Assembly (NCBI RefSeq): GCF_003856835.1
Contig: NZ_CP034145.1
Span: forward strand, 1,798,001-1,862,000
DNA from: Haloplanus aerogenes
GTDB taxonomy: Archaea; Halobacteriota; Halobacteria; Halobacteriales; Haloferacaceae
DNA: 64,000 nucleotides
Direction of reading: 5' to 3'
Shown here: piece by piece, positions 1 through 64,000 of the stretch
Layout of the letters: every line of letters begins with the position of its first letter
Numbering within the stretch: position 1 is the first letter of the stretch
The notes under the pieces: model-generated
What the model was told of the DNA's origin: nothing
The model's database searches: none
Seen by the model: only the letters and a program-made list of their open reading frames with translations
Translations under genes and position numbers: made by a program

Positions 1-2
1 GC

Positions 3-59
3 CAGTCACAGGCCGAGAAAAACGGCGTCAACTGGCGGGACAACCAGTTCATCTCGTAG
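3..59 (+). CDS. C-terminal end of an unidentified protein (partial)
   Basis: Only the last 18 codons and the TAG stop are inside the window; the reading frame enters from the left edge. The visible residues end in NWRDNQFIS. There is too little sequence to assign a family, and no motif is recognisable. It is listed as coding because the frame is open to the edge and its composition resembles the neighbouring genes. Confidence 0.45.
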   Translation, partial: QSQAEKNGVNWRDNQFIS

Positions 60-177
60 CGTAGGCCTCCGGGGAGGGATCTGCCGCCGAAGGGCACGGA
101 ACTCTCTTCCGTAGTGCAGGCTGGCGGTTTCGAGTCGCTGTGGATACGGTGTCCGGTCGACAGTCGCTCCATCGTGG

Positions 178-232
178 CAATATTTATCATTATTTACCGT
201 GTAGGTAAGCTAGCGCTCTCCGTGGGGGAGAG
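178..232 (+). promoter_or_regulatory. AT-rich promoter and leader hairpin before the flavin oxidoreductase
   Basis: An AT-rich stretch at 178-197 (tatttatcattattta) stands out from the GC-rich surroundings and is a likely TATA region. It is followed at 216-232 by a perfect 6-bp hairpin, CTCTCC/GGAGAG with a 5-nt loop. The gene start at 276 would then have a leader of several tens of nucleotides, matching its visible purine-rich ribosome binding site. Confidence 0.4.
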
Positions 233-275
233 GGGGGTGTGAGAGGTGTCGACAGAGCGCCAGAGAGGGGAGACT

Positions 276-1670
276 ATGTCAACACCAGCAACGGAAGTCG
301 ATCAGACTTCCATCGACGACTTTCGGGAAGCGGTACGGGGGGCGCTGATCCAACCCGGTGATCCTCTGTACGACGACGCGCGCGCGATCAACAACGGGAT
401 GATCGACAAGCGGCCCGGGCTGATCGCCGAATGTACTAACGTCGCGGACGTGATCGCGGCCGTCGACTTCGGCCGCGAACACGACCTCGATATAGCCATC
501 CGCGGCGGCGGTCACAACGGTGCTGGGCTGGCCCTCGTGGACGACGGGCTGGTCATCGACCTGTCGGAGATGAACGGGGTCCGCGTCGATCCCACGGAGC
601 GGACCGTCCGGGTCGACGGCGGCTGTACGTGGGGTGACGTCGACCACGCCACGCATCCGTTCGGCCTGGCGACGGTCAGTGGCGTCATCTCGACGACCGG
701 CGTGGGTGGCCTCACGCTCGGCGGCGGTCACGGCTACCTGACCCGCAAGTACGGACTGACAATCGACAATCTGCGAAGTGCAGACGTCGTACTGGCCGAC
801 GGCAGTTTCGTCCGCGCCAGCGACGACGAACACCCGGATCTGTTCTGGGCGCTCCGTGGTGGCGGCGGCAACTTCGGCGTCGTTACGTCGTTCGAGTTCG
901 ACCTCCACCCGGTCGACACCGTCGTCGCCGGGCCGATGTTCTGGCCGATCGACGAACTCGAATCGACGATGCGGTGGTACCGCGACTGGCTACCCGAGCA
1001 ACCGGACGACGTCTACGCGTTCTATCTCAAACACCAGGTGCCACCCGCGGAGCCGTTCCCGGCGGAGATTCACGGCGAGATGGTCTGTGGGCTCATGTGG
1101 TGTTATCTCGGGTCGGCCGAGGACGTCGACACGGTGTTGCAGCCGGCACGGGAGATCGCCGAGCCGTTGTTCGAGCACGTCGGTCCCGTGCCGTACCCGG
1201 CGCTACAGAGCATGTTCGACGACCTCTATCCGCCGGGCGATCAGTGGTACTGGAAGGCCGACTTCGTGCACGAAATCACCGACGAAGCCATCGCCGAACA
1301 CGAGCGATTCGCCCACGTGCCGACGGCGAAGTCGGGGATGCATCTCTATCCAATCGATGCGGCTGCCCATCGGGTCGACAGCGGCGAGACGGCGTGGGCG
1401 AATCGGGACGCCACGTGGTCGATGGTCATCGTCGGCGTCGATCCCGACCCGGCCAACGCCGAGAAGATCACCGAGTGGGCTCGCGAGTACTGGGAAGCGC
1501 TCCATCCGCACTCGGAAGAGGGAGCGTACGTCAACTTCATGATGGACGAGGGCGAGGACCGAATCCGCGCCACCTACGGCGACAACTACGAACGGCTCCG
1601 AGCGGTCAAGGCCGAGTACGATCCGACTAACCTCTTCCACGTGAATCAGAACATCCGCCCGGCGACCTGA
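276..1670 (+). CDS. FAD-linked oxidoreductase, berberine-bridge-enzyme family
   Basis: About 464 residues, typical for the FAD_binding_4 plus BBE C-terminal domain family. The N-terminal half shows RGGGHN (residues 77-82), whose His80 is the usual 8-alpha covalent FAD attachment site, followed by the GGxTWGD and TGVGGLTLGGG FAD-binding segments. The C-terminal BBE motif YDPTNLFHVNQN is intact. I do not see the second cysteine used for bicovalent FAD in some relatives. Start: an in-frame GTG at 246 is possible, but ATG 276 follows a clear purine-rich site (gaggggag) at good spacing. Substrate unknown; the family oxidises sugars, alkaloids or polyketide-like compounds. It stands alone, with a small hairpin after its stop. 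Confidence 0.85.
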   Translation: MSTPATEVDQTSIDDFREAVRGALIQPGDPLYDDARAINNGMIDKRPGLIAECTNVADVIAAVDFGREHDLDIAIRGGGHNGAGLALVDDGLVIDLSEMNGVRVDPTERTVRVDGGCTWGDVDHATHPFGLATVSGVISTTGVGGLTLGGGHGYLTRKYGLTIDNLRSADVVLADGSFVRASDDEHPDLFWALRGGGGNFGVVTSFEFDLHPVDTVVAGPMFWPIDELESTMRWYRDWLPEQPDDVYAFYLKHQVPPAEPFPAEIHGEMVCGLMWCYLGSAEDVDTVLQPAREIAEPLFEHVGPVPYPALQSMFDDLYPPGDQWYWKADFVHEITDEAIAEHERFAHVPTAKSGMHLYPIDAAAHRVDSGETAWANRDATWSMVIVGVDPDPANAEKITEWAREYWEALHPHSEEGAYVNFMMDEGEDRIRATYGDNYERLRAVKAEYDPTNLFHVNQNIRPAT

Positions 1671-1681
1671 CGGCCGAACAT

Positions 1682-1697
1682 CCCCGCTTTTTCGGGG
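1682..1697 (+). terminator. Hairpin after the flavin oxidoreductase
   Basis: A perfect 5-bp stem CCCCG/CGGGG encloses a T-rich loop (ctttttt-like), 11 bases after the stop codon. The T run is in the loop rather than after the stem, so this is a plausible but not classical terminator. The remaining spacer up to 1957 contains nothing else I can identify. Confidence 0.35.
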
Positions 1698-1957
1698 TTC
1701 GACGCGATGTCTCGGTCGAAACCCCACCGACCGCGTCCGTGACGTGTCGGGTATTCCCAATTTACGTGCCCGTCTTGCCCCTATCCGCTGATTCAAGGGC
1801 CGATGACGCGAGGGGAGTCCCGTATCGTCCCCGAATACGCACATGGACCCGCGACCACACATGAGCTGCCGACGCACCCGGATTCCCTCTCGAACGTCGT
1901 CGTACCGCGAGCGCGAGCGACCGAGCCGCCGTCGTCGCCGGAGCGCACGGTAAACTC

Positions 1958-3232
1958 GTGTCACTCGACACACCCACGCTCGGCGTCCGCCGCTGGTTGA
2001 CCCACGCTCCCGTCTACTACGGCTGGATCGTCGTCGCCGCCTGTTTCGTCGTCGGGATGATCCTGTGGGGGACCGTCTGGTCGTTCGGCGTGTTCTTCAG
2101 CCACATCCTCGACGAGTTCGGCCTCTCGCACGCGAACACGTCGGTCGTCTTCTCGCTCCAGCAGGTCGTCACGTACGTCAGCGCCGCCATCGTCGGGTTC
2201 GTCATCGACCGCTACGGCATCCGGCGGCTCCTGGGTCTCGGGGCCGGACTGGTCGTCGCCGGCCTGTTCGGCGTGACGCAACTCACCTCCTTCGCCAGCC
2301 TCCTCGTCTCCTACGGCGTCGTGGCCGCGTCGGGCTTTGGCATCCTCTTTGTCATCTCGAACACGACGCCGACACGGTGGTTCGAGCGCCGCCGCGGGTT
2401 CGCGACGGGCGTCGCGACGGCCGGCGCCGGGTTCGGCATCCTCGTCGTCCCGCCGATCGCCGAGTCGATGATCGTCGCGGTCGGCTGGCGGGGGGCGTTC
2501 GCCGGCCTCCTGATCGCGTTTTTCGTCATCGTGGCGCTCGCGGTCCTCGTGATCGCTGACCGGCCGATCGATCTCGACGTCGATCCAGCGGCCGAGTTCC
2601 CCGACGGGGTCCCGGAGCGGTCGTCGTCGGACGACGGCCTGCGCGCCCAGATCGCACACATGAAAGGCGTCGCGAAGTCGCCGGCGTTCGCGGTCACGTT
2701 TCTCGCCTTCGTCTGTTTCACCATGCCCGTCGGCATCCTGAACGTCAATCTCGTCGAATACACGACCAACGCCGGAATCGGGCGTCAGGTCGGCGTGCTG
2801 GCGATCAGCGTGATCGGCGGGCTGAACGTCGCCGGCAAGTTCGTCGGCGGGGCGGCATCTGACCGTCTGGGACGGCCGCCGACCATCGCGACGAGCGGCG
2901 TCTTCATGGCCGCCGGCATCGCCATCCTGCTGGCCGTGCAGACGCGATTCGCGGTGCTCGGCGCCGCCGCCGTGTTCGGCTTCGGGTGGGGGATCTGGAT
3001 CGCGTTGCTGGCGCCGCTTCTGGCCGACCTGTTCGGCACGCTCAGCATCAACGCGCTGTTCGGCATCACGACTCTGGCGTTCGCCGTCTCGTTCTCGGTC
3101 GGGCCGTATCTCGCCGGTCGCGGCTTCGACGCGTTCGGCTCGTACGCCCCAGCGTTGGCCGTCGCCAGCGTCGTCGGCGTCGCCGGCGGCGGACTGGTGT
3201 TGCTCGCCAGCCGACTCGCACCCGCTCGCTAA
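1958..3232 (+). CDS. Major facilitator superfamily transporter
   Basis: 424 residues with about twelve hydrophobic segments, the usual MFS size. An early YYGWIVVAA segment and a loop with RWFERRRGFATGVATAG between helices 4 and 5 resemble the oxalate/formate and monocarboxylate carrier branch. The central cytoplasmic loop (around residues 205-235) is acidic. Function: proton- or gradient-driven exchange of a small organic anion across the membrane; the substrate cannot be read from sequence. The GTG at 1958 is the best start because it leaves a short N-terminus before helix 1; no clear ribosome binding site is visible. The gene converges on the membrane protein gene at 3229. Confidence 0.8.
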   Translation: MSLDTPTLGVRRWLTHAPVYYGWIVVAACFVVGMILWGTVWSFGVFFSHILDEFGLSHANTSVVFSLQQVVTYVSAAIVGFVIDRYGIRRLLGLGAGLVVAGLFGVTQLTSFASLLVSYGVVAASGFGILFVISNTTPTRWFERRRGFATGVATAGAGFGILVVPPIAESMIVAVGWRGAFAGLLIAFFVIVALAVLVIADRPIDLDVDPAAEFPDGVPERSSSDDGLRAQIAHMKGVAKSPAFAVTFLAFVCFTMPVGILNVNLVEYTTNAGIGRQVGVLAISVIGGLNVAGKFVGGAASDRLGRPPTIATSGVFMAAGIAILLAVQTRFAVLGAAAVFGFGWGIWIALLAPLLADLFGTLSINALFGITTLAFAVSFSVGPYLAGRGFDAFGSYAPALAVASVVGVAGGGLVLLASRLAPAR

Positions 3233-3732
3233 CCGGATCCATCGGCGCCGCCGTGTCGACGCGCCACGAACCACGTGCTCCCCGCGACGACGACGGCGAC
3301 GGCCGCCGGCCACCGAGCCGAACTCAGGAACAGGTTCGGTCCCGGTAGTCCGGCGGCCGTCACCGGCCAGAGGTAGGGGTGGGTGTAGCCCGACGGGAAC
3401 AGGAGGAGGGAGTCGAGGACGAAATGCGACAGGGAACCCAGCGACAGCATCGCGGCGGTGGTGCGTCGGAGCTGGCGGGGAACGAGCAGCGTCCCGAGCG
3501 CGATAACGACGGCGACGCCGCCGACGGTCAGGAGCGCGTCCCACCCGAACGGCACGCCGAGGATCGATTCGGCCGTCGACGACGGCACGAGGAGGCCGAG
3601 CCGATTCAGGTCGGGAACCAGTCCACCGACCATCGCCGCGGTCACCATCGCGGGCGTGACCCGGTCGTCCCGGAGTGACAGGAGGGTGGCGAGGACGTAG
3701 GCGGACAGGACGTGGGTCAGCAGGTCAGCCAT
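3229..3732 (-). CDS. YdjM/DUF457-type membrane-bound metal-dependent hydrolase family protein
   Basis: 167 residues starting MADLLTHVLSAY. The early DLLTHVL and later SHFVLDSLLL carry the conserved His/Asp pattern of the YdjM (DUF457) family, and there are four to five transmembrane helices. The family is annotated as metal-dependent hydrolases of unknown substrate, often linked to membrane lipid or DNA-damage roles in bacteria; the archaeal role is unknown. The upstream extension of this frame is a shadow of the next gene. Its ATG overlaps that gene's stop by 8 bases, so the two are probably one transcript. The stop overlaps the end of the convergent MFS gene by four bases. Confidence 0.7.
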   Translation of the reverse strand: MADLLTHVLSAYVLATLLSLRDDRVTPAMVTAAMVGGLVPDLNRLGLLVPSSTAESILGVPFGWDALLTVGGVAVVIALGTLLVPRQLRRTTAAMLSLGSLSHFVLDSLLLFPSGYTHPYLWPVTAAGLPGPNLFLSSARWPAAVAVVVAGSTWFVARRHGGADGSG

Positions 3733-4195
3733 CCGACTCCTCCCCCCGGTCACGCGGGACGACCTGCCACCGGTCGGTGTCGACGCGCCACGTCCGGACG
3801 ACCCGGCCGAGCGTGAGCAGGCCGCCCAGTAGCGAGACGGCGTAGAGGTACGTGATCTCCCACGGTGCGCGGACGATGGCCCGCACGTTCCGGATGGACC
3901 CGTCGCGGTAGATGCCGTAGAGCCACACGTCGGCACCGGGGGCGGCGTCGAGACCTCTGACGACGACGCGCGGGCCGCCATCGAGGTCGACGACGGTGCC
4001 CTCGGTCGTGTCGCCCCGGGCGGTGCCGGCGACGACGACCCGGTCCCCGGTGTCGACCGTGCCCGCCGCAACCGCGCCGTTGCTAGGGAACCGGCCGGTC
4101 GCCGGATCGGGTGTCAACGTCCCGTAGCCGACGAGGAGGACGAGGAGGAGCGTACAGCAGGCGGCGATGGCGACGCCACGTCGAACCGACCGCAT
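3725..4195 (-). CDS. Two-helix membrane protein with a beta-rich external domain, unknown function
   Basis: I chose ATG 4195 (MRSVRRG) over the upstream start because it places a basic N-terminus directly before the first transmembrane helix (residues 8-27). A beta-rich stretch (about 45-115) with repeated VVV-type strands separates it from a second helix near 120-140, and the C-terminus is charged. The overall plan, helix, small OB-like domain, helix, is common in haloarchaeal hypothetical membrane proteins. I do not recognise a named family. The gene overlaps the YdjM-like gene downstream, suggesting cotranslation. Confidence 0.65.
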   Translation of the reverse strand: MRSVRRGVAIAACCTLLLVLLVGYGTLTPDPATGRFPSNGAVAAGTVDTGDRVVVAGTARGDTTEGTVVDLDGGPRVVVRGLDAAPGADVWLYGIYRDGSIRNVRAIVRAPWEITYLYAVSLLGGLLTLGRVVRTWRVDTDRWQVVPRDRGEESDG

Positions 4196-4316
4196 GCGAC
4201 CCGGGTTTCGGGGCGGCGCGTATGAGGCTATCGGCTGGTTCGCGTGGGGAAGGTTCACGCATACCGATCCAGCGTCGTACCGGGCGCTTTAATTCGGGTG
4301 CCACCGAGCGGTACGT

Positions 4317-4490
4317 ATGGGCTTCGGGAGCTACGACGAATCCGAACAGCAGAATCAGGAAGTCAACACGGACGAGGGCGAGGGTGTCAACGTCCACGAG
4401 AACGACCACGAGGGGAAAGTCACGTTCGAGACGGACGCCTCGACCGACGATCTCATCGACCAGCTCGGTGAGATGAAAGACGACGAGTAG
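4317..4490 (+). CDS. Small acidic protein, DUF5786-like
   Basis: 57 residues starting MGFGSYDESEQ and ending with a helix STDDLIDQLGEMKDDE. From memory this matches the haloarchaeal DUF5786 family, a widely conserved acidic short protein of unknown function; the MGFGSYDESEQ start and the TDDL..QL tail are its recognisable parts. No hydrophobic segment or metal site is present, so it should be cytoplasmic. It stands alone between divergent and unrelated genes. Confidence 0.75.
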   Translation: MGFGSYDESEQQNQEVNTDEGEGVNVHENDHEGKVTFETDASTDDLIDQLGEMKDDE

Positions 4491-4590
4491 GCGTCTACCG
4501 CTTGTTGTCGGTTCACACGCCCGAGATGGCCAACAATCGCGGCCAAAGGCAAAAGAAACTTTACAGTGGCTAATTATATCTAATTACACG

Positions 4591-5559
4591 ATGAGCGAGT
4601 TCCCCGACTACCTCGACGTCGACTACACGGACGGCGAGGGCGAGACGCCGGACGACTATCCGACGCTCGAAGACAAGATCGAGAAGGCCATCGAGGTCAC
4701 GCGAATCGGTCTCGAACAGTACGAGAACCCCGCCGTGATGTGGACCGGTGGCAAGGACTCGACGCTTACGCTCTACTTCATCAAGGAGGTCGCCGAGCAG
4801 TTCGACCTCGAGACGCCGCCGGCGGTGTTCATCGACCACTACCAGCACTTCGACGCCATCCACGACTTCGTGGACCACTGGGCCGAGGAGTGGGACCTCG
4901 ACGTGATCTACGCCCGCAACGAGGACGTGGGCAACTACGTCGACGAACACGGGCTGGAACCCGGTGACGACATTCCCGTCTCGGAACTCTCCGAACACAA
5001 CCAGCACCACATCCGCAACATTCTGGAGTACGAGGAGGACGACTTCCCGTTCCTGCTCGACACCTACGTCGGCAACCACCTGCTGAAGACCGTCGCCCTC
5101 AACGACGCGCTGGAGGAGTACGACATCGACGGCGTCATCTCCGGCGTCCGCTGGGACGAACAGGAGGCCCGTGCCGACGAGACGTTCTTCAGCCCGCGTC
5201 ACGACCCCGACATCTACCCGCCCCACGACCGCATTCAGCCGATCCTGCAGTTCGCGGAGCGTGACGTGTGGGACGCCTTCTGGAACTACGTCGTCCCCGA
5301 CACCGTCGAGGACTTCCCGGGCGAGGGTTACGTCCCGCAGGGTGCCGATGACCTGCCGAACGGCCTCACGCAGGACGACATCCCCGTCAGCCCGAAGTAC
5401 TTCGCCGGCTTCCGGTCGCTGGGCAGCGAGGTCAGCACCGAGAAGTCCGACGAGGAGCCCGCGTGGCTGCAGGACATCGAGAACACGACCGAGCGCGCCG
5501 GCCGTGCCCAGGACAAGGAGGACCTGATGGAGCGCCTCCGCGACCTGGGCTACATGTAG
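4591..5559 (+). CDS. CysD-like PP-loop enzyme of the PAPS reductase/sulfate adenylyltransferase subunit 2 family
   Basis: 322 residues. The PP-loop TGGKDS (residues 52-57) binds ATP and marks the adenine nucleotide alpha hydrolase fold. The C-terminal region with GFRSLGSE and ERAGRAQDKEDLMERLR resembles the end of CysD, the ATP sulfurylase small subunit, where SERxGRxxDKD is usual. No CysN GTPase gene is next to it, so it may act alone or on a different substrate. AT-rich elements lie before the ATG (tttaca at 4558-4563 and attatat at 4573-4579). Downstream is a nested inverted repeat before the Dph6 gene, another PP-loop enzyme on the same strand. Confidence 0.8.
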   Translation: MSEFPDYLDVDYTDGEGETPDDYPTLEDKIEKAIEVTRIGLEQYENPAVMWTGGKDSTLTLYFIKEVAEQFDLETPPAVFIDHYQHFDAIHDFVDHWAEEWDLDVIYARNEDVGNYVDEHGLEPGDDIPVSELSEHNQHHIRNILEYEEDDFPFLLDTYVGNHLLKTVALNDALEEYDIDGVISGVRWDEQEARADETFFSPRHDPDIYPPHDRIQPILQFAERDVWDAFWNYVVPDTVEDFPGEGYVPQGADDLPNGLTQDDIPVSPKYFAGFRSLGSEVSTEKSDEEPAWLQDIENTTERAGRAQDKEDLMERLRDLGYM

Positions 5560-5562
5560 CGA

Positions 5563-5627
5563 GTATCGTAGTCCACGGCTGGCCGTGCCGTCTCCGCACG
5601 GTGCGGCCCGTTTGACGGGTACGATAC
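5563..5627 (+). terminator. Nested inverted repeat between the CysD-like gene and dph6
   Basis: The outer arms gtatcgta (5563-5570) and tacgatac (5620-5627) are exact reverse complements 49 bases apart. Inside them lies a perfect 6-bp hairpin CCGTGC/GCACGG (5583-5588 and 5596-5601) with a 7-nt loop. It starts three bases after the stop codon. A terminator or an RNA-processing element for the upstream gene is most likely; no T run follows. Confidence 0.4.
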
Positions 5628-5685
5628 GAGCTATACCGGCCACCGAACCACAGCCCCTAACCTCTCGCCCACTGTACCGACGCCA

Positions 5686-6402
5686 ATGACCGACAACGGT
5701 GCGTGGGCGAGCCTCTTCTCCGGCGGCAAGGACTCCTCGTGGGCGCTGTATCGCGCCCTCGAAGACGGCCTGAACGTGACGCGACTGGTGACGGTCCATC
5801 CCGGCGACGACTCCTACATGTATCACGTCCCGGCGACGGACTTGGCATCGCTGGCCGCGGAGAGCATCGGCATCGAGTTGCTGGAAATCGACCCTGACGA
5901 CCTCGGCGCCGACGCCGCGACCGACTCGGCGGCCCAGGGTGACGCCGAACTCGAACCGCTGGAGGCGGCGCTCCGCGAGTTAGCCGACGCGGGCGAACTC
6001 ACCGGCGTCACCGCCGGCGCCGTCGAGAGCGAGTTCCAGACCAGCCGGATCGAGGCGATGTGTGACCGCCTCGGCATCGACCTCTACGCCCCGCTCTGGC
6101 AGCGCGACCCGGTCGAACTGGCCGAGGAGATGCTCGACGCTGGCTTCGAGATTCTGATCATCCAAGTTGCGGCCGCCGGCCTCGACGAATCGTGGCTGGG
6201 ACGGCGACTCGACGCCGACGCGCTCGACGATCTACTCGACCTGAACGAGCGGTACGGCGTTCACCCGCTGGGGGAGGGCGGCGAGTTCGAGACGCTGGTG
6301 ACCGACGGGCCGCACATGGCCCGCCCCATCGAACTGGAGTGGGAGCGGGTGTGGGAGGGGTCGCGTGGCCACCTCCGGATCACGGACGCGCGGCTGGGTT
6401 AG
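5686..6402 (+). CDS. dph6: Diphthine--ammonia ligase family protein (Dph6)
   Basis: 238 residues with the PP-loop FSGGKDSSWA (SGGKDS at 12-17), GAVESEFQTSR (111-121) and the C-terminal GEGGEFETLVTDGP characteristic of the Dph6/ATP_bind_4 family. The enzyme performs the ATP-dependent amidation that completes diphthamide on elongation factor 2. Length and order of motifs are those of archaeal family members. Its stop codon TAG overlaps by 3 bases the TAA of the convergent nucleotidyltransferase gene, so the two transcripts have complementary 3' ends. Confidence 0.88.
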   Translation: MTDNGAWASLFSGGKDSSWALYRALEDGLNVTRLVTVHPGDDSYMYHVPATDLASLAAESIGIELLEIDPDDLGADAATDSAAQGDAELEPLEAALRELADAGELTGVTAGAVESEFQTSRIEAMCDRLGIDLYAPLWQRDPVELAEEMLDAGFEILIIQVAAAGLDESWLGRRLDADALDDLLDLNERYGVHPLGEGGEFETLVTDGPHMARPIELEWERVWEGSRGHLRITDARLG

Positions 6403-7367
6403 GTTCCGTTCGTCATCGTCGAGTGCGCGCCGATGAGCGCGTCCGCGAGGTCGAGGTTCTCGATCCGCGTCTCCTCGTCGATGATCGACCGCCGCACGTC
6501 CGCGTCGCGGATGGTCGCGTTCGGGAAGACGACGGTCCGTTCGAGCGTCGAGTTCACGACTTCCGCGCCGGCCATCACGTGGACGTTCCCCCGCAGTTCC
6601 GCGTTCTCGACCGTCGCGCTCGGGTCGACGCAGTCGTCGCCGCCGAGGTGCCACGCGACGGCGTCGAGATAGCTCTCCGGCGTCCCGATGTCGAACCACG
6701 CGCCGTCGAAGGTGAAGGCGTGGACGGGCTGGCGGGACTGCATCCACTGGATGAACCAGCCCGGTTCGTCGGGGTTCTCGCCGGCAGCCAGATACTCGTC
6801 GAACAGGGGAAGCGTCTCCGCGGGGAAGGCGTAGCAGGCGATGGAGACGAGCGTACTTTTGGGGTCGTCGGGTTTTTCCTGGAAGTCGACGATGCGGTCG
6901 CCGTCGAGGTCGACCAGCCCGTACGACTTCGCCAGTTCCTTCGAGCCCACGTCGTAGGCGGCGATGGCTGGCGTTCCTTTGGCCTCGAAGAAGTCGACGA
7001 ACTCCGCGATGTCGAAGCTGATGAGGTTGTCACCGGCGACGACGAGCAGGTCTTCCTCGACCCCTTCGCGGTCGATGAGCTGGGCGAGCGCGCCGACGAC
7101 GCCGAACTTCTCGTCTTCCCCGGTCGTCTCCTCGACGGAGAGGGTCGGCTTCTCGAACGCGCTCTCCGCCAGATACGTTTCGAACTCGGCCGCGAAGCGC
7201 TCGTTCGTGCTGACGTACACCTCGGAGATGCGCTCGTCGGCTTCCAGATCCTCGAAGACGGTGTCGATGACCGTAGACTCGCCCACCGGCAGAAACATCT
7301 TGGGCCGGTGCTTGGTGATCGGCCAGAGTCGCGTCGCGTACCCCCCTGCCAGGACGATGGCCTTCAT
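6399..7367 (-). CDS. Sugar-1-phosphate nucleotidyltransferase with a C-terminal left-handed beta-helix
   Basis: 322 residues. The N-terminus MKAIVLAGGYATRLWPITKHRPK is trimmed here: GGYATRL (8-14) and the lysine of RPK (23) form the nucleotide-binding signature, and VAGDN carries the metal aspartate. From about residue 255 to the end there are hexapeptide-like repeats (for example NAELRGNVHVMAG) giving a short left-handed beta-helix, as in GlmU-type and GDP-mannose or glucose pyrophosphorylases. It makes an NDP-sugar for glycosylation or polysaccharide; which one is not readable. ATG 7367 was chosen because it starts exactly at the conserved MKAIVLAGG. The longer frame upstream has no such motif. 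Confidence 0.85.
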   Translation of the reverse strand: MKAIVLAGGYATRLWPITKHRPKMFLPVGESTVIDTVFEDLEADERISEVYVSTNERFAAEFETYLAESAFEKPTLSVEETTGEDEKFGVVGALAQLIDREGVEEDLLVVAGDNLISFDIAEFVDFFEAKGTPAIAAYDVGSKELAKSYGLVDLDGDRIVDFQEKPDDPKSTLVSIACYAFPAETLPLFDEYLAAGENPDEPGWFIQWMQSRQPVHAFTFDGAWFDIGTPESYLDAVAWHLGGDDCVDPSATVENAELRGNVHVMAGAEVVNSTLERTVVFPNATIRDADVRRSIIDEETRIENLDLADALIGAHSTMTNGT

Positions 7368-7456
7368 ACCAGAGCCGACCGACCACAGTGCCAAGTTCTT
7401 TTTGTATCGGTGATCGGGTGCCAAAGGAATTTGTCGGAACCCCGCCAACGCCTCCT

Positions 7457-7741
7457 ATGGAGTCGACGACACGGGAACAGATCGCTGACGCGCTCCGCGA
7501 GGAGGCGGCGACGGCGAGCCAGCTCTCGGCTCGCGTCGGCACGTCTCGCTCCGCCGTCTACGATCACCTGCGACACGTCGCGCGCTCGCTCCGCGAGCGC
7601 GACGACGAACAGGTGCTCGTCTCACCGCCGACCTGCCGTGACTGCGGGTTCGACGGCTTCGACGACCCGATCAACCATCCCTCCACCTGTCCCGAGTGTC
7701 GGAGCGAGAACGTGGCGGAACCGGCGTTCCGCATCGACTGA
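7457..7741 (+). CDS. Predicted transcriptional regulator, HTH fused to zinc ribbon (COG3357-like)
   Basis: 94 residues. Residues 1-45 form a winged-helix type HTH (TASQLSARVGTSRSAVYDHL), and the rest is a C4 zinc ribbon with Cys60, Cys63, Cys78 and Cys81 (CRDC...CPEC). This fusion is a known archaeal family of predicted regulators. ATG 7457 is preferred over the upstream ATG at 7388 because homologues begin near the HTH and the extra N-terminus is of low complexity. It is divergent from the nucleotidyltransferase gene and ends just before the convergent ABC operon. Confidence 0.75.
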   Translation: MESTTREQIADALREEAATASQLSARVGTSRSAVYDHLRHVARSLRERDDEQVLVSPPTCRDCGFDGFDDPINHPSTCPECRSENVAEPAFRID

Positions 7742-7743
7742 CT

Positions 7744-9290
7744 TCACTCGCGTCGGTTCAGGTGGCAGGCGCTCTCCCGGAGCGGCCCGAACGCGTCGTA
7801 CAGTTCGTCGGCGGCGTCGGCGGCCCGACCGGCGAGCAACGAGTCGACGGCCGCGGACACCGCACGGTCGGCGTCCGAATCCGACAGCGGTTCCGGGAGG
7901 CGGAAGGCGGCGCGGATGGCGAGGCGGTCGACGCTCCCCTCGCGGTTCGTCTCGTTCGCACAGCGCGCTTCAAGGCGGTCGGTCACCACCTCGCGGTCGG
8001 CGTCGACGAGCGTCGCGATCCACACCCGGAACTCTTTGATCGCCGCCCACTCGTCCGCCGAGAGGTCGGTCCCGTCGGGGACGAGACCGGGCCGTTCGCG
8101 CCGGCAAACGGTGGGGAAGGCCTCTCCCAATCGCTCGGCTGCGCCGTCGGCGTCGCCGGCGACGAGTCGGTCCAGCGCGCCCGACAGCGCCTCCTCGGCC
8201 CGCGGATCGGGCAGGGTGGGCGGTAGGTCGAACTCCTCGCGGATCTCGGCGCGCACCGCCTCGGGATCGGCGGCCTCGGGGTCGTCGCCAGCGGCGGCGT
8301 AGACGCGGACGGCCTCGATGTCGATCCCCTGTGACGCCGCCCGCAGACGGAGGTTCAACACTGCCCGCCACGTCTCGGCGTCGAGGTCGTAGTCCTCGTC
8401 CGGGATCACCTCGGGACAGCGGGTGTGGAACCGACAGCCCGGCGGCGGGTCGGACGGACTCGGCACGTCGCCGGTGAGTTTCGTCCCCTGTCCCCGTCGC
8501 CGCGGATCGGCCACCGGCGTCGACCCCAGTAGCGCCCGCGTGTAGGGGTGTTGTGGGTCCTCGAACAGCTTCTCCGTGGGCGCCGTTTCGACGATTTCGC
8601 CGAGGTACATGACCGCGACCCGATCACACACCTCGCGGACGACACCCATGTCGTGACTGATGACGACGATGGCGAGGCCGAACTCCTGCTGGAGGCGGTC
8701 GATCAGGTCCAGAATGTCCGCCTGCACGCTCACGTCCAGCGCGCTCACGGGTTCGTCCGCGACGACGAGGTCGGGGTTGATGACGAGCGCGCGCGCCAGT
8801 CCGATCCGCTGTTTCTGCCCCCCGGAGAACTCGTGGGGGTAGCGGTCCATATCGGCGGCGTCTAACCCCACCCGCTCCAGCAGGTCGCCGACGATGCGCC
8901 GCCGGCGCTCCCGGTCGCGCATCCCGTGGACCCGGAGGGGTTCGGCCACCGACTCGCCGATGCTCATGCGTGGATCGAAACTCGACGTGGGGTCCTGAAA
9001 CACCATCTGGGCGCGCCGGCGGAAGCGTTTCAGCGCCCGGTCGTCGTACGCGGTCACGTCCTCGCCGTCGAAGACGACGTGGCCGTCGGTCGGTTCCTCC
9101 AGTCGCAGCGTCGTCGTCGCCGCCGTCGACTTGCCACACCCGGACTCGCCGACGAGGCCGAGCGTCTCACCACGGTCGACGGTGAAGCTGATGCCGTCGA
9201 CGGCGCGGACCCGCCCCACCTCGTTGCGGAGGACGCCCTCCGTGACTGGGTAATGTTTCGTCAGCCCCTCCACGTCGAGCAGGGGTCGGG

Positions 9291-9294
<4 letters not shown>
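7744..9294 (-). CDS. dppF: Peptide-type ABC transporter ATPase (DppF/OppF-like) with split C-terminal domain
   Basis: 516 residues, nearly 200 longer than usual. The ATPase part is complete: Walker [10 protein letters not shown] (49-57), Q-loop Gln100, signature FSGGQ (156-160), Walker B VVADEP (177-182) and switch His214. After [11 protein letters not shown] the normal oligopeptide C-terminal cysteine domain begins, GCRFHTRCP (Cys287, Cys293), but is interrupted by about 100 residues before VCRRERPG (Cys397) and by another 105 before SACHL (Cys510). The two inserts resemble each other (LPDP...[15 protein letters not shown] and LSDS...[15 protein letters not shown]), so they are an internal duplication. 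The ATG overlaps the upstream stop by ATGA. It energises a five-gene importer. Confidence 0.88.
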
Positions 9295-10357
<1,063 letters not shown>

Positions 10358-10361
<4 letters not shown>

Positions 10362-11521
10362 GTCTCCTGTCGCGGGTCCAATGCGTCACGGAGCGCATCA
10401 CCCATGAAGTTGAACGCGAGGATGGTCGTGAAGAGGAACACGCCGGGGAAGGTGGAGACCCACCACGCCGTCGAGAGGTCGCTCCGCCCGTTGGCGATCA
10501 CCTGCCCCCACGAGGGGACGGTCGGATCGCCGAGCGAGAGGAATGAGAGGGAGGCCTCGAAGAGGATGAATCCCGGAATGAGGAGGGTTGCGGCCGTGAT
10601 CACGCTGTTCGAGACGTTGGGGACGAGGTGGCGACGGATCACGTAGAGCGTGCCCGCGCCGGCGCTCCGGGCGGCAGTGATGTACTCCTCCTCCGCGCGC
10701 TGGAGGGCTTCGGAGCGGACGAGGCGAGCGATAGACCCCCACCCCGTCAGCCCGAAGATGAGGATGAACATGAACAGGCTCCCACCGAAGAGGTAGGTGA
10801 GCAGGAGATAGAGGAAGAAGGCGGGAAAGACCAGTTGGATGTCGACGTAGCGCATCAGGAGTTCGTCGACGAGGCCGCCGCCGTAGGCCGCGACGGTGCC
10901 GACGGCCGTCCCGATGGTCACCACCAGCAGAGTGGAGATGAGGCCCACCTTCATGCTCACCTGCATCCCGTAGATGACGAGGACGAGGATGTCCTTCCCG
11001 TCGCCGGTGGTGCCGAGCGGGTGGGCCATCGTTCCCTGACAGCGACCGTTCACCACCTCGCCGACGCAGTTGACGGGCACCGTCGAGTCGACGCCGAGGT
11101 AGATCGGTGGCTGGTACGCCTGATCGAGCGCGAGCGTCGGCTTGTCGAGGAACAGCGGGCCGACGACGCCGATCAGGAAGACGACGATCAGATACACCAG
11201 GCTCAGGACGGCCATCCGGTTCTTGCGGAACTCTCGCCAGTAGTAGGCGGTCAGCCGACGGTTGTCGTAGAGCGGCACGGCGACGTAGAAGACGAGTGCG
11301 AGGAGCGTCGCCACGAACAGCCAGTCGAGTTGCGTGACGTTCCACTCGACGGGGAACGTGATCGTCGGCCGGTTCTCCGGCAGGACGAGGTAGTCGTACA
11401 GGAAGACGACGACGAGGGCGAGTCCGGTCAGGAGCGCGCCTCGGTCGCGCCGGGAGAGCGTCGACAGTCGGCTCCCCGTCTCGTCCCAGTCGACCGTCTC
11501 GAAGGTGTCTTGCCCCGCCAT
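10358..11521 (-). CDS. dppC: ABC transporter permease, DppC-like
   Basis: 387 residues, about 90 longer than many DppC proteins because of an N-terminal extension with two extra helices (near residues 28-45 and 68-84) before the family start YYWREFRKNRMAVLSL. The binding-protein-dependent permease loop is clear: EEYITAARSAGAGTLYVIRRHLVPN, the EAA-type coupling motif that contacts the ATPases. An external segment near residues 150-165 holds two cysteines (NCVGEVVNGRC), which may form a disulfide on the outside. It overlaps dppB by one base (TGATG). It acts as one half of the translocation channel. Confidence 0.9.
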
Positions 11522-12489
11522 CAGCGATCACCGTAGTCGATCCGCGGGTCGAGGACGGTGTACGCCACGTCCTGTATCAGGTTGCCGATCACCGAGATGA
11601 ACGTGAAGATGAGCGTCGTCCCCAACACCAGCGACGTGTCCTGGGCGATGATGGCGTTGTACGACAGTTGGCCGAGGCCGGGGATGCCGAACACCACCTC
11701 GACGAGATAGGAGGCCGCGAGGAAGATGCCGAGGATGTCGCCGACGAGGATGGTCATCAGCGGCACTGCGGCCGGGCGCAGGATGTGTCGGGTGAGGATA
11801 CGGTAGCCGTCCGCGCCCTTCGATTTGGCCGTCTTGACGAATTCGGCTTCGACGTACTCCAGCGCCTCCGCCCGCGAGTAGCGCATGATGCCCGCGATGG
11901 TGCCCGTCACGAGGACGATGACGGGCAGGACGAGTTGGCGCGCCATCCCGAGACTGAAGAAGGGCAGGTCGGAGTCGAAGACGACCGGGAACCAGCCGAG
12001 TTGCACGCCGAAGACGAGGAGGAGGATGATGCCGAACCAGAAGTTTGGGATGGCGTAGCCGAAGAAGGCGAAGAAGGTGGCGGCGTAGTCGGTGCGCGTG
12101 TACTGGTGGGTGGCCGAGTAGAGGCCGATAGAGAGGCCGACGAGGATGGAGAGGATGGTCGTCGGCACGGAGTAGATAGCCGTGTACGGCAGGGCGCTGG
12201 CGATGGCGTCGATGACGGGTTGGGAGCGAGTCTGTGACCACCCCCAGTTGAGCGTCGCCATGTTGACCATGTACTCGCGGTAGCGGACCCACGGCGAGCG
12301 GTCGAGGCCGCGTCGGGCCTCGAACGCCTCCTCGGCGGCTTCCGCGGACCCGCCGCTGGCTGCCGCCTGGAACTGCATCTGCTCGGCCGCCGGATTCGGC
12401 GTGATGGCGAGCAGTCCCCAGGTGATCGAGAGGATGAGAAACGTGGCGACGACGGCCCACACGACCCGCCGAACCACGTACCAGCGCAT
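11521..12489 (-). CDS. dppB: ABC transporter permease, DppB-like
   Basis: 322 residues starting MRWYVVRRVVWAVVATF, the standard DppB N-terminal helix. The GLDRSPWVRYREYM segment and the coupling loop EYVEAEFVKTAKSKGADGYRILTRHILRPA are typical. About six helices. ATG 12489 was chosen because the longer open frame upstream runs into the substrate-binding protein gene. The stop and the dppC start share one base. It forms the channel with DppC. The 100 bases between this gene and the substrate-binding protein gene contain no obvious terminator. Confidence 0.9.
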   Translation of the reverse strand: MRWYVVRRVVWAVVATFLILSITWGLLAITPNPAAEQMQFQAAASGGSAEAAEEAFEARRGLDRSPWVRYREYMVNMATLNWGWSQTRSQPVIDAIASALPYTAIYSVPTTILSILVGLSIGLYSATHQYTRTDYAATFFAFFGYAIPNFWFGIILLLVFGVQLGWFPVVFDSDLPFFSLGMARQLVLPVIVLVTGTIAGIMRYSRAEALEYVEAEFVKTAKSKGADGYRILTRHILRPAAVPLMTILVGDILGIFLAASYLVEVVFGIPGLGQLSYNAIIAQDTSLVLGTTLIFTFISVIGNLIQDVAYTVLDPRIDYGDR

Positions 12490-12589
12490 GCTCACTGCCG
12501 GAATCGACCCCCTCGACCGGCTGCGTGTGCCGCCCCGGACGCACCGGCGCGCGTCGACCGTCTGGGCCGACACCTGCGGCCGCCCCTGC

Positions 12590-14452
12590 TCACGCGAAGT
12601 ACCATGTCTGGGAGTCCCACCCGGTGTTGAACTCTTCGTCGTAGCCACGGACGTTGTCGGCGTAGCCGCTCACGCTGGACGGCATGGCGAGGAAGCCGAA
12701 GGGCTGTTCCTCGCTGATGAGGCCGAACGCGCGACCGAACAGTTCCTGCCGGCGCGTTTCGTCCGTCGTCGCCGACGCCTGCTCGTACAGTTCCGCGATA
12801 TCCGAGTCGGGGTAGTAGCCGTAGTAGTTGATGCCGCCCTGCCGCTCGAAGAAGCCCTTGCTGGAGGCGGGCGTGAAGGGGTAGGTGTTGAACTGAAGGT
12901 TTATCGACATATCCCACGGCTCGGCGCTGGTGGCCACGTCGCGCGGCCCACCGTTGAACACGCCGGCGGTCCACTCGGGTTCCGTCCCCTCCGGCGCCGA
13001 CGTCTGGACGTAGTTGCTCTGGAACGTCGACGAGGAGACGGCCTCCGGTTGGACGTCGATACCCGCGTTCTCGCCGAACTCCTGTGCGATGAACTCCGCG
13101 ATGGTGCCCTCCGTCGGCTGCCCGGAGTCGTAGTAGATGGAGAGGGTCACCTGTTCGCCAGAGCCGTCGACGAGCGTCTCGCCGTCGTACGCGTATTCGG
13201 TGTCCGAGAGCGCGGATTCGAGGCGGGAGCGGGTCGCCTCCGGTCCGTAGCGGTCGCCGACGCCGAACTCCTCGACTTCGCTGTCGACGTACCACTGCGA
13301 CCACTTCGGCTGCATCGTCTGGGAGACCTGCCCGTAGCCGCGCAGGATGTTCTGCACCACCGTCTCTTTGTTGACGGCGAACGCCAGCGCCCGGCGGACC
13401 GCCTTCGACCGGAACGGCTCCCACCCGTTCGCTCGCATGTTGTAGACGATGATGCGGGCGTACGGCTGGGGGGTAACGTTGACGTTGACGTTCGGCAGGT
13501 TTTCGAAGCGGTTGGCCTTGTCCGGCGGGATGCCTGCCGAATCCACCTCGCCCGACTCCAGCGCACCGAGACGCGTGCTCTCTTCGCTGATGACCCGAAC
13601 CACTTGCTGGTCGAAATAGGGTGCTTCCGTGAACCGTTCGGGCACGCCCTCCACGTCCTTGAGGTAGTAGTCCTCGTTTCGGGTGACGGTGTAGCGCGCG
13701 GAGCGCTCCCACTGCTCGTACGTGTACGGGCCCAGATTCCCCGTATAGGCCAGCGTGTTGAGTTCTTCGTCCTGCTGGAGTCCTTCGGTGTCCTGATCCG
13801 GGACGTACTTCTCCAGAATACCTTTGGGAATGCACTGCTGGCGCCAGAGGACGGGCTTGAACGGGAACGAGGGGTCCACCTCGAACAGCCGGATCTCGAA
13901 CGTCCGGGTGCCCGTCTGCTCGACCGGAATCGGTTCCCGTTCGCTCGACTCGGGGTTCATCCGGAACCACGAGTCGGCGTTGGGGTACCCGCTCCAGTTG
14001 GGACGGGCCTGGAAGACGTTCGTGATCATGTAGACCCAGTCCTCGGCGGTCATCTGTCCGTAGCCCGCGCCCCACTCCAGATTCTCCCGGAGTTCGATTT
14101 CGTAGACGCGACCGTCGTCGGTCGAGTAGTCGGCCCACAGCGGGAAAATCTCCCGCTCGGGCTTGATCGCCCACGCTCCGTCGAGCGTTGCCGTGACGTA
14201 CGATCCCGAGGTGGCGTCGGCGATAGTCAGCCAGTTGAGCGACTGCGCGTCGACGCTGGACGCCGAGACGTACGTCCCCTGGACGCTCCGGTCGCTGCTC
14301 TCGCCACCACCGTCGTTTCCTCCGTTCCCCGAACAGCCAGCGAGTCCGGCGACCCCCGTCGCGCCGATGAGTTTCAGTACGTCGCGTCGTCTCCGTCGTC
14401 CCCGACGACCCGCCGTGCCCGAGTCGCTTCGGCGGTCGTTACCAGACGGCAT
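12590..14452 (-). CDS. dppA: Tat-exported lipoprotein, extracellular solute-binding protein family 5
   Basis: 620 residues. The N-terminus has a twin-arginine signal (RRDVLK near residues 22-27) followed by a hydrophobic core and the lipobox LAGC with Cys40, so it should be folded in the cytoplasm, exported by Tat and anchored by lipid. After a Gly/Ser/Asp-rich linker comes the SBP_bac_5 fold, recognisable by KSKAVRRALAFAVNKE-like text (here RSKAVRRALAFAVNKE) in the middle. It captures peptides or similar solutes outside the cell and feeds the DppBC channel. First gene of the transporter set; an AT-rich stretch just upstream (14455-14480) may be its promoter. Confidence 0.9.
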   Translation of the reverse strand: MPSGNDRRSDSGTAGRRGRRRRRDVLKLIGATGVAGLAGCSGNGGNDGGGESSDRSVQGTYVSASSVDAQSLNWLTIADATSGSYVTATLDGAWAIKPEREIFPLWADYSTDDGRVYEIELRENLEWGAGYGQMTAEDWVYMITNVFQARPNWSGYPNADSWFRMNPESSEREPIPVEQTGTRTFEIRLFEVDPSFPFKPVLWRQQCIPKGILEKYVPDQDTEGLQQDEELNTLAYTGNLGPYTYEQWERSARYTVTRNEDYYLKDVEGVPERFTEAPYFDQQVVRVISEESTRLGALESGEVDSAGIPPDKANRFENLPNVNVNVTPQPYARIIVYNMRANGWEPFRSKAVRRALAFAVNKETVVQNILRGYGQVSQTMQPKWSQWYVDSEVEEFGVGDRYGPEATRSRLESALSDTEYAYDGETLVDGSGEQVTLSIYYDSGQPTEGTIAEFIAQEFGENAGIDVQPEAVSSSTFQSNYVQTSAPEGTEPEWTAGVFNGGPRDVATSAEPWDMSINLQFNTYPFTPASSKGFFERQGGINYYGYYPDSDIAELYEQASATTDETRRQELFGRAFGLISEEQPFGFLAMPSSVSGYADNVRGYDEEFNTGWDSQTWYFA

Positions 14453-14528
14453 ACCTTTTCAAAACGGTGGTGTACACTAATACCCATCGGTCACCCCAGA
14501 ACCGCCCGACATCGTCGGCGTTCGGCGG

Positions 14529-15095
14529 TTAGCCGTCGCCGTGTGGGTCGGTGATGATGACTTCGCCGTCCTCGACGGTGACGTTGATCAGCGTCTTGAC
14601 GCTGTAGCCCGCGTCGTCGAGTTCGTTCGGGCCGGCCTTCTTGATCACCGCGACCACGTCGATCACTTCCGCGCCGATGTGTTCGAGGGCGTCGAGAATT
14701 GCCTTCATCGTCCCGCCCGTCGACAGCACGTCGTCGAGGACGAGCACTCGGTCGCCCGCCTCCACGTCGTTGATGTACATCTCGCTCTCGGAGTAGCCGG
14801 TCTGGGCGGCCAAGGACACCTCTCCCTCCAGACCGTACTGGCGCTTCCGGATGACGACGAGGGGGATGTCGGTCATCAGCGAGACGGCGGTGGAGATGTG
14901 GATCCCCATCGCCGCCGGCGTGACGATCTTGTCGATATCCTCCAGATCCGCCTTGCGGATGATCTTGATGACGATTTCGCGCAAGAGTTCGGGACGGAGC
15001 ATCGGTACCCCGTCGCTGACGGGGTGGACGAAATACTCGTAATCCCCTTTCTCGATGATCGGCGCGTCGAGGAGGGATTGCCGCAACTGGTCCAT
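14529..15095 (-). CDS. hpt: Purine phosphoribosyltransferase (Hpt/Apt-type)
   Basis: 188 residues, the size of the haloarchaeal hypoxanthine/guanine phosphoribosyltransferase. The PRPP-binding motif [13 protein letters not shown] is at residues 117-129, and the conserved N-terminal [17 protein letters not shown] is intact. It salvages purine bases into nucleotides using PRPP. It lies upstream of the ABC importer on the same strand with 76 bases between them, so readthrough is possible but not required. Divergent from the phosphatase gene, with a 155-base shared upstream region. Confidence 0.88.
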
Positions 15096-15250
15096 GTCGA
15101 CCGTACCGACCGTCGAGAATAAAAGGTGGCGATCCCGGTTTCACCACCTCTACGAAGGGACGGCGACGACCGGCGAACGGGGCGACCACCACACGTCTGC
15201 CCCCGTCTGACGAGCATTGATGATCCGTGCGGCACACGTGACTCCGGGAG

Positions 15251-15682
15251 GTGAACGGTGACGTGGACGAAGTCGCGAGTGGATTGTTCATCGGAACGGT
15301 CGCCGACGCTGGCGACGGGGAGCGCCTACGTCGTCGCGGCGTCGGTGTCATCGTCTCGCTGACATACGGCGACCCGGACGGCGGGTATCCCGACGGGGTG
15401 ACCGTCGTCGACGTGCCGATGGTTGACGGGCCACGGAACGATCTGGCGGCGTTCGGCCGGGCAGTGACCGCGGTCACGTCACGACTCGACGACTACGGCG
15501 TCCTCGTCCACTGTTCGGCGGGCGCGTCTCGGAGTCCAGCAGTCGCCGCGACGGCGCTCGCGCTATCCGAAGGGATCGGTCTCGACGATGCGTTTCGGCG
15601 GGTCGCGGCGGCCCGGGACGCCGTCGACCCCCACGACGCGCTCGTTCGGCGGGCCGCGAGCGTCTACGTCGACCGGCGATAG
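15251..15682 (+). CDS. Dual-specificity-type protein phosphatase
   Basis: 143 residues with the Cys-based phosphatase signature VHCSAGASRSPA: catalytic Cys88 and Arg94 in HCxxGxxRS. Asp59 in VPMVDG is the likely general acid. This matches small archaeal dual-specificity phosphatases that act on phosphotyrosine or phosphoserine. GTG 15251 follows a purine-rich ggag site immediately upstream. The stop is one base from the stop of the convergent antiporter operon. Target unknown. Confidence 0.8.
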   Translation: MNGDVDEVASGLFIGTVADAGDGERLRRRGVGVIVSLTYGDPDGGYPDGVTVVDVPMVDGPRNDLAAFGRAVTAVTSRLDDYGVLVHCSAGASRSPAVAATALALSEGIGLDDAFRRVAAARDAVDPHDALVRRAASVYVDRR

Positions 15683-15683
15683 C

Positions 15684-17432
15684 TCACACGATGCCCAACC
15701 ACGCCAGCACACCGCCGAGAACGACCATCAGGATGAAGATGCTCCCGCCGATGTTGGCGCGGTACCGCGAGAGCATCGTCGGATCGGCGCGCACGTCGGC
15801 AGCGCGGTCGGCCGCGGCGACGGCGACCCGGTCCACCGCGGCGTACGTCTCGGTCACGCCGTGGACGACCGCCCGCGTCCCGTAGAAGGCCAGCGGGTTG
15901 TACGCGGCGTCGACGTCGGGCACGCGCCCCACCTTCGACAGCGGTTTCTTCAGTATCGCGAAGCCGACCAGTCCGATCACCGCCAGCGCGACCCCCTCGA
16001 TCACGTGGGGCACGGTGTAGGTGTGGTAGACGTGGGCGACGACGGTTTCGTCGGTCACGTCGAACGGGAGCAGACTGAACAGCGCCCCGTCGAAGACGCC
16101 GTAGAACACACACAGCGTTGCGACGACGACCATCGCGACCTGCTGTGTCCGCGGCGCCGGCGTCACGGGGTCACCCTCGTACGGCCCGTGGAGGAAGGCG
16201 TAGTAGCCGAACTTGATGAACGAGAGGAAGGTTCCGACGCCGCCGACGAGGAGCAGCAACTCCAGCGTGTAGAACTCGCCGACGACGAGCGGCCCTTTCA
16301 CGAACGTGTAGTGGCTGGCGGAGATGACGATGCCCTTGCTGACGAAGCCGTTGAACCCGGGGAAGCCGGCGATGGAGAGCGCGGCGATGGTGAAGGCCGC
16401 GGCGGTGACGGGCATCTTCCGCGCGAGGCCGCCGAGGTACTTCAAATTCTCCTCGCCGGTGCGGTAGATGACCGCTCCCGCCGTCATGAACAGCAGGCTC
16501 TTGTAGAGGATGTGGTTGAAGACGTGGCCGAACGCGCCCGCCTGCGCCAGCGCGCTCCCGATGCCCACCCCCGCGACCATGTAGCCGACCTGCGACTGGA
16601 TGTGATAGGAGAGCAGGCGGCGCATGTCGTTCTGGAGGAGGGCGGCGGCGGCGCCGAAGACGGCCATCGCCCCGCCCATGTACGCGATCATGAGGTGGCC
16701 CTCGGGGAACGCGCGGTACATGGCGTAGACGCCAGTCTTGGTCGTGTAGACACAGAGGAAGACGCTGGCGGCGATGTGGGGGCGCGGATAGGTGTCGGGG
16801 AGCCACGCGTGCAGGCCGATGAAGCCGACGTTGACGCCAATCCCCACCGCGGCGAGCACCTGCGGCACCGTCCCGACCATGCCGTCGGCGGCGGTGAAGA
16901 GGAACGAGCCGACCTCGACGTAGTGCCACGCGATGGCCGCGAGGACGAGACTGCCGCCGATGCCGTGCAGGATGGCGTAGCGGAAGCCCGCCCGGACGGC
17001 CTTCCCGCCGTAGTCCCAGACGAGAATCGTGCTGGTGACCGCCATCAGCTCCCACCAGACGACCATGGTCAGCCAGTCGCCGGCGAAGACGGCGCCGAGG
17101 CTGGAACCGACGTAGGTGAGCGCGTACGCGGTCTGTTTACATTTCGCGCCCGTCGCCCACGAGTAGACGATTGCGGCGGTGGCGATGAAGGCGAAGACGA
17201 GGCCGACGACCCGCGAGAAGGGGTCGACGGCGAAGAAGACGGCGTCGAAGCCGAACAGTTGCCCGGTGAGGTGGGTGCCGGCCGGGACGACCCACACCCA
17301 GACGGTGACGAGGCCGGTCGTGAGGCCGGCCAGCAGGTGGCCGAGGCGACGACGGTCGCCGGCCAGCCCGGTCGCGAGGGCGGCGGCGAGGACGACGACG
17401 ACGGGCGGAATCGCCGTGAGCGCCGAAGCCAT
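15684..17432 (-). CDS. mnhD3: Mrp-type antiporter D-like subunit (third copy)
   Basis: 582 residues with about 14-16 transmembrane helices and the proton_antipo_M core: KTGVYAMYRAF, HILYKSLLFMTAGAVIYRTG and FNGFVSKG carry the conserved lysines of ND2/ND4/ND5-type channels. It is longer at the C-terminus than a standard MnhD, with an extra amphipathic tail and final helix (around 560-580). Last gene of the operon, overlapping the previous gene by one base (TGATG). ATG 17432 was chosen over an upstream extension that overlaps the neighbour. It should conduct ions or protons within the complex; it may stand in for MnhA, which is otherwise missing in full length. Confidence 0.85.
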   Translation of the reverse strand: MASALTAIPPVVVVLAAALATGLAGDRRRLGHLLAGLTTGLVTVWVWVVPAGTHLTGQLFGFDAVFFAVDPFSRVVGLVFAFIATAAIVYSWATGAKCKQTAYALTYVGSSLGAVFAGDWLTMVVWWELMAVTSTILVWDYGGKAVRAGFRYAILHGIGGSLVLAAIAWHYVEVGSFLFTAADGMVGTVPQVLAAVGIGVNVGFIGLHAWLPDTYPRPHIAASVFLCVYTTKTGVYAMYRAFPEGHLMIAYMGGAMAVFGAAAALLQNDMRRLLSYHIQSQVGYMVAGVGIGSALAQAGAFGHVFNHILYKSLLFMTAGAVIYRTGEENLKYLGGLARKMPVTAAAFTIAALSIAGFPGFNGFVSKGIVISASHYTFVKGPLVVGEFYTLELLLLVGGVGTFLSFIKFGYYAFLHGPYEGDPVTPAPRTQQVAMVVVATLCVFYGVFDGALFSLLPFDVTDETVVAHVYHTYTVPHVIEGVALAVIGLVGFAILKKPLSKVGRVPDVDAAYNPLAFYGTRAVVHGVTETYAAVDRVAVAAADRAADVRADPTMLSRYRANIGGSIFILMVVLGGVLAWLGIV

Positions 17433-19114
17433 CAGACGCCCACCCCCGTCGCCGCGGCGACGATGACCTCGATCAGGCGGAGGAAGACGGCGGTTCGCGG
17501 AATCACGCCGAGGACGACGGCGCCCGTCATCGCCGCGAGGATGGGTCCGAGCATGAACCACGTGCTCTCGCCGCCGCGCCAGCCACGGCGTTCCCAGCCG
17601 TCGGCGGGCGGGCCGCCGTGGTGGCTCTCGTGGCCGCCGTGGGGGGCATCCTCGGGACCGCCGTCGTCGTGTTCGTGTCCACCATCCGTCACCGGATCGG
17701 GCTCCGGCGCCGCCGCCTCCGGCCGGATCGACCGCTCCTCACCGCCGAGCGGGAACTCGATCAGCGGCTTGGCGTCCGTGGCGTCCTCGCTCTCGAAGAA
17801 GGCCTGATAGAAGACGGGCCAGAAGTACGCGATGTTGAGGACGCCCGAGAGCAGGAGGACGACGGCGAAGATGCTCTGGCCGGCGCTCACGCTACCGATC
17901 AGGAGGTACCACTTGCTGACGAAGCCGGCGACGAGGGGGATGCCGGCCATGCCCGCGGCGGCGACGCCGAAGGCGAGCATCGTCAGCGGCATCCGTTTCC
18001 CGATGCCCGCCATCTCGCTGATGTCGTCGGTGTGGGTCTCGACGTGGATGGCGCCGGCGGTGAAGAAGAGGGTGAGCTTCATGAACGCGTGGGCGGGGAT
18101 GTGGAGGAGGCCGCCGACGATGGACTGCGGGTCGAGGACGGCGATGCCGAGGACGATGTAAGAGAGCTGACTCACCGTCGAGTACGCCAGCCGGCGCTTG
18201 AGGTTGTTCTGCCGGAGCGCGATGACGCTAGCGATCAGGAGGGTGGCGGCGGCGACGACGGCGAGGGGGAGGCCCATCCCGAGCGAGCCGGTGAGGTCGA
18301 CGCCGTACACGTCGAGGACGACGCGCGCGATGCCGAACACCCCGCTCTTGACGACGGCGACGGCGTGGAGCAGGCCGGAGACGGGCGTCGGCGCCACCAT
18401 CGCGTCGGGCAGCCACGAGTGGAGGGGCATGAGCGCCGCCTTCACGCCGAAGCCACCGATCAGGAGGACGAACGCCGCCCGTGCGAGGACCGGATCGGCG
18501 TTCGCGAGGCCGGCGATACCGCCCGCGGTGAACGCCGTCGTGCCGGCCATCGTGGCGACCATGACCGTACCCGCGAGGACGGCGACGCCGCCGCCGAAGG
18601 TGTAGGCCAAGTATTTTCGGCCGGCGGCCCGCGCTTCCGCCGTCTCGTCGTGGGTGACGAGCGGGTACGTCGCCACCGTCAGCAGTTCGTAGAAGACGAA
18701 GAGGGTGACGAGGTTGGAGGCCATGGCGACGCCGAGGGCGGCGGCGACGCTCGCGGCGAAGGACGCGAAGTAGCGGGTCTGGGCGTGTTCGGAGAGGCCG
18801 CGCATGTAGCCGATGCTGTAGAAACTCGTGATGAGCCACAGGAGACTGGCGACGGTGGCAAAGAGGAGGCCGAGCGGGTCGGCCTGCAGCGAGAGTTCGA
18901 CGCCGGCGACGAGCGTCCCGAGGTGGGAGACGTAGGTCGTCCCGCCGATGGCGGCGGGGAGCATGCTGGCGACGAGGGCGAAGGCGCTCGCCGCCGCGAT
19001 GACGGTCCACCCCTCGCGGACGTTTGGCCGGCGGCCGGAGGCGAGGATCGGTACGACGGCCACCGCCGCGATGGCGACGGCCAGAGCCGGTCTGAGTGAG
19101 GCGATGTCGGTCAT
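17432..19114 (-). CDS. mnhD2: Mrp-type antiporter D-like subunit (second copy)
   Basis: 560 residues, ND4/MnhD-like. The core has GFGVKAALMPLHSWLPDAM, VVKSGVFGIARVV and HIPAHAFMKLTLFFTAGAI with the conserved lysines. After the last core helix there is a hydrophilic, His/Asp/Gly-rich insertion (about residues 475-520, rich in GGHEHDDGG and GGHESHHGG) before one more helix. That loop could bind metal ions or only be a flexible linker. Its start overlaps mnhD1 by ATGA, its stop overlaps the following gene. Confidence 0.85.
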   Translation of the reverse strand: MTDIASLRPALAVAIAAVAVVPILASGRRPNVREGWTVIAAASAFALVASMLPAAIGGTTYVSHLGTLVAGVELSLQADPLGLLFATVASLLWLITSFYSIGYMRGLSEHAQTRYFASFAASVAAALGVAMASNLVTLFVFYELLTVATYPLVTHDETAEARAAGRKYLAYTFGGGVAVLAGTVMVATMAGTTAFTAGGIAGLANADPVLARAAFVLLIGGFGVKAALMPLHSWLPDAMVAPTPVSGLLHAVAVVKSGVFGIARVVLDVYGVDLTGSLGMGLPLAVVAAATLLIASVIALRQNNLKRRLAYSTVSQLSYIVLGIAVLDPQSIVGGLLHIPAHAFMKLTLFFTAGAIHVETHTDDISEMAGIGKRMPLTMLAFGVAAAGMAGIPLVAGFVSKWYLLIGSVSAGQSIFAVVLLLSGVLNIAYFWPVFYQAFFESEDATDAKPLIEFPLGGEERSIRPEAAAPEPDPVTDGGHEHDDGGPEDAPHGGHESHHGGPPADGWERRGWRGGESTWFMLGPILAAMTGAVVLGVIPRTAVFLRLIEVIVAAATGVGV

Positions 19115-20604
19115 GAGAGGAGGCTATCGATGGTCGGCTGAAGTGCGGTCTGCAGGTCGGTCACGGCGAGGCCGAGAATGAGGGCGACGACGGCGGCGCC
19201 GATGATCAGCGCGAGGACGCCACGCGGCGGCGTCGCCGGTCCGCCGAGACGCTCCGACCCGCCGTCGGTCGCGGCCTGCATGCTCGCCGAGGCCGGCGCG
19301 ACGAACATCCGTTCGACGAGGATGGCGAAGTACGCGAGCGTCAGGAGCGTCGACGCGAAGATGACGACGGCGACGGGCCACGTCCCTGCCCGGACGGCGC
19401 CGAGCGCGATGTACCACTTGCCGGCGAAGCCGACGGCAGGCGGGACGCCCACCATGGCGAGCATGAGGGCGGCGCTCGCCCCCCCGAGGACGGGGAATCG
19501 GCCCGCGAGGCCGGCGTACTCCTCGGCCGTCGTCGCACCGGTCAGGTCGTCGATAGTGCCGGCAGCGACGAACAGCCCACCCTTCATGATCGCGTGGCCG
19601 ACGAGGTGGACGATGGCGCCGAAGACGGCGGCAGGGGTGCCGATGGCCAGCCCCACCACCACGAGGCCGTACTGCGAGACGGAGGAGTAGGCGAGCATCC
19701 GCTTGACCTCCGACTGCGCGACGGCGAGGACGCTCCCGACGACGATGCTCACGCACGCGAAGACGACGAGGGCGTCCCGGGCGACGGGCACGGCCTCGAA
19801 GAAGGCGGGCGTGTAGACGGTGTACAGGATGCGCAGGAGGGCGTAGGCCGCCACGGTGGAGACGAGGGCGGCGATGAGCGCGCTCACGCTGTCCGGCGCG
19901 TCGTTGTAGGCGTCTGGTTGCCACGTGTGCAAGGGGAACAGCGCCGTCTTGGTGGCGAGGCCGACGACGATGAACCCGAAGGAGGCGAGGACGAGCGGCG
20001 AGTCGTAGCCCGCCTGCGCGAGTTCCACCGAGAGGTCGGCCATGTTGAGCGTCCCCGTCGCCACCAGCGCGTAGCCGACGCCGAGCAGATACAGCGAGGC
20101 GGCGACGGTGCCGAACAGGAGGTACTTGAGCGCCGCGACGGCCGACCGGCCGTCACCGGCGCTGGCGACGAGCGCGTACGTCGCCAGCCCCGAGATTTCG
20201 AGGAAGACGTACAGGTTGAACACGTCGCCAGTGACGCTCATGCCCGACAGCCCCGTCACGAGGAGGAGATATTCGGTGTAGAACGCGGCGCCACCGGGGT
20301 CGTCGCGGACGGTGTAGACGAGGACGACGAGCGAGACGGCGGCGACGAGGACGACCACGACCGCCGACAGGCCGTCGACGACGAGTTCGATCCCGTAGGG
20401 GGCGACGAAACCGCCCACCTCGTTCGACAGCGGGCCGTCGGCGATCGCGCGGGAGCCGATCCACGCCGCGAGGGCCGTCTGGACGGTGAGGACACCCGCG
20501 GCGACGGCCGGTGGGCCCCGCTCGGTCACTAGCCCCGACGCGACGGTGAGGAGCGCACCGAGGAGGGGAACCGCGACGAGGAGGGGAACGAGCGTGTCAC
20601 TCAT
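19111..20604 (-). CDS. mnhD: Mrp-type antiporter subunit D
   Basis: 497 residues, the ordinary MnhD length. Motifs ATKTALFPLHTWQPDAYNDAP and HLVGHAIMKGGLFVAAGTI match the proton_antipo_M family with its key lysines and histidine. It follows mnhC with an 8-base overlap, the canonical C-D order in Mrp operons, so this is the best candidate for the true MnhD. It forms part of a large membrane complex that exchanges sodium (or potassium) for protons, important for pH and sodium balance in high salt. Confidence 0.88.
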   Translation of the reverse strand: MSDTLVPLLVAVPLLGALLTVASGLVTERGPPAVAAGVLTVQTALAAWIGSRAIADGPLSNEVGGFVAPYGIELVVDGLSAVVVVLVAAVSLVVLVYTVRDDPGGAAFYTEYLLLVTGLSGMSVTGDVFNLYVFLEISGLATYALVASAGDGRSAVAALKYLLFGTVAASLYLLGVGYALVATGTLNMADLSVELAQAGYDSPLVLASFGFIVVGLATKTALFPLHTWQPDAYNDAPDSVSALIAALVSTVAAYALLRILYTVYTPAFFEAVPVARDALVVFACVSIVVGSVLAVAQSEVKRMLAYSSVSQYGLVVVGLAIGTPAAVFGAIVHLVGHAIMKGGLFVAAGTIDDLTGATTAEEYAGLAGRFPVLGGASAALMLAMVGVPPAVGFAGKWYIALGAVRAGTWPVAVVIFASTLLTLAYFAILVERMFVAPASASMQAATDGGSERLGGPATPPRGVLALIIGAAVVALILGLAVTDLQTALQPTIDSLLS

Positions 20605-20962
20605 TCGCCAGCACCTCCTCCAGCGTGTCCTCGTTGATGGTGCCGTAGCTCTCGTAGATGCGGACGACGAGGCCGAGCGCCACGGCGGTCAGACTCACGC
20701 CGACGACGATGGCGGTCAGGATCAGCACGTGCGGCAGGGGAGAGACGAAGGGACCGCCGCCACCGCCGGACTGGACGACCGGCGACCGGCCGCCCGTGCG
20801 GAAGGCCGCGGAGATGAAGAACACGAAGATACCCGTCTGGAAGATGTTCAGGCCGATGATCTTCTTCACGAAGTTGTCGCTCTCGATCATGACGTACGCG
20901 CCGATGGCGAGGAGCGCGACCACGACGAGGTACGTGTACTTCGTGGTGAGCAATTCGATCAT
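20597..20962 (-). CDS. mnhC: Mrp-type antiporter subunit C
   Basis: 121 residues, NuoK-like, with three helices. The second helix region KKIIGLNIFQTGIFVFFISAAF and the following segment before DPLPHVLILTAIVVG-like text (here PLPHVLILTAIVVG) are diagnostic of MnhC/NuoK. It overlaps mnhD by 8 bases and abuts mnhB directly. Part of the antiporter membrane arm. Confidence 0.88.
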   Translation of the reverse strand: MIELLTTKYTYLVVVALLAIGAYVMIESDNFVKKIIGLNIFQTGIFVFFISAAFRTGGRSPVVQSGGGGGPFVSPLPHVLILTAIVVGVSLTAVALGLVVRIYESYGTINEDTLEEVLANE

Positions 20963-21505
20963 TCAGCGATCCTCCTCCGTGCCGGGTTCGGTCGCGTCGC
21001 GGGCGGTGTCGAGCCCCGTCCCCAGCAGGAAGAAGAGGCCGGAGATGACGCCGGAGACGACGAGGCCGATACCGACTTCGACCAGTTCGATGCTGTACTT
21101 GCTACCATGGTGGACTAGCGTCTCGTATGCGGAGACCTGCAGGAAGTTCTCTCCGACGAGGTAACCCCCCAGTCCGATGCTGAGGAACGTTCCCAGCCCG
21201 ACGAGGACGAGGAGGGCGAGGTGTTCGTTTCGCAGGTGGGCCGCAATGGGTTCGATACCGAACGCGAAGCCGAGCATGACGACGGTCGTCGCGGCGATGA
21301 CGCCGCCCTGGAACCCGCCGCCGGCGGAACTCGCGCCGTGGAGCATCACGAACGCACCGAGCGTGAGGACGAAGGGGGCGATCACCCGGACCGTCGTCAT
21401 GATGATCGTGCTCTCGACGTACGGCGGACGTTCGGTCGCGGGGCGGGAGAGCTCTCCCTCCTCGCCCTCCGCGGCCGGTTCGGTGCCGCGATCACGCTCG
21501 CTCAT
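20963..21505 (-). CDS. mnhB: Mrp-type antiporter subunit B
   Basis: 180 residues with a charged N-terminal tail of about 28 residues followed by the MnhB domain: PFVLTLGAFVMLHGASSAGGGFQGG is diagnostic (the HG...GGGFQGG pattern). Four helices; VEVGIGLVVSGVISGLFFLL forms the last. Its ATG overlaps the stop of the DUF4040 gene upstream by ATGA, and its stop abuts mnhC. Confidence 0.88.
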   Translation of the reverse strand: MSERDRGTEPAAEGEEGELSRPATERPPYVESTIIMTTVRVIAPFVLTLGAFVMLHGASSAGGGFQGGVIAATTVVMLGFAFGIEPIAAHLRNEHLALLVLVGLGTFLSIGLGGYLVGENFLQVSAYETLVHHGSKYSIELVEVGIGLVVSGVISGLFFLLGTGLDTARDATEPGTEEDR

Positions 21506-22038
21506 AGGAACGCCTCCCGCCGGAGGACGAGCAACATCGCCACGCCGGCCGCGAAGACGACGGCCGCCTCGCCGAGCGTGTCGAACCCACGGTAGCCGAC
21601 GAGGACAGCTGTCACGACGTTGGTCACGCCGGTCTGTTCGTACGCGTTGTCGAGGTAGTACTGGCTCACTGCGCCGTCGAGGACGGGGGTGCCGGCGGCG
21701 CCGACGGGGGGAAGCGCCGGCACCGTCGCGCCGACCGTGACGACGATGGCGACGACGGCTAGGCCGGAGCGGAGGCTGATCCTCTCGAACCGGTCGGACC
21801 GGGAGACGGTCGTGCGAGCGATGGTGAGCAGGAAGAGGACGGTGGTGATGCCGGCGCCGACGGCCGCCTCGGTGAGCGCCACGTCGGGCGCGCGGAGGAA
21901 CGCCCAGAGGACGGCGACGCCGAAGCTGTAGCCGGCGAAGGCGACGATGCTCCCGACTACGTCCTGAAGGACGGCGGCGGCGAGGGCGCTCCCCAGCATG
22001 AACAGGAGGACGCCCGCGACGAGCAGCGACGAACTCAT
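21502..22038 (-). CDS. DUF4040/MbhD-MbhE-like antiporter subunit (detached MnhA C-terminus)
   Basis: 178 residues. The first half, with APDVALTEAAVGAGITTVLFL, is the MbhD domain (DUF4040) and the second half, with GVTNVVTAVLVGYRGFDTLGEA, is the MbhE-like domain. In bacterial MnhA these two follow the large ND5-like channel domain in a single protein; here they stand alone, as in Mbh-type complexes and several archaeal Mrp operons. ATG 22038 was chosen because it overlaps the mnhG stop by ATGA; the longer open frame upstream is the shadow of mnhG. Confidence 0.8.
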   Translation of the reverse strand: MSSSLLVAGVLLFMLGSALAAAVLQDVVGSIVAFAGYSFGVAVLWAFLRAPDVALTEAAVGAGITTVLFLLTIARTTVSRSDRFERISLRSGLAVVAIVVTVGATVPALPPVGAAGTPVLDGAVSQYYLDNAYEQTGVTNVVTAVLVGYRGFDTLGEAAVVFAAGVAMLLVLRREAFL

Positions 22039-22388
22039 CGCTCCCCCCCTTCGCCCTCGCTCTCGGCGTCGTTCTCGTCGAGCCACGCGTTCTCGCCGGC
22101 GGGTTCGACCTCCTGCTCTTTCGCCGCCCGGGCGATGGCGTGGGCGGCGGTCGGACTCGTCACGAACAGGAAGACGAGCAGGAACACGAGTTTCATCGAC
22201 TCGGTGGTGATCCCGAAGACGACGGCGATGCCGGCGAGCGACAGCACGGAGCCGAGCGTGTCGCTTTTCGACGCCGCGTGCAGGCGCGAGTAGAGGTCGG
22301 GCAGGCGGATGATGCCCACGGTGGCGACGAAGCCGAAGAACGTCCCGACGGCGACGAAGGCGGCTGCCAGAATCTCCAGCGGCGTCAT
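22035..22388 (-). CDS. mnhG: Mrp-type antiporter subunit G
   Basis: 117 residues from ATG 22388 (MTPLEI). Three helices with the family signature VGIIRLPDLYSRLHAASKSDTLG, followed by a charged, acidic C-terminal tail. The start overlaps the mnhF stop by ATGA and the stop overlaps the next start, so translation is coupled along the operon. The upstream in-frame ATG at 22403 is less likely because it lies well inside mnhF. Confidence 0.88.
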   Translation of the reverse strand: MTPLEILAAAFVAVGTFFGFVATVGIIRLPDLYSRLHAASKSDTLGSVLSLAGIAVVFGITTESMKLVFLLVFLFVTSPTAAHAIARAAKEQEVEPAGENAWLDENDAESEGEGGER

Positions 22389-22726
22389 ATGACCCCACCC
22401 CACTCGACCGTGAACTTCGAGACGGCGATGCTCATGACGAAGTTGAGCAGGGCGTAGACGAGCGCCACGTCGAGGTAGCCGTACTCGCCGAAGGCGACAC
22501 TCACCAGCGCGATGACGATGACCGTGTTCGTCCCGACGACGTTGATGGCGACGATGCGGTCCTGCGTGGTCGGGCCGCGCACCACCCGGTAGAGGAGGGC
22601 GACCGCGAAGAGGGCGAAGGCGCCCGCGGCGGTGAGGAAGATGGTCGATAGCGTCGGCGAGATGGTCACGTCCGGCGTCCCGCCGGCGGCGGCGAGGAGC
22701 AGCGATGTGGGTAGTACGCCCGACAT
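22385..22726 (-). CDS. mnhF: Mrp-type antiporter subunit F
   Basis: 113 residues. Three helices; the family motif VVRGPTTQDRIVAINVVGT follows the first conserved helix, and an acidic-free membrane tail ends in ALLNFVMSIAVSKF. It shares one base with the stop of mnhE (TGATG) and overlaps mnhG by ATGA. MnhF is a small scaffold subunit of the antiporter. Confidence 0.88.
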   Translation of the reverse strand: MSGVLPTSLLLAAAGGTPDVTISPTLSTIFLTAAGAFALFAVALLYRVVRGPTTQDRIVAINVVGTNTVIVIALVSVAFGEYGYLDVALVYALLNFVMSIAVSKFTVEWGGVI

Positions 22727-23793
22727 CAGTTCTCCTCCTCGCCGTCGTCGAGTCGTTCGCGTGGTGAGGCGATGCTCGCCGAGTCGCGGCCGTAGAAGAC
22801 GAACCGGACCAGCCGTTCGAGCGTTCCTTCGAGCAGGTCGTCCTCAGCCTCCGGAATCAGCGCGTGGACGAGGAAGTGCTGCCGGCTCACGTCGATGGTG
22901 AGCGTCCCCGGCGTCAGCGTGATCGAGTTGGCGAGCGTGGTGACGGGCATGTCGCCCCACACCGCGGCGTCGAACTCGACGATCCGTGGGTCGATGGGGA
23001 GGCGCGGATGCAACACCACGTACGCGAGCGCGACGTTCGCCTTGGCAATCTCCCAGAGGAGGATCGGCGTGTACGCCGCGAGGCGGACGAGGCTCATGCC
23101 GATGAGCCGGAGGTCCGGCAGTTCGCTCTTGAGCGCTACCCGCGAGAGCGTGAGGGTGACGACGCCCGCCGTCGCGGCACCCGTCACCACCTCGTACAGG
23201 TCGGTGACGTGCCACCCGCCGAGCGCGAGATAGAACAGGAAGGAGACGGCGTACACGAGGAAAAATTCCGGAAGGCCGATGTCGGTGAACGGCAGGCGCC
23301 GACGCGTCTGGCGCGTGACCGGCGCCTCGAACACGTCGAACCCCCGCTGGGCGAGTTCCTCCTCGAACGAGCGCAGGATCGGGACGCTCCCGCCGGGACG
23401 GAAAGAGGGATCGACGACGATCCGTTCGACCCCGTTCGCGTCGGCGTACCGGCTGATCACGTCCGCGAAGTCGCCGGGGCTGAAGACGTACTCGCTCGTG
23501 CCCACGGTCGCGGACTCGACGTTGACGGGTTTCGGTGCGTCCTCGCCGACCAGTTCGTCGAGGTCCTCCTCGGCCCAGACGACGACCCGGTTGAGCAGTT
23601 CGTTCGCGATAGTGATGTCATCACGGTCGGTCTCGAAAATACGCCAGCGGGCGGGGTAGACGAAGTGAATCGTCACCGATTCCCCCGTCTCGGCGGCCGA
23701 CTCGTAGGCCTGTTCGACCGCGTACGCGACCGTCCGTCGGAGCGTCTCCGAGTCGCCGACGGGGACGAGTACGTCGCCGTGGTCAGCCACCAT
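22726..23793 (-). CDS. mnhE: Universal-stress-protein domain fused to Mrp antiporter subunit E
   Basis: 355 residues, about twice a normal MnhE. Residues 5-165 form a UspA-like alpha/beta domain (HGDVLVPVGDSE at the start, VERIVVDPSFRPGG near the end). After a basic linker (QTRRRLPF) the MnhE domain starts with LPEFFLVYAVSFLFYLALGG and contains PDLRLIGMSLVRLAAYTPILLWE and ANSITLTPGTLTID. The Usp domain could sense nucleotide or stress and tune the antiporter; this is inference. First gene of the operon, so its promoter should lie in the gap upstream. Confidence 0.85.
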   Translation of the reverse strand: MVADHGDVLVPVGDSETLRRTVAYAVEQAYESAAETGESVTIHFVYPARWRIFETDRDDITIANELLNRVVVWAEEDLDELVGEDAPKPVNVESATVGTSEYVFSPGDFADVISRYADANGVERIVVDPSFRPGGSVPILRSFEEELAQRGFDVFEAPVTRQTRRRLPFTDIGLPEFFLVYAVSFLFYLALGGWHVTDLYEVVTGAATAGVVTLTLSRVALKSELPDLRLIGMSLVRLAAYTPILLWEIAKANVALAYVVLHPRLPIDPRIVEFDAAVWGDMPVTTLANSITLTPGTLTIDVSRQHFLVHALIPEAEDDLLEGTLERLVRFVFYGRDSASIASPRERLDDGEEEN

Positions 23794-23954
23794 TCGGTGG
23801 TCGACCTCCAGCGACCCGAGCGGTGGCTCCTCCGTTCATTCTTGTCATTCTGTAGCCTTCGGTTCCGCTTTGATAACTATTGCTATACGGCAAGCGGCAG
23901 GGTCGTGCCTGCCGATTCGCTTCGACCCATCGCTCGGCGTCCACCACGGACTGA
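23794..23954 (-). promoter_or_regulatory. Spacer holding coaBC hairpin and probable mnh operon promoter
   Basis: A perfect 6-bp hairpin GGCAGG/CCTGCC with a 6-nt loop lies at 23896-23913, 42 bases after the coaBC stop, and may end that transcript. Further downstream on the minus strand, at about 23868-23885, an AT-rich block (tatagcaatagttatca) is the best TATA candidate for the antiporter operon, which would then have a leader of several tens of bases. Confidence 0.35.
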
Positions 23955-25127
23955 TCAGTCGAATTCGGCCGCGAGGCTGGCCGCGACGCGAGCGCCGAGG
24001 CCGGTCTTCGATCCCGTGTACGTCGCCGCTTCGTCGGCGCGGACGAACAGCGCCCGCGTCTCGTCGCCGCCCATCATCGTCGCGTCGTTGGCGACGACGA
24101 AGGCGAGGTCGACCCGGTCGCGGAGGTCCTGTGCGCGTTCGATCATCGCGTCGTCGTCGCCGCTGGTCTCGGCCTTGAATCCCACCATCGTCAGGTCAGG
24201 GTGGGCCTCCCGGATCGTGTCGAGAAGTTTCGGCGTGGGTTCGAGTTCGAGCGTCAGAGGCTCGCCCGAGCGGATCTTCTCGGACGCCGTCTCGACGGTG
24301 AAGTCACCGATGGCCGCGGCGGAGACGAGGGCGTCGGCCGGACCGTTCCCGCCTGCACCTTCGATGGCCGACCGCGTGGCGTCGAGCATCTCCGCGGCGC
24401 TTTCGACCGGTCGCACGTCGGCGTAGGGTACGTCCGGGCCGTCGTGGACGAGCGTCACGTCCGCGCCGCGGACGTAGCAGGCGCGGGCGACGGCGCGGCC
24501 CGTTCGTCCGGAGGCGCGGTTCGAGAGCGTCCGGATCGGATCGATCGACTCCGTCGTCGCGCCGCTGGTGACGACGACGTGGCGATCCGCCAGCGTCGCG
24601 GGCGTCGTCGCTCGTGCCGTCGCGGTGACGATGGCTTCCTCGCTCGCAATTTTCGCCTTCCCTTCCTCGATTCGGGGATCGACGAAGTCGACGCCCCACG
24701 ACTCGACGCGGTCGATGGCGTCGAGGACGCCGGGGTGGTCGTACATGGGTTCGTGCATGGCGGGGGCGATCACGACCGGCACGTCGGCGCCGAGGGCGGT
24801 CGTCGCACACGTCGTGACGGGCGTGTCGTCGACGGCGGCGGCGATCTTCCCCACCGTGTTCGCCGTCGCTGGCGCGATCAGGAGTACGTCGGCCCAGCCC
24901 TCCCGACCACAGAGATCGACGTGTTCGACCGCGCCCGTGATCTCCGTCACCGGATCGTGGCCGGTCGCGAACTGGAGCGCCCACGGGTGGACGATCCCCT
25001 GCGCGCTCGGTGTCGTGACGGCACGGACGCTCGCCCCCTGTCGCCGGAGTTCGTGGGCGAGTTCCACCACGGTCACCGCCGCGATGCTCCCGGTGACGCC
25101 GAGGGCGACGTTGGTGTCCTCCAGCAT
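23955..25127 (-). CDS. coaBC: Bifunctional phosphopantothenoylcysteine decarboxylase/phosphopantothenate--cysteine ligase
   Basis: 390 residues. The N-terminal CoaC part has GVTGSIAAV (10-18), the catalytic histidine in VEHVD (His69), and the PAMHEPM motif (122-128). The C-terminal CoaB part has VVTSGATTESIDPIRTLSNRASGRTG, the CTP-binding signature, and a later VGFKAETS. It converts phosphopantothenate and cysteine to phosphopantetheine in coenzyme A synthesis. ATG 25127 begins directly at the flavoprotein fold; the upstream open frame is unrelated. It lies upstream of the antiporter operon on the same strand with a 161-base gap. Confidence 0.9.
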   Translation of the reverse strand: MLEDTNVALGVTGSIAAVTVVELAHELRRQGASVRAVTTPSAQGIVHPWALQFATGHDPVTEITGAVEHVDLCGREGWADVLLIAPATANTVGKIAAAVDDTPVTTCATTALGADVPVVIAPAMHEPMYDHPGVLDAIDRVESWGVDFVDPRIEEGKAKIASEEAIVTATARATTPATLADRHVVVTSGATTESIDPIRTLSNRASGRTGRAVARACYVRGADVTLVHDGPDVPYADVRPVESAAEMLDATRSAIEGAGGNGPADALVSAAAIGDFTVETASEKIRSGEPLTLELEPTPKLLDTIREAHPDLTMVGFKAETSGDDDAMIERAQDLRDRVDLAFVVANDATMMGGDETRALFVRADEAATYTGSKTGLGARVAASLAAEFD

Positions 25128-25236
25128 TCGTCCCCACTTCCGCGGCGAGGGTCTTAAGCCCCGGTCGTCGGCGGTGGGTGAAGTCCCCGTCGAAGTCACC
25201 GAAACGGGTTTTCGGGCGGCGGCCGTGTGACTGCTC

Positions 25237-25491
25237 ATGACCCGCGAATCCGAACTCATGCTGTATTTCCTGCTCGGAATTCCGGCCGTCGTCGTGGGTT
25301 TTTTCCTCCTCATGATGGGCCCCATCGGCTGGTTCCTCGCCGCCTTCCTCGGCATCGCGGTCCTCGGCGCGGCGTCGGTGTTCGGGGAGGACAACGCGGA
25401 GCGCGAGGGCCCGGCGCGCGTGAACTGCCAGCACTGTGGGTCGCGGACGGACGCTGGCGAGGTGTGCGAGTACTGCGGGGAGCCGCTCTGA
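25237..25491 (+). CDS. Small membrane protein with C-terminal zinc ribbon
   Basis: 84 residues. Two hydrophobic helices (residues 8-25 and 28-46) are followed by a charged linker and a C4 zinc ribbon CQHCGSRTDAGEVCEYCG (Cys65, Cys68, Cys75 or so, Cys78). This membrane-anchor plus zinc-ribbon plan is common in haloarchaea and has no assigned function. Divergent from coaBC; an in-frame ATG at 25258 is an alternative start. The gene ends before the convergent methyltransferase. Confidence 0.75.
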   Translation: MTRESELMLYFLLGIPAVVVGFFLLMMGPIGWFLAAFLGIAVLGAASVFGEDNAEREGPARVNCQHCGSRTDAGEVCEYCGEPL

Positions 25492-25522
25492 TACCGCTCC
25501 GTCCGCATCGCCCGGCACTCCC

Positions 25523-26236
25523 TCACTCCGCCCGCAACGCCGCCCGGTAGTACCCCGTATCGGCCGACGAGGGATAGTCGACGGCGACGACGGACCACTC
25601 GGGCGCGGCGACGGTACGCAGTCGCTCGGGAGCGAACAGCAGGAAGTGGAGCGGGTTGCCGCGGACGCCTTCGTACTCGAACTGCAGCCGTCGTCGGGCG
25701 AGTCCCGGCCGCGGATCGGGGTGGTAGCCGACGAGGTCGGCCGTGCCGGAGTGGCCGGGATCGTAACCGTCGACGACCGCCGTCGCGTCGGCCGTCGTCA
25801 CGGCCGCGAGGGCGGTGAGCGTCTCGCTGAGTGTCGCCAGCGACCCCGCGAGGCCGAGTTGTGTCCCCCGGATCAGCGCGGATCGGAACCGGCTCTCGGG
25901 AGCCGTCTCGCGGAGGGCGAACAGGTCGCCGTGGCGGGCGTCCTCGACGCCGCGGTCACGCATCGTCTCGACGAGCAGGTCGTCGACTTCGACGGCGACC
26001 GTCTCGAACTGGCGCTGGAAGTACAGGGCGTCGCGGCCGACGCCGGCGCCGAGGTCGACCAGCGGGCCGTCGAGCCACGACTCGATCCACGGGAGCGCGT
26101 CGTCGTCGGTCGGATCGCCGAAGTAGAACGCCTCGATTGGGTGTTCGCGGGACGCGTCGTCGCCGTGGACGCGGAGCGGCGCCGTTCGCTCGCCGAGGTA
26201 GTGGTCACGGAGGGCGCAGGCGAACGGATCGGGCAC
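25523..26236 (-). CDS. Class I SAM-dependent methyltransferase
   Basis: 237 residues. Motif I, VDLGAGVGRDALYF (residues about 60-73), binds S-adenosylmethionine, and AVEVDD follows as the acidic loop after strand beta 2. The N-terminal part, including IEAFYFGDPTDDDALPWIESWL, matches a group of haloarchaeal methyltransferases of unknown substrate. GTG 26236 is the only good start; no ribosome binding site is visible, so it may be leaderless. Divergent from the SRPBCC gene. Confidence 0.78.
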   Translation of the reverse strand: MPDPFACALRDHYLGERTAPLRVHGDDASREHPIEAFYFGDPTDDDALPWIESWLDGPLVDLGAGVGRDALYFQRQFETVAVEVDDLLVETMRDRGVEDARHGDLFALRETAPESRFRSALIRGTQLGLAGSLATLSETLTALAAVTTADATAVVDGYDPGHSGTADLVGYHPDPRPGLARRRLQFEYEGVRGNPLHFLLFAPERLRTVAAPEWSVVAVDYPSSADTGYYRAALRAE

Positions 26237-26361
26237 AGGCAGATCGAACGCGGCGGCACGGGAAAATCCCTCGGCGGTGCGGAACGCTCGGGCACCGACG
26301 ATACCGTCACGCGCCCTCGTCGGCGCGGAACGCTTACCCCGATCCGGGCCAACGGTGATCC

Positions 26362-26901
26362 GTGGACCGTATCCACGTCAGCACGGTCGTCTGCCTCCCG
26401 GTCGAGGAGGTGTACGAGTTCCTCGTCGACTTTCCACGGTACGCCCGTTACTCGGAGTATCTGACCGACGTGCGTGCGGAGGGCGACGGCTCGCCGGGGA
26501 CGCGCTACCATCTGCGCTTCGCGTGGTGGAAGCTCTCCTACACCGCCCACACCGAAGTGACGGAGGCCGACCCGCCGACGCGACTCGACTGGCGGGTGGT
26601 GAAAGACCTCGACGCGCGGGGGAACTGGCGCGTCGAACCGCTCGACTCGGTGCCGCCCGGTCTGCCCGCGGACGCGGAGACGGCGTGTCGCGTCCACTTC
26701 GACGTCGTCTTCGACCCCGGCTCCGCGGGCGACGGGATGCTGGATCTCCCCCGGTTCGTCTCGCTCGACTGGGTCGTTCGGAAGGTAAAACCGATTCTGC
26801 TCGAGGAGGTCGAGCGCGTCGTCCAGCGTGTCGTCGCGGACCTCGAAGGCCGGCGGCGGGAGGTCGAGTTGGTCGTTCACGAGGAGCCGGGAGGGTCCTG
26901 A
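26362..26901 (+). CDS. SRPBCC/polyketide-cyclase-type ligand-binding protein
   Basis: 179 residues. The fold is suggested by VSTVVCLPVEEVYEFLVDFPRYARYSEYL at the start, typical of START/polyketide cyclase proteins, by the alternating beta strands that follow, and by a long C-terminal helix LLEEVERVVQRVVADLE. These proteins bind a hydrophobic ligand in a central cavity; the ligand is unknown. GTG 26362 gives the standard start. Same strand as trkA but separated by 66 bases. Confidence 0.75.
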   Translation: MDRIHVSTVVCLPVEEVYEFLVDFPRYARYSEYLTDVRAEGDGSPGTRYHLRFAWWKLSYTAHTEVTEADPPTRLDWRVVKDLDARGNWRVEPLDSVPPGLPADAETACRVHFDVVFDPGSAGDGMLDLPRFVSLDWVVRKVKPILLEEVERVVQRVVADLEGRRREVELVVHEEPGGS

Positions 26902-26967
26902 CGTGCTAAACGAAATCGTGAAACCGCGGGCGCACCCAGTGGGACGCATGACCGGGAGCGATCCGGC

Positions 26968-28305
26968 GTGCGCGTAATCATCGTCGGCGCGGGACAGGTC
27001 GGTTCGAGCATCGCGGCCGACCTCGCCGGCACGCACGACATCGTCGTGGTGGACCGGGACGGAGACCGGGTCGAGGACTTGACTTACTCGCTCGACGTGC
27101 TGACCGTTCAGGGGGACGGCACGTCGCTGTCGACGCTGGAGGAGGCGGGCGTCGACGAGGCCGACATGGTCATCGCCAGTACCGACGACGACGAGACGAA
27201 CATCGTCATCTGTTCGACCACGCGCGCCGTGAGCGACGCGTTCACGGTCGCCCGCGTGAAGAACACGGAGTACCTGCGGACGTGGGAGCGCTCCGAACGC
27301 GCGTTCGGCATCGACTTCATCGTGTGTACGAACCTGCTCGCCGCCGAGTCCATCGTCCGCGTCGTCGGCATCCCGGCCGCCCGCGACGTGGACTCCTTCG
27401 CGGGCGGGAGCGTCCAGATGGCGGAGTTCGAGATCCCGCCGGGGAGTCCGGTGACGGACCAGACGGTCGCGGAGGCCGACCGGTTCGAGGAACTCACGTT
27501 CGCCGCCATCCTCCGGGACGACGACCTCGAAATCGCGCGCGGGGACTCGGTCCTCCACGAACGCGACCGGGTGGTAGTGATCGGAGATCCCGACGCTGTC
27601 CGCGGGTTCGCGACCACCATCGCGCCGGACGAACCGCCGGGAACGGCGGAGGAAGTCGTCATCGTCGGCGGGAGCGAAATCGGCTACCACGTCGCCCGGC
27701 TACTCGGTGATCGGGGGTTCAAACCGCGGTTGATCGAGCAAGACGCCGAGCGCGCCCGCCAACTCGCCGAAGACCTCCCGAACGCCATCGTCATGGAGAG
27801 CGACGCCACCGACATCGACTTCCTGGAGCGCGAACACGTCGGCGACGCCGACTTCGTCGTCGCGGCGCTGGATTCGGACGAGAAGAACCTGCTCGTCTCG
27901 CTTCTGGCGCGGCGACTCGGCGTGGATCGGACGGTCGCCGTCATCGACACGTCCGAGTACGTCGAACTGTTCGAGGCAGTGGGCGTCGACGTGGGTGTCA
28001 ACCCGCGCGAGGTGGTCGCGGAGGAGATCACGCGGTTCACCCGCGAGGGCGGCGCGGAGAACGTCGCCATCATCGAGAGCGACCGCGCCGAAGTGCTGGA
28101 AATCGAGGTGGACACGGAGAGCATCCTCGCGAACCGCCCGATCCACGAGTCGGTGAGCGACCTCCCCACGGGCGTCGTCATCGGCGCGATCACCCGTGGC
28201 GAGTCCTTCATCACGCCCCGTGGCGACACCGTGATTCAGCCCGGCGATCACGTCGTGGTCTTCCTCGACGCGTGCATCGTCGACGACGTGACGCCGAAAC
28301 TGTAG
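26968..28305 (+). CDS. trkA: Trk potassium uptake regulatory protein TrkA
   Basis: 445 residues with two RCK repeats: VIIVGAGQVGSSIAADL at the N-terminus (Rossmann GxGxxG) and VVIVGGSEIGYHVARLL near 227, each followed by a TrkA_C ligand-binding domain. It binds NAD(H) or nucleotides in the cytoplasm and gates the TrkH channel. GTG 26968 follows a gggagc purine site; a nearby ATG at 26949 is in another frame. Next to trkH on the same strand with 55 bases between, the standard pairing. Confidence 0.92.
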   Translation: MRVIIVGAGQVGSSIAADLAGTHDIVVVDRDGDRVEDLTYSLDVLTVQGDGTSLSTLEEAGVDEADMVIASTDDDETNIVICSTTRAVSDAFTVARVKNTEYLRTWERSERAFGIDFIVCTNLLAAESIVRVVGIPAARDVDSFAGGSVQMAEFEIPPGSPVTDQTVAEADRFEELTFAAILRDDDLEIARGDSVLHERDRVVVIGDPDAVRGFATTIAPDEPPGTAEEVVIVGGSEIGYHVARLLGDRGFKPRLIEQDAERARQLAEDLPNAIVMESDATDIDFLEREHVGDADFVVAALDSDEKNLLVSLLARRLGVDRTVAVIDTSEYVELFEAVGVDVGVNPREVVAEEITRFTREGGAENVAIIESDRAEVLEIEVDTESILANRPIHESVSDLPTGVVIGAITRGESFITPRGDTVIQPGDHVVVFLDACIVDDVTPKL

Positions 28306-28360
28306 GCGGATGTCAGCACTTTAAAGCCGTCTCCGCGAGCACCGACGGACGAAGCACTCG

Positions 28361-29965
28361 ATGGCTATTCGTGTCGACTATCGGGCGAGTCTGAGTCTCG
28401 TCGGGAGCGTTCTCAAGTATCTGGCCGTGCCGTTAGCGCTGCCGCTGGTCGTCGCTCTCGCGTACGGCGAATCGGTCGCGCCGTTTCTCGTCACCATGCT
28501 GGTGACCGTCGCGGTCGGCGGTGGCCTCGAACGCCTGCGCCCCGACCCCGATATCGGCGCCCGCGAGGGCTTCCTGATGGTCGCGGCGACGTGGCTCGCC
28601 GTGTCGCTGATCGGCGCGCTTCCCTACCTGATCGAGGCGTACGGCCTGCCGGGATTCGTTCCGGCGAGCGCCCCCGAGTCGACGCTCCGTCATCCCCCGA
28701 ACGCCCTGTTCGAGAGCATGAGCGGGTTCACGACGACGGGGGCGACGGTCCTCGGTGAGATTTCGCTCGACGCTCACGGCCACGGGATCATGCTCTGGCG
28801 ACAGCTCACCCAGTGGCTCGGCGGGATGGGGATCGTCGTCCTCGCGGTGGCCATCCTGCCGGAACTCTCCGTCGGCGGGGCGCAGTTGATGGACGCGGAG
28901 GCACCCGGCCCGGGCATCGAGAAACTCACGCCTCGCATCGCAGAGACGGCCCGGGCGCTCTGGGGGGCGTATCTCGGCTTCACCGTCCTCGAAATCGTCC
29001 TGCTCTACGGCCTGCATCTGGCGGGCATGGCGCCCGCGATGGACGTGTACAACGCGGTCGCGCACGGCCTGACGACGATGCCGACCGGCGGCTTCTCGCC
29101 GGAGGCCCGGAGTATCGAGGCCTTCTCCGCCGCTGTCCAGTGGCTCATCATCCCGTTCATGATCGCCGCCGGAACCAACTTCGCCCTGTTCTGGCACGCA
29201 CTCACGGGCGACCCGAAGCGGCTTCCGGGCGACTCGGAGTTTCGCTTCTACGTCGGGGCGATGGCGGTCCTCACGGGACTGGTCGCCGCGTTCCTGTTCG
29301 TCGGGAACGGCATCGCGACGTTCGTCCCGCCGGGGGCGACGTACGACTCCGCCTACCTCTCGGGCGTTCGGGCGACGCTGATCGGGAACGTCGAACCGGC
29401 ACTCAGACACGCCGCCTTCCAGATCGTCTCGCTCGTGACGACGACGGGGTACGCCAGCATCGACTTCAACGCGTGGGGGCCCTCGGCGCAGTATCTCCTC
29501 CTCTTTGCCATGTTCGTCGGCGGATCGGCCGGGTCGACCGGTGGCGGGATCAAGGTCGTCCGGTGGTACGTGATCCTGAAGTCGATCCGGCGGGAACTGT
29601 TCACCACGGCCCATCCCGAGGCGGTGCGCCCGGTGCGACTCGGCGGCCGAACCGTCGACGAACGCGCCATCCGCGGCATCTACGCCTTCACCGTCCTCTA
29701 TCTGGTGCTGTTTTTCGTCGCGACAGGCCTGATCTTCCTCGACGCCGGACGCGTTGGCCTCTCGCTGTCGGTGCTCGAAGCCATGAGCGCCGTCGCCGCG
29801 ACGCTCGGCAACGTCGGTCCCGGCTTCGGCCTCGTCGGCCCGATGGGGAGCTATCTCGACTTCTCGCCGGAGTCGAAGGTGTTCATGGTCGCGCTGATGT
29901 GGCTCGGCCGCCTCGAAATCCTGCCCGTGCTTGTCTGCCTGACGCCGGAGTACTGGCGGCAGTAG
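28361..29965 (+). CDS. trkH: Trk potassium uptake membrane protein TrkH
   Basis: 534 residues with four M1-P-M2 pore repeats; the selectivity-filter segments SGFTTTGATVL, TTMPTGGFS, TTTGYAS and NVGPGFG are all visible, and AGSTGGGIKVVRW is the conserved cytoplasmic loop. It conducts K+ into the cell under TrkA control, central to the salt-in strategy of haloarchaea. A TATA-like ctttaaag at 28318-28325 lies about 40 bases upstream of the ATG. The C-terminus GRLEILPVLV is intact, unlike the trkH remnant found at 31749-31939. Confidence 0.92.
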   Translation: MAIRVDYRASLSLVGSVLKYLAVPLALPLVVALAYGESVAPFLVTMLVTVAVGGGLERLRPDPDIGAREGFLMVAATWLAVSLIGALPYLIEAYGLPGFVPASAPESTLRHPPNALFESMSGFTTTGATVLGEISLDAHGHGIMLWRQLTQWLGGMGIVVLAVAILPELSVGGAQLMDAEAPGPGIEKLTPRIAETARALWGAYLGFTVLEIVLLYGLHLAGMAPAMDVYNAVAHGLTTMPTGGFSPEARSIEAFSAAVQWLIIPFMIAAGTNFALFWHALTGDPKRLPGDSEFRFYVGAMAVLTGLVAAFLFVGNGIATFVPPGATYDSAYLSGVRATLIGNVEPALRHAAFQIVSLVTTTGYASIDFNAWGPSAQYLLLFAMFVGGSAGSTGGGIKVVRWYVILKSIRRELFTTAHPEAVRPVRLGGRTVDERAIRGIYAFTVLYLVLFFVATGLIFLDAGRVGLSLSVLEAMSAVAATLGNVGPGFGLVGPMGSYLDFSPESKVFMVALMWLGRLEILPVLVCLTPEYWRQ

Positions 29966-29970
29966 CAAAA

Positions 29971-30004
29971 TCAGCGCTGAAAATCGGGAGCGCGGTTTTA
30001 TATA
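29971..30004 (+). promoter_or_regulatory. Palindrome and strong TATA box after trkH
   Basis: The perfect 10-bp palindrome TCAGCGCTGA (29971-29980) is followed 15 bases later by TTTTATATA (29996-30004), one of the clearest archaeal TATA boxes in the window. It points rightward to a GTG codon at 30025, about 25 bases downstream, the expected distance to a leaderless transcription start. Confidence 0.5.
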
Positions 30005-30024
30005 CCGAATCGGTCTACCGTCGA

Positions 30025-30192
30025 GTGCGACGACCGGTCGCAACGGCGGTTCACGCCGCAGCCGGACTCTGTCCGGCCGTGTCCGGGGGAACGTCGTTCC
30101 CCGCCGCCGGCGACGAATCCGTCGTGATGGGGGCGAACACGGGTGGGGAGGATCGGACCAAGACGCTATACGACTGGGGTGTTGTACTGTGA
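30025..30192 (+). CDS. Candidate leaderless small protein (55 aa) or structured RNA
   Basis: A GTG-initiated frame of 55 codons (MRRPVATAVHAAAGLC... ending YDWGVVL) begins about 25 bases after a strong TATA box, as expected for a leaderless haloarchaeal gene. It has no hydrophobic segment or known motif and I recognise no family. The same DNA holds two perfect hairpins, GCCGGAC/GTCCGGC (30061-30077) and GGGGAACG/CGTTCCCC (30086-30102), so a non-coding RNA is an equally good reading. Confidence 0.4.
   Translation: MRRPVATAVHAAAGLCPAVSGGTSFPAAGDESVVMGANTGGEDRTKTLYDWGVVL
30061..30102 (+). other. Two adjacent perfect hairpins
   Basis: A 7-bp stem with a 3-nt TCT loop (30061-30077) is followed 8 bases later by an 8-bp stem around a single T (30086-30102). 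Both lie inside the candidate transcript started by the TATA box at 29996. They could shape a small RNA or end transcription from trkH. Confidence 0.45.
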
Positions 30193-30246
30193 GTGACACA
30201 CCCACACCCGTCGCTCCGCATTTTATTTCCTATGATATAGTTGCAA

Positions 30247-30258
30247 TATAAATGACAT
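30247..30258 (+). promoter_or_regulatory. TATA-like element before the PhoX-like remnant
   Basis: The AT-rich run caatataaatga sits about 30-40 bases before ATG 30287, within a longer AT-rich patch (30221-30262). It is in the right place to be the old promoter of the broken gene. Confidence 0.4.
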
Positions 30259-30286
30259 TTACCGAGCCATCCAGCGATTCATCCGC

Positions 30287-30655
30287 ATGGTCGATTTGAC
30301 TCGACGAAGCTTGATGGCAACGTCAACAGCTGCGGCGCTCGGCGCCAGCGTGGTCGGTTCCGGTGTGGCCAGCGCTGACGTTGACGAATCGGACACGCCG
30401 GGCGCCCCGAGCGTCAAGGGTGAGCTCAAACGGTTCTCGACGACGGCGTTCGGGGCCGAAGTGACCGGGCCGTTCGTGTTCGAGGACGGGTCGGTGCTGT
30501 ACAGCCTCCAGCACCCGGAGGGGGGCAATCCGGAGCCGTTCGGTCGGGCCGCAGTCGGCTACTTCAGCGGCTTCACCTTCGAGTTCGACGGTCACGGGCG
30601 GCGCGGCTCCCACGGACCCCGACGGCGACGGGGTCTACGAGGACCTCAACGGTAA
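30287..30655 (+). pseudogene. Head of a Tat-exported PhoX/DUF839-like protein, truncated
   Basis: The frame starts with a twin-arginine signal (TRRSLM, residues 5-10) ending in VASADV, then KGELKRFSTTAFGAEVTGPFV and LYSLQHP. From memory this resembles the start of haloarchaeal PhoX/DUF839 phosphatase-like proteins, normally several hundred residues long. Similarity stops near residue 102 (FEFDG); the remaining codons are a shadow of the dockerin region in another frame. The body of the enzyme is absent, so the gene is a remnant of a deletion. It keeps a TATA-like element upstream. The family call is less sure than the fact of truncation. Confidence 0.6.
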
Positions 30656-30803
30656 CGGGCGCCTCGACTACGAGGACATCGAGATCCTGTTCGACAACTT
30701 CGACGCCGACAGCGTCACGATGAACGAGTCGGCGTACGACTTCAACGAGAACGGACAGCTCGACTTCGACGACATCGTCGACCTCTACGAGGAGGTCAAC
30801 TGA
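30594..30803 (+). pseudogene. Dockerin-type domain, tail of a lost secreted protein
   Basis: In a frame shifted relative to the PhoX-like head, the sequence reads TDPDGDGVYEDLNGNGRLD then AYDFNENGQLDFDDIVDLYEEVN and stop. These are two calcium-binding dockerin repeats with aspartate/asparagine loops and a following helix, usually found at the C-terminus of large haloarchaeal secreted proteins. No start codon in this frame gives a sensible protein, so it is the tail of a gene whose front is gone. The junction with the PhoX-like head lies near 30590. Confidence 0.7.
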
Positions 30804-30805
30804 TC

Positions 30806-31027
30806 GTGTCGGCCGTCGCCGGCATCCGCACCGACCGTTCGCAGTCCGGGAGCGACGCGCCAGCGGCCGACAGCGACAGCAGTAGCACGGACGCCAGCGG
30901 GAGCAACGGCGGCAGTGACACCGACGCAGCGGCCGAGTCCACGTCCGGCGCCGGTCCCCTCTCGCCCGCGCTGATACTCGTCGCCATCGTTCTGCTGACG
31001 GCCATCGGTCTCCGGCGGCGGACGTAA
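30806..31027 (+). CDS. Ser/Asp-rich linker plus C-terminal membrane anchor (small ORF or gene tail)
   Basis: 73 residues: a hydrophilic stretch rich in Ser, Asp, Gly and Ala (about 8-48) followed by one hydrophobic helix (PLSPALILVAIVLLTAIGL) and a basic end RRRT. This is the usual layout of the C-terminus of haloarchaeal surface glycoproteins, but I do not see an exact PGF-CTERM signature. It starts at GTG 30806 two bases after the dockerin stop, in the frame of the PhoX-like head. It could be another fragment of the rearranged surface-protein gene rather than a free gene. Confidence 0.4.
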   Translation: MSAVAGIRTDRSQSGSDAPAADSDSSSTDASGSNGGSDTDAAAESTSGAGPLSPALILVAIVLLTAIGLRRRT

Positions 31028-31065
31028 CGCATCGCCTTCCGACCACACCCCTTCGACGACCCCAC

Positions 31066-31488
31066 ATGTCCCGATCCACCCCCACCACGGACGACTCGAC
31101 GGAATCGATCCACTGCGACTACATCCTCGGCGTTCGGATCGTCGAGCGAACGACCGCCGACGGTGACACCGTTTACCGGTTCGAGGCGCCACACCACGGC
31201 GGCCTGGAGTTCGACGACCCGGAGACGGCGGAACTGTACGCCGACGTCTACTTCGACGTGAACGGCTTCGACGAGGAGAAGGTCGGCGAAGAAGGCGTCC
31301 CACCGGCGATCATTCAGGCCGGCCGGGACACCCTCGCCGCGTACTTCCTCACGCAGTCGTACGGCGACCTCAACTGGGTCGCGTCGTACTACGGCATCAA
31401 ACCGGAGCGAGCCGAACGGCTGGTCAACCGGGTCCGCAAGCGCGCCAAGCAGATTCGTGACGGTGCCGCGGAGCGCGGGATGGTCTGA
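31066..31488 (+). CDS. Conserved-looking hypothetical protein
   Basis: 140 residues, soluble and acidic. The first half is beta-rich (YILGVRIVERT..., VYRFEAPHHGGLEFDDPETAELYADVYFDV). The second half is helical, with SYGDLNWVASYYGIKPERAERLVNRVRKRAKQI, which looks like a helix-turn-helix-type DNA- or RNA-binding segment. I do not recognise a family. ATG 31066 is the natural start; no strong ribosome binding site is seen. It is the only apparently intact gene within the disturbed 30-31.9 kb stretch. Confidence 0.6.
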   Translation: MSRSTPTTDDSTESIHCDYILGVRIVERTTADGDTVYRFEAPHHGGLEFDDPETAELYADVYFDVNGFDEEKVGEEGVPPAIIQAGRDTLAAYFLTQSYGDLNWVASYYGIKPERAERLVNRVRKRAKQIRDGAAERGMV

Positions 31489-31669
31489 TCTCACCGGCGA
31501 GAACCGAACCTGATCGCCGGTCGGGCCGAGCGGTCGACCACGCCGCCGTCCGCGAGTATCATTAGTGAGAACTCGGTCCGTAACGTTATGTCACTCCCTC
31601 CCTCCGTTGGTGATGGGCGACTCGATTCGGCACCGGTACGACGACTTGTCGTTTCGGACACGCAGAGAC

Positions 31670-31694
31670 GGCGCGGTTCCGGGGGGAACGCGCC
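31670..31694. terminator. Strong GC-rich hairpin in the spacer before the trkH remnant
   Basis: GTTCC/GGAAC with a GGGG loop is extended by GGCGC/GCGCC after a single bulged G, ten base pairs in total. It lies in the spacer 31489-31748 between convergent units. A 59-codon frame at 31588-31767 crosses it, but has poor codon usage and I do not call it a gene. Confidence 0.35.
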
Positions 31695-31748
31695 GCCGGT
31701 CGAATCGGGGCGCCTATCGCGTGTGACCCTCTCACCCCCTACCAATTG

Positions 31749-31939
31749 TCACGGATTCAGCCCGTAGAGTGCCGACCGGACGAAGAGGGGATGATCTCTA
31801 GCCGGCCGATCCACATGTTGAGGACGAACGCCGCCTCGGCGAGCGGCGGCATCGCGGGGCCGGTGATCCCCGTCGAGAGGCCGACGTTCCCCTGCGCGCT
31901 CGCCACTTCGAGGAGCGCGTCGGCGCGGTCGGTTCCGAC
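31749..31939 (-). pseudogene. 3' remnant of a second trkH gene, frameshifted
   Basis: Directly after the gatA stop, in the same frame, the minus strand reads VGTDRADALLEVASAQGNVG, LSTGITGPAMPPLAEAAFVL and NMWIGRLEIIP, the final pore repeat and C-terminus of TrkH. After EIIP the frame shifts: a run of four C residues (31787-31790) appears to have lost one, because the other frame continues as LFVRSALYGLNP and stop, a sensible TrkH end. It differs from the intact trkH at 28361 (which has NVGPGFG and MWLGRLEILP), so it comes from a paralogue. The rest of that gene is absent. Confidence 0.75.
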
Positions 31940-33208
31940 CTACGCGACGGCGCTGGCCGCGCGGATGATCGTCCGCTCGTCGAAGGCGCCGCCGATCAAC
32001 TGGAGGCCGACCGGGAGGCCGTCGGCCTCGCCGGCGGGCACGGAGATGGCGGGGAGGTTGGCGAGGTTGACCGGGACCGTGTTGGCGTCCGCGAGGTACA
32101 TCTGGAGCGGGTCGTCGAGGCTCTCGCCGAGTTCGAAGGGGAGGACGGGCATCGTCGGCGACGCCAGCACGTCCGCCTCCGCGAGCGCCTCGTCGAAGTC
32201 CTGTTTCAGCCACGCGCGGGCGTCCTGCGCCTTCGCGTAGTACTTGTCGTGATAGCCAGCGGAGAGGGCGTAGGTGCCGAGGAGGATGCGGCGTTTCACC
32301 TCGTCGCCGAAGCCCTCCTCGCGGACGGCGGCGAACGTCTCGTTCCAGTTGCCCTCGGCTTCCGTCGCCGGTCCGTAGCGTACGCCGTCGAAGCGCGCGA
32401 GGTTCGAGGACGCCTCGGACATGGCGATGACGTAGTAGGCCTGCACGGCGCGTTCGACGGAGGGGAGGCTCACTTCGTGGGTCTCGGCGCCCTGTGCTTC
32501 GAGGTCCGCGAGGGCGTCCTCGAACGTCTCGACGACGCGCTCGTCGGCACCCTCGATCAGTTCGGTCGGGACGCCGATAGTGAGACCCTCGACGTCGCCG
32601 TCGGCGGCGTCGGCGTACGTGGCGTCGGCGCCCTCCTCGCGCGTCGTGGCGTCGTTGTCGTCAGGGCCGGCGATCACTTCGAGAACCTCGGCGGCGCCCT
32701 CGACGGTCCGCGCGAACGGGCCGATCTGTTCCAGCGAGTTGGCGTAGGCGACAAGACCGTACCGGGAGACGAGGCCGTAGGTGGGCTTGATGCCCACGAC
32801 GCCACAGAAGGCGGCGGGACAGCGAACCGAGCCACCGGTGTCGCTCCCGAGGGCGAAGTCGGCTTCGCCGGCGGCGACGGCCGCGGCGCTCCCGCCGGAG
32901 GAGCCGCCGGGAACCCGGGACTCGTCGACCGGATTCTTCGTCGGGCCGAACGCCGACGTTTCCGTCGTCGTCCCCATCCCGAACTCATCCATGTTGGTCT
33001 TGCCGACGATGGTCGCGCCCGCGTCCTTCAGGCGTTCGACGACCGTCGCGTCGTACGGCGGCACGTAGTCGTCGAGCATCGCGGAGCCACAGGTGGTCCG
33101 GACGCCGTCGGTCGAGATGTTGTCCTTGACGGCGACGGTGTGGCCCGCGAGGGGGCCGTCGTCCGCGCCGTCGATGGTCTCTCTGGTGATGAACGCGTCG
33201 AGGCTCAT
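31940..33208 (-). CDS. gatA: Asp-tRNA(Asn)/Glu-tRNA(Gln) amidotransferase subunit A
   Basis: 422 residues of the amidase-signature family. The Lys-Ser-Ser triad is visible: Lys28 in AVKDN, and the Ser residues in GGSSGGSAAA (about 101-110) and DTGGS (123-127). It hydrolyses glutamine to supply ammonia for transamidation of misacylated tRNA; GatB is not in the window. The ATG overlaps the gatC stop by ATGA. Its TAG stop is followed in frame by the trkH remnant, so the last few residues (AASAVA) may be at or near a rearrangement junction. Confidence 0.9.
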   Translation of the reverse strand: MSLDAFITRETIDGADDGPLAGHTVAVKDNISTDGVRTTCGSAMLDDYVPPYDATVVERLKDAGATIVGKTNMDEFGMGTTTETSAFGPTKNPVDESRVPGGSSGGSAAAVAAGEADFALGSDTGGSVRCPAAFCGVVGIKPTYGLVSRYGLVAYANSLEQIGPFARTVEGAAEVLEVIAGPDDNDATTREEGADATYADAADGDVEGLTIGVPTELIEGADERVVETFEDALADLEAQGAETHEVSLPSVERAVQAYYVIAMSEASSNLARFDGVRYGPATEAEGNWNETFAAVREEGFGDEVKRRILLGTYALSAGYHDKYYAKAQDARAWLKQDFDEALAEADVLASPTMPVLPFELGESLDDPLQMYLADANTVPVNLANLPAISVPAGEADGLPVGLQLIGGAFDERTIIRAASAVA

Positions 33209-33483
33209 GAGACGCTGGGGCCCTTGAAGTAGCCGTCTTCGGTCTCCGGCGCGTTCTGCAGTGCCTCCTCCTGGCTCAGGCCGTCGCGAACCTCGTCTTC
33301 GCGCATGACGTTCACCAGGTCGGCCTCCGCCTCCACCTCGGGCACGTCGTCGAGTGCGTCGAAATAGGAGAGGATGTCGGCGAACTGCACGGCGAAGCGG
33401 TCCACCTCGTCCTCGTCCAGGTCGATCCGAGCGAGGTCGGCAACGTGGCGGACCTCGTCGGCGTCGACGGGCGTCTCGCTCAT
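33205..33483 (-). CDS. gatC: Asp-tRNA(Asn)/Glu-tRNA(Gln) amidotransferase subunit C
   Basis: 92 residues with the GatC pattern VRHVADLARIDLDEDEV at the start, FADILSYFDALDDVPEVE in the middle and GYFKGPSV at the end. GatC stabilises the GatA-GatB interface. Overlaps gatA by four bases. Divergent from trpB with a 117-base gap. Confidence 0.9.
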   Translation of the reverse strand: MSETPVDADEVRHVADLARIDLDEDEVDRFAVQFADILSYFDALDDVPEVEAEADLVNVMREDEVRDGLSQEEALQNAPETEDGYFKGPSVS

Positions 33484-33568
33484 GTTGATGCGGACTTCCG
33501 GGCCGGCACTAAGGGTTTCGGTCCACCAGCGTGCGTCCGTCTTTCATCCACTGACGACGGCCAGTAGC

Positions 33569-33600
33569 GTTTATGTGTCCCCGGCGAACATCCGTTGGCG
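33569..33600 (+). promoter_or_regulatory. TATA element for trpB
   Basis: gtttatg at 33569-33575 lies about 27 bases before ATG 33601. That spacing supports leaderless initiation at the ATG rather than at the in-frame TTG at 33595. Confidence 0.45.
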
Positions 33601-34752
33601 ATGGTCGATGGAACTTTCGGCGGCTACGGCGGCCGTCACGTCCCCGAAGCGCTCGAAGAGCCTCTCGAACACCTCGCGAACGCGTACGACGAGGTAGCGA
33701 CGACGGAGTCGTTCCAGGCCGACCTGCGCGACCTCCTCGAGACGTTCGCCGGGCGACCGACACCGATCTATCACGCCCGCAACCTCAGCGAGCGATACGG
33801 CGCCGACATCTACCTCAAGCGGGAGGACCTGCTCCACGGCGGCGCCCACAAGATCAACAACACGCTCGGGCAGGCGCTCCTCGCCAAGCGGGCCGGGAAA
33901 GACCGCCTCATCGCCGAGACAGGCGCCGGTCAGCACGGCACGGCGACGGCGATGGTCGGAGCGCTCCTCAACCTCGATACGGAGATTTATATGGGGAAAA
34001 AGGACGTGGAGCGCCAGAAGATGAACGTCTTCCGGATGCGGCTGATGGGCGCGACGGTCAACGAGGTGACCCGTGGCGGCGCGGGCCTCGCGGACGCCGT
34101 CGACGCCGCCCTCGAAGACATGGCCGCGAACATCGAGGACACCCACTACCTCGTCGGGAGCGTCGTCGGCCCCGATCCGTTCCCGCGGATGGTCCGTGAC
34201 TTCCAGTCGGTCATCGGCAAGGAGGCACGCCAGCAGATGCTCGACCGCACGGGGGAACTCCCCGACGCGGCCGTCGCCTGCGTCGGCGGCGGATCGAACG
34301 CCATCGGCCTGTTCCACGCCTTCCGCGACGACGACGTGGCCTTCTACGGCGCCGAAGGCGGCGGCGAGGGTGAGGGCTCCGGCCGGCACGCCGCCCCCCT
34401 CGCCGAGGGCGAGGACGAGGTCATCCACGGCATGAAGACGCGCGTGATCGGTGAGGACACGGAGGTCCACTCGGTGTCCGCCGGCCTCGACTACCCCGGC
34501 GTCGGTCCCGAACACGCCATGTTCCGGGCGGTCGGCCGCGCGGAGTACACCGCCGTCACCGACGACGAAGCGCTCGCCGCCTTCCGTGAACTCTCGGAGA
34601 CGGAGGGCATCATCCCGGCGCTCGAATCGAGTCACGGCGTGGCGCTGGCCATCGAGTTGGCCGAGGCGGGTGAGCACGACAGCATCCTCGTGAACCTCTC
34701 CGGCCGCGGCGACAAGGACATGGAGACGGCCGCGGAACACTTCGACCTCTAG
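33601..34752 (+). CDS. trpB: Tryptophan synthase beta subunit
   Basis: 383 residues. The PLP lysine is Lys84 in [19 protein letters not shown] and the phosphate-binding VGGGSNAIG are intact, and the C-terminal [11 protein letters not shown] is standard. It condenses indole with serine to tryptophan. The catalytic text is of the ordinary TrpB1 type, but no trpA or other trp gene is adjacent, unlike the usual trpCBA grouping, so it could be a second copy or work with a distant TrpA. The start was chosen at ATG 33601 from the TATA spacing. Confidence 0.88.
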
Positions 34753-35128
34753 GCCGGTTCGACCACGTTTCTCCGGTGGCTGGAGCCCCCGAACAGCCGA
34801 CGCGCTCCGTTCGCGCGACCGTCCGTCGTGTCGTCGCCGACGGATGCTCACGGAGTAAACGGTCCACAAATTTGTTTCGTCCCGCCAGACACGCGATATC
34901 AGGGTCGCACTCGCTCTCTCACGAACGGACAATTAGTAATTGGTTTTGGTTACTCTCTCGATCTGTAGTCGACGACGAACTCGGAGCTATCCCGTGGCGG
35001 TCATTAGCCACGATTATACAATAAAAGGCGTTGAAACGGATACTTCCCGGTAGGACCTGGTACGTTCTCCTCGTCATCGTTGGTGGCGCCGTGACGTAAA
35101 AACGAATGCTTATCACGCCAGATCCAGA
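34753..35128. other. 376-base spacer with AT-rich palindromes
   Basis: No gene is seen. Two palindromes stand out: ACAAATTTGT (34866-34875, perfect) and CAATTAGTAATTG (34930-34942, perfect around a central G), separated by 54 bases. Further right are a 6-bp hairpin CGTGGC/GCCACG (near 34992-35011) and AT-rich attatacaataaaa (35013-35026). A TATA-like tgcttatc lies at 35107-35114 before the HbpS-like gene. The palindromes could be operators. Confidence 0.35.
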
Positions 35129-35599
35129 ATGACCGGCCGCATGGTTCAATCCATCACTCTTGACACAGCAACGGAGTTGATCGAGGCGGCCGAGCGGAAG
35201 GCCGAGGAGATCGACAATCCGATGGTCATCACCGTCGCGAACAGCGAGGGAAACCTCGTCGCGCAACATCGGATGGACGACGCGTGGCTCGCGTCCGTCT
35301 CCATATCGCGGAACAAGGCCTACACAGCGGCAGCACTGGACACGCCAACCCACGAACTCGCCGAACCCTCCGAGCCCGGCAACTCCCTGTACGGGCTCCA
35401 GACGACCGACGAGGGTCGTCTGGTCGTCTTCGGCGGGGGCTATCCGCTGACGGACGAGGAGGGGAACGTGGTCGGCGCGTTCGGCGTCTCCGGTGGCGCG
35501 GTCGAACAGGATATGGAAGTGGCGGAAGCCGGCGTGAACCGGTGGGAAGCGATGCAGGGTAGAGACACCGAATCGTCGCTGAGCGCCGGTCCCGCGTAG
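35129..35599 (+). CDS. HbpS/GlcG-like heme-binding family protein
   Basis: 156 residues of the Haem_degrading (DUF336) family: ITLDTATELIEAAERKAEEI, then ITVANSEGNLVAQHRMDDAW and GGGYPLTDEEGNVVGAFGVSGG are the family core. Members bind heme, cobalamin or act as redox/stress sensors; the exact ligand is not readable. ATG 35141 (MVQSIT) is an alternative start and fits leaderless spacing from the TATA-like element at 35107 better than ATG 35129. No partner gene (such as glc genes or a two-component pair) is adjacent. Confidence 0.75.
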   Translation: MTGRMVQSITLDTATELIEAAERKAEEIDNPMVITVANSEGNLVAQHRMDDAWLASVSISRNKAYTAAALDTPTHELAEPSEPGNSLYGLQTTDEGRLVVFGGGYPLTDEEGNVVGAFGVSGGAVEQDMEVAEAGVNRWEAMQGRDTESSLSAGPA

Positions 35600-35745
35600 G
35601 CCGCCGCCGAACTGCCATACCACACTGCCCGACCGTTCTGCGCCCGGATCGACGGGCGTAATCGGTCGTTCGTTCTCCGACAATATTAAGTGCCTGCGAT
35701 GAACTAGGTTCTGTATAGAGCCGTTTTGCTCACTGATTCAAACCA

Positions 35746-36732
35746 ATGACCGATAGCGTACGCGGTTACACGACCGAGCGCTCACGCGCGCGCGAGAGCG
35801 AGGACGAAGCCGAGAGTACCGAGGACAGCGAACAGTTGCGATGCCCGGAGTGCGGCGGTCAGCTCGCCACGGACACCGAACACGGCGAGACGGTGTGTGC
35901 GGACTGCGGGCTCGTCGTCGAGGAAGACGAGATCGACCACGGCCCCGAGTGGCGCGCCTTCGACTCGAAGGAGAAGGACCAGAAATCACGCGTCGGCGCC
36001 CCGACGACCCAGATGATGCACGACAAGGGGCTGTCGACGAACATCGGCTGGCAGGACAAGGACGCCTACGGCAAGACGCTCTCGTCCCGTCAACGCGAGA
36101 AGATGCAGCGCCTGCGCACCTGGAACGAGCGCTTCCGCACCCGTGACTCCAAGGAACGGAACCTGAAGCAGGCGCTCGGCGAAATCGACCGGATGGCCTC
36201 CGCGCTCGGCCTCCCCGAGAACGTCCGCGAGACCGCGAGCGTGATCTACCGCCGCGCCCTCGCCGACGACCTGCTCCCCGGCCGCTCCATCGAGGGTGTC
36301 GCGACGAGCGCCCTCTACGCCGCCGCCCGGCAGGCGGGAACCCCCCGTTCGCTCGACGAAATCGCCACTGTCTCCCGTGTCGACAAGGACGAAATCGCGC
36401 GGACGTACCGCTACGTCGTCCGCGAACTCGGCCTCGAAATTCAGCCCGCGGACCCCGAGCAGTACGTCCCCCGCTTCGCCTCCGAACTCGATCTCTCCGA
36501 CGAGTCCGAACGGCGTGCGCGTGACCTGCTGAAGACGGCGAAAGATCAGGGCGTCCACAGCGGCAAGAGTCCCGTCGGCCTCGCGGCCGCCGCCATCTAC
36601 GCCGCCGCCCTGCTCACCAACGAGAAAGTGACCCAGAGCGAGGTGTCGGAAGTGGCCAACATCAGCGAAGTCACTATCCGCAACCGATACCACGAACTGC
36701 TCGAAGCCGAAGAGCAGATTCAGGTTCCCTAA
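35746..36732 (+). CDS. tfb: Transcription initiation factor IIB
   Basis: 328 residues. An acidic N-terminal tail of 30 residues is followed by the zinc ribbon with Cys33, Cys36, Cys51 and Cys54 (CPECGG, CADCG), the B-finger region HGPEWRAFDSKEKDQKSRVG, and two cyclin-like repeats (about 130-225 and 228-328). TFB recruits RNA polymerase to TBP-bound promoters. Haloarchaea carry several TFBs; this one has all standard parts. AT-rich aatatta at 35684-35690 lies upstream. Its stop overlaps the stop of a small convergent ORF. Confidence 0.92.
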   Translation: MTDSVRGYTTERSRARESEDEAESTEDSEQLRCPECGGQLATDTEHGETVCADCGLVVEEDEIDHGPEWRAFDSKEKDQKSRVGAPTTQMMHDKGLSTNIGWQDKDAYGKTLSSRQREKMQRLRTWNERFRTRDSKERNLKQALGEIDRMASALGLPENVRETASVIYRRALADDLLPGRSIEGVATSALYAAARQAGTPRSLDEIATVSRVDKDEIARTYRYVVRELGLEIQPADPEQYVPRFASELDLSDESERRARDLLKTAKDQGVHSGKSPVGLAAAAIYAAALLTNEKVTQSEVSEVANISEVTIRNRYHELLEAEEQIQVP

Positions 36733-36881
36733 TTCTTCTCGCGCTCTATCGTCACCGGCACGTCGGGCGGGAGGATGATCGTGGTTTCGTCACCCGACAG
36801 ATCGATCTCGATCGTCCCGACCGTCGACTCGACGGGGACGATGCGGTCCAACTGATCGTCAGTAATGCGTACGTGACTCAC
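36729..36881 (-). CDS. Candidate small protein (50 aa) convergent with tfb
   Basis: A GTG-initiated frame (MSHVRITDDQLDRIVPVEST...) ends IILPPDVPVTIEREKN, with alternating beta-type residues and acidic character like real haloarchaeal proteins. Its TAG overlaps the tfb TAA (CTAA at 36729-36732), a pattern also seen at other convergent pairs here. I recognise no family. The longer open frame upstream is a shadow of the NUDIX gene. Confidence 0.5.
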   Translation of the reverse strand: MSHVRITDDQLDRIVPVESTVGTIEIDLSGDETTIILPPDVPVTIEREKN

Positions 36882-36969
36882 GGTGGAGGGCACCTGCCGG
36901 CATATCCACCCCACCCATGAAAAAAGTGCGCGTCGGAAAGTCGATACGCCCGGCAGTCTACTACCGCGC

Positions 36970-37446
36970 ATGGAGACGACTCGGCATTTCACCGCGACGG
37001 TGTATCTCGTTGCCGACGGTGCGACGGCGCTCCACGACCACCCTCGCCTCGGCATCCGCCTGCCCCCCGGCGGCCACATCGACCGCGCCGAACTCCCCCA
37101 CGAGGCGGCGCTCCGCGAGGCCCGCGAGGAGACCGGATTGGAGCCGACGCTCCTGACCGACCACGACGACGTGCGCTCCGATACTGCGCGGGCCATCCCC
37201 CGTCCGCGGCACCTGATGCTCGCGGACGTGAACATCTGTGGTGACGAGGTGGGCCACCAGCACATCGACCACGTCTTCTACGCCACCGTCGAACGCCGCG
37301 ACATCGACCCCGCACCGGACGAACCGGGCGCAGACGCGTGGGCGTGGTACGATCCCGACGCGCTCCGTGCCGCCGACGTGGACCCCGACGTGCGGGAGCT
37401 AGGGATCGAAGCCATCGAGACGGCCGTCGAGGCGGCGAGCGACTAG
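36970..37446 (+). CDS. NUDIX hydrolase
   Basis: 158 residues. The Nudix box is complete at residues 35-57: Gly35, Glu41, Arg49-Glu50, Glu53-Glu54 and Gly56 (GHIDRAE...REAREETGL), which binds the metal that cleaves a nucleoside diphosphate linkage. The substrate could be a damaged nucleotide, NADH or a sugar nucleotide. ATG 36970 starts the fold (HFTATVYLV). Its TAG overlaps the TAG of the convergent asparagine-synthase-like gene. Confidence 0.82.
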   Translation: METTRHFTATVYLVADGATALHDHPRLGIRLPPGGHIDRAELPHEAALREAREETGLEPTLLTDHDDVRSDTARAIPRPRHLMLADVNICGDEVGHQHIDHVFYATVERRDIDPAPDEPGADAWAWYDPDALRAADVDPDVRELGIEAIETAVEAASD

Positions 37447-38522
37447 CAGAGCGACCGGATGTACTGCCCAAGGTGGTCGTCCATCCGGCGCTTGTAGCCG
37501 GCCTGCCGGGCGAGGCGGTCGAGTTCGCGCGAGACCAGACTGCCGTACTGCACGGCCTTCTTGTCCGCCGTGACGACCGATTCGGGGAGGCGGTCACGGG
37601 CTGCCAGCCGGAGCGCGACCTTGCGTTCCGTCCCCGTCGCGAGGAGGTGATCCGGGAGTGGCAGCGCCGCCGTGACGACGGCGTCGGTGAGGAAGGGGGT
37701 GATCGGCTCGACGCCCGCTGCCCGGAGCACGAGCGTATCGCGCTCCAACTGACTGGGGAGGCTCCCGATCACCTCCCGGGTCGCACCGCGGACCGTCGTC
37801 GCGTCCACCCGGTCGTCGTCGGCCGGATCGACCACCTTCGCGTAGCCGCCGAAGAGTTCGTCGGCCCCCTGCCCGACGGCGAGGCGGTCGAAACCGTCCG
37901 CCGCGGCGCGTTCCGCGACGAGATAGAGGGGAAGTGCGATGCACACGTCCATCGCGTTGGTCCGGCCCGTCGCGGTCACCACCTCGGGAACGGCCCGTTC
38001 AAGGTCGGCGTGGTCGAGGTCGACAATGCGGAGGTCGCGGTCCATCGCGTCGGCCGCTGCCCGTGCCGCTTCCACGTCGTGCGAGTCGGGAAAGCCGACG
38101 ACGTAGCAAGGGGCGTCGGGCGCGCCTGTGGCGACGAGTCCTGAGTCGACGCCGCCGGAGAAGGCGATAGCGAGGCCGTCGCCACCGAGGTCGGTCAGCG
38201 AGTCGTCGAGGGCGTCGCGGAGGGCGTCGACGGCGGCCGCGTCGTCCGTCGCGACCGGCGGATCGGGTAGCGACCAGACGCGGCGGTCGGTGCCGTCGGA
38301 ATTGCGGACGTGGCCCGCGGGCACCGGAGACGGGTCGCCGTCTACGTCGGCCGGTGCGAAGCCCCAGTCGTTGGGCGTGCCGAAGACTGGCTGGCGGCCG
38401 AGTACGTCACGGACGAGACGCCCTTCGAGTTCGCCGGCGAAGCCGCTCGTACCGGGGAGTGAATCTCCGGAGTCGAGAGCGCGGCGAACCGTCGCCACGT
38501 CGGCGCCGCGAATCCGGGTCAC
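37443..38522 (-). CDS. Asparagine-synthase-like amidotransferase with reduced N-terminal domain
   Basis: 359 residues. The C-terminal synthetase domain has the PP-loop AFSGGVDSGL (SGGVDS, 122-127), GFPDSHD, and VGQGADELFGGY, as in AsnB. The N-terminal region (about 1-95) is much shorter than the normal glutaminase domain; LVRDVLGRQPVFG resembles part of that fold, but the catalytic Cys2 is missing (it starts MTRIRG). It may use free ammonia or another amide donor, or adenylate a different acid. GTG 38522 overlaps the PHP gene stop (GTGA), indicating coupled translation. Confidence 0.8.
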   Translation of the reverse strand: MTRIRGADVATVRRALDSGDSLPGTSGFAGELEGRLVRDVLGRQPVFGTPNDWGFAPADVDGDPSPVPAGHVRNSDGTDRRVWSLPDPPVATDDAAAVDALRDALDDSLTDLGGDGLAIAFSGGVDSGLVATGAPDAPCYVVGFPDSHDVEAARAAADAMDRDLRIVDLDHADLERAVPEVVTATGRTNAMDVCIALPLYLVAERAAADGFDRLAVGQGADELFGGYAKVVDPADDDRVDATTVRGATREVIGSLPSQLERDTLVLRAAGVEPITPFLTDAVVTAALPLPDHLLATGTERKVALRLAARDRLPESVVTADKKAVQYGSLVSRELDRLARQAGYKRRMDDHLGQYIRSLC

Positions 38523-39202
38523 AGCAAGTCGCCGAGTGCGCGCACGAGTCGGCGTTTCGCGCCGCCCGCGGCCTGTCGGAAGCTGATCCGCCACGGCGTG
38601 CGACGCCCGACGACGCTCGTTCGACCGGCGGCGATGGCGTCGAGGATGCTCTCGGCCGTCCGCTCGTCGGCGTCGACTTCGGTGATCGCCTGCCCGACCA
38701 TCTCCGCGATGTGCGCGTCGCTGCCGGCGGTCATCGGGAGGTCGTGGAAGGCGGCGAAGCGTTCCGCTTTCCGGTTGGCACGGCCGGTGAGGAGGCGGGA
38801 GTTGTACACCTCGATGGCGTCGGCGCTCGCGAGCGTCGCCGCCGAGATGTGGGGCGCGACGCCGTGGCGGGAGGACTGGAACGGGTGGGGAACGACGGCG
38901 ATGCCTCCCTGTTCGTGGATGCGGTCGAGCGTCGCCTCGAAGGAGAGACCGGCCGGAATCGCCTCACGGACGCCGAACGCGAGGACGTGACCGACGGCGG
39001 TCGTGATCTCCATGCCCGGGATGCCGATCAGGCCGTACTCCGGGGCCTGCTCGACCGCGTCGAGGCTGGCGTCGATCTCGTCGTGGTCAGTGACGGCGAT
39101 GGCGTCGAGACCCACGGAAGCCGCCTGTTCGAGCAGGTGGTCGACCGGGTCCCGGCCGTCGTGTGACAGCGACGAGTGCGTGTGCAACTCGACCGATAAC
39201 AC
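38519..39202 (-). CDS. PHP-domain phosphoesterase
   Basis: 227 residues with the PHP metal ligands in order: His7 and His9 (ELHTHS), Asp39-His40 (VTDHDE), Glu65 (GMEIT), His106 (VPHPF), and Asp162/His164 (GSDAHI). Related to the RNase AM/TrpH-type PHP proteins that hydrolyse nucleotide or oligonucleotide phosphates; exact substrate unknown. GTG 39202 starts directly at the first strand. It overlaps and probably is cotranscribed with the AsnB-like gene, an unusual pairing. Confidence 0.82.
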
Positions 39203-39304
39203 ACGCGGACGGTCGGTACGGGCAGTAAAAAGCGCGCCGATCCTGTGAAGCCGATAGCGGCCGATGGAAAGACATTACCTCCACAGCGTGAAAGACGGAG
39301 ACGA

Positions 39305-41422
39305 ATGAGCCTGTCCGATCCGGACCACGACCTCGTCGCCGCCGAACTCGGGCGGGACCCCACGCCCGCCGAGGCGGCGCTCTTCGAGAACCTCTGGAGC
39401 GAACACTGCGCCTACCGGTCGTCCCGCCCACTGCTGTCGGCGTTCGACAGCGAGGCCGAACAGGTCGTCATCGGTCCCGGCGACGACGCCGCCGTCGTCG
39501 CCTTGCCGACCTACGACGACGGCGAGGAGACGTACGTCGCCATGGGTATCGAGAGCCACAACCACCCCTCCTACGTCGACCCGTACGACGGCGCCGCGAC
39601 CGGCGTCGGCGGCATCGTCCGCGACATCCTCTCGATGGGTGCCTACCCCATCGCGCTGACCGATTCCCTCTATTTCGGCGGATTCGATCGTGAACACTCC
39701 CGCTACCTGTTCGAAGGAGTGGTGGAAGGCATCGCGGACTACGGCAACGCCATCGGCGTGCCCACGGTGGGTGGCAGCGTCGAGTTCCACGACGACTACG
39801 AGGGCAACCCGCTGGTGAACGTCGCCTGCGTCGGCCTCGTCACGCCGGATCGACTGGTCACCGCGGAGGCCCAGACCCCGGGCAACAAACTCGTCCTCGT
39901 CGGCAACGCCACCGGCCGCGACGGCCTCGGCGGCGCCTCCTTCGCCAGCGAGGACCTGAGCGAGGACGCCGAGACTGAGGACCGCCCCGCGGTGCAGGTG
40001 GGCGACCCCTACACGGAGAAACTCCTCATCGAGGCCAACGAGGCACTGGTCGACGAGGACCTGATCCGCGCCGCCCGCGACCTCGGTGCCGCGGGACTCG
40101 GCGGCGCCTCCAGCGAACTCGTCGCCAAGGGGGGACTGGGTGCCGAGATCGAACTCGACGCGGTCCACCAACGGGAGCCGAACATGTCCGCGCTGGAGAT
40201 TCTGCTCGCCGAATCGCAGGAGCGGATGTGTTACGAGGTGCGTCCCGAGGACGTGGCACGTGTCGAGGAAATTGCCGAGCGCTACGACCTCGGTTGTTCG
40301 GTCATCGGCGAGGTGCGAGAGGGCAACTACGTCTGTACCTTTGAAGGTGAGACGGTCGTCGACGTGCCCGCGCACTTCCTCGCGGAGGGCGCGCCGATGA
40401 ACGACCTGCCGATGGAGGAACCGGTCGAGGCGAGCCGCGACCTCCCCGACGCGGACCTGGAGGCGGCGTTCGACACCGTCGTGAGCAGTCCGAACACCGC
40501 GAGCAAGGAGTGGGTCTACCGCCAGTACGACCACGAGGTCGGCGCGCGGACGGCGCGCCGACCTGGCGACGACGCCGCGATCATGGCGATCCGCGAAGCC
40601 GGCACGGGACTGGCACTCTCGGCCGGCGCGATTCCGGCGTGGACGGACGCGAACCCCTACGACGGCGCCCGCGCGGTGGCGCTGGAGAACGCGACCAACC
40701 TCGCGGCGAAGGGCGCGAGTCCCCACGCCGCAGTCGACTGCCTCAACGGTGGCAACCCGGAGAAACCGGACGTGTACGGCGGCTTCGGCGCCATCGTCGA
40801 CGGTCTCGCGGACATGTGCCGCGACCTCTCGGTGCCCGTCGTCGGCGGCAACGTCTCCCTGTACAACGACTCCGCCGCCGGCCCCATCCCGCCGACGCCG
40901 ACGGTGGCGATGATCGGCGTCCGCGAGGGCTACGACGCGCCGCCGCTGACCGTCTCGGGCGAGGGATCGCTCCTCGAAGTCGGCGCACGCGGTAGTGCGC
41001 TCGGCGGGTCGACGTATCTCGCCACGCAGGGCGGCAGCGACGGCTTCCCGGACCTCCCCGCCGATCCGACGGCGACGGTCGACGCCGTCCGAGCGGTCGC
41101 CAATCTCGACTCGACGCTCGCTACCCACGACGTGAGCCACGGCGGCCTCGCGGTGACGCTGGCCGAGATGGTCGGCGAGGCCGGGATCAGTGCGACGGTC
41201 GAGAGCGTCGAGGTGCTGTTCGACGAGACGCCCGGGCGGATCGTCGTCGAGACGACCGATCCCGAAGCGGTACAGGACGCCGCCGGCGACGTGCCCGTCC
41301 GTGACCTCGGTGCAGCGACGGCCGACGGCGAACTGACGCTCTCGGTCGGCGAGGAGCGACTCACGCGGGACGCGGGGACGATCCGCGACCTGCGCGACGT
41401 GATCGAGCGGGAATTAGAGTAG
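39305..41422 (+). CDS. purL: Phosphoribosylformylglycinamidine synthase subunit PurL
   Basis: 705 residues, the small-type PurL of archaea and Gram-positives. [40 protein letters not shown] and [14 protein letters not shown] are the family motifs. It uses ATP and ammonia from PurQ to make FGAM in purine synthesis; purS and purQ are not in the window. ATG 39305 was chosen over an in-frame upstream start because it begins exactly at [16 protein letters not shown]. Its stop lies inside a long perfect inverted repeat shared with the convergent small gene. Confidence 0.92.
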
Positions 41423-41496
41423 CGTTCGAAAGTCATCCCACACCCGTTCGCGAGACTGTGTGCGAGGGTGTGCGGGCAGTTTCGAACGCTACTCTA
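41415..41496. terminator. 17-bp perfect inverted repeat across two convergent stop codons
   Basis: Left arm 41415-41431 (tagagtagcgttcgaaa) and right arm 41480-41496 are exact reverse complements, with 48 bases between. The left arm contains the purL stop (41420-41422); the right arm contains the stop of the convergent small gene (41494-41496). Inside, CCCACACCC and GGGTGTG-type arms form a second stem. It is the strongest inverted repeat noticed in the window and should act as a bidirectional terminator. Confidence 0.7.
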
Positions 41497-41667
41497 GAAC
41501 AGGAGCGGCAGCCCGAACGTTACGGCGAGACCGACGAGGAGGACGACGAAACCGATCCCGACTTGGCTGGTCGTGAAGTCCTGCATCGGCGAGGTGACGC
41601 GCCCCTCTTCCTCGTCGCCGTGGGGGTAGTCTTCGTGGTCCGCGTGGTCGTCGTGTGAATCGTCCAT
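41494..41667 (-). CDS. Small membrane protein with His/Asp-rich N-terminus
   Basis: 57 residues starting MDDSHDDHADHEDYPHG, then RVTSPMQDFTTSQVGIGF and one hydrophobic helix VVLLVGLAVTFGLPLLF ending at the stop. From memory it resembles a haloarchaeal family of short single-helix proteins (DUF7550-like). The His/Asp-rich cytoplasmic or external tail could bind metal; that is only inference. It is too short for most automatic calls but has good codon usage and a clear ATG. Its stop is embedded in the inverted repeat with purL. Confidence 0.75.
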   Translation of the reverse strand: MDDSHDDHADHEDYPHGDEEEGRVTSPMQDFTTSQVGIGFVVLLVGLAVTFGLPLLF

Positions 41668-42104
41668 ACGCGTCCCTGACGTGCGGCGTTACAAAAAGAC
41701 TCCTGAATGGGGCGAGCGTGCCTGCGCCGGCGACTCGCCGTGGGCGCTGCCCGGGTCGCGTCGGCGGACGCGGTCGCCCCACCGAGACGGCCCGTCGGTG
41801 GTCCATGGCTTCGGCCCCCTCGTCGATGCGGAACGAACGGGCGGTGTCGTCTCGGTGAGGCGGCCGGGTACGATGCCCGGTGGTCGCGCCTCGGGGTTGT
41901 CTCGGCTCTCGGTAGCGTGATCGGGGTCGTTCGTGTGACCGCGCTCGACCGCGCGTCGATATCCGCACGGATCGACGCGGTCGTGTGCCGATCGGTGCCC
42001 ACTCGAAAGAGTCTACGCTCGAACGCGTTCGTGACGGGACCTCCATCCACCCACCGTCGTGTCGGACCGCTTTTGGGCGACGACGGTGTACGAACCGACA
42101 TCGC
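41668..42104. other. 437-base spacer with several strong hairpins, candidate structured RNA
   Basis: No convincing ORF. Perfect or near-perfect stems are CCACCGA/TCGGTGG (41779-41801), GCCGGGTA/TGCCCGGT with loop CGA and wobble pairs (41863-41881) and a 12-bp stem with a 2-nt bulge, CGACCGCG..TCGA (41946-41983). I compared it with SRP and RNase P RNA signatures and found no match. It could be an unannotated RNA or a long regulatory region before hisF. Confidence 0.4.
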
Positions 42105-42920
42105 ATGGCCGTAACCAAGCGCATCATCCCCTGTATCGACGTGGATATCGACGAGGACGGCAACGCGGCGGTGTACACCGGCGTCAACTTCGAAAATCTG
42201 GAGTACACGGGTGATCCGGTCGAGATGGCCCGCGAGTACAACGAGGCGGGCGCCGACGAGTTCGTCTTCCTCGACATCACGGCCAGTGCCGAGGGGCGCG
42301 AGACGATGCTCCACGTCGTCGAGCAGATTGCGGACGAGGTGTTCATCCCCCTCACTGTCGGCGGCGGCATCCGCACCCGCGACGACATCAAGGAGACGCT
42401 CCGCGCTGGCGCGGACAAGGTGTCCATCAACACGGCGGCCATCGAGAATCCGGACCTCGTCGACGCCGGCGCCGCCGCGTTCGGAAGCCAGTGCATCGTC
42501 ATCAGCGTCGACGCCCGGCGGCGCTACGACGAGGACGGCGAGTATTACGAGCAGGTCGACGGCGAGTCCTGCTGGTTCGAGTGTACGATCAAGGGCGGCC
42601 GCGAGGGCACCGGTGTCGACGTGGTGGAGTGGGCACGGGAGGTCGAATCCCGCGGCGCGGGCGAACTGTTCGTCAACTCCATCGACGCCGACGGGACGAA
42701 AGACGGCTACGACATCCCGCTCACCCGGGCGGTGTGTGAAAACGTCTCGACGCCCGTCATCGCCTCGTCGGGGTGTGGCGGCCCCGAGGACACCTACGAG
42801 GTGTTCACCGAGGCCGGCGCGGACGCGGCGCTCGCGGCCTCCATCTTCCACTTCGACGAGTACACCATCCGCGAAGTGAAAGAGTACCTCGACGAACGCG
42901 GCGTGCCGGTTCGGCTGTAG
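42105..42920 (+). CDS. hisF: Imidazole glycerol phosphate synthase subunit HisF
   Basis: 271 residues forming a (beta-alpha)8 barrel: RIIPCIDVD at the N-terminus carries the catalytic aspartate (Asp12), [10 protein letters not shown] binds phosphate, and SVDARR holds the second acid. The C-terminal [15 protein letters not shown] is standard. It makes IGP and AICAR with HisH; hisH is not adjacent. Start ATG is clear. In many haloarchaea hisF stands apart from other his genes, as here. Confidence 0.93.
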
Positions 42921-42966
42921 GGGTCCGACCGACAGAGTTTACGGCCCCGCGTCGACAGTCGCTCCC

Positions 42967-43815
42967 GTGCAACCCATCTACCTTCTCTTCACGGGCGTGA
43001 TGGTGCTCGCGTCGCTCGGCTGTCTGTGGGACGCGTGGGGCGACCGCGAGGGACTGACCCTCTACGCCACCGCCGTCGTCTACGGCCTCATCCTCGAGAA
43101 ACTGGTCATCGTCGCCTTCGGCGCCTACACCTACCCCGCCGAAGCGTATCTCTTCGACGTGCTGGGGATTCCGCTGGCCATCGCCTTCGGGTGGTCGGCG
43201 GTCATCTACGCCGGGACGACCACCGCGCGGGCCTACGGCGTGCCCCTCCGGTCGCTCCCGGGCTTCGTCGCGCTCTACGCCCTCCACATCGACCTGTCGA
43301 TGGACGCCATCGCCATCCGGGTGCCGTTCTGGACGTGGACGCCGCCGGGGCCGTGGTTCGGCGTCCCCCTCGGCAACTTCTTCGGGTGGTTCTGTGTTGC
43401 CTTCCTGTTCGCCGGCTGGTTCGAACTCCTGCGTCGGCGGATTTCGAACCCCCTCGCGCTCGGCGGCGGGACGCTCGTCGCCGCGCTGGCGACGCTGCTC
43501 GTCTTGCTCGAACTCTGGACGACGTTCGTCGAGTCGGTGGCGCTCGGGGCCGGCATCCTGATCGGTCTCGGCGTTCTGTCGGCCCTCGCGCTCCTCCGCT
43601 GGCCGCCCACGTTCGCCGACAGACCGGCGCGGACGGCGGTGGCCGCGACGCTGCTCTTTCACGGCTTCTTCATCGCGATGTTCGTCGTGACGGGGACCTA
43701 CCGGACGCTCCCGGTGCTTGGCGTCGTGAGTGTGGCGGCGCTGGGCGTCGGGGTCGGCGTGCACGCCCTGCCGGAGCGAGGAAAGCTTACGCGGCGGCGT
43801 CGAACGCGGCCATGA
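42967..43815 (+). CDS. Carotenoid biosynthesis-type membrane protein (DUF422/CruF family)
   Basis: 282 residues, eight or so helices. The DUF422 signature is visible around residues 100-150: [18 protein letters not shown] and [13 protein letters not shown]. CruF-type hydratases in haloarchaea act on bisanhydrobacterioruberin, but this gene is not next to lyeJ or crtD, so it may be a paralogue with another hydrophobic substrate. GTG 42967 is the start. Its last 29 bases overlap the end of rpoL on the other strand. Confidence 0.72.
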
Positions 43816-44071
43816 AGTCGTCGGTGAGGTCCTGCACGCGGCGGGAGGCGTCGGCCACGGCGTCGAGGGGGTCGGTGCCCGATTCGGTCTTGACCGAGAG
43901 AATGGGGTCGGTCTGGCCGCCCGACTGCTCGGGATTCATGTCGTAGGTCGCCGCGGCGACGCCCGCCGTCTCCAGCAACGCCCCCTTGAGGACGTTCATG
44001 AACGTGTGATCCTCGCCCGCAATCTCCATGCGAAGTTCCTCGTCGGTTTTCTCGATGACCCGCAGTTCCAT
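43787..44071 (-). CDS. rpoL: DNA-directed RNA polymerase subunit L
   Basis: 94 residues, the normal RpoL length. [33 protein letters not shown] is the conserved core, and [12 protein letters not shown] matches the second part of the family. It dimerises with RpoD in the polymerase assembly platform. ATG 44071 was chosen; the longer frame has no homology. Upstream, TATA-like cttatta (44109-44115) may drive it, and beyond that lies the chain of hairpins. The 3' end overlaps the DUF422 gene by 29 bases. Confidence 0.9.
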
Positions 44072-44436
44072 ACCCTCCGGTACCGGTGGTTCGCGTTTCA
44101 ACCTTTCGTAATAAGCGCTCTCCGAACGAACGGGCGACGCCTGAGTGGCGTCCCCCGAACGGAGAACGTACGGGACCACACGAGGTGGTCGTCCGACTGA
44201 CCAAGCCACTGCGAGGAGCACCTGACTCGCAATGTGCTATGCGATACTATGACGCGCCCGGTGAAACACCGACCACGTCGGTTCCTAGGTTTACGTATGT
44301 GCTAAAAAGCCTGTTGGCTAGACCAATATATTCCACAATTTGAACTCTCGGTGTTCGTATGTCTGTATTTCTTGCCGATGGAGGGACATCTACGCATTCG
44401 AAGGTTACATCGATTGGCCGACTGGACGTTCGGCCA
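44072..44436 (-). other. 365-base spacer with a chain of hairpins upstream of rpoL
   Basis: Perfect stems: GACGCC/GGCGTC (44136-44152, extended by CGGG/CCCG), GACCAC/GTGGTC (44174-44190), TGGTC/GACCA (44186-44203), TGCGAG/CTCGCA (44210-44231), TCGCA/TGCGA (44227-44244), CGGTG/CACCG (44259-44271) and ACCGAC/GTCGGT (44268-44282). Several share an arm with the next, so they exclude each other. On the minus strand a TATA-like aatatatt (44325-44332) could start a transcript near 44300 running through them into rpoL. A small AGCC/GGCT stem with a T run (44304-44319) may end the upstream gene. Confidence 0.5.
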
Positions 44437-45063
44437 TCAGCGAACGAGATAGGGCTCGTTGCCCGCGACGAATCGGCCGAGGTCGCTCTCGCGACGGTAG
44501 TCGGTCGCGCGGAGGCGGTCGAGGGCGGCGACGAGGCTACTCGCGTCGTCGGAGTCCCACGCCGTCGGCTCGCGGATCGGGACGACGAGCCACCCGCTCC
44601 CCAGCACTTCCGTCGCGTGCAGGCTGTCGACGTCGAGGTCGGTCGTATCGTGGGCGGTACACGTCTCGAGGACGTGGCGGATCGCCCGTTCGCCTACGGG
44701 GAGGAGGACGTGCGCGGCGATGGCGCGGAGTTCGGCGTCGAAGAAGGGTTCCATGGCGGCGTAGTCGTCGTCGGTCGGCTCCCCCTCCGAAACGCACGTG
44801 TGGAGGTAGGAGAGGTAGGTCTTGTCCACCTCGGGGTCGTCGCCGGTCGTTTCCAGGAGGTCGGCATCGTGGAGGGCACGCTGGAGTCGCCGGCCGGCGG
44901 CGCATCCAGTGAACGGGACGCCCGTCTCGGCGCCCCCGTGGATGCCCGGATGATCACCGATCACGTGAAAGTGAGCGTTGGCGTCGCCGTAGCCCGGGAC
45001 GAACCGCTCACAGGGAGGCTGCATCCCGAACGGGTTACTGACGCGGTCGGTGACGTTTCGCAC
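44437..45063 (-). CDS. Uracil-DNA glycosylase family protein
   Basis: 208 residues. Motif A is VIGDHPGIHGGAETGVPFTG near residues 34-53; a later LLPVGERAIRHVL and VPIREPTAW support the UDG superfamily fold. It should remove uracil or related bases from DNA. The exact subfamily is uncertain because the second motif is divergent. GTG 45063 is the start. Downstream lies the hairpin-rich spacer; upstream, six bases separate it from the DUF5793-like gene, so the two are likely cotranscribed. Confidence 0.72.
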   Translation of the reverse strand: MRNVTDRVSNPFGMQPPCERFVPGYGDANAHFHVIGDHPGIHGGAETGVPFTGCAAGRRLQRALHDADLLETTGDDPEVDKTYLSYLHTCVSEGEPTDDDYAAMEPFFDAELRAIAAHVLLPVGERAIRHVLETCTAHDTTDLDVDSLHATEVLGSGWLVVPIREPTAWDSDDASSLVAALDRLRATDYRRESDLGRFVAGNEPYLVR

Positions 45064-45069
45064 GGATAT

Positions 45070-45543
45070 CTAGAGTTCGACGCCGGACGGGATGAGACTC
45101 TTGGACCGGAGGAGGCTCCCGTTGGCGTCGTAGACGAGGAACGTACTCTTCGAGTAGGTGGCGACTGTCTCGCCGTCGATGCGGATGACGACGCTGTATC
45201 GGCCGCCGTCGTCGTCGGTCGACTGACCGTACTCGCGCGCGGCGCGAACGAACCGCAACACGTCGTCGGCGTCCTCGTTGAGTTCGAGGAGGAAGTCGCC
45301 GGTGATGCGGTCGGTGACGCTGACGACGCCTGCCGCGTCCGGATCGTCCAGCGGATCCTGGAGCCGGAAAGTTACGTCCGTCTCGGACGCCTCCAGCAGG
45401 TTGCCCTCCGGATCGGTCAGGCGGTCGGTGAGCGTGTCTTTCGGTCCGTCGAAGTCGATAACGACTCGGGGCTCGGCCGGTGGGTCCCCGGTCTCCACCC
45501 AGTCGATGTTGTGTACCGCCAACTCGAAGTGGTCGCGCCTCAT
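45070..45543 (-). CDS. DUF5793-like haloarchaeal protein
   Basis: 157 residues starting MRRDHFELAVHNIDWVE and ending SLIPSGVEL, with VVSVTDRITGDFLLELNEDADDVLRFVRAAREYG in the middle. From memory this is the DUF5793 family, found across haloarchaea, function unknown; the beta-rich fold suggests a small soluble domain. A strong ribosome binding site (aaggagg) lies about ten bases before the ATG, so the mRNA is not leaderless. Cotranscribed with the glycosylase gene six bases downstream. Confidence 0.75.
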   Translation of the reverse strand: MRRDHFELAVHNIDWVETGDPPAEPRVVIDFDGPKDTLTDRLTDPEGNLLEASETDVTFRLQDPLDDPDAAGVVSVTDRITGDFLLELNEDADDVLRFVRAAREYGQSTDDDGGRYSVVIRIDGETVATYSKSTFLVYDANGSLLRSKSLIPSGVEL

Positions 45544-45673
45544 TCCCTACGCCCTCCTTTGAGTTCAGACGGTATGAACGTAACGCCCCGCGTCAGACAC
45601 GGATCGTCGCCAGACGCTGGGCGCTCGTCGCGCCCCGCCGTCGCACACAGAAGCCGAGGCGACGCCCACGATT

Positions 45674-46555
45674 TCAGTCGCTGGTAACTGACTCGTGACT
45701 CGCCGTCGTGTCGACGTGTTCGGTGACGAGGATCCAGCCCCGGGAGGTGAGTTCCACTTCGCCATCCGAGAGTCGGACGAGGTCAGCCCTCGAGAGGCCA
45801 CGGAGGACCGCCAGCGATTCGGTCGGCGACCCGTCGAACAGCGTCGACGGCGTGGCGGTGCCGCGAAGCGAGTAGAGTTTATACAGCGCCTGAACGGCCA
45901 CGGTGGGGAGGTCCAGCGTCCGAACCGACCGTCGAATCTCGTCGTACTCCTGTCGGAGGTGGCGACCCAGCAGGTGCTGTTTTCGCGGCGGGTCGAGCGA
46001 CAGTTCCAGCGTGACCGCTCGGCCATCTTTCACGTACTGCACGGAGACCATCGTCCGCCGATCTCCGAGTAGTTCGCCCTCGGACTGCGAGAGGTGGACG
46101 ATCCGGTCGAGGTTGACCCCGAACGGGTACGTGATTCCCGTACAGCCGACCTTTCCGGGCGTCACCCGCAAGGTGCCGATGTCGAACGTCTCGCCAGTCA
46201 CGCGACCACCCACCTCCGCCGGGTGGCGGATCGCGACCTCGGTGTCGTCGAGTAACCACCGATAGAGGAGGCCAGCGTACTTCTCGATCGAGCGTCGACT
46301 CCCGTCGACGAACAGCACCTCTCGGCGGCCGTCGAGTTCGAACCCGATGGTCAGGACCGTTCCGGTGAAAAATTCCGTGGCCGCCCGTGGCGAGGAGCCG
46401 ATTTTCACGTCGAACACGGCCGACCGGTCGATGGCGAGCGAACACGCCTCGTTGTCCACGCGGAGGTCGTCGCCGAGCGTGAGGCTGGTCGTGAGGGGCT
46501 CCGTCTGGGCGCACTCACAGAACGCCGTCGCCGAAAGCTCGATTGGCGTCGACAT
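45674..46555 (-). CDS. CheF-like taxis protein (DUF439 type)
   Basis: 293 residues. Two PH-like beta domains (about 25-95 with SAVFDVKIG, and 110-190 with LRVTPGKVGCTGITYPFGVNLDRIVHL) are followed by a long helix and a C-terminal winged-helix (LAVLRGLSRADLVRLSDGEVELTSRGWILV). This matches the CheF layout: CheF links the CheY/CheC/CheD taxis proteins to the archaellum. No che or arl genes are nearby, so it may be a stray paralogue. The family call is from pattern memory. Upstream, two tiny coupled ORFs precede the ATG. Confidence 0.6.
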   Translation of the reverse strand: MSTPIELSATAFCECAQTEPLTTSLTLGDDLRVDNEACSLAIDRSAVFDVKIGSSPRAATEFFTGTVLTIGFELDGRREVLFVDGSRRSIEKYAGLLYRWLLDDTEVAIRHPAEVGGRVTGETFDIGTLRVTPGKVGCTGITYPFGVNLDRIVHLSQSEGELLGDRRTMVSVQYVKDGRAVTLELSLDPPRKQHLLGRHLRQEYDEIRRSVRTLDLPTVAVQALYKLYSLRGTATPSTLFDGSPTESLAVLRGLSRADLVRLSDGEVELTSRGWILVTEHVDTTASHESVTSD

Positions 46556-46858
46556 ACTCAGCCCGCCGTCTCGGTGTCGTGCCCGGAGTCGACCCGTCGA
46601 TTCATCGCCCCTCCGGCTGTCCGGTCACGTCACGGCGAGAGAACGCACCGAGCGAGTCGTCGCCGTCCGGAGACACAACTGTACAGGAACCGTCGTCGAA
46701 GTCGGTCACTTCGCCCCCCATCGCGTCAGTGGATCGTGGATAGGACTATAATCGTTGGGCCACAATTATCAGATATAATATTGTTTGGTCGGCCGATCGG
46801 AGTACTGCCGCGTGGATGCCGGTGGGTTTTATCCTACCGCCAGTCGTCGGCCACGCGT
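46556..46858. promoter_or_regulatory. Divergent promoter region between the CheF-like gene and a membrane protein gene
   Basis: Apart from the tiny ORFs on the minus strand, this 303-base spacer has an AT-rich core at 46742-46790 (ctataatc, then acaattatcagatataatattgt), which reads as TATA elements for both directions. A near-palindrome ACAAT...ATTGT (46762-46784) overlaps it and could be an operator. Confidence 0.4.
46602..46721 (-). CDS. Candidate 39-aa ORF upstream of the CheF-like gene
   Basis: MGGEVTDFDDGSC... ends QPEGR; acidic, good third-position G/C. Its TGA overlaps an ATG (46605) that opens a 15-codon frame ending at 46558, two bases before the CheF-like ATG. A TATA-like attatat on the minus strand at 46772-46781 is about 50 bases upstream. 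It could be a real small protein, an upstream ORF that couples translation, or a degraded gene. Confidence 0.35.
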   Translation of the reverse strand: MGGEVTDFDDGSCTVVSPDGDDSLGAFSRRDVTGQPEGR

Positions 46859-47362
46859 ATGTGGGTCCGGTCGGAGTACGCCGGCGAACTGGCCGTCCTC
46901 CTGACGTGGCTGTCCGCGCTCCTTCCGTGGAACGTGACGTACTCGTCGGGAATCGGCCGCGGCGCCCTCCTGTTCGTCCGCTTTCCACTCGTCCAGATTC
47001 GGTACAGTTTCGGCGTCCCACTCGCTCGGGGTACCCGGATCAGCGATCCGCTGTCGGCCACGGCCTTCCAACGGGGACAGTCGCTCGAACTCGTCTATCA
47101 GGTCTGGACGGTCGGTGCCGCCATCTTCGCCGTCGCCCTCGTCGTCTCGATTCTCTACTACCGGAAGGAAGCGTGGGCGGAGTCGTGGCCGGTCGATCCG
47201 GTCCGCATCCTCGGCGGCCTCCTGTTCGGCACGGGCGCCGCGTTCGCGGGGGCGACGTATCTCCTCCTCTCTCGGGGCTTCCCCGGCCTGCCGATCCCCA
47301 TCGGCGTGGTCTTCCTGCTTCTGTTCGGCGGTCTCCTGTTGACCGTGGATCGGACGGAGTGA
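46859..47362 (+). CDS. Four-helix haloarchaeal membrane protein, unknown function
   Basis: 167 residues beginning MWVRSEYAGELAVLLTWLSALLPWNVTYSS. Four hydrophobic helices are seen (about 9-25, 80-100, 118-135, 140-160). The start WVRSEYAGELAVL and the pair of internal loops are, from memory, conserved in haloarchaeal hypothetical proteins, but no function is known. A ttttatcc element (46829-46836) lies just before the ATG and may be its TATA box. Confidence 0.65.
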   Translation: MWVRSEYAGELAVLLTWLSALLPWNVTYSSGIGRGALLFVRFPLVQIRYSFGVPLARGTRISDPLSATAFQRGQSLELVYQVWTVGAAIFAVALVVSILYYRKEAWAESWPVDPVRILGGLLFGTGAAFAGATYLLLSRGFPGLPIPIGVVFLLLFGGLLLTVDRTE

Positions 47363-47373
47363 CCGAGACGCAA

Positions 47374-47425
47374 GCTATAAATCCGACGCGCACCCGTGTT
47401 TCGGTGTGAACACGCCGCGCGTCGG
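47374..47425 (+). terminator. TATA-like element followed by a 15-bp hairpin
   Basis: CTATAAAT (47375-47382) is followed by CCGACGCGC (47383-47391) paired with GCGCGTCGG (47417-47425), continued inside by CGTGTT/AACACG (47395-47414). The hairpin can end the upstream gene, or, if the TATA box is used, sit over the start of a dapA leader of about 200 bases. Confidence 0.45.
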
Positions 47426-47482
47426 TTCCGGTGCTCGCTTCTCACCAGCGACGCGTGGCTTCGCGACTCTCCTCGAAAAACG

Positions 47483-47546
47483 CGGCCGGTAACTTCGCTC
47501 GTTGCGGGAGTGGCATCCCCGTCTCGGGCGGCTTTCGGCCGGTAAC
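47483..47546 (+). repeat. 11-bp direct repeat in the dapA upstream region
   Basis: CGGCCGGTAAC occurs exactly at 47483-47493 and 47536-47546, 53 bases apart. Each copy holds the palindrome CGGCCG. Two exact copies of this length within 250 bases are unlikely by chance; they could be binding sites for a regulator of the lysine operon. Confidence 0.4.
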
Positions 47547-47610
47547 GACTTACGACGGTCCTCTGGATCGTTCCGACACGACTAACAGCGCAGACGACAC
47601 CCATCCAACA

Positions 47611-48513
47611 ATGACGCTATCCGAGTTCCGCGGGGTCTACCCCGCCATGACCACGCCGTTCCACGAGGACGGCAGTATCGACTTCGAAACGCTTCGCGCC
47701 GATGCCCAGCGACTCACCGACGCCGGCGTCGACGGCCTCGTTCCCGTCGGCTCCACCGGCGAGAGCGCGACCCTCTCCCACGACGAACACATCGAGGTGG
47801 TCGAGGCCGTCATCGACGCCGTCGGTGACGACGTGCCCGTCGTCGCCGGGTCCGGGTCGAACAACACCGCCGAAGCCCTCTCGCTCTCCCGGCGCTCCGC
47901 CGACGCCGGCGCCGACGGTCTCCTCCTCATCTCGCCGTACTACAACAAGCCCGAACCGCAGGGGATGTACGAACACTACCGGACCATCGCGGACGAGGTG
48001 GACCTGCCACAGATCGTCTACAACGTCCCCGGACGGACGGGCCAGAACATCAGCGTCGACACGACGGTCGACCTCGCGTCCCACCCCAACATCATGGGGT
48101 ACAAGGCGGCCAGCGGCGACCTGAATCAGGTCTCGGAGATCATCGAGCGCACGCAGGACGAGGAGTTCGCGGTCCTCGCCGGCGACGACGGCCTCATCCT
48201 CCCGACCCTCTCCGTCGGCGGCATGGGGACGATCAGCGTCGTCGCCAACATCGAGCCAGAACGGACGGTCGATATGGTCCACTCGGCGCTCGACGGCGAC
48301 TACGAACACGCCCGCGAGCGTCACCACGAACTCGGGCCGCTGATGCGCGCCCTGTTCTGGGAGACCAACCCCATCCCGGTCAACGAGGCGATGGCGATCC
48401 GCGGCTACGGTCCCGGTCACGTCCGCCTGCCGCTCACTCGCCTCTCCGAGAACCTGCGTGACGACCTCGAAGCCGTCCTCGCGGACCTCGACCCGGTGGA
48501 GGCCGAAGCGTGA
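47611..48513 (+). CDS. dapA: 4-hydroxy-tetrahydrodipicolinate synthase
   Basis: 300 residues, (beta-alpha)8 barrel. Schiff-base Lys165 in GYKAASGD and Tyr137 in YNVPGRTG are in place. It condenses pyruvate with aspartate semialdehyde, the first step of the diaminopimelate route to lysine. ATG 47611 begins at the conserved FRGVYPAMTTPF. Stop overlaps the dapB GTG (GTGA). Upstream are a hairpin and an 11-bp direct repeat that may regulate the operon. Confidence 0.92.
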   Translation: MTLSEFRGVYPAMTTPFHEDGSIDFETLRADAQRLTDAGVDGLVPVGSTGESATLSHDEHIEVVEAVIDAVGDDVPVVAGSGSNNTAEALSLSRRSADAGADGLLLISPYYNKPEPQGMYEHYRTIADEVDLPQIVYNVPGRTGQNISVDTTVDLASHPNIMGYKAASGDLNQVSEIIERTQDEEFAVLAGDDGLILPTLSVGGMGTISVVANIEPERTVDMVHSALDGDYEHARERHHELGPLMRALFWETNPIPVNEAMAIRGYGPGHVRLPLTRLSENLRDDLEAVLADLDPVEAEA

Positions 48514-49268
48514 TTCAGGTCGCCGTCACGGGCGCCGGCGGCCACATGGGCCGCGAGGTGATCGAAGCGGCGACCGATCGTCAGGGGATGGAGGTCGTCC
48601 TCGCGATCAACCGCACCGACGTGGGGCCGGTCGCCGGGCACACGGTCGAAGACGAGGCCGAGTTGCCCCGCCTGCTGGACGACCGCGACCCCGACGTGCT
48701 GGTCGATTTTACCCTCCCCGATCCGAGCACGCGGTACGTCGAGGCCTGCGCCGACGCTGGCGTCGCCGCCGTCATCGGAACGACGGGGTTCTCCGAGTCG
48801 CAACTGGAGGTCATCGCCGACGCCGCCGAGTCCGTGCCCGTCCTCCGCGCGTCGAACTTCGCCCGCGGCGTGATGGCGCTCCGGCGGGTGATCCGCGAGG
48901 CCGTCGAAACCCTCCCCGAGTACGACATCGAACTCACCGAAACCCACCACAACCGCAAGCGCGACGCCCCCTCGGGGACGGCGCTGACGATTCTGGACGA
49001 CATCGACTCGGTTCGGGACGAGGCTGCCGACCGCGTCCACGGCCGCGAGGGTGAACAGCCCCGCGAGGACGGAGAGGTGGGCGTCCACGCGCGCCGTGCC
49101 GGCGACGTTACCGGGGAACACGAACTACTACTTGCAGGGAATCACGAGATACTGACGCTCACGCATCGCGCCGAATCCCGCGGCGTCTTCGCCGCGGGGG
49201 CGCTCGATGCCGCCGACTGGCTCGTCGGCCGACCCGCCGGCGAGTACGACTTCGAGGACACGATATGA
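48510..49268 (+). CDS. dapB: 4-hydroxy-tetrahydrodipicolinate reductase
   Basis: 252 residues. Rossmann start VAVTGAGGHMGRE binds NAD(P)H; the catalytic ETHHNRKRDAPSGTA (His146/His147, Lys150) and the C-terminal HRAESRGVFAAGAL are complete. Reduces the DapA product. GTG 48510 overlaps dapA, and its stop overlaps dapD by ATGA, so translation is coupled. Confidence 0.92.
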   Translation: MIQVAVTGAGGHMGREVIEAATDRQGMEVVLAINRTDVGPVAGHTVEDEAELPRLLDDRDPDVLVDFTLPDPSTRYVEACADAGVAAVIGTTGFSESQLEVIADAAESVPVLRASNFARGVMALRRVIREAVETLPEYDIELTETHHNRKRDAPSGTALTILDDIDSVRDEAADRVHGREGEQPREDGEVGVHARRAGDVTGEHELLLAGNHEILTLTHRAESRGVFAAGALDAADWLVGRPAGEYDFEDTI

Positions 49269-50143
49269 CACTGGAATCCGACGTATCCGATCTGTGGCAG
49301 CGCTACGACGATAACGACGTCGACGCCGAGACGGCCTCGACCGACGACTACGACACGCTCGATGCCTTCCTCGACGCCCTGGAGGCGGGCGAGATTCGCG
49401 CCGCGGAGAAACGCGGCAGCGCCGAGGGAACCTCGGCTGGCTCCCGGCCGTCGGCCGGGAAGGGCGAGTGGGAGGCCAACGAGTGGGTGAAGCAGGGCAT
49501 CCTGCTCAACTTCGGCCTCCGAGCGACGGAGGCCCGTTCCTACGGGGGCGTCGACTACCACGACGTGCTCCCCCTGCGCGAGACGAGCGATCTGGGCGAG
49601 CGCGGCACCCGCAACACGCCCGACGGCACCACGATTCGCCGCGGCGCCTACCTCGGCTCCGACTGCATCATGATGAGCCCCTCCTTCGTCAACGTGGGCG
49701 CGTACGTCGGCGACGGCACCCTCGTCGACTCCTGTGACACCGTCGGCTCGTGTGCGCAGATCGGCGAGAACGTCAAATTGGGTGCGAACACGCTCATCGG
49801 CGGCGTCCTCGAACCCGTCGAGGACGCGCCGGTCATCGTCGAGGACGGCGTCTCGCTCGGCGCCGGCTGCCGGGTCACGTCCGGCTTCGTCGTCGGGGAA
49901 AACACCGTGGTCGGGGAGAACACGCTCCTCTCGCCGCGCATCCCCGTCTACGACCTCGTCGAGGAGGAAGTCCTCTACGGCCACCTGCCGCCGGAGCGCC
50001 GCGCCTTCACCCGGATGGTGGAGTCCTCCATCGGCGACCACGACCTGTTCGCGGGCGGCGCCTACAAGCCCGCCGTCGTGGCGATGGACATCGAGGCCGA
50101 CACGCTGGACGCCACGAAGCGCGAGGAGGCGCTTCGGGAATGA
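49265..50143 (+). CDS. dapD: 2,3,4,5-tetrahydropyridine-2,6-dicarboxylate N-succinyltransferase
   Basis: 292 residues. An acidic helical N-terminal domain (about 1-110, with a low-complexity GSAEGTSAGSRPSAGKG stretch near 50-68) is followed by left-handed beta-helix hexapeptide repeats (RRGAYLGSD, VGAYVGDGTLVDS, IGENVKLGANTLIGG). It commits the pathway to succinylated intermediates. ATGA overlaps on both sides tie it to dapB and lysA. Confidence 0.9.
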   Translation: MTLESDVSDLWQRYDDNDVDAETASTDDYDTLDAFLDALEAGEIRAAEKRGSAEGTSAGSRPSAGKGEWEANEWVKQGILLNFGLRATEARSYGGVDYHDVLPLRETSDLGERGTRNTPDGTTIRRGAYLGSDCIMMSPSFVNVGAYVGDGTLVDSCDTVGSCAQIGENVKLGANTLIGGVLEPVEDAPVIVEDGVSLGAGCRVTSGFVVGENTVVGENTLLSPRIPVYDLVEEEVLYGHLPPERRAFTRMVESSIGDHDLFAGGAYKPAVVAMDIEADTLDATKREEALRE

Positions 50144-51387
50144 GCGAGGCGGCGGCCGGCCCCGCGATCCGACGCCTCGCCGACTGGTCGGCCGCCGACC
50201 TCACGGAGTTGGCCGATGAGTACGGCACGCCCCTGTACGTCACCGACCTCGACCGGGTCCGGGAGAACGCGACGCGCCTCCAGTCGGCGTTCCCCGACGC
50301 CGACGTGCGCTACGCCGTCAAGGCACATACGGGCCGGGCGGTCCTCGAAACCGTCCGCGACGCCGGTCTCGGCGCCGAGTGCGCCTCGGCTGGTGAGGTC
50401 GTTCGCGCCCTCGATGCGGGGTACGACGAAGTCCAGTACACGGCGGTCATGCCGCCGGCGGAGGACCTCGATATCGTCCTCGACCGCTGGCGCGACGGCG
50501 CCGACCTGACCGTCGTCGCCGGCGCGGGCGACACCGTCACCCGCCTCCGCGACCGCGGCTTCGACGGTCGACTCGCCATCCGCGTCGATCCCGGCGTCGG
50601 CGCCGGCCACCACGAGAAGGTGACGACCGGCGGCCACGCCAAGTTCGGCGTGCCCTACGACCGCGCGGCGGAACTCGTCAACGACGCCCGCGCCGACTTC
50701 GACGTGGTCGGCATCCACGCCCACGCGGGCAGCGGGATCAGCGGAGACGACCTCGCGGCCCACCGCGAACTCGTCTCCCGGATGGGCGACCTCGCTCGTT
50801 CCGTCGGCCCGCTGGAGTTCGTCGACGTGGGCGGCGGGTTCGGCGTCCCCTACCACGAGGACGAACCGCCACTGGATCTGGAGGCCGTCGCCGAGGCGAC
50901 CCGCGAGTCGCTGGGCGACGTGGACGCCGAACTGGCTATCGAACCCGGTCGCTACGTCGTCGCCGACGCGGGCGTCCTCCTGACGCGGGTGAACACGGTG
51001 AAGGCCGTCGACGACGCGGGCGCGACGGGCAAGGTGCCGGTCGTCGCCGGTGTCGACGCCGGTATGACCACCCTGCTTCGCCCGGCGATGTACGACGCTT
51101 ACCACGCCATCCGCAACCTGACCGACGAGCGTCCGGCGCGCCCGGTCACCGTCGCCGGTCCCGTCTGCGAGACGTCGGACCTGTTCTGCGAGGAGCGATC
51201 CATGCCGGCCCCGCGCCGCGGCGACCTCCTCGCCATCGGCAACGCCGGCGCCTACGGCTACGAGATGGCCAGTACGTACAACTCCCGGCCCCGACCGGCG
51301 GAAATCGTGCTGGCGGGTGAGGAAGCCCGCATTGCCCGCGAACGCGAGACCATCGACGACGTGACCGCGCTGGAGGTGGAGCGATGA
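50140..51387 (+). CDS. lysA: Diaminopimelate decarboxylase
   Basis: 415 residues, fold-type III PLP enzyme. The PLP lysine is Lys61 in RYAVKAHTG; HAGSGIS, VDVGGGFGVPY and the dimer-contributed Cys in GPVCETSDLF are intact, as is GAYGYEMASTYN. Final step to lysine. ATG 50140 overlaps the dapD stop. The large open frame beginning upstream is only an extension through dapD. Confidence 0.92.
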   Translation: MSEAAAGPAIRRLADWSAADLTELADEYGTPLYVTDLDRVRENATRLQSAFPDADVRYAVKAHTGRAVLETVRDAGLGAECASAGEVVRALDAGYDEVQYTAVMPPAEDLDIVLDRWRDGADLTVVAGAGDTVTRLRDRGFDGRLAIRVDPGVGAGHHEKVTTGGHAKFGVPYDRAAELVNDARADFDVVGIHAHAGSGISGDDLAAHRELVSRMGDLARSVGPLEFVDVGGGFGVPYHEDEPPLDLEAVAEATRESLGDVDAELAIEPGRYVVADAGVLLTRVNTVKAVDDAGATGKVPVVAGVDAGMTTLLRPAMYDAYHAIRNLTDERPARPVTVAGPVCETSDLFCEERSMPAPRRGDLLAIGNAGAYGYEMASTYNSRPRPAEIVLAGEEARIARERETIDDVTALEVER

Positions 51388-52271
51388 CGGGGACGACCGT
51401 CACCGCCGAGAAGTACCACGGGACCGAGAACGACTTCCTCGTCCTCCCGGCCGACGCGCCGGTCCCCGACCGCGCGGCGTTCGCGAAGACGCACTGCGAC
51501 CGCGAGACGGGCGTCGGCGGCGAGCGAACCGGCGCCGACGGCGTCCTCTTTCTGGACCTCGATCCCTCGGCGTCCCCCGTCCGGGTGACGATGACGCTCG
51601 TCCAGCCGGACGGCTCTATCGCCGAGATGTGCGGCAACGGTGCGCGCGTCACCGCCGTCTGGGCGGCCCGCGCCACCGGCGCCAGCGAGGTGGTCATCGA
51701 GACGCCAGCGGGCGACCGCCACGCCGTCGTTCAGAGCGAGGGCGTCACCGTCGAGATGGGTCGCCCCTCGTTCGACCCCGCGGACGTGCCTCTCGCACAC
51801 GACGCCGACGGCCCGCTGATCGAGACGGACGTGGAGGGGCTGACCGTCACGGCCGTCAACACGGGCGTCCCTCACGCCGTCGCGTTCGTCGACGACGTGG
51901 ACGCCGTGGACCTCGAAACCGTCGCCCCGCCGGTCCGTCACGCCGACGTGTTCCCCGAGGGGGCGAACGTCACGCTCGCCTCGCGGGCCAGCCTCGGCGA
52001 CGCCCGCGAGGGTGCGCCCGGCGCCCCGGCCGCCTTCCGCCAGCGCACCTTCGAGCGCGGCGTCGAGGGCGAGACGCTGGCCTGCGGGACGGGCGCCGTC
52101 GCCGTCGTCGCCGCCGCGAAGCGCACCGGCCGTCTCGACACCGAGGGCCCGGTTCGGGTGTCGCCACCGGGCGGCGACCTCGTCATCGTCGTCCCCGACG
52201 ACGGCCCCGCGACGCTCACCGGTCCGGTCGAACGCGAGTTCGAGGTCGATCTGGAGGTGCCGGCGTCGTGA
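51384..52271 (+). CDS. dapF: Diaminopimelate epimerase
   Basis: 295 residues with both catalytic cysteines: Cys83 in MCGNGARV and Cys234 in ACGTGAV. Converts LL- to meso-diaminopimelate without a cofactor. It overlaps lysA (ATGA) and dapE (GTGA). Gene order D-lysA-F-E differs from pathway order but keeps coupling. Confidence 0.92.
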   Translation: MTGTTVTAEKYHGTENDFLVLPADAPVPDRAAFAKTHCDRETGVGGERTGADGVLFLDLDPSASPVRVTMTLVQPDGSIAEMCGNGARVTAVWAARATGASEVVIETPAGDRHAVVQSEGVTVEMGRPSFDPADVPLAHDADGPLIETDVEGLTVTAVNTGVPHAVAFVDDVDAVDLETVAPPVRHADVFPEGANVTLASRASLGDAREGAPGAPAAFRQRTFERGVEGETLACGTGAVAVVAAAKRTGRLDTEGPVRVSPPGGDLVIVVPDDGPATLTGPVEREFEVDLEVPAS

Positions 52272-53395
52272 CGGCCGCGTCGTCGGCGTTCGACCCTATC
52301 GACTTCCTCGATTCGGCCGTTCGCATCCAGTCCCACGAGGACGTGACCGAGATGCGCGACGTGTTGGTCGAGACGCTCTCGGACCACGGCGTCGACCCCC
52401 TCGTCGACGACGCGGGCAACACGCTCGCCACGAAGGGGTCGGGGTCGCCCCACGTCGTGCTCAACACCCACATCGACACCGTGTCGCCGCACGTCCCCTA
52501 CGACCGCGAGGACGGCGTAATCCACGGCCGCGGCTCCTGTGACGCGAAAGGCCCGCTCGCGGCCATCCTGTCGGCGTTTCTCGCGTTCGACGCCGACGCC
52601 CACGACGGCCGCCTCACCCTCGCGATCACCCCCGACGAAGAGGTGTACTCCACCGGCGCGGCGGCGCTCGACCTCACCACTCTCTCCGGTGTCTCCGATC
52701 CCACCGCCGACGCCTACATCGTCGGCGAGCCGACCGGATTGGACGTGTGCACCGCGGCGAAGGGCCGGTTCGAGGGAACGATCGACCTCTCGGGGCGGAA
52801 CGCTCACGCCGCCGAACCCGAGTCGGGAGTCAACGCCGTCGCCGCGGCGGAGGGCGCCCTCGAAGCGATCCGCACCTTCGACGCCGACCGCGACCCACAC
52901 CCGGACCTCGGCCCGGCGACGCTCACACCGACGGTGATCGAGGGCGGCGAGGCGACGAATCAGGTGCCCGCCGACTGCGCGATCACGGTCGACCGCCGGA
53001 GCGTTCCGCCGGAGTCCGCGGACGGCTTTCGCGCCGGTCTGGAGACGGCCGTCGACGACGCCACGCCCGAGTCCGTCGGCGTCGATTTCGAGCTGACCGA
53101 GCGTCCGACGCCCTTCCTCGAAGCCTTCGCCACGGACGCGGACGAACCGGTCGTCCGGCACCTCGCCGCGGCGGCAGAGCGCGTGACCGACGGCGCGGCC
53201 GGCACCGTCCGCCCCTTCACCGCCGCCACCGAGGCCTCCTACTTCGCGCCCGCGCCGACCGTCGTCTTCGGACCGGGCGTCCTCGCGGACGACGCCGGGC
53301 CGGTCGCTCACGCCGACCGCGAGTACGTCCGGGTCGCGGAGGTGGAGCGCGCGGCGACGGCACTCTCCGACGCCCTCTCGGCCCTGTTCGGCTGA
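52268..53395 (+). CDS. dapE: Succinyl-diaminopimelate desuccinylase-type M20 peptidase
   Basis: 375 residues. Zinc ligands and catalytic acids of the M20 family: His68/Asp70 in NTHIDTV, Asp92 in GSCDAKGP, Glu124-Glu125 in PDEEV, and the C-terminal FTAATEASYFA. By context it is DapE, removing succinate from succinyl-LL-DAP, although the same family includes LysK/ArgE types. GTG 52268 overlaps the dapF stop. It is the last gene of the operon; an aminotransferase (dapC/argD) is missing and must be elsewhere. Confidence 0.85.
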   Translation: MTAASSAFDPIDFLDSAVRIQSHEDVTEMRDVLVETLSDHGVDPLVDDAGNTLATKGSGSPHVVLNTHIDTVSPHVPYDREDGVIHGRGSCDAKGPLAAILSAFLAFDADAHDGRLTLAITPDEEVYSTGAAALDLTTLSGVSDPTADAYIVGEPTGLDVCTAAKGRFEGTIDLSGRNAHAAEPESGVNAVAAAEGALEAIRTFDADRDPHPDLGPATLTPTVIEGGEATNQVPADCAITVDRRSVPPESADGFRAGLETAVDDATPESVGVDFELTERPTPFLEAFATDADEPVVRHLAAAAERVTDGAAGTVRPFTAATEASYFAPAPTVVFGPGVLADDAGPVAHADREYVRVAEVERAATALSDALSALFG

Positions 53396-53428
53396 GCTTT
53401 TTCCGACTGGATGGTGTTGTCCGGGTGT

Positions 53429-53797
53429 ATGGTCCTCACGCGCCGCGCGGCCCTGTCGGCCTGTGCGACGATGCCACTCGCCGGCTGTCTCGACGCCTTC
53501 CGGTCCGGGCAGGTCGGCGTCCGCGTCGACAATCGCGACGACCGGCGACACGCCGTGGATGTCGAATTCCTGTCGGAGGGCGAACTCGTCGCCGAGAAGC
53601 GGTTCACCGTCGATGCCGGGACGGAACGGGCGGCCGAGAACGTCGTCGCCGCCGGCGAATACACCGTGGACGTGACGCTGGACGGCGCGGCGAGTACGAG
53701 CGTCGAGTTCACCATGCAGGGCTGTACCGACAACACACTCTTCGTCTCGGTGAGCGAGGAGGCCGCCGTCGAGGCCGGCGTACTGGACGAGTGCTGA
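53429..53797 (+). CDS. Small Tat-type lipoprotein
   Basis: 122 residues. The start MVLTRRAALSACATMPLAGC has a twin arginine, a hydrophobic core and a lipobox LAGC, so a lipid-anchored extracellular protein is predicted. The mature part is a small beta-sandwich-like domain (VGVRVDNRDDRRHAVDVEFL..., TVDAGTERAAENVVAAGEYTVDV). Similar short lipoproteins are common in haloarchaea and have no assigned function. ATG 53429 is preferred to an earlier in-frame ATG because it puts the Tat motif near the start. Confidence 0.7.
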   Translation: MVLTRRAALSACATMPLAGCLDAFRSGQVGVRVDNRDDRRHAVDVEFLSEGELVAEKRFTVDAGTERAAENVVAAGEYTVDVTLDGAASTSVEFTMQGCTDNTLFVSVSEEAAVEAGVLDEC

Positions 53798-53838
53798 CAA
53801 TCGCAACCCCCAAGCAACCGGGGCCACTCTCCCGACCC

Positions 53839-54528
53839 ATGTACGAGGCGGTCCACGCCCACCCCGACGGCGAGAGTACGGCGGCGCGGTTCGCCGCGAC
53901 GGCGGCCCGCATGGGCTACGAGGGCGTCGTGGTCCGGGCGCGGGACGCGACGCCGGACTACGCGGCGGTCCGCGAGGCGTCGGGCATCGACGTGGTCGAC
54001 GCCGTCGAAATCGTTGCGTCCGACCCCGAACGCGCCAGCGGCGCCGTCGGCGGCCTCCGCCCCGACCACACCGTCCTCTGTGTCCGCGGCGGGACGAACC
54101 GCCTCAACCGCTTCGCCGTCGAGAACGAACGCGTCGACGTGCTCACACGGCCGATGGCCGACGAGGGCGACGTGAACCACGTCCTCGCCAACCGCGCTGC
54201 GGCGAACGGCGTCCGCATCGAGTTCGACTTCGGGCCGGTCCTTCGCGCGACGGGCGGCGAACGCGTGCAGGCGCTTCGCCACCTCCGCAAACTCCGCGAA
54301 CTCGTCGCGGACGCGGACGCCCCCTTCGTCGTCAGCGCGAACCCGCACTCGCACCTGCAACTCCGGGCACCCCGCGAACTGATCGCCGTGGGCGAGGCGG
54401 TGGGGTTCGACCCCGACACCGTGCGGGACGGGTTACGGGAGTGGGGTGACCTCGCGGCGCGCAACCGCCACCGACAGTCCGAGTCGTTCATCGGTCCGGG
54501 CGTCGAACGGGGTCGATACGAGGAATGA
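53839..54528 (+). CDS. rnp3: Ribonuclease P protein component 3 (Rpp30)
   Basis: 229 residues, PHP-like (beta-alpha)8 barrel of the Rpp30 family: MYEAVHAHPDGESTAARFAATAARMGYEGVVVR at the start, TNRLNRFAVENERVDVLTRP and LVSANPHSHLQLRAPRELIAVGEAVGF-like text later (here VVSANPHSHLQLRAPREL). It helps tRNA 5' processing with Rnp2 and the catalytic RNA. Its stop overlaps the rnp2 ATG (ATGA). Gene order rnp3-rnp2-psmA is conserved in archaea. Confidence 0.9.
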   Translation: MYEAVHAHPDGESTAARFAATAARMGYEGVVVRARDATPDYAAVREASGIDVVDAVEIVASDPERASGAVGGLRPDHTVLCVRGGTNRLNRFAVENERVDVLTRPMADEGDVNHVLANRAAANGVRIEFDFGPVLRATGGERVQALRHLRKLRELVADADAPFVVSANPHSHLQLRAPRELIAVGEAVGFDPDTVRDGLREWGDLAARNRHRQSESFIGPGVERGRYEE

Positions 54529-55016
54529 AACACCTGCCCAAACATCTCCGGCCGCGGTGGCGCTACCTCGCCGTGGGACTGGAGGCGTGGCCCGACGCCG
54601 ACTGCTCCCGGGGCGCGTTCCAGCGGGCGGTGTGGTACGCGGCGGGGAACCTCCTCGGCGACGCCGGGAGTGCGGACGCCGACCTTCGCGTCCTGCAGTT
54701 CTCCTTTGCCGGCGGCACGGGCGAGGCCATCGTGCGCGTCCGTCGCGGCGAGGTGGGGCCGGCCCGGGCGGCGCTCGCGTGCGTGAGCGAGGTGGAGGGC
54801 CACCCGATCGGCCTCCGCGTCCGCGGCGTCTCCGGAACGATCCGGGCCTGTGAAGAAAGGTATTTAGGACGCCGGACCGGAGTCCCGGCCGAGAGACGCG
54901 TCGTGTTCGAGAACGACCGTCGGTGTGGCTACGTTCGCGACGGCAACGTGGACGTATCCGGGCCGGCGGGCTTCACGGGCGCGACCGAACTCGATCTCGA
55001 GTCAGAGTCAACGTGA
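54525..55016 (+). CDS. rnp2: Ribonuclease P protein component 2 (Pop5)
   Basis: 163 residues. MKHLPKHLRPRWRYLAVGLEAWP is the family start, and VLQFSFAGGTGEAIVRVRRGE carries the RNA-binding beta sheet. Pairs with Rnp3 in RNase P. The C-terminal part (about 120-163) is an acidic extension typical of halophiles. Four bases separate it from psmA. Confidence 0.9.
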   Translation: MKHLPKHLRPRWRYLAVGLEAWPDADCSRGAFQRAVWYAAGNLLGDAGSADADLRVLQFSFAGGTGEAIVRVRRGEVGPARAALACVSEVEGHPIGLRVRGVSGTIRACEERYLGRRTGVPAERRVVFENDRRCGYVRDGNVDVSGPAGFTGATELDLESEST

Positions 55017-55020
55017 TACA

Positions 55021-55782
55021 ATGCAGGGACAAGCCCAACAGCAGGCATACGACCGCGGGATAACGATCTTCTCGCCCGATGGCCGCCTCTACCAGGTCGA
55101 ATACGCCCGAGAGGCCGTCAAGCGAGGGACAGCGAGTATCGGCATCCGAACCGAAGACGGCGTGGTACTGGCGGCCGATAAGCGCTCCCGGTCGCCGCTG
55201 ATGGAGCCGACAAGCGTCGAAAAGATCCACAAGGCCGACGACCACGCGGGCATCGCCTCGGCGGGCCACGTCGCGGACGCCCGTCAGCTGATCGACTTCG
55301 CCCGCCGGCAGGCCCAGATCAACCGCCTCCGGTACAGCGAACCGATCGGCATCGAGACGCTCACGAAGGAAGTCACCGACCACATCCAGCAGTACACGCA
55401 GGTCGGTGGCGCCCGCCCCTTCGGTGTCGCCCTCCTCATCGGCGGCATCGAGGACGGCGAGCCCCGTCTCTACGAGACCGACCCCTCGGGGACGCCCTAC
55501 GAGTGGAAGGCCGTCTCCATCGGCGCCAACCGCGGCGACCTTCAGGAGTACCTCGAAGAGAACTACGAGGACGACCTCGACCTCGACAGCGGCATCGCGC
55601 TCGCACTTCGCGCGCTCGCCTCGACGAACGAGGACACGCTCGAACCCGCCGGCGTGGACGTGGCGACCGTCGACGTCGAGAGCGAGGAGTTCCACGAACT
55701 CGACAACGACGAGATCGAGACCCACCTCACCGACCTCGACCTCCTGCCGAGCGAGGACGAGGACGAGGGCGACGAGGAGTAA
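55021..55782 (+). CDS. psmA: Proteasome subunit alpha
   Basis: 253 residues. AYDRGITIFSPDGRLYQVEYAREAVKRG is the diagnostic alpha-subunit N-terminal helix and strand; GVVLAADKR, and a very acidic C-terminal tail (EDEDEGDEE) follow. Forms the outer rings of the 20S proteasome and gates substrate entry; no catalytic threonine is expected. Two hairpins after the stop probably end the transcript. Confidence 0.93.
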   Translation: MQGQAQQQAYDRGITIFSPDGRLYQVEYAREAVKRGTASIGIRTEDGVVLAADKRSRSPLMEPTSVEKIHKADDHAGIASAGHVADARQLIDFARRQAQINRLRYSEPIGIETLTKEVTDHIQQYTQVGGARPFGVALLIGGIEDGEPRLYETDPSGTPYEWKAVSIGANRGDLQEYLEENYEDDLDLDSGIALALRALASTNEDTLEPAGVDVATVDVESEEFHELDNDEIETHLTDLDLLPSEDEDEGDEE

Positions 55783-55793
55783 TCGGGTCGGCA

Positions 55794-55866
55794 CCGCGAA
55801 TCTATCGCGGCTTCTGCCGATTCATAGGGTCCGTAGATTCTCGTCGAACCGTCCCGGCGAGAATCT
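55794..55866 (+). terminator. Two hairpins downstream of psmA
   Basis: CCGCGA/TCGCGG with a 5-nt loop (55794-55810) is followed by AGATTCTCG/CGAGAATCT, a perfect 9-bp stem with a 14-nt loop (55835-55866). They lie 12 and 53 bases after the psmA stop. The rest of the spacer to 55999 has no gene. Confidence 0.45.
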
Positions 55867-55999
55867 CTGCTGACTTCCGATAATCCCTATCAGACGACTC
55901 TTCCGTCCTGCGGTCACATCCAAACTGTCGTACGTCCGTTCTCGGCCGCTCGGGTCCACACCGGTTCGTCGACGACGTAGTGACCGCGGTCGCCGTCAC

Positions 56000-56350
56000 T
56001 CAGTACTCTTCGTACGCGAGATTCATCAGCCACTGCGAGAAGGCGTCGCTCCGGGGATCGACCTCCTCCTCGCCGATGAATGGCGAGAGCATGTCGCCGG
56101 CCATCAGCAGGGAGAAGTCGAGGTCGCGGGCCGTGGGCATCAGGAAGTAGGTGTTGTGGCCCTCGTAGACGGTCTCTTCGCGCTGGATCAGGTCCTTCTC
56201 GACGAGCGATTCGGCGAGCCGACTCCCCTTTCGCGACGAGACGTCGAGTTCCTTCCACAGTTCGCTCTGGTGGATACCCCGCGTTTCGAGGATGAGTTCC
56301 AGCGCTGCGCGCTCGTCCTCCGACAGGTCGACCTCGTCGGCGGCGCTCAT
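56000..56350 (-). CDS. Winged-helix transcriptional regulator
   Basis: 116 residues from ATG 56350 (MSAADEVDLS); a GTG two codons earlier is possible. Residues 8-65 form a MarR-like winged helix: SEDERAALELILETRGIHQSELWKELDVSSRKGSRLAESLVEKDLIQRE. The rest (YFLMPTARDLDFSLLMAGDMLSPFIGEEE) is a helical tail. Target unknown; single gene downstream of the NRDE gene on the same strand with a 57-base gap. Confidence 0.72.
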   Translation of the reverse strand: MSAADEVDLSEDERAALELILETRGIHQSELWKELDVSSRKGSRLAESLVEKDLIQREETVYEGHNTYFLMPTARDLDFSLLMAGDMLSPFIGEEEVDPRSDAFSQWLMNLAYEEY

Positions 56351-56407
56351 CGGCACACCCCCCAGTCTACGATCCGGAACATACAGTCACGAACTGGCGG
56401 GGCAGGT

Positions 56408-57181
56408 TTAAACCTGACTTTCGGCTACCCACTGGTACGCCGTCTCGCAGGGCGGGCCGGGCGCGAACCGGTACGCCGTCTCGCCGTCGGCGCTCAACCG
56501 GATCAGCGACGACGACCGGGTGCCGTAGCCGTTCTCGTGGATACAGACGCCGTACTCGTGGTCCGCGAGGACCGTCCCCGCGCGGTCGAGCCACGCCGTC
56601 ACGTCCTCGCCGGGTTCGGGCGTCAGCGCCGTGCGCACCGCGCGGGCGTTCTCGGCCTGCTCCGTCGCCCGGTCGGCGCGTTCGGGGTCGTCGGGCACGA
56701 CGAACGTGTCGGTGACCGCGCCGCCGCCACCCAGCGCCGCCCCCGTGTTGACGACGACGTGGACGCCCGGTTCGAGCTGATTCACCCGGAACTGGCCGCC
56801 CCACTCGAACAGGAAGGCGGCGTTCTCGTCGGCGACGACGAGGTTGAAGCCGTCGTACTCGTGGGCGTCGACCGACCGCTCGACGAGACGAGCGGCCGAC
56901 AGCGCGTCGGGTTCCCGGAGGGCGTCCGCGACGAGGAGGCCGCGGGAGCGCTCGGCGTCGAGGCCGTCGACCCAGCGGTTCGTGATGCCGACGAACAGGC
57001 CGGCCTCGTTGTAGCCGATCCACGTCCCGCCGGCGCGGGTGTCGCGCGGGGCGACGACGACTGGATCGGCTTCCGTCCGCTGGGGGGACTCCGAGGGGCG
57101 GTCACGCCGCTCGTCGCGGTTGGCGGCGACGACGACCGGATCGTCCGGGAACACCTGCCACGCGAGAGTCAGGGTACACAC
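56408..57181 (-). CDS. NRDE/TANGO2-family protein
   Basis: 257 residues beginning MCTLTLAWQVFPDDPVVVAANRDE; the conserved Cys2 and the AANRDE motif identify the family, with GGTWIGYNEAGLFVGITNR following. The fold is Ntn-hydrolase-like; the eukaryotic relative TANGO2 is linked to lipid or heme handling, the archaeal role is unknown. GTG 57181 gives Cys at position 2, as the family needs. It is 39 bases after folCP on the same strand. Confidence 0.82.
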   Translation of the reverse strand: MCTLTLAWQVFPDDPVVVAANRDERRDRPSESPQRTEADPVVVAPRDTRAGGTWIGYNEAGLFVGITNRWVDGLDAERSRGLLVADALREPDALSAARLVERSVDAHEYDGFNLVVADENAAFLFEWGGQFRVNQLEPGVHVVVNTGAALGGGGAVTDTFVVPDDPERADRATEQAENARAVRTALTPEPGEDVTAWLDRAGTVLADHEYGVCIHENGYGTRSSSLIRLSADGETAYRFAPGPPCETAYQWVAESQV

Positions 57182-57220
57182 GGGGGTCGATAGGAGAGCG
57201 AGGCGGTTAAACTCGGCGCG

Positions 57221-59695
57221 CTAGGCTCGCCACTCGTCGGGGACGCCCGCGGCGTCGCCGGTGGCGACGGCCGTCCGCACGGCCGCCACGTTCTCGGGCA
57301 CGTCGTGGACGCGGACGATGTCGGCGCCGCGGTCCACGGCGAGTGCCGTCGCCGCAATCGTCGCGGGGAGGCGCTCGCCCGCCTCCTGTCCCACGTGGGC
57401 GTACATCGACTTGTGGGAGTGGCCGACGAGGATCGGACAGCCGAGCGCCCGGAACTCGTCGAGGCGGTCGAGGAGTTCGAAGTTCTCGACGGCGTCTTTC
57501 CCGAAGCCGAGGCCGGGGTCGACGATGACGTTGTCACGGCTCAGGCCGGCCCGCTCCGCCAGCGCCACCCGCTCTGCCAGTTCGTCGATCACGTCCGACA
57601 CCACGTCGTCGTAGGTGACGGTCTTGCCGGGGACGACCGGCGCGTCGATGCTGTGCATCACGACGACCGGCACGTCGAACTCGGCGGCGAGGAATCGCAT
57701 CTCGGGGTCTGCGAGGCCGGTCACGTCGTTGAGGATGTCGGCGCCTGCCTCCAGTGCCGCCCGACCCACCTCCGCTTTCCGCGTGTCGATCGACACCAGT
57801 ACGTCGAGGTCGGCGAGTGCCTCGATCACCGGGCGGACGCGCTCGATTTCCTCGGCCGGCGGCACGGGGTCGGCGCCGGGACGCGTACTCTCGCCGCCCA
57901 CGTCGATCACGTCCGCCCCGGCCTCGACCATCGCCTCGGCGCGTTCGACGGCCGCCGACTCGTCGAAGAAGTCGCCGCCGTCGTGGAAACTGTCCGGCGT
58001 GACGTTCAGGATGCTCATGACGGCGGGCGACTCGGTCCACGGGTAGGCGTGGGTGTCGCCGTCCGGTGCGTCACCGTCGCCGTCCGGTGCGTCACCGTCG
58101 CCGATCTGTCGGCGGAGCGTGTCGGCCACGTTCCCCAGTCCGCGACCGTCGAGCGCCGCCAGCAACGCCTGCAGGTCGGCGTCCGTCCCCGCAATCACCG
58201 CATCTCGGAGCTCTCGGCCGGTGCGGTAGTCGGCGGTGACGGCGGTGGCGCCCACCTGTCCCGCAGCGCGGTCGAGCGCTCGCGCCTCCCGTCGGTCGAG
58301 TCGCGTCGTCACGAGGCGGTGGACGCTCTCCCCCACCACGTCGGCGTCTGCGGCGTGGGCGTGGTCGAGGACTGCCCGCGCGTCGTCGGCGTCGTCGATC
58401 CGTCGGCCGATGGCGAGTCGGGACCACGTCCGTCGCGCCTCCGCGACGGCGAACAGCGACCCGACGACGAGGACGCAGTCCTCCGGGCCGGCGGCGTTAC
58501 GGGCGTCGTCGAGTGCGGCGGCGACGGATGTGGCTGTCTCCACGACGTCGGCGTCGCCGGCCGCCTCGAACGCGGCCGCGAGGACCGCGGGGTCGGAGGC
58601 GCGTTCGTGCGCCGGTGCGCAAGTTCGCACCGACGCGGCCGGCGGCAACGCCGCGGCCATCGACCGATGGTCCTTGTCGTGCATCGCGCCGAAGACGAGG
58701 TGGAGGTCGCCGTAGTCGTACTCCCCGAGCGTCGTCGCCAGCGCCTCGCAGGCGCCGGGGTTGTGCGCGCCGTCGAGGACGACCAGCGGATCGTACTCGA
58801 CCACCTCGAACCGGCCGGGCCAGTGGGCGTTCCGCAGGCCGCGCGCGAGGGCGGGTTCGGTCACGTGGTCATCACCCACCTGCCGGGCGAGGACGGACGC
58901 GACGCCCGCGTTTCGGGCCTGATACGCGCCGGCCATCGGGACGCGTGTCTCGACGCCCCAGTCGTCCCCCTCGACGGCGATTCCCGCCTCGGTGTGGTTG
59001 ACTAGCCCGTCGTAGCGGACGGTCACGTCCGGCGACTCGTCGGCGAAGCCGACGGACAGGGCGTCGGGTGCGTGCCGGCGGACGGCGCGGAGCGACTCGT
59101 CGGTCGCGCCCGTCACCAGCGGCGCGTCGTCCGGGGCGACAGTCACCTTCTCGGCCGCAATCTCGTCCAACGTGTCGCCGAGGATGTCGGTGTGTTCGAG
59201 GCTCACCGCCGTCACCGCGGCGGCGACGGGATCGACGACGCTCGTCGCGTCGAGGCGACCGCCCATGCCGACTTCGAGCACCGCCACGTCCACGTCCGAG
59301 CGGCCGAAGTACCAGAGACTCATCGCGGTGAGCGTCTCGAACGAGGTGAGCGGGTCACCCTCGACCGCTCGGTCGACGAGGAACGGCCGGACTTCCTCGA
59401 CGAACTCGATGACGGCGGACTCGGTGATCTTCCGGCCGTCGACGCGGATGCGTTCGCGCAGGTCGTCGAAATGGGGCGAGGTGTAGAGGCCGACCCGGTA
59501 GCCCGCTTCCCGGAGGATCGACTCGGTCATTCGCGCCGTGCTTCCTTTGCCGTTCGATCCGGCGACTTGGACGAACGCCACGTCCTCGTGGGGGTCACCG
59601 AGATGGGCTAGTAGCTCTCGGGTCGACCCCGTGCCCGGATCGAGCGCGAATCGGCGGAGATCGGAGAGAAAGTCCGCCGCGGCGTGATAATCCAT
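57221..59695 (-). CDS. folCP: Fused dihydrofolate synthase/folylpolyglutamate synthase and dihydropteroate synthase
   Basis: 824 residues. The N-terminal FolC half (1 to about 415) has the Mur-ligase P-loop GSNGKGST (46-53) and LDGAHNPGA. A linker of about 130 residues follows, with an odd low-complexity GDGDAPDGDGDAPDGD made by a 21-bp tandem repeat. The FolP half (about 555-824) has SILNVTPDSFHDGG, GGESTRPGA, and VDPGLGFGKD. Such a fusion is known in haloarchaea and makes dihydropteroate and adds glutamate in reduced-folate synthesis. Part of a minus-strand group after the Agl23-like gene. Confidence 0.9.
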   Translation of the reverse strand: MDYHAAADFLSDLRRFALDPGTGSTRELLAHLGDPHEDVAFVQVAGSNGKGSTARMTESILREAGYRVGLYTSPHFDDLRERIRVDGRKITESAVIEFVEEVRPFLVDRAVEGDPLTSFETLTAMSLWYFGRSDVDVAVLEVGMGGRLDATSVVDPVAAAVTAVSLEHTDILGDTLDEIAAEKVTVAPDDAPLVTGATDESLRAVRRHAPDALSVGFADESPDVTVRYDGLVNHTEAGIAVEGDDWGVETRVPMAGAYQARNAGVASVLARQVGDDHVTEPALARGLRNAHWPGRFEVVEYDPLVVLDGAHNPGACEALATTLGEYDYGDLHLVFGAMHDKDHRSMAAALPPAASVRTCAPAHERASDPAVLAAAFEAAGDADVVETATSVAAALDDARNAAGPEDCVLVVGSLFAVAEARRTWSRLAIGRRIDDADDARAVLDHAHAADADVVGESVHRLVTTRLDRREARALDRAAGQVGATAVTADYRTGRELRDAVIAGTDADLQALLAALDGRGLGNVADTLRRQIGDGDAPDGDGDAPDGDTHAYPWTESPAVMSILNVTPDSFHDGGDFFDESAAVERAEAMVEAGADVIDVGGESTRPGADPVPPAEEIERVRPVIEALADLDVLVSIDTRKAEVGRAALEAGADILNDVTGLADPEMRFLAAEFDVPVVVMHSIDAPVVPGKTVTYDDVVSDVIDELAERVALAERAGLSRDNVIVDPGLGFGKDAVENFELLDRLDEFRALGCPILVGHSHKSMYAHVGQEAGERLPATIAATALAVDRGADIVRVHDVPENVAAVRTAVATGDAAGVPDEWRA
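58060..58101. repeat. 21-bp tandem duplication inside folCP
   Basis: Two exact copies of a 21-bp unit (starting cgtccggtgcgtcaccg) at 58060-58080 and 58081-58101 encode the repeated GDGDAPD in the linker between the FolC and FolP halves. Being in frame, it only lengthens the linker; it may vary among strains. Confidence 0.8.
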
Positions 59696-59747
59696 GACTC
59701 ACGGTTTTGCGGGCCGAGGTTTTATACTGTCGACTGCGCCCAGGCGC

Positions 59748-61556
59748 TCAGACGTACCCGCGCTCGCGGGCCTGCTCCAGCGCCGACTCGTCGATAAACA
59801 CGACGATCTCGTCGCTCCAGAGCCGGAAGTCGTGACGGTGGCGTTCGTAGCCCGACACCTGCCGGGCCACGCGGTCCTCGTCCCACCCGGCGGCGAAAAT
59901 GACCGGCGGCGGATCGTCGCTCAGGTTCGCGCCGGGGGCGATGCTCGTCACCTCCGCGTCGTAGCGTTCGAGATACCACGGGAGCGGCAGGCGGGTGTGC
60001 CACGACGGCCCGCCGGGTCGGGGCTGGCGGAGCGACGACTCGTTCTCGACGTAGAAGCGCACGTCGCTCGGGTTGTTCGGCGCGTGCGTGCCGACGAAGA
60101 GTACGTCCGTTCCGTCGTTGACGCGGACGACGCCGTGGACGAGGTGGAGGGTATCCTTGAGGTCGTTCTCGGGTTGGGCCCACTGGATGATCTGGCCGGC
60201 CTCGGCGTCGGACGTGCTGTTCGCGTACGTGGCGTTGGCGCCGACGACGCCGACGGCCGCGCCACAGAGCAGGAGTGCCGCGAGGAGGGCCGGGACCGTC
60301 CACGCCGATGAGGAGGTGATTGCGGCGAGCGGTGCCGTCTCGCTCCCACCGTCGTCCGCTTCGGTCCGAGCCTGCGAAATCGCGCCCTTGACGCGCCGGG
60401 CGAGGGCCGCGACGCCGACGGCGGCAGGGATGGCGAGGGGGAGGACGGCGTGAATCGCGGCCCACGGCGCCCGGATGTCCGTCGCGATGGGGTAGCCGAG
60501 GACGCTCACGGCGCCCCAGTACGTCGCGAAGGCGACGATGTCGCGGTAGCCACCCTCGCTCCCGTAGCCGTCCGCGACGAACCCGATGGCGGCGAACAGA
60601 CAGACGAAGGGCGCGCCGTACAGCAGGGTTTCGAGGTAGTCGTAGAGGAAGGGCAGGTAGTCGTGGTTCTGGTGGCTGCCGGCCACCCAGAGGTTGTAGA
60701 AGGATTCCCACGACCCGACCGTCGCTTCCTCGACGACGCCGGGGAGTTGGCTCGGCGTCGCGAGCGCCTGCCACAACTCGGGACGCGGGGCGTAGAAGAA
60801 CGTGACGACGGCGAGGAAGACGACGACGGCACCGACGGTGTGGAGGAGGGCGCGGCCGATCCCGCCACGGACGGAGCCACCCCACGTCTGGAGGCGGTAC
60901 GCAGCGTCCCGCCGCCAGTCACGGGTGACGAGGTGGGGGACCGACCGATCCGAGCGGGCGGCGTGGAACAGGCGGTGATCGACTAGGAGGGCACCGGCGC
61001 CGAGGAAGCAGAGCAGGTAGACGACGGCGTTCTCCTTGGTGGTGAAGGCGAGGCCGAAGACGGCGGCGGCGGGGTAGACGAGGCGGGCGTCGCTACGGTC
61101 GATGGCGCGGACGAAGATGGCGAGGGCGGCGAAGGCGAACGCGCCCACGAGCATGTCGTTGCGCATGAATCGCGAGTAGTAGACTAGAAGCGGGTTGACC
61201 GCGAGGACGACGGCGAGGGCGACGACTTCCACGTCGTTCAGGCGGTCACGGAGCAGCCACGCCGAGAGGGGGAGGAGGCCGCCGACGAGGGCGACGATCA
61301 GGCGCGCACTGAAGTCCGAGGCGCCGAGGCCGGGGATGTCGAACACCCAGTCGTTGACGATAAAGAGGAAGGGGCCGTGAACGATGGGGCGGTAGCTGAA
61401 CTGCCCCGTCTCGTGATAGCGGAGGATCCAGTAGGCGACGCGGCCTTCGTCCCAGTGGAAGATTCGCGTGCCGAGGCCGACGAGACGGACGGCGAGGGCG
61501 AGGGCGGTGATCGCGAGGACCGCCGGAAGAGTTCGGCGGCGACCGTCGAAACGCAT
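59748..61556 (-). CDS. TIGR03663/Agl23-like GT-C-fold membrane protein
   Basis: 602 residues, 10-12 helices. GLGTRIFHWDEGRVAYWILRY with the Asp36-Glu37 pair in the first loop, VHGPFLFIVN and LLVYYSRFMRNDML are the TIGR03663 signatures; the last 130 residues are a soluble domain outside the membrane. Such proteins resemble dolichol-linked glycosyltransferases (GT-C fold) and have been connected to N-glycosylation or flippase activity in haloarchaea. Upstream of folCP by 52 bases. ATG 61556 was chosen because it precedes the first helix. Confidence 0.8.
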   Translation of the reverse strand: MRFDGRRRTLPAVLAITALALAVRLVGLGTRIFHWDEGRVAYWILRYHETGQFSYRPIVHGPFLFIVNDWVFDIPGLGASDFSARLIVALVGGLLPLSAWLLRDRLNDVEVVALAVVLAVNPLLVYYSRFMRNDMLVGAFAFAALAIFVRAIDRSDARLVYPAAAVFGLAFTTKENAVVYLLCFLGAGALLVDHRLFHAARSDRSVPHLVTRDWRRDAAYRLQTWGGSVRGGIGRALLHTVGAVVVFLAVVTFFYAPRPELWQALATPSQLPGVVEEATVGSWESFYNLWVAGSHQNHDYLPFLYDYLETLLYGAPFVCLFAAIGFVADGYGSEGGYRDIVAFATYWGAVSVLGYPIATDIRAPWAAIHAVLPLAIPAAVGVAALARRVKGAISQARTEADDGGSETAPLAAITSSSAWTVPALLAALLLCGAAVGVVGANATYANSTSDAEAGQIIQWAQPENDLKDTLHLVHGVVRVNDGTDVLFVGTHAPNNPSDVRFYVENESSLRQPRPGGPSWHTRLPLPWYLERYDAEVTSIAPGANLSDDPPPVIFAAGWDEDRVARQVSGYERHRHDFRLWSDEIVVFIDESALEQARERGYV

Positions 61557-61701
61557 CGCTAATCCCTGTCGCCTCGGCGGTAACAATTCTTTTGTTTTGG
61601 GGGGCGCCGACCAATCGCTGGTCGGCGGCAGGAAACACGACGTCTGTTGGGTCGGTGCCGACGGGACGGCTACGTACGTCGACTCACCCGCTCGCCCCGC
61701 C

Positions 61702-63570
61702 TCAGTCCGTGCAGTACGCGATGGCGTCGCGGACGGCCTCGCGTCGGCCGATGAACGTCAGGTGGTCGCCGAGTTCGATCCGGTCGTCCGGGTGTGGTAG
61801 ATGGTTGGTCCCGTCGCGGCTGATCAGTGCCAGGTGACAGCTCTCCGGCAGTTCGTCGCTCAGTTCGGCCACCGTCTTGCCGGCCCGTGTCGGGTCGGAC
61901 ACCTCGATCTCCTGTACGTCGCCGTCGCGGTTGAGTTCCCGCATCCACTGGGAGATCCCGGGTCGTTCGATGACGTTGTCCATCGACCACGCGATAGAGG
62001 AGGAGGTAGAGATGGCCTCGACGTCCAGATCGTCGAACGCCGCGACGTTCCCCGGGTCGTTCACGCGGGCGACGACCGTCTCGACGCCGTACGCGTTTGC
62101 GAGTTGTCCGACGAGGAGGTTCAGATCGTCGTCTCGGGTCGCCGCGACGACGACTTTCGCGTTCTCGATTCCGGCCCGTTCCAGCACGTCCCGTTCCCCG
62201 CCGTCGCCGTTGTGGACGGTGAATCCTTGCTCGCGCAGGCGTTCGATCACTTCCGTGTCTTGCTCGACGATGACCACGGATTCGCCGCGCTCTTCGAGTC
62301 GCTCCGCGAGTTCCGTCCCGACTCGCCCGCCGCCGACGACGATCACACGTTTCGGAATCACGTCGAGTGCCTGAGCGATGTGACGGGCCAGCCCCCCTTC
62401 AAACACGACGGTTACGAGGATGACGAGAAAGACCGTCCCGACGAGCGTCGTCGCCGCCGCCGGATTCCGAGGCTGGAGTTCGAGCGCGAACAGCGTCGCG
62501 ACGCTCGCGGGGACGATGCCGCGGGGACCGAGCGCACTGACGAACAGCCGTTCTCGGAGGGTCAGGCGCTCACCGACGGTACAGAGCAGGACGACTGCCG
62601 GCCGGACGAGTACCGCGATGGCGACGACGGCGACGAGGCCGCCGACGCCGAGGCCGAGGAGGTCGTCGACCGAGAGCAGGGAGGCGAGCGTGATGAACAC
62701 GAACGCGATGACGAGCAGCGACACGTCGCCTTTGAACTGCTCGACGGTGTCGCGGTAGGGGATGTCGGCGTTGCCGAGGACGAACCCGCCCGCCGCGACG
62801 GCGGCGATGCCGGCTTCGGACGCCCCGATCCGTGCGCCAAGCACCTCCGCGATGCCGTACATCACGAGCGACGACACGAGCACCATGAGCCGGGCGTTCT
62901 GTGGTGCGTTCTCGACCGCCTGCGTGCCGTACCTGAGGATGGCCCACAGGACGGCCGCGACCGCCACCCCGACGGCGACACCGAGGCCGAACCGGAGCGC
63001 GAACTCCCGAACGAGCGTCGGCAGGCCGCGCGACCCGAGGAGGACCGTCTCGAACACGACGATGGCCAGAATCGCCGCCGTCACGTCGTTGACGACGCCT
63101 TCCGTCTCGAGCGTCGAGGCGACGCGCTCGCGGACGGGCACGACGCTCATGATCGGCGTGATCACCGTCGGCCCCGTCGCGACGAGCAGCGACCCGATCA
63201 GGAGGGCGAGATCCCACGGCGCTCCCAGCGCGTAGTGGACGACGACGGCCGTTCCGACGAGCGAGCCGACGGCCCCGACCGTGATCAGCCGGAGCGTCTC
63301 GCGGCGCGCGCTCCGTATCCGCTCGATCCGCAGGTGGAAGGCGCCCTCGAAGACGATGATGGCGACGCTCAGGCCGACGATGGCCCGGAGTGCGCCTCCG
63401 GCGACGTCGAGGGTGACGAGGCCGAGTCCCTCCGGGCCGACGACGAGGCCCGCGAGAACCAGAAACACCACGCTCGGGACTCGTAGACGATCCGCGAAAA
63501 CCTGCGCGGCGACACCCAGCGCCATGATCGTGACGACGGTCCGGATGATATCGACGGCGGCGGCGCTCAC
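61702..63570 (-). CDS. Kef/CPA2-type cation:proton antiporter with RCK domains
   Basis: 622 residues. Residues 1 to about 390 are a Na_H_Exchanger membrane domain with 11-13 helices (LVLAGLVVGPEGLGL, ETEGVVNDVTAAILAI with the ion-binding NDVT/ETEG region, ALGPRGIVPASVA). From about 400 follows a TrkA_N Rossmann domain (VIVVGGGRVGTELAERL) and a TrkA_C domain. Exchanges Na+ or K+ for protons, gated by a nucleotide. GTG 63570 is the start; the longer frame runs into ribH. Fits the strong ion-transport content of the window. Confidence 0.88.
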   Translation of the reverse strand: MSAAAVDIIRTVVTIMALGVAAQVFADRLRVPSVVFLVLAGLVVGPEGLGLVTLDVAGGALRAIVGLSVAIIVFEGAFHLRIERIRSARRETLRLITVGAVGSLVGTAVVVHYALGAPWDLALLIGSLLVATGPTVITPIMSVVPVRERVASTLETEGVVNDVTAAILAIVVFETVLLGSRGLPTLVREFALRFGLGVAVGVAVAAVLWAILRYGTQAVENAPQNARLMVLVSSLVMYGIAEVLGARIGASEAGIAAVAAGGFVLGNADIPYRDTVEQFKGDVSLLVIAFVFITLASLLSVDDLLGLGVGGLVAVVAIAVLVRPAVVLLCTVGERLTLRERLFVSALGPRGIVPASVATLFALELQPRNPAAATTLVGTVFLVILVTVVFEGGLARHIAQALDVIPKRVIVVGGGRVGTELAERLEERGESVVIVEQDTEVIERLREQGFTVHNGDGGERDVLERAGIENAKVVVAATRDDDLNLLVGQLANAYGVETVVARVNDPGNVAAFDDLDVEAISTSSSIAWSMDNVIERPGISQWMRELNRDGDVQEIEVSDPTRAGKTVAELSDELPESCHLALISRDGTNHLPHPDDRIELGDHLTFIGRREAVRDAIAYCTD

Positions 63571-63699
63571 GCGACGACCACGCCCCACTGACGGTCCGTA
63601 TCCATCGTCTGCGAGAACGTGTGGGAGGGGACTACAAAGTGACTTCCCAATCCTACCCGGACAGTAAGGTCTTTGCCACCCCGCGCCGACCCGCCGGAT

Positions 63700-64000
63700 A
63701 TGGTTACACTGGGGCTGGTGGTGGCGCAGTTCAACGCGTCGGTCACCGAGCCGATGGCGGAGGAAGCGCGGGCGGCGGCCGCGGAGGCGGACGCCGACAT
63801 CGCCGAGACGGTCGAGGTGCCGGGGTCGTACGACGCGCCGCTGGCGGCGGATCGACTCGCCCGCCGGGACGACATCGACGCCGTGGCGGTCGTCGGCGCC
63901 ATCGTCACCGGCGACACGGCACACGACCGGGTGATCGGCGACGCGACGGCGCAGGCGCTGACGCAGGTGAGCCTCGACCGCGACACGCCGGTCACGTTCG
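63700..64000 (+). CDS. ribH: 6,7-dimethyl-8-ribityllumazine synthase (partial)
   Basis: The frame runs off the right edge after 100 codons. LGLVVAQFNASVTEPM is the family start, VEVPGSYDAPLAADRL carries the substrate loop, and GAIVTGDTAHDRVI is the GxxxxGxTxHxxxI active-site motif with the catalytic histidine. Makes lumazine in riboflavin synthesis. Divergent from the antiporter. Confidence 0.88.
   Translation, partial: MVTLGLVVAQFNASVTEPMAEEARAAAAEADADIAETVEVPGSYDAPLAADRLARRDDIDAVAVVGAIVTGDTAHDRVIGDATAQALTQVSLDRDTPVTF

Follow-up and report, generated by a model that had tools for sequence, protein, structure and literature searches.

In the anchoring scaffoldins of cellulosomes, a cohesin fixed at the cell surface binds a dockerin. 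The two domains are also found outside cellulosomes: earlier work describes non-cellulosomal cohesin and dockerin proteins in Archaeoglobus fulgidus and in ANME archaea (PMC9012536), and reports that a cohesin–dockerin pair of A. fulgidus binds (PMC9705933; PMC9012536). For haloarchaea, two further papers propose a substrate-binding role for the type I dockerins on secreted polysaccharide-degrading enzymes (PMC10963439, PMC13260240). PhoX, in turn, is described as a Tat-exported iron–calcium phosphomonoesterase with a thiolate iron ligand (PMC4223295).

Here we describe a widespread haloarchaeal pair of neighbouring genes that brings these elements together, exposed by a scar in one Haloplanus genome. 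Like the non-cellulosomal archaeal proteins, the pair uses cohesins and dockerins outside cellulosomes, and the predicted fold of one partner lies near the A. fulgidus cohesin 2xdh, but the haloarchaeal case is a defined neighbour pair, in which a phosphatase with both a cohesin and a dockerin adjoins a predicted membrane-anchored protein with a single cohesin. With cellulosome anchoring scaffoldins it shares the cohesin fold and the division of parts, by which the surface carries the cohesin and the enzyme the dockerin; it differs in having one cohesin, one enzyme, phosphate in place of polysaccharide and an archaeal C-terminal anchor. Assignment to the cellulosomes themselves was considered and rejected, the anchored gene having one cohesin and the enzyme being a PhoX. 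The polysaccharide-degrading enzymes of haloarchaea are likewise secreted and dockerin-bearing, whereas the PhoX has an anchored cohesin adjoining it. No description of such a dockerin–PhoX and anchored-cohesin pair was found in the literature searched, which comprised open-licence full texts. By its structure, the scar is an ordinary pseudogene made by a short-repeat deletion; the interest lies in the intact module of the relatives. With a probability of about 0.8, we read the locus as a recently inactivated surface tether, in which PhoX docked on the anchored cohesin and both partners were lost by two deletions.

The locus lies in a 64,000-nucleotide stretch of Haloplanus DNA (contig positions 1798001–1862000; hereafter the window, with positions counted from its first letter), which was compared within a set of 12 Haloplanus genomes, G000 being that of the window. 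Downstream of an intact trkH (28361..29965, + strand; 88–93% identical in G002, G006 and G011), a first remnant (30287..30591, +) holds the start, the Tat-type signal and the first ~101 residues of a PhoX–cohesin–dockerin gene. The twin-arginine motif RRSLM was read from the window sequence, the TAT_signal_seq model scoring 12.2 bits, under its cut-off of 16.7. A second remnant (30586..30803, +) holds the dockerin and stop of the same gene, in a frame running from 30591, with two calcium-binding loop–helix (EF-hand-like) repeats that can be read directly. The head ORF (30287–30655, 122 codons) ends at a stop in the shifted frame after the junction, and the dockerin frame is open up to its stop at 30801–30803. 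The original prediction, of a Tat head running out of frame into two dockerin repeats with a junction near 30590, is confirmed by the window's frames and by matches in relatives, and the join was found at 30586–30591.

The head is 91% identical to residues 1–103 of an intact 894-aa protein in G001 (E 8.7e-58), with DNA identity of 81% to a relative over 30183–30591, and the dockerin is 94% identical to the C terminus of its intact counterparts in G001 and G002 (E 2.3e-39; DNA 90.5–91.7%). Conservation extends to the sequence before the start of the head. Matches of this strength mean that the observation is not a product of chance. In seven Haloplanus genomes (G001, G002, G003, G005, G006, G010 and G011), a single 885–900-aa ORF begins with the head and ends with the dockerin, in the order Tat signal, PhoX, cohesin-like domain, dockerin. 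A deletion as the cause is therefore borne out by the intact relatives, but the further proposal that a single event joined the ends of a phoX-like gene and a separate, neighbouring dockerin gene does not survive. It draws on the adjacency of head and dockerin in different frames and on nothing else; against it, the two form one ORF in all seven Haloplanus relatives that have both, and a single ORF encodes PhoX and dockerin at 40 of the 78 haloarchaeal loci that were classified. A comparison of relatives between trkH and gatA, as originally suggested, did find an intact gene, though as a single ORF and not as separate phoX-like and dockerin genes. With intact single ORFs in relatives, we reject the two-gene fusion, the probability of which is practically nil.

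The intact gene occupies the trkA/trkH–hypothetical–gatA locus in G001, G002, G006, G011 and G010, with local variation: trkH is itself gutted in G001, extra trk-like genes intervene in G011 and trkH is missing in G010. Elsewhere, the gene lies beside gatA in G005 and away from trkH–gatA in G003. The trkH of G001 (L021, 5923–6130) keeps no more than a short head and tail, having undergone an internal deletion of its own next to an intact PhoX module. Across the 12 genomes, seven carry both genes of the module and G000 carries remnants of both; G009 has a PhoX without the tail and no anchored cohesin, and a search of the Haloplanus genomes returned no match to either gene in G004, G007 and G008. 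No intact copy was found elsewhere in the window genome at E 0.001, the only further matches there being a cohesin–dockerin gene pair at 1512–1514 kb. This pair (L146, 6973–9540) consists of an intact PKD–cohesin–cohesin–dockerin gene followed by an anchored cohesin, and stands beside a very long ORF.

At the junction (30586..30591, +), the window reads GAGTTCGACGG|TCACGGG. Short repeats had been expected at the breakpoint, and the hexamer CGACGG borders the lost stretch on either side, in six of six relatives inspected (G005 not among them). The loss amounts to 2,168 bp relative to G001 and, because this is not a multiple of three, head and tail are out of frame. Random breakpoints drawn around both ends shared at least six bases in 892 of 200,000 pairs, and the intact gene contains 13 copies of CGACGG. 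Judged by these sequence features, the junction resembles those left by ordinary deletions between short repeats. A single gene has lost an internal stretch between 6-bp repeats and bears the marks of a pseudogene, with intact orthologues at the same locus in relatives, its frame destroyed and its functional body gone. A 6-bp repeat at the junction and a broken frame are what microhomology-deletion pseudogenes have in common with it; unlike them, two adjacent genes of one module were here struck separately.

The second strike was absent from the original prediction. In the relatives, the next gene encodes a protein, of 245 aa in G001, with a signal, a single domain, a linker and a hydrophobic helix at the C terminus. 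The window retains only residues ~187–244 of the G001 protein (30845–31021; 53% identity, E 9.4e-8), that is, the linker and C-terminal membrane helix (30845..31027, +), inside a GTG-initiated ORF (30806–31027) that is probably accidental. The start, the signal and the cohesin domain were removed by a further deletion, distinct from the first and located downstream of the dockerin, with a net loss of ~0.58 kb relative to G002, ~0.60 kb relative to G006 and ~0.66 kb relative to G001. Alignments to these three genomes put this junction at approximately 30849..30887 (+); because the linker is too variable, the exact point cannot be placed, nor can shared bases be resolved. Alignments to G001, G002 and G006 jointly span 23955–64000, and over this part the window shows no other deletion of more than 150 bp relative to all three; several are seen relative to one or two of them. 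At 61592–63658, the window has ~2 kb that are missing at the same place in all three genomes.

Downstream of the remnants follow an intact 140-aa protein (31066..31488, +) and, on the opposite strand, an intact gatA (31940..33208, −; 89.5–94% identical in the six relatives that have gatA at the locus). As the scar occurs in one genome and is known from its assembly alone, it might conceivably reflect a sequencing or assembly artefact, with bases present in the organism but lost in assembly. Such an explanation is very unlikely for a genome that is 99.88% complete in two contigs, and in which there are two separate deletions between intact flanks, with the short-repeat signature of natural deletions.

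What the second gene had encoded was approached through an AlphaFold2 model of the neighbour protein of Haloplanus ruber (G010), built from 30 sequences. The model is confident over residues 41–170 (block means 91–98) and has a terminal helix at 220–239. Foldseek gave 103 matches at E ≤0.001, and the 50 listed consist without exception of cohesins, alone or in complexes (best E 8.7e-9). Structural alignment by VIA-align gave Z 16.1 against 6kge (r.m.s.d. 2.1, 128 aligned) and Z 15.3 against the A. fulgidus cohesin 2xdh. Among 30 anchored proteins, three touched the Pfam Cohesin entry PF00963 (best E 0.0034) and four touched PGF-CTERM (best E 3e-8), and a hydrophobic C-terminal stretch is present in 33 of 34. 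The anchored-cohesin alignment had no match at E 10 among the sequences of solved structures, so the cohesin fold rests on the predicted model. By that model, the neighbour in the relatives is a membrane-anchored cohesin.

The enzyme of the intact gene scores 75.1 bits (G001) and 55.5 bits (G002) against Pfam PhoX, for a cut-off of 24, and its model aligns with Pseudomonas fluorescens PhoX (4a9v) at Z 20.4 over 400 residues with 18% identity; for some other propellers, DFPase among them, scores go up to Z 22.5 over ~274 residues with ~9% identity. The column aligned to PhoX Cys179, which we take to be the iron ligand, is a cysteine in 78 of 78 loci, and the aligned glutamate columns, whose numbering and catalytic role, like those of the cysteine, we presume, are kept in all 78 as well. 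Family score, predicted fold and aligned residues identify the enzyme of the intact relatives as a putative PhoX phosphatase. With P. fluorescens PhoX (3zwu/4a9v), it shares the propeller fold, the Pfam family and the aligned Cys and Glu columns; it differs in its additional cohesin and dockerin, and possibly in a circular permutation. Residues 38–84 of the haloarchaeal protein match PhoX 513–560 with 8.2 bits, not significant alone, the window head matches positions 455–514 of the 515-position Pfam PhoX profile at E 0.17, and the model aligns from residue 102 onward to PhoX from residue 8, ending at PhoX 518. An N-terminal strip corresponding to the C-terminal end of PhoX, taken together with the model alignment, suggests that the haloarchaeal propeller is circularly permuted relative to that of Pseudomonas. 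In that case, the window would retain the signal together with the permuted strip.

The anchored cohesin has a homologue within the phosphatase, in the domain that separates PhoX from dockerin (33–40% identity). Of the 50 Foldseek matches listed for a model of the whole PhoX–cohesin–dockerin protein, a listing that leaves the model range unstated, 49 were cohesins and the other an integrin. Another protein encoded in the same genome scores 32.5 bits against Dockerin_1, above the cut-off, and the dockerin is related to it (E 1.4e-10); the window tail itself scores 15.9 bits against this Pfam entry (cut-off 22.9, E 0.016), and the profile of the intact protein matches dockerins of solved structure no better than at E 0.14.

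How regularly the two genes occur together was assessed in the best 80 of 91 loci, 78 of which were classified. The other two show a PhoX–cohesin–dockerin with an anchored cohesin (L059) and a PhoX alone (L090). Both tail and downstream anchored cohesin are present in 34 loci, the tail only in six and neither in 37; one locus lies at a contig edge (L069, kept outside the Fisher test and the tree). All 40 dockerin-bearing loci, in which two of the Haloplanus genomes recur (L060, H. ruber G010; L061, Haloplanus sp. G005), also carry the internal cohesin. Anchored cohesins thus follow dockerin-bearing PhoX in 34 of 40 loci and PhoX without a dockerin in none of 37. A Fisher test gives 8e-16 for this coupling, a value that ignores relatedness, and the fair figure comes from tree-based pairs: on a tree of 83 PhoX domains, built quickly with a simple model, the tail changes eight times, and in the eight independent pairs the anchored cohesin moves the same way in 7–8 and never in the opposite direction (sign test, p 0.008–0.016).

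From this coupling and the predicted folds, we infer that the dockerin binds the anchored cohesin. In the intact module, the phosphatase's dockerin would dock on the anchored cohesin and keep the enzyme at the cell surface, where phosphate freed from organic phosphate would stay close to the cell, and additional dockerin proteins, or more copies of the enzyme, may attach to the cohesin within the phosphatase. In the window species, two separate deletions gutted both genes, the first also breaking the frame.

The anchored cohesin is not obligatory for a dockerin-bearing PhoX. Six dockerin loci (L068, L071, L073, L075, L076 and L136) are without it, and a search of their five genomes for a separate cohesin gene found only the cohesins inside PhoX ORFs and weak matches to the linker and tail end of the profile, which counts against an obligatory pair. 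These exceptions also fit an alternative in which the dockerin mainly binds the internal cohesin of PhoX, forming head-to-tail chains, or some other partner, so that the anchored cohesin would be a chain terminus or have no role. The presence of an internal cohesin at all 40 dockerin-bearing loci points the same way, as does its higher tree-distance partial correlation with the dockerin (0.64, against 0.54 for the anchored cohesin; both beyond 2,000 permutations), although the dockerin's preference for one or the other cohesin cannot be read from these distance correlations. Such an arrangement nevertheless seems doubtful to us, as the anchored cohesin changes with the tail in 7–8 of the 8 independent pairs, and both genes were struck in the window. 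Docking on the anchored cohesin remains our preferred reading, and the regularity with which the anchored-cohesin gene follows a dockerin-bearing enzyme gives such dockerins a concrete, testable role as surface tethers in high salt, outside cellulose degradation. A fuller version, to which we would give even odds, sees in the module a minimal, single-enzyme surface machine: a permuted PhoX with its dockerin on the adjacent anchored cohesin, able to chain through its own cohesin, gained and lost as a unit, and caught in the window just after both partners were deleted.

The window thereby offers a natural loss-of-function case with both partners gone, and the loss appears young. Neither the ends of the module nor the small neighbouring gene show visible decay. 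At the 55 head and 49 dockerin columns invariant among the seven intact relatives, the remnants have no amino-acid changes; by the same measure the seven intact species themselves score 0–18 in the head and 0–4 in the dockerin, and, as some of them also score 0, the zero count shows no more than a resemblance of the remnants to intact genes. Comparisons with the window give a mean pN/pS of 0.22 for the head and 0.19 for the dockerin, against 0.27 and 0.28 among intact genes. The deletion is therefore probably recent or, less likely, the pieces are still used; undecayed remnants could also mean continuing selection on them. The module was lost probably because it was dispensable in the window species.

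The scar might instead encode a functional mini-protein, a Tat head and dockerin made as one by frameshifting, for which the lack of visible amino-acid decay in either remnant and the conserved region upstream of the start might be cited. Against this, the dockerin frame has no start giving at least 50 aa, neither of the cohesins remains, nor does the catalytic body, and a head-only search of 60 genomes found no second short head among 26 places: the window's is the sole short frame (139 aa), the other 25 matching places lying in open frames of 389–976 aa. We regard such recoding as extremely improbable. Conservation of the fused arrangement in many species, named at the outset as the observation that would speak against a deletion, is thus not what these 25 further places show. 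The arrangement was likewise found at none of the 78 classified loci, a set picked by whole-gene similarity that could miss gutted copies.

The intact 140-aa protein is a regular neighbour of PhoX in haloarchaea, and has been left in the window as an orphan after loss of the module. It is encoded near PhoX, upstream or downstream, in 75 of the 78 classified loci (best 80 of 91); of the three others, one lies at the edge of a contig, and in two the protein accompanies a second copy of PhoX. Strong matches to the PhoX head and to the 140-aa protein occur in an identical set of 22 genomes among 60 relatives; weaker matches do not coincide, with three further genomes for the head and four for the small protein. 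It had no match at E 1 in Pfam and NCBIfam.

Finally, the PhoX tree departs from the genera in places: the PhoX of G003 groups with that of Halobaculum gomorrense, that of G001 with Haloarcula vallismortis, and that of Halorubrum coriense with those of Haloplanus (L035, L081, L058, L057 and L021). These groupings suggest that the module has been transferred.

Follow-up and report, generated by a model that had tools for sequence, protein, structure and literature searches.

The small RNAs closest to the one described here come from Haloferax volcanii. In one published set, most of the sRNA genes of this species (22 of 27) are confined to it; the intergenic sRNAs H225.2R and hts10 are conserved in more than ten genomes (PMC3956466). 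The RNA reported in this work is likewise conserved and, in contrast to the bulk of that set, has both its sequence and its structure preserved in most genera of a family. H. volcanii sRNA_61 is described, in the parts of the report that concern it, as a chromosomal RNA of 111 nt with a 32-aa reading frame lacking a stop codon, found by an ORF search that allowed alternative starts. Its level was 4565 TPM in RNA-seq and 1851 (control) and 3381 (stress) TPM in Ribo-seq, and its tagged peptide was undetected (PMC12482152). STRG.2577.4 is intergenic and likewise 111 nt long, and no RNA in its study was more abundant, according to the passage on it (PMC5892119). Both differ from the RNA analysed here in having been published, in the passages concerned, without structure, family or function. 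Ribosome-associated ncRNAs are also known from H. volcanii (e.g., PMC6104027), and ribosome occupancy would be common to them and to the present RNA if the latter is sRNA_61.

We analysed a 64,000-nt stretch of the Haloplanus aerogenes genome (the window), in which positions 44281-44172 of the minus strand almost certainly hold an independent gene for a structured non-coding RNA, as judged from sequence comparison. This assignment follows from gene-like conservation, fixed promoter spacing, three covarying hairpins (P1–P3), two conserved exposed segments and independence from rpoL. The features of the locus are as follows.

43787..44071, minus strand: rpoL, RNA polymerase subunit L (Pfam PF13656, E 1.5e-15)
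44095..44112, minus strand: rpoL's own promoter-like sequence ACGAAANNTTGAAACGCG, conserved upstream of rpoL in Haloplanus
44118..44171, minus strand: P4, an extra predicted hairpin of Haloplanus only (36 invariant columns in 12 Haloplanus genomes; arms do not vary)
44172..44281, minus strand: small RNA core (P1-P2-linker-P3), about 108–110 nt, matched by the covariance model
44174..44190, minus strand: P3 hairpin, GACCAC/GTGGTC (two-sided changes at 6 of 6 pairs)
44195..44207, minus strand: linker GGCUUGGUCAGUC between P2 and P3, nearly invariant
44207..44234, minus strand: P2 hairpin, CATTGCGAG/CTCGCAGTG (8 pairs counted, 95.3% of cells paired, two-sided changes at 5)
44216..44225, minus strand: P2 apical loop UCAGGUGCUC, conserved; ACUGGUGCUC in most other genera
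44251..44279, minus strand: P1 hairpin, GACGTG/CGCGTC closing stem (6 pairs, 97.3% of cells paired, two-sided changes at 4)
near 44279, minus strand: predicted 5′ end of the RNA
44303..44308, minus strand: predicted TATA box TTTTTA of the RNA gene, at constant spacing to P1
44323..44329, minus strand: conserved upstream element ATATTGG, overlapping most of a TATA-like site noted in the preliminary description
44437..45063, minus strand: uracil-DNA glycosylase superfamily gene (Pfam PF03167), the usual upstream neighbour of the RNA

Upstream of the glycosylase gene, a DUF5793 gene and an archaeal chemotaxis CheF gene occupy 45070-46555.

The preliminary description had drawn attention to a chain of short perfect stems at 44131-44282, and these were found at their coordinates. 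The stretch contains 7 maximal perfect 6-bp inverted pairs (shuffle mean 2.4; 7 is reached by 1.4% of 1000 dinucleotide shuffles) and 16 5-bp pairs (shuffle mean 9.6; 2.7% of dinucleotide shuffles as high). The excess over chance is real, with more 6-bp stems than the four first counted and a chance expectation above the fewer than one first estimated. Folding of the minus strand gave −88.2 kcal/mol (z = −4.6; 0 of 200 shuffles as stable), and the plus-strand fold was weaker relative to its shuffles (z = −3.2). No Rfam family scored above the gathering cut-off in the window, where the sole match was at chance level (E = 3), and a tRNA search of the region gave no match. The RNA is a new family, absent from Rfam.

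A BLAST search with the intergenic region against 60 relatives matched 20 genomes, comprising all 12 Haloplanus genomes (the window's own included) and, as a short core, eight further genera. The glycosylase gene lay just upstream of the RNA in all 20 loci; rpoL was not the next gene in every one of them. A covariance model scored 109 bits in the genome of the window (E 5.5e-18, single copy) and detected one copy each in 88 of 170 genomes of the family, in 20 of 28 genera, where the genus and family names of numbered genomes were inferred by us and the others taken from named records. With a wider model, rebuilt from 70 loci, 110 of the 391 genomes of the class were matched, all in the same family and none outside it. 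A pattern scan of named genomes placed the gene in Haloplanus, Haloferax, Halobellus, Halogeometricum, Halegenticoccus and Salinigranum. The RNA is absent from, or unrecognisable in, some genera of the family. The weakest matches, of Halorubrum type, adjoin the glycosylase gene and are supported by this position. No plasmid copies were found, and downstream of the glycosylase gene in other families there was no recognisable copy. In two genera without a model match (L126, L127), promoter-like runs and a common TGTCAGACCG lie near a hairpin downstream of the glycosylase gene; these are possible degenerate copies of the RNA. A 15-mer gave 46 matches in viral contigs, probably by chance.

The aligned relatives show, in order, the promoter region, a GACGCG...CGCGUC P1, P2 with its conserved loop, GGCUUGGUCAGUC and a GC-rich P3. 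In the P2 loop GUGCUC is nearly invariant, with GUACUC in Halorubrum-type members; the linker was identical in the first 16 sequences and is changed only in a few diverged members. Across the 70 loci, 95.1% of pair cells hold standard pairs. Two-sided changes that keep pairing occur at 15 of the 20 pairs (149 cells vs. 41 in shuffles), and the covariation score is 0.382, compared with 0.043–0.087 when the structure is slid and 0.193 in shuffles. Fitting the alignment to the model favours the structure somewhat, but the gap to the controls is very large. When partners were slid by 1–3 columns, pairing fell to 29–48%. Covariation in relatives had been named in the preliminary description as a means of checking the stems, and P1–P3 are both conserved and covarying in these 70 loci. 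A loop-linker pseudoknot was also considered and rejected, as its weak candidate pairs are not in the same register from genus to genus and, by eye, the loop that would connect them looks too short.

These data bear on two other classes of gene. A small protein could be encoded by the frame ...VLLAVAWSV..., which runs through P2 and the linker and is open in Haloplanus and Haloferax. Yet the lengths of P2 and its loop vary between genera by non-triplet numbers of bases, so that the frame shifts and the RNA is not coding, and compensatory changes track pairing, not codons. If sRNA_61 is the same RNA, the failure to detect a tagged peptide, as given in the part of the report on it (PMC12482152), points the same way, and we regard a protein product as extremely improbable. 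A guide for RNA modification, of the C/D or H/ACA type, would fit the small structured form of archaeal guides, and the catalogue of H/ACA guides in haloarchaea is poor (PMC2584109). Against this, a C box (RTGATGA) is present in 0 of 70 loci and CTGA in 12 of 70; ACA occurs anywhere in just 29 of 70, the hairpins are short and uninterrupted, without an internal pocket, and there is no Rfam match. The RNA is not a C/D guide and is probably not an H/ACA guide either; a guide function of any kind is highly unlikely.

As to its expression, the gene would be transcribed from its own predicted promoter. In most of the 70 loci the centre of a T-rich box lies 26–28 nt upstream of the first base of P1, and this spacing leads us to expect the transcription start at the foot of P1. 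Across the family, most loci have ATTGG, or a sequence close to it, 13–14 nt before the T-rich box, and the combined pattern of ATATTGG and T-rich box occurs once in the genome; the ATATTGG element is a possible activator site. The minus-strand TATA-like run at 44325-44332, which had been proposed as a promoter for rpoL, does exist, though about 20 bases separate it from the constant-distance box TTTTTA downstream, and it belongs to the conserved upstream element. T-rich or pyrimidine tracts follow P3 in other genera and make it terminator-like there, and in most genera the transcript would end at this GC-rich hairpin. A promoter/terminator scanner with a bacterial-type consensus found nothing.

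The RNA lies on the same strand as the glycosylase gene and is usually the next feature after it, an arrangement that would also suit a structured 3′ UTR of the glycosylase mRNA or a processing product of that mRNA. Such an origin is very unlikely given the constant predicted promoter 26–28 nt upstream of P1, and given that the RNA persists with no glycosylase gene nearby in three loci of one low-GC group (L078, L086, L258) and in three of one other genus (L249-L251). P1 is kept in all six, as is GUGCUC in the loop; some have a changed linker, and in L249-L251 P2 is shortened. The low-GC loci, in which the P2 loop is kept and the linker changed (e.g., AAUUGAUCA), are a natural test of linker function.

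On the opposite side, the preliminary description had read the stems as typical of switching leaders or structured small RNAs, with a leader of about 230 bases for rpoL that would start at the TATA-like site. Of this, the structured RNA on the minus strand is borne out by covariation in 70 loci, and the leader is not. In Haloplanus the RNA does lie directly upstream of rpoL on the same strand, as a riboswitch or attenuator would. In most genera, however, it follows the glycosylase gene, and rpoL is adjacent, more than 1 kb away or outside the fetched stretch; in a few, the RNA stands apart from both genes. Since rpoL is not adjacent in most genera that have the RNA, the position before rpoL is not constant. 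Moreover, rpoL carries its own conserved promoter-like sequence about 25–40 nt before its ATG, and the same sequence stands directly upstream of rpoL in a locus without the RNA (L130), so that a 230-base leader is not needed. The mutually exclusive pairings on which switching would depend are not conserved. In the core RNAs of 20 relatives, ACCGAC/GTCGGT was found in 0 (it overlaps the core edge in this species), GTGGTC/GACCAC in 1, this species only, and TCGCA/TGCGA in 9, all Haloplanus. Such pairings seem to arise incidentally from the repetitive, GC-rich sequence of the RNA, not from a switch, and a switching leader of rpoL is hardly credible.

To relate the gene to described RNAs, we examined its Haloferax orthologue. 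The predicted Haloferax transcript of 111 nt contains a single 32-aa stopless ORF, beginning at ATT, in 10 of 12 named loci; of the other two, one was ended early by the edge of the fetched stretch. It thus resembles sRNA_61, as described in the passages concerned, in both its 111-nt length and its 32-aa stopless ORF (PMC12482152). A longest open-ended ORF of exactly 32 aa is found in 6–8% of random 111-nt pieces, so this agreement makes the identity likely, not proven. We consider it likely that the Haloferax orthologue is sRNA_61, the two being likened by length and ORF description. STRG.2577.4, compared by description in the passage on it, is possibly the same RNA, being alike in its 111 nt and intergenic position (PMC5892119). 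For the new family, high expression and ribosome occupancy have probably already been measured in a model species.

The P2 loop and the P2-P3 linker are the most conserved parts of the RNA and are exposed, hence the natural reading is that a partner molecule binds there. We propose that the locus is a single-copy gene in its own right and that its product, a structured non-coding RNA about 110 nt long, would be abundant, would act in trans through loop and linker, and would most likely be associated with the ribosome or with translated mRNAs while acting. To this reading as a whole, the best explanation of the data, we assign a probability of roughly 60%. Ribosome association is suggested by a single line of evidence, the match of the Haloferax orthologue to sRNA_61, and a ribosome-linked action is a tentative proposal that we place somewhat below even odds. 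The more far-reaching view, that this is a family-wide housekeeping RNA of the Haloferacaceae, among the most abundant transcripts, acting directly on the ribosome via loop and linker and without counterpart among described archaeal RNA families, is unlikely to hold in full. A search for rRNA complementarity gave nothing convincing. In this genome a 13-base pairing of the linker (with G-U) is possible close to the 23S processing stem, and in relatives it is not at the same place; at the 23S 3′ end there are complements to loop and linker, whose order does not suit a simple duplex and which are not present in all genera. Both candidates were rejected.

The usual layout of trans-acting sRNAs is that of conserved unpaired segments with hairpins around them. 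With its two conserved unpaired segments flanked by conserved hairpins, the RNA could also regulate mRNAs in trans as an antisense RNA, pairing with them by loop and linker, without a direct role at the ribosome. H. volcanii does have trans-acting sRNA regulators, according to the parts of the reports concerned (PMC6560208, PMC12482152). Perfect complements of the linker in the 12 Haloplanus genomes shared no common genes, except for one homologous stretch found in two of them. At start codons in this genome there is a single exact complement of the linker (G000:C1:790038); it is not conserved, being absent in other genera and unshared within Haloplanus, and was dropped as a target. Antisense regulation of this kind is possible, with the odds rather against it. 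The family supplies a clear candidate for deletion, a covariance model with which genomes can be annotated, and defined bases for mutagenesis.

The Haloplanus transcript may be longer than the core and include P4. This hairpin was seen in no other genus, and across the 12 Haloplanus genomes it is nearly invariant, as conserved as the core RNA. A repeated element was ruled out, as P4 is single copy. In one congener (L005), part of P4 is duplicated.
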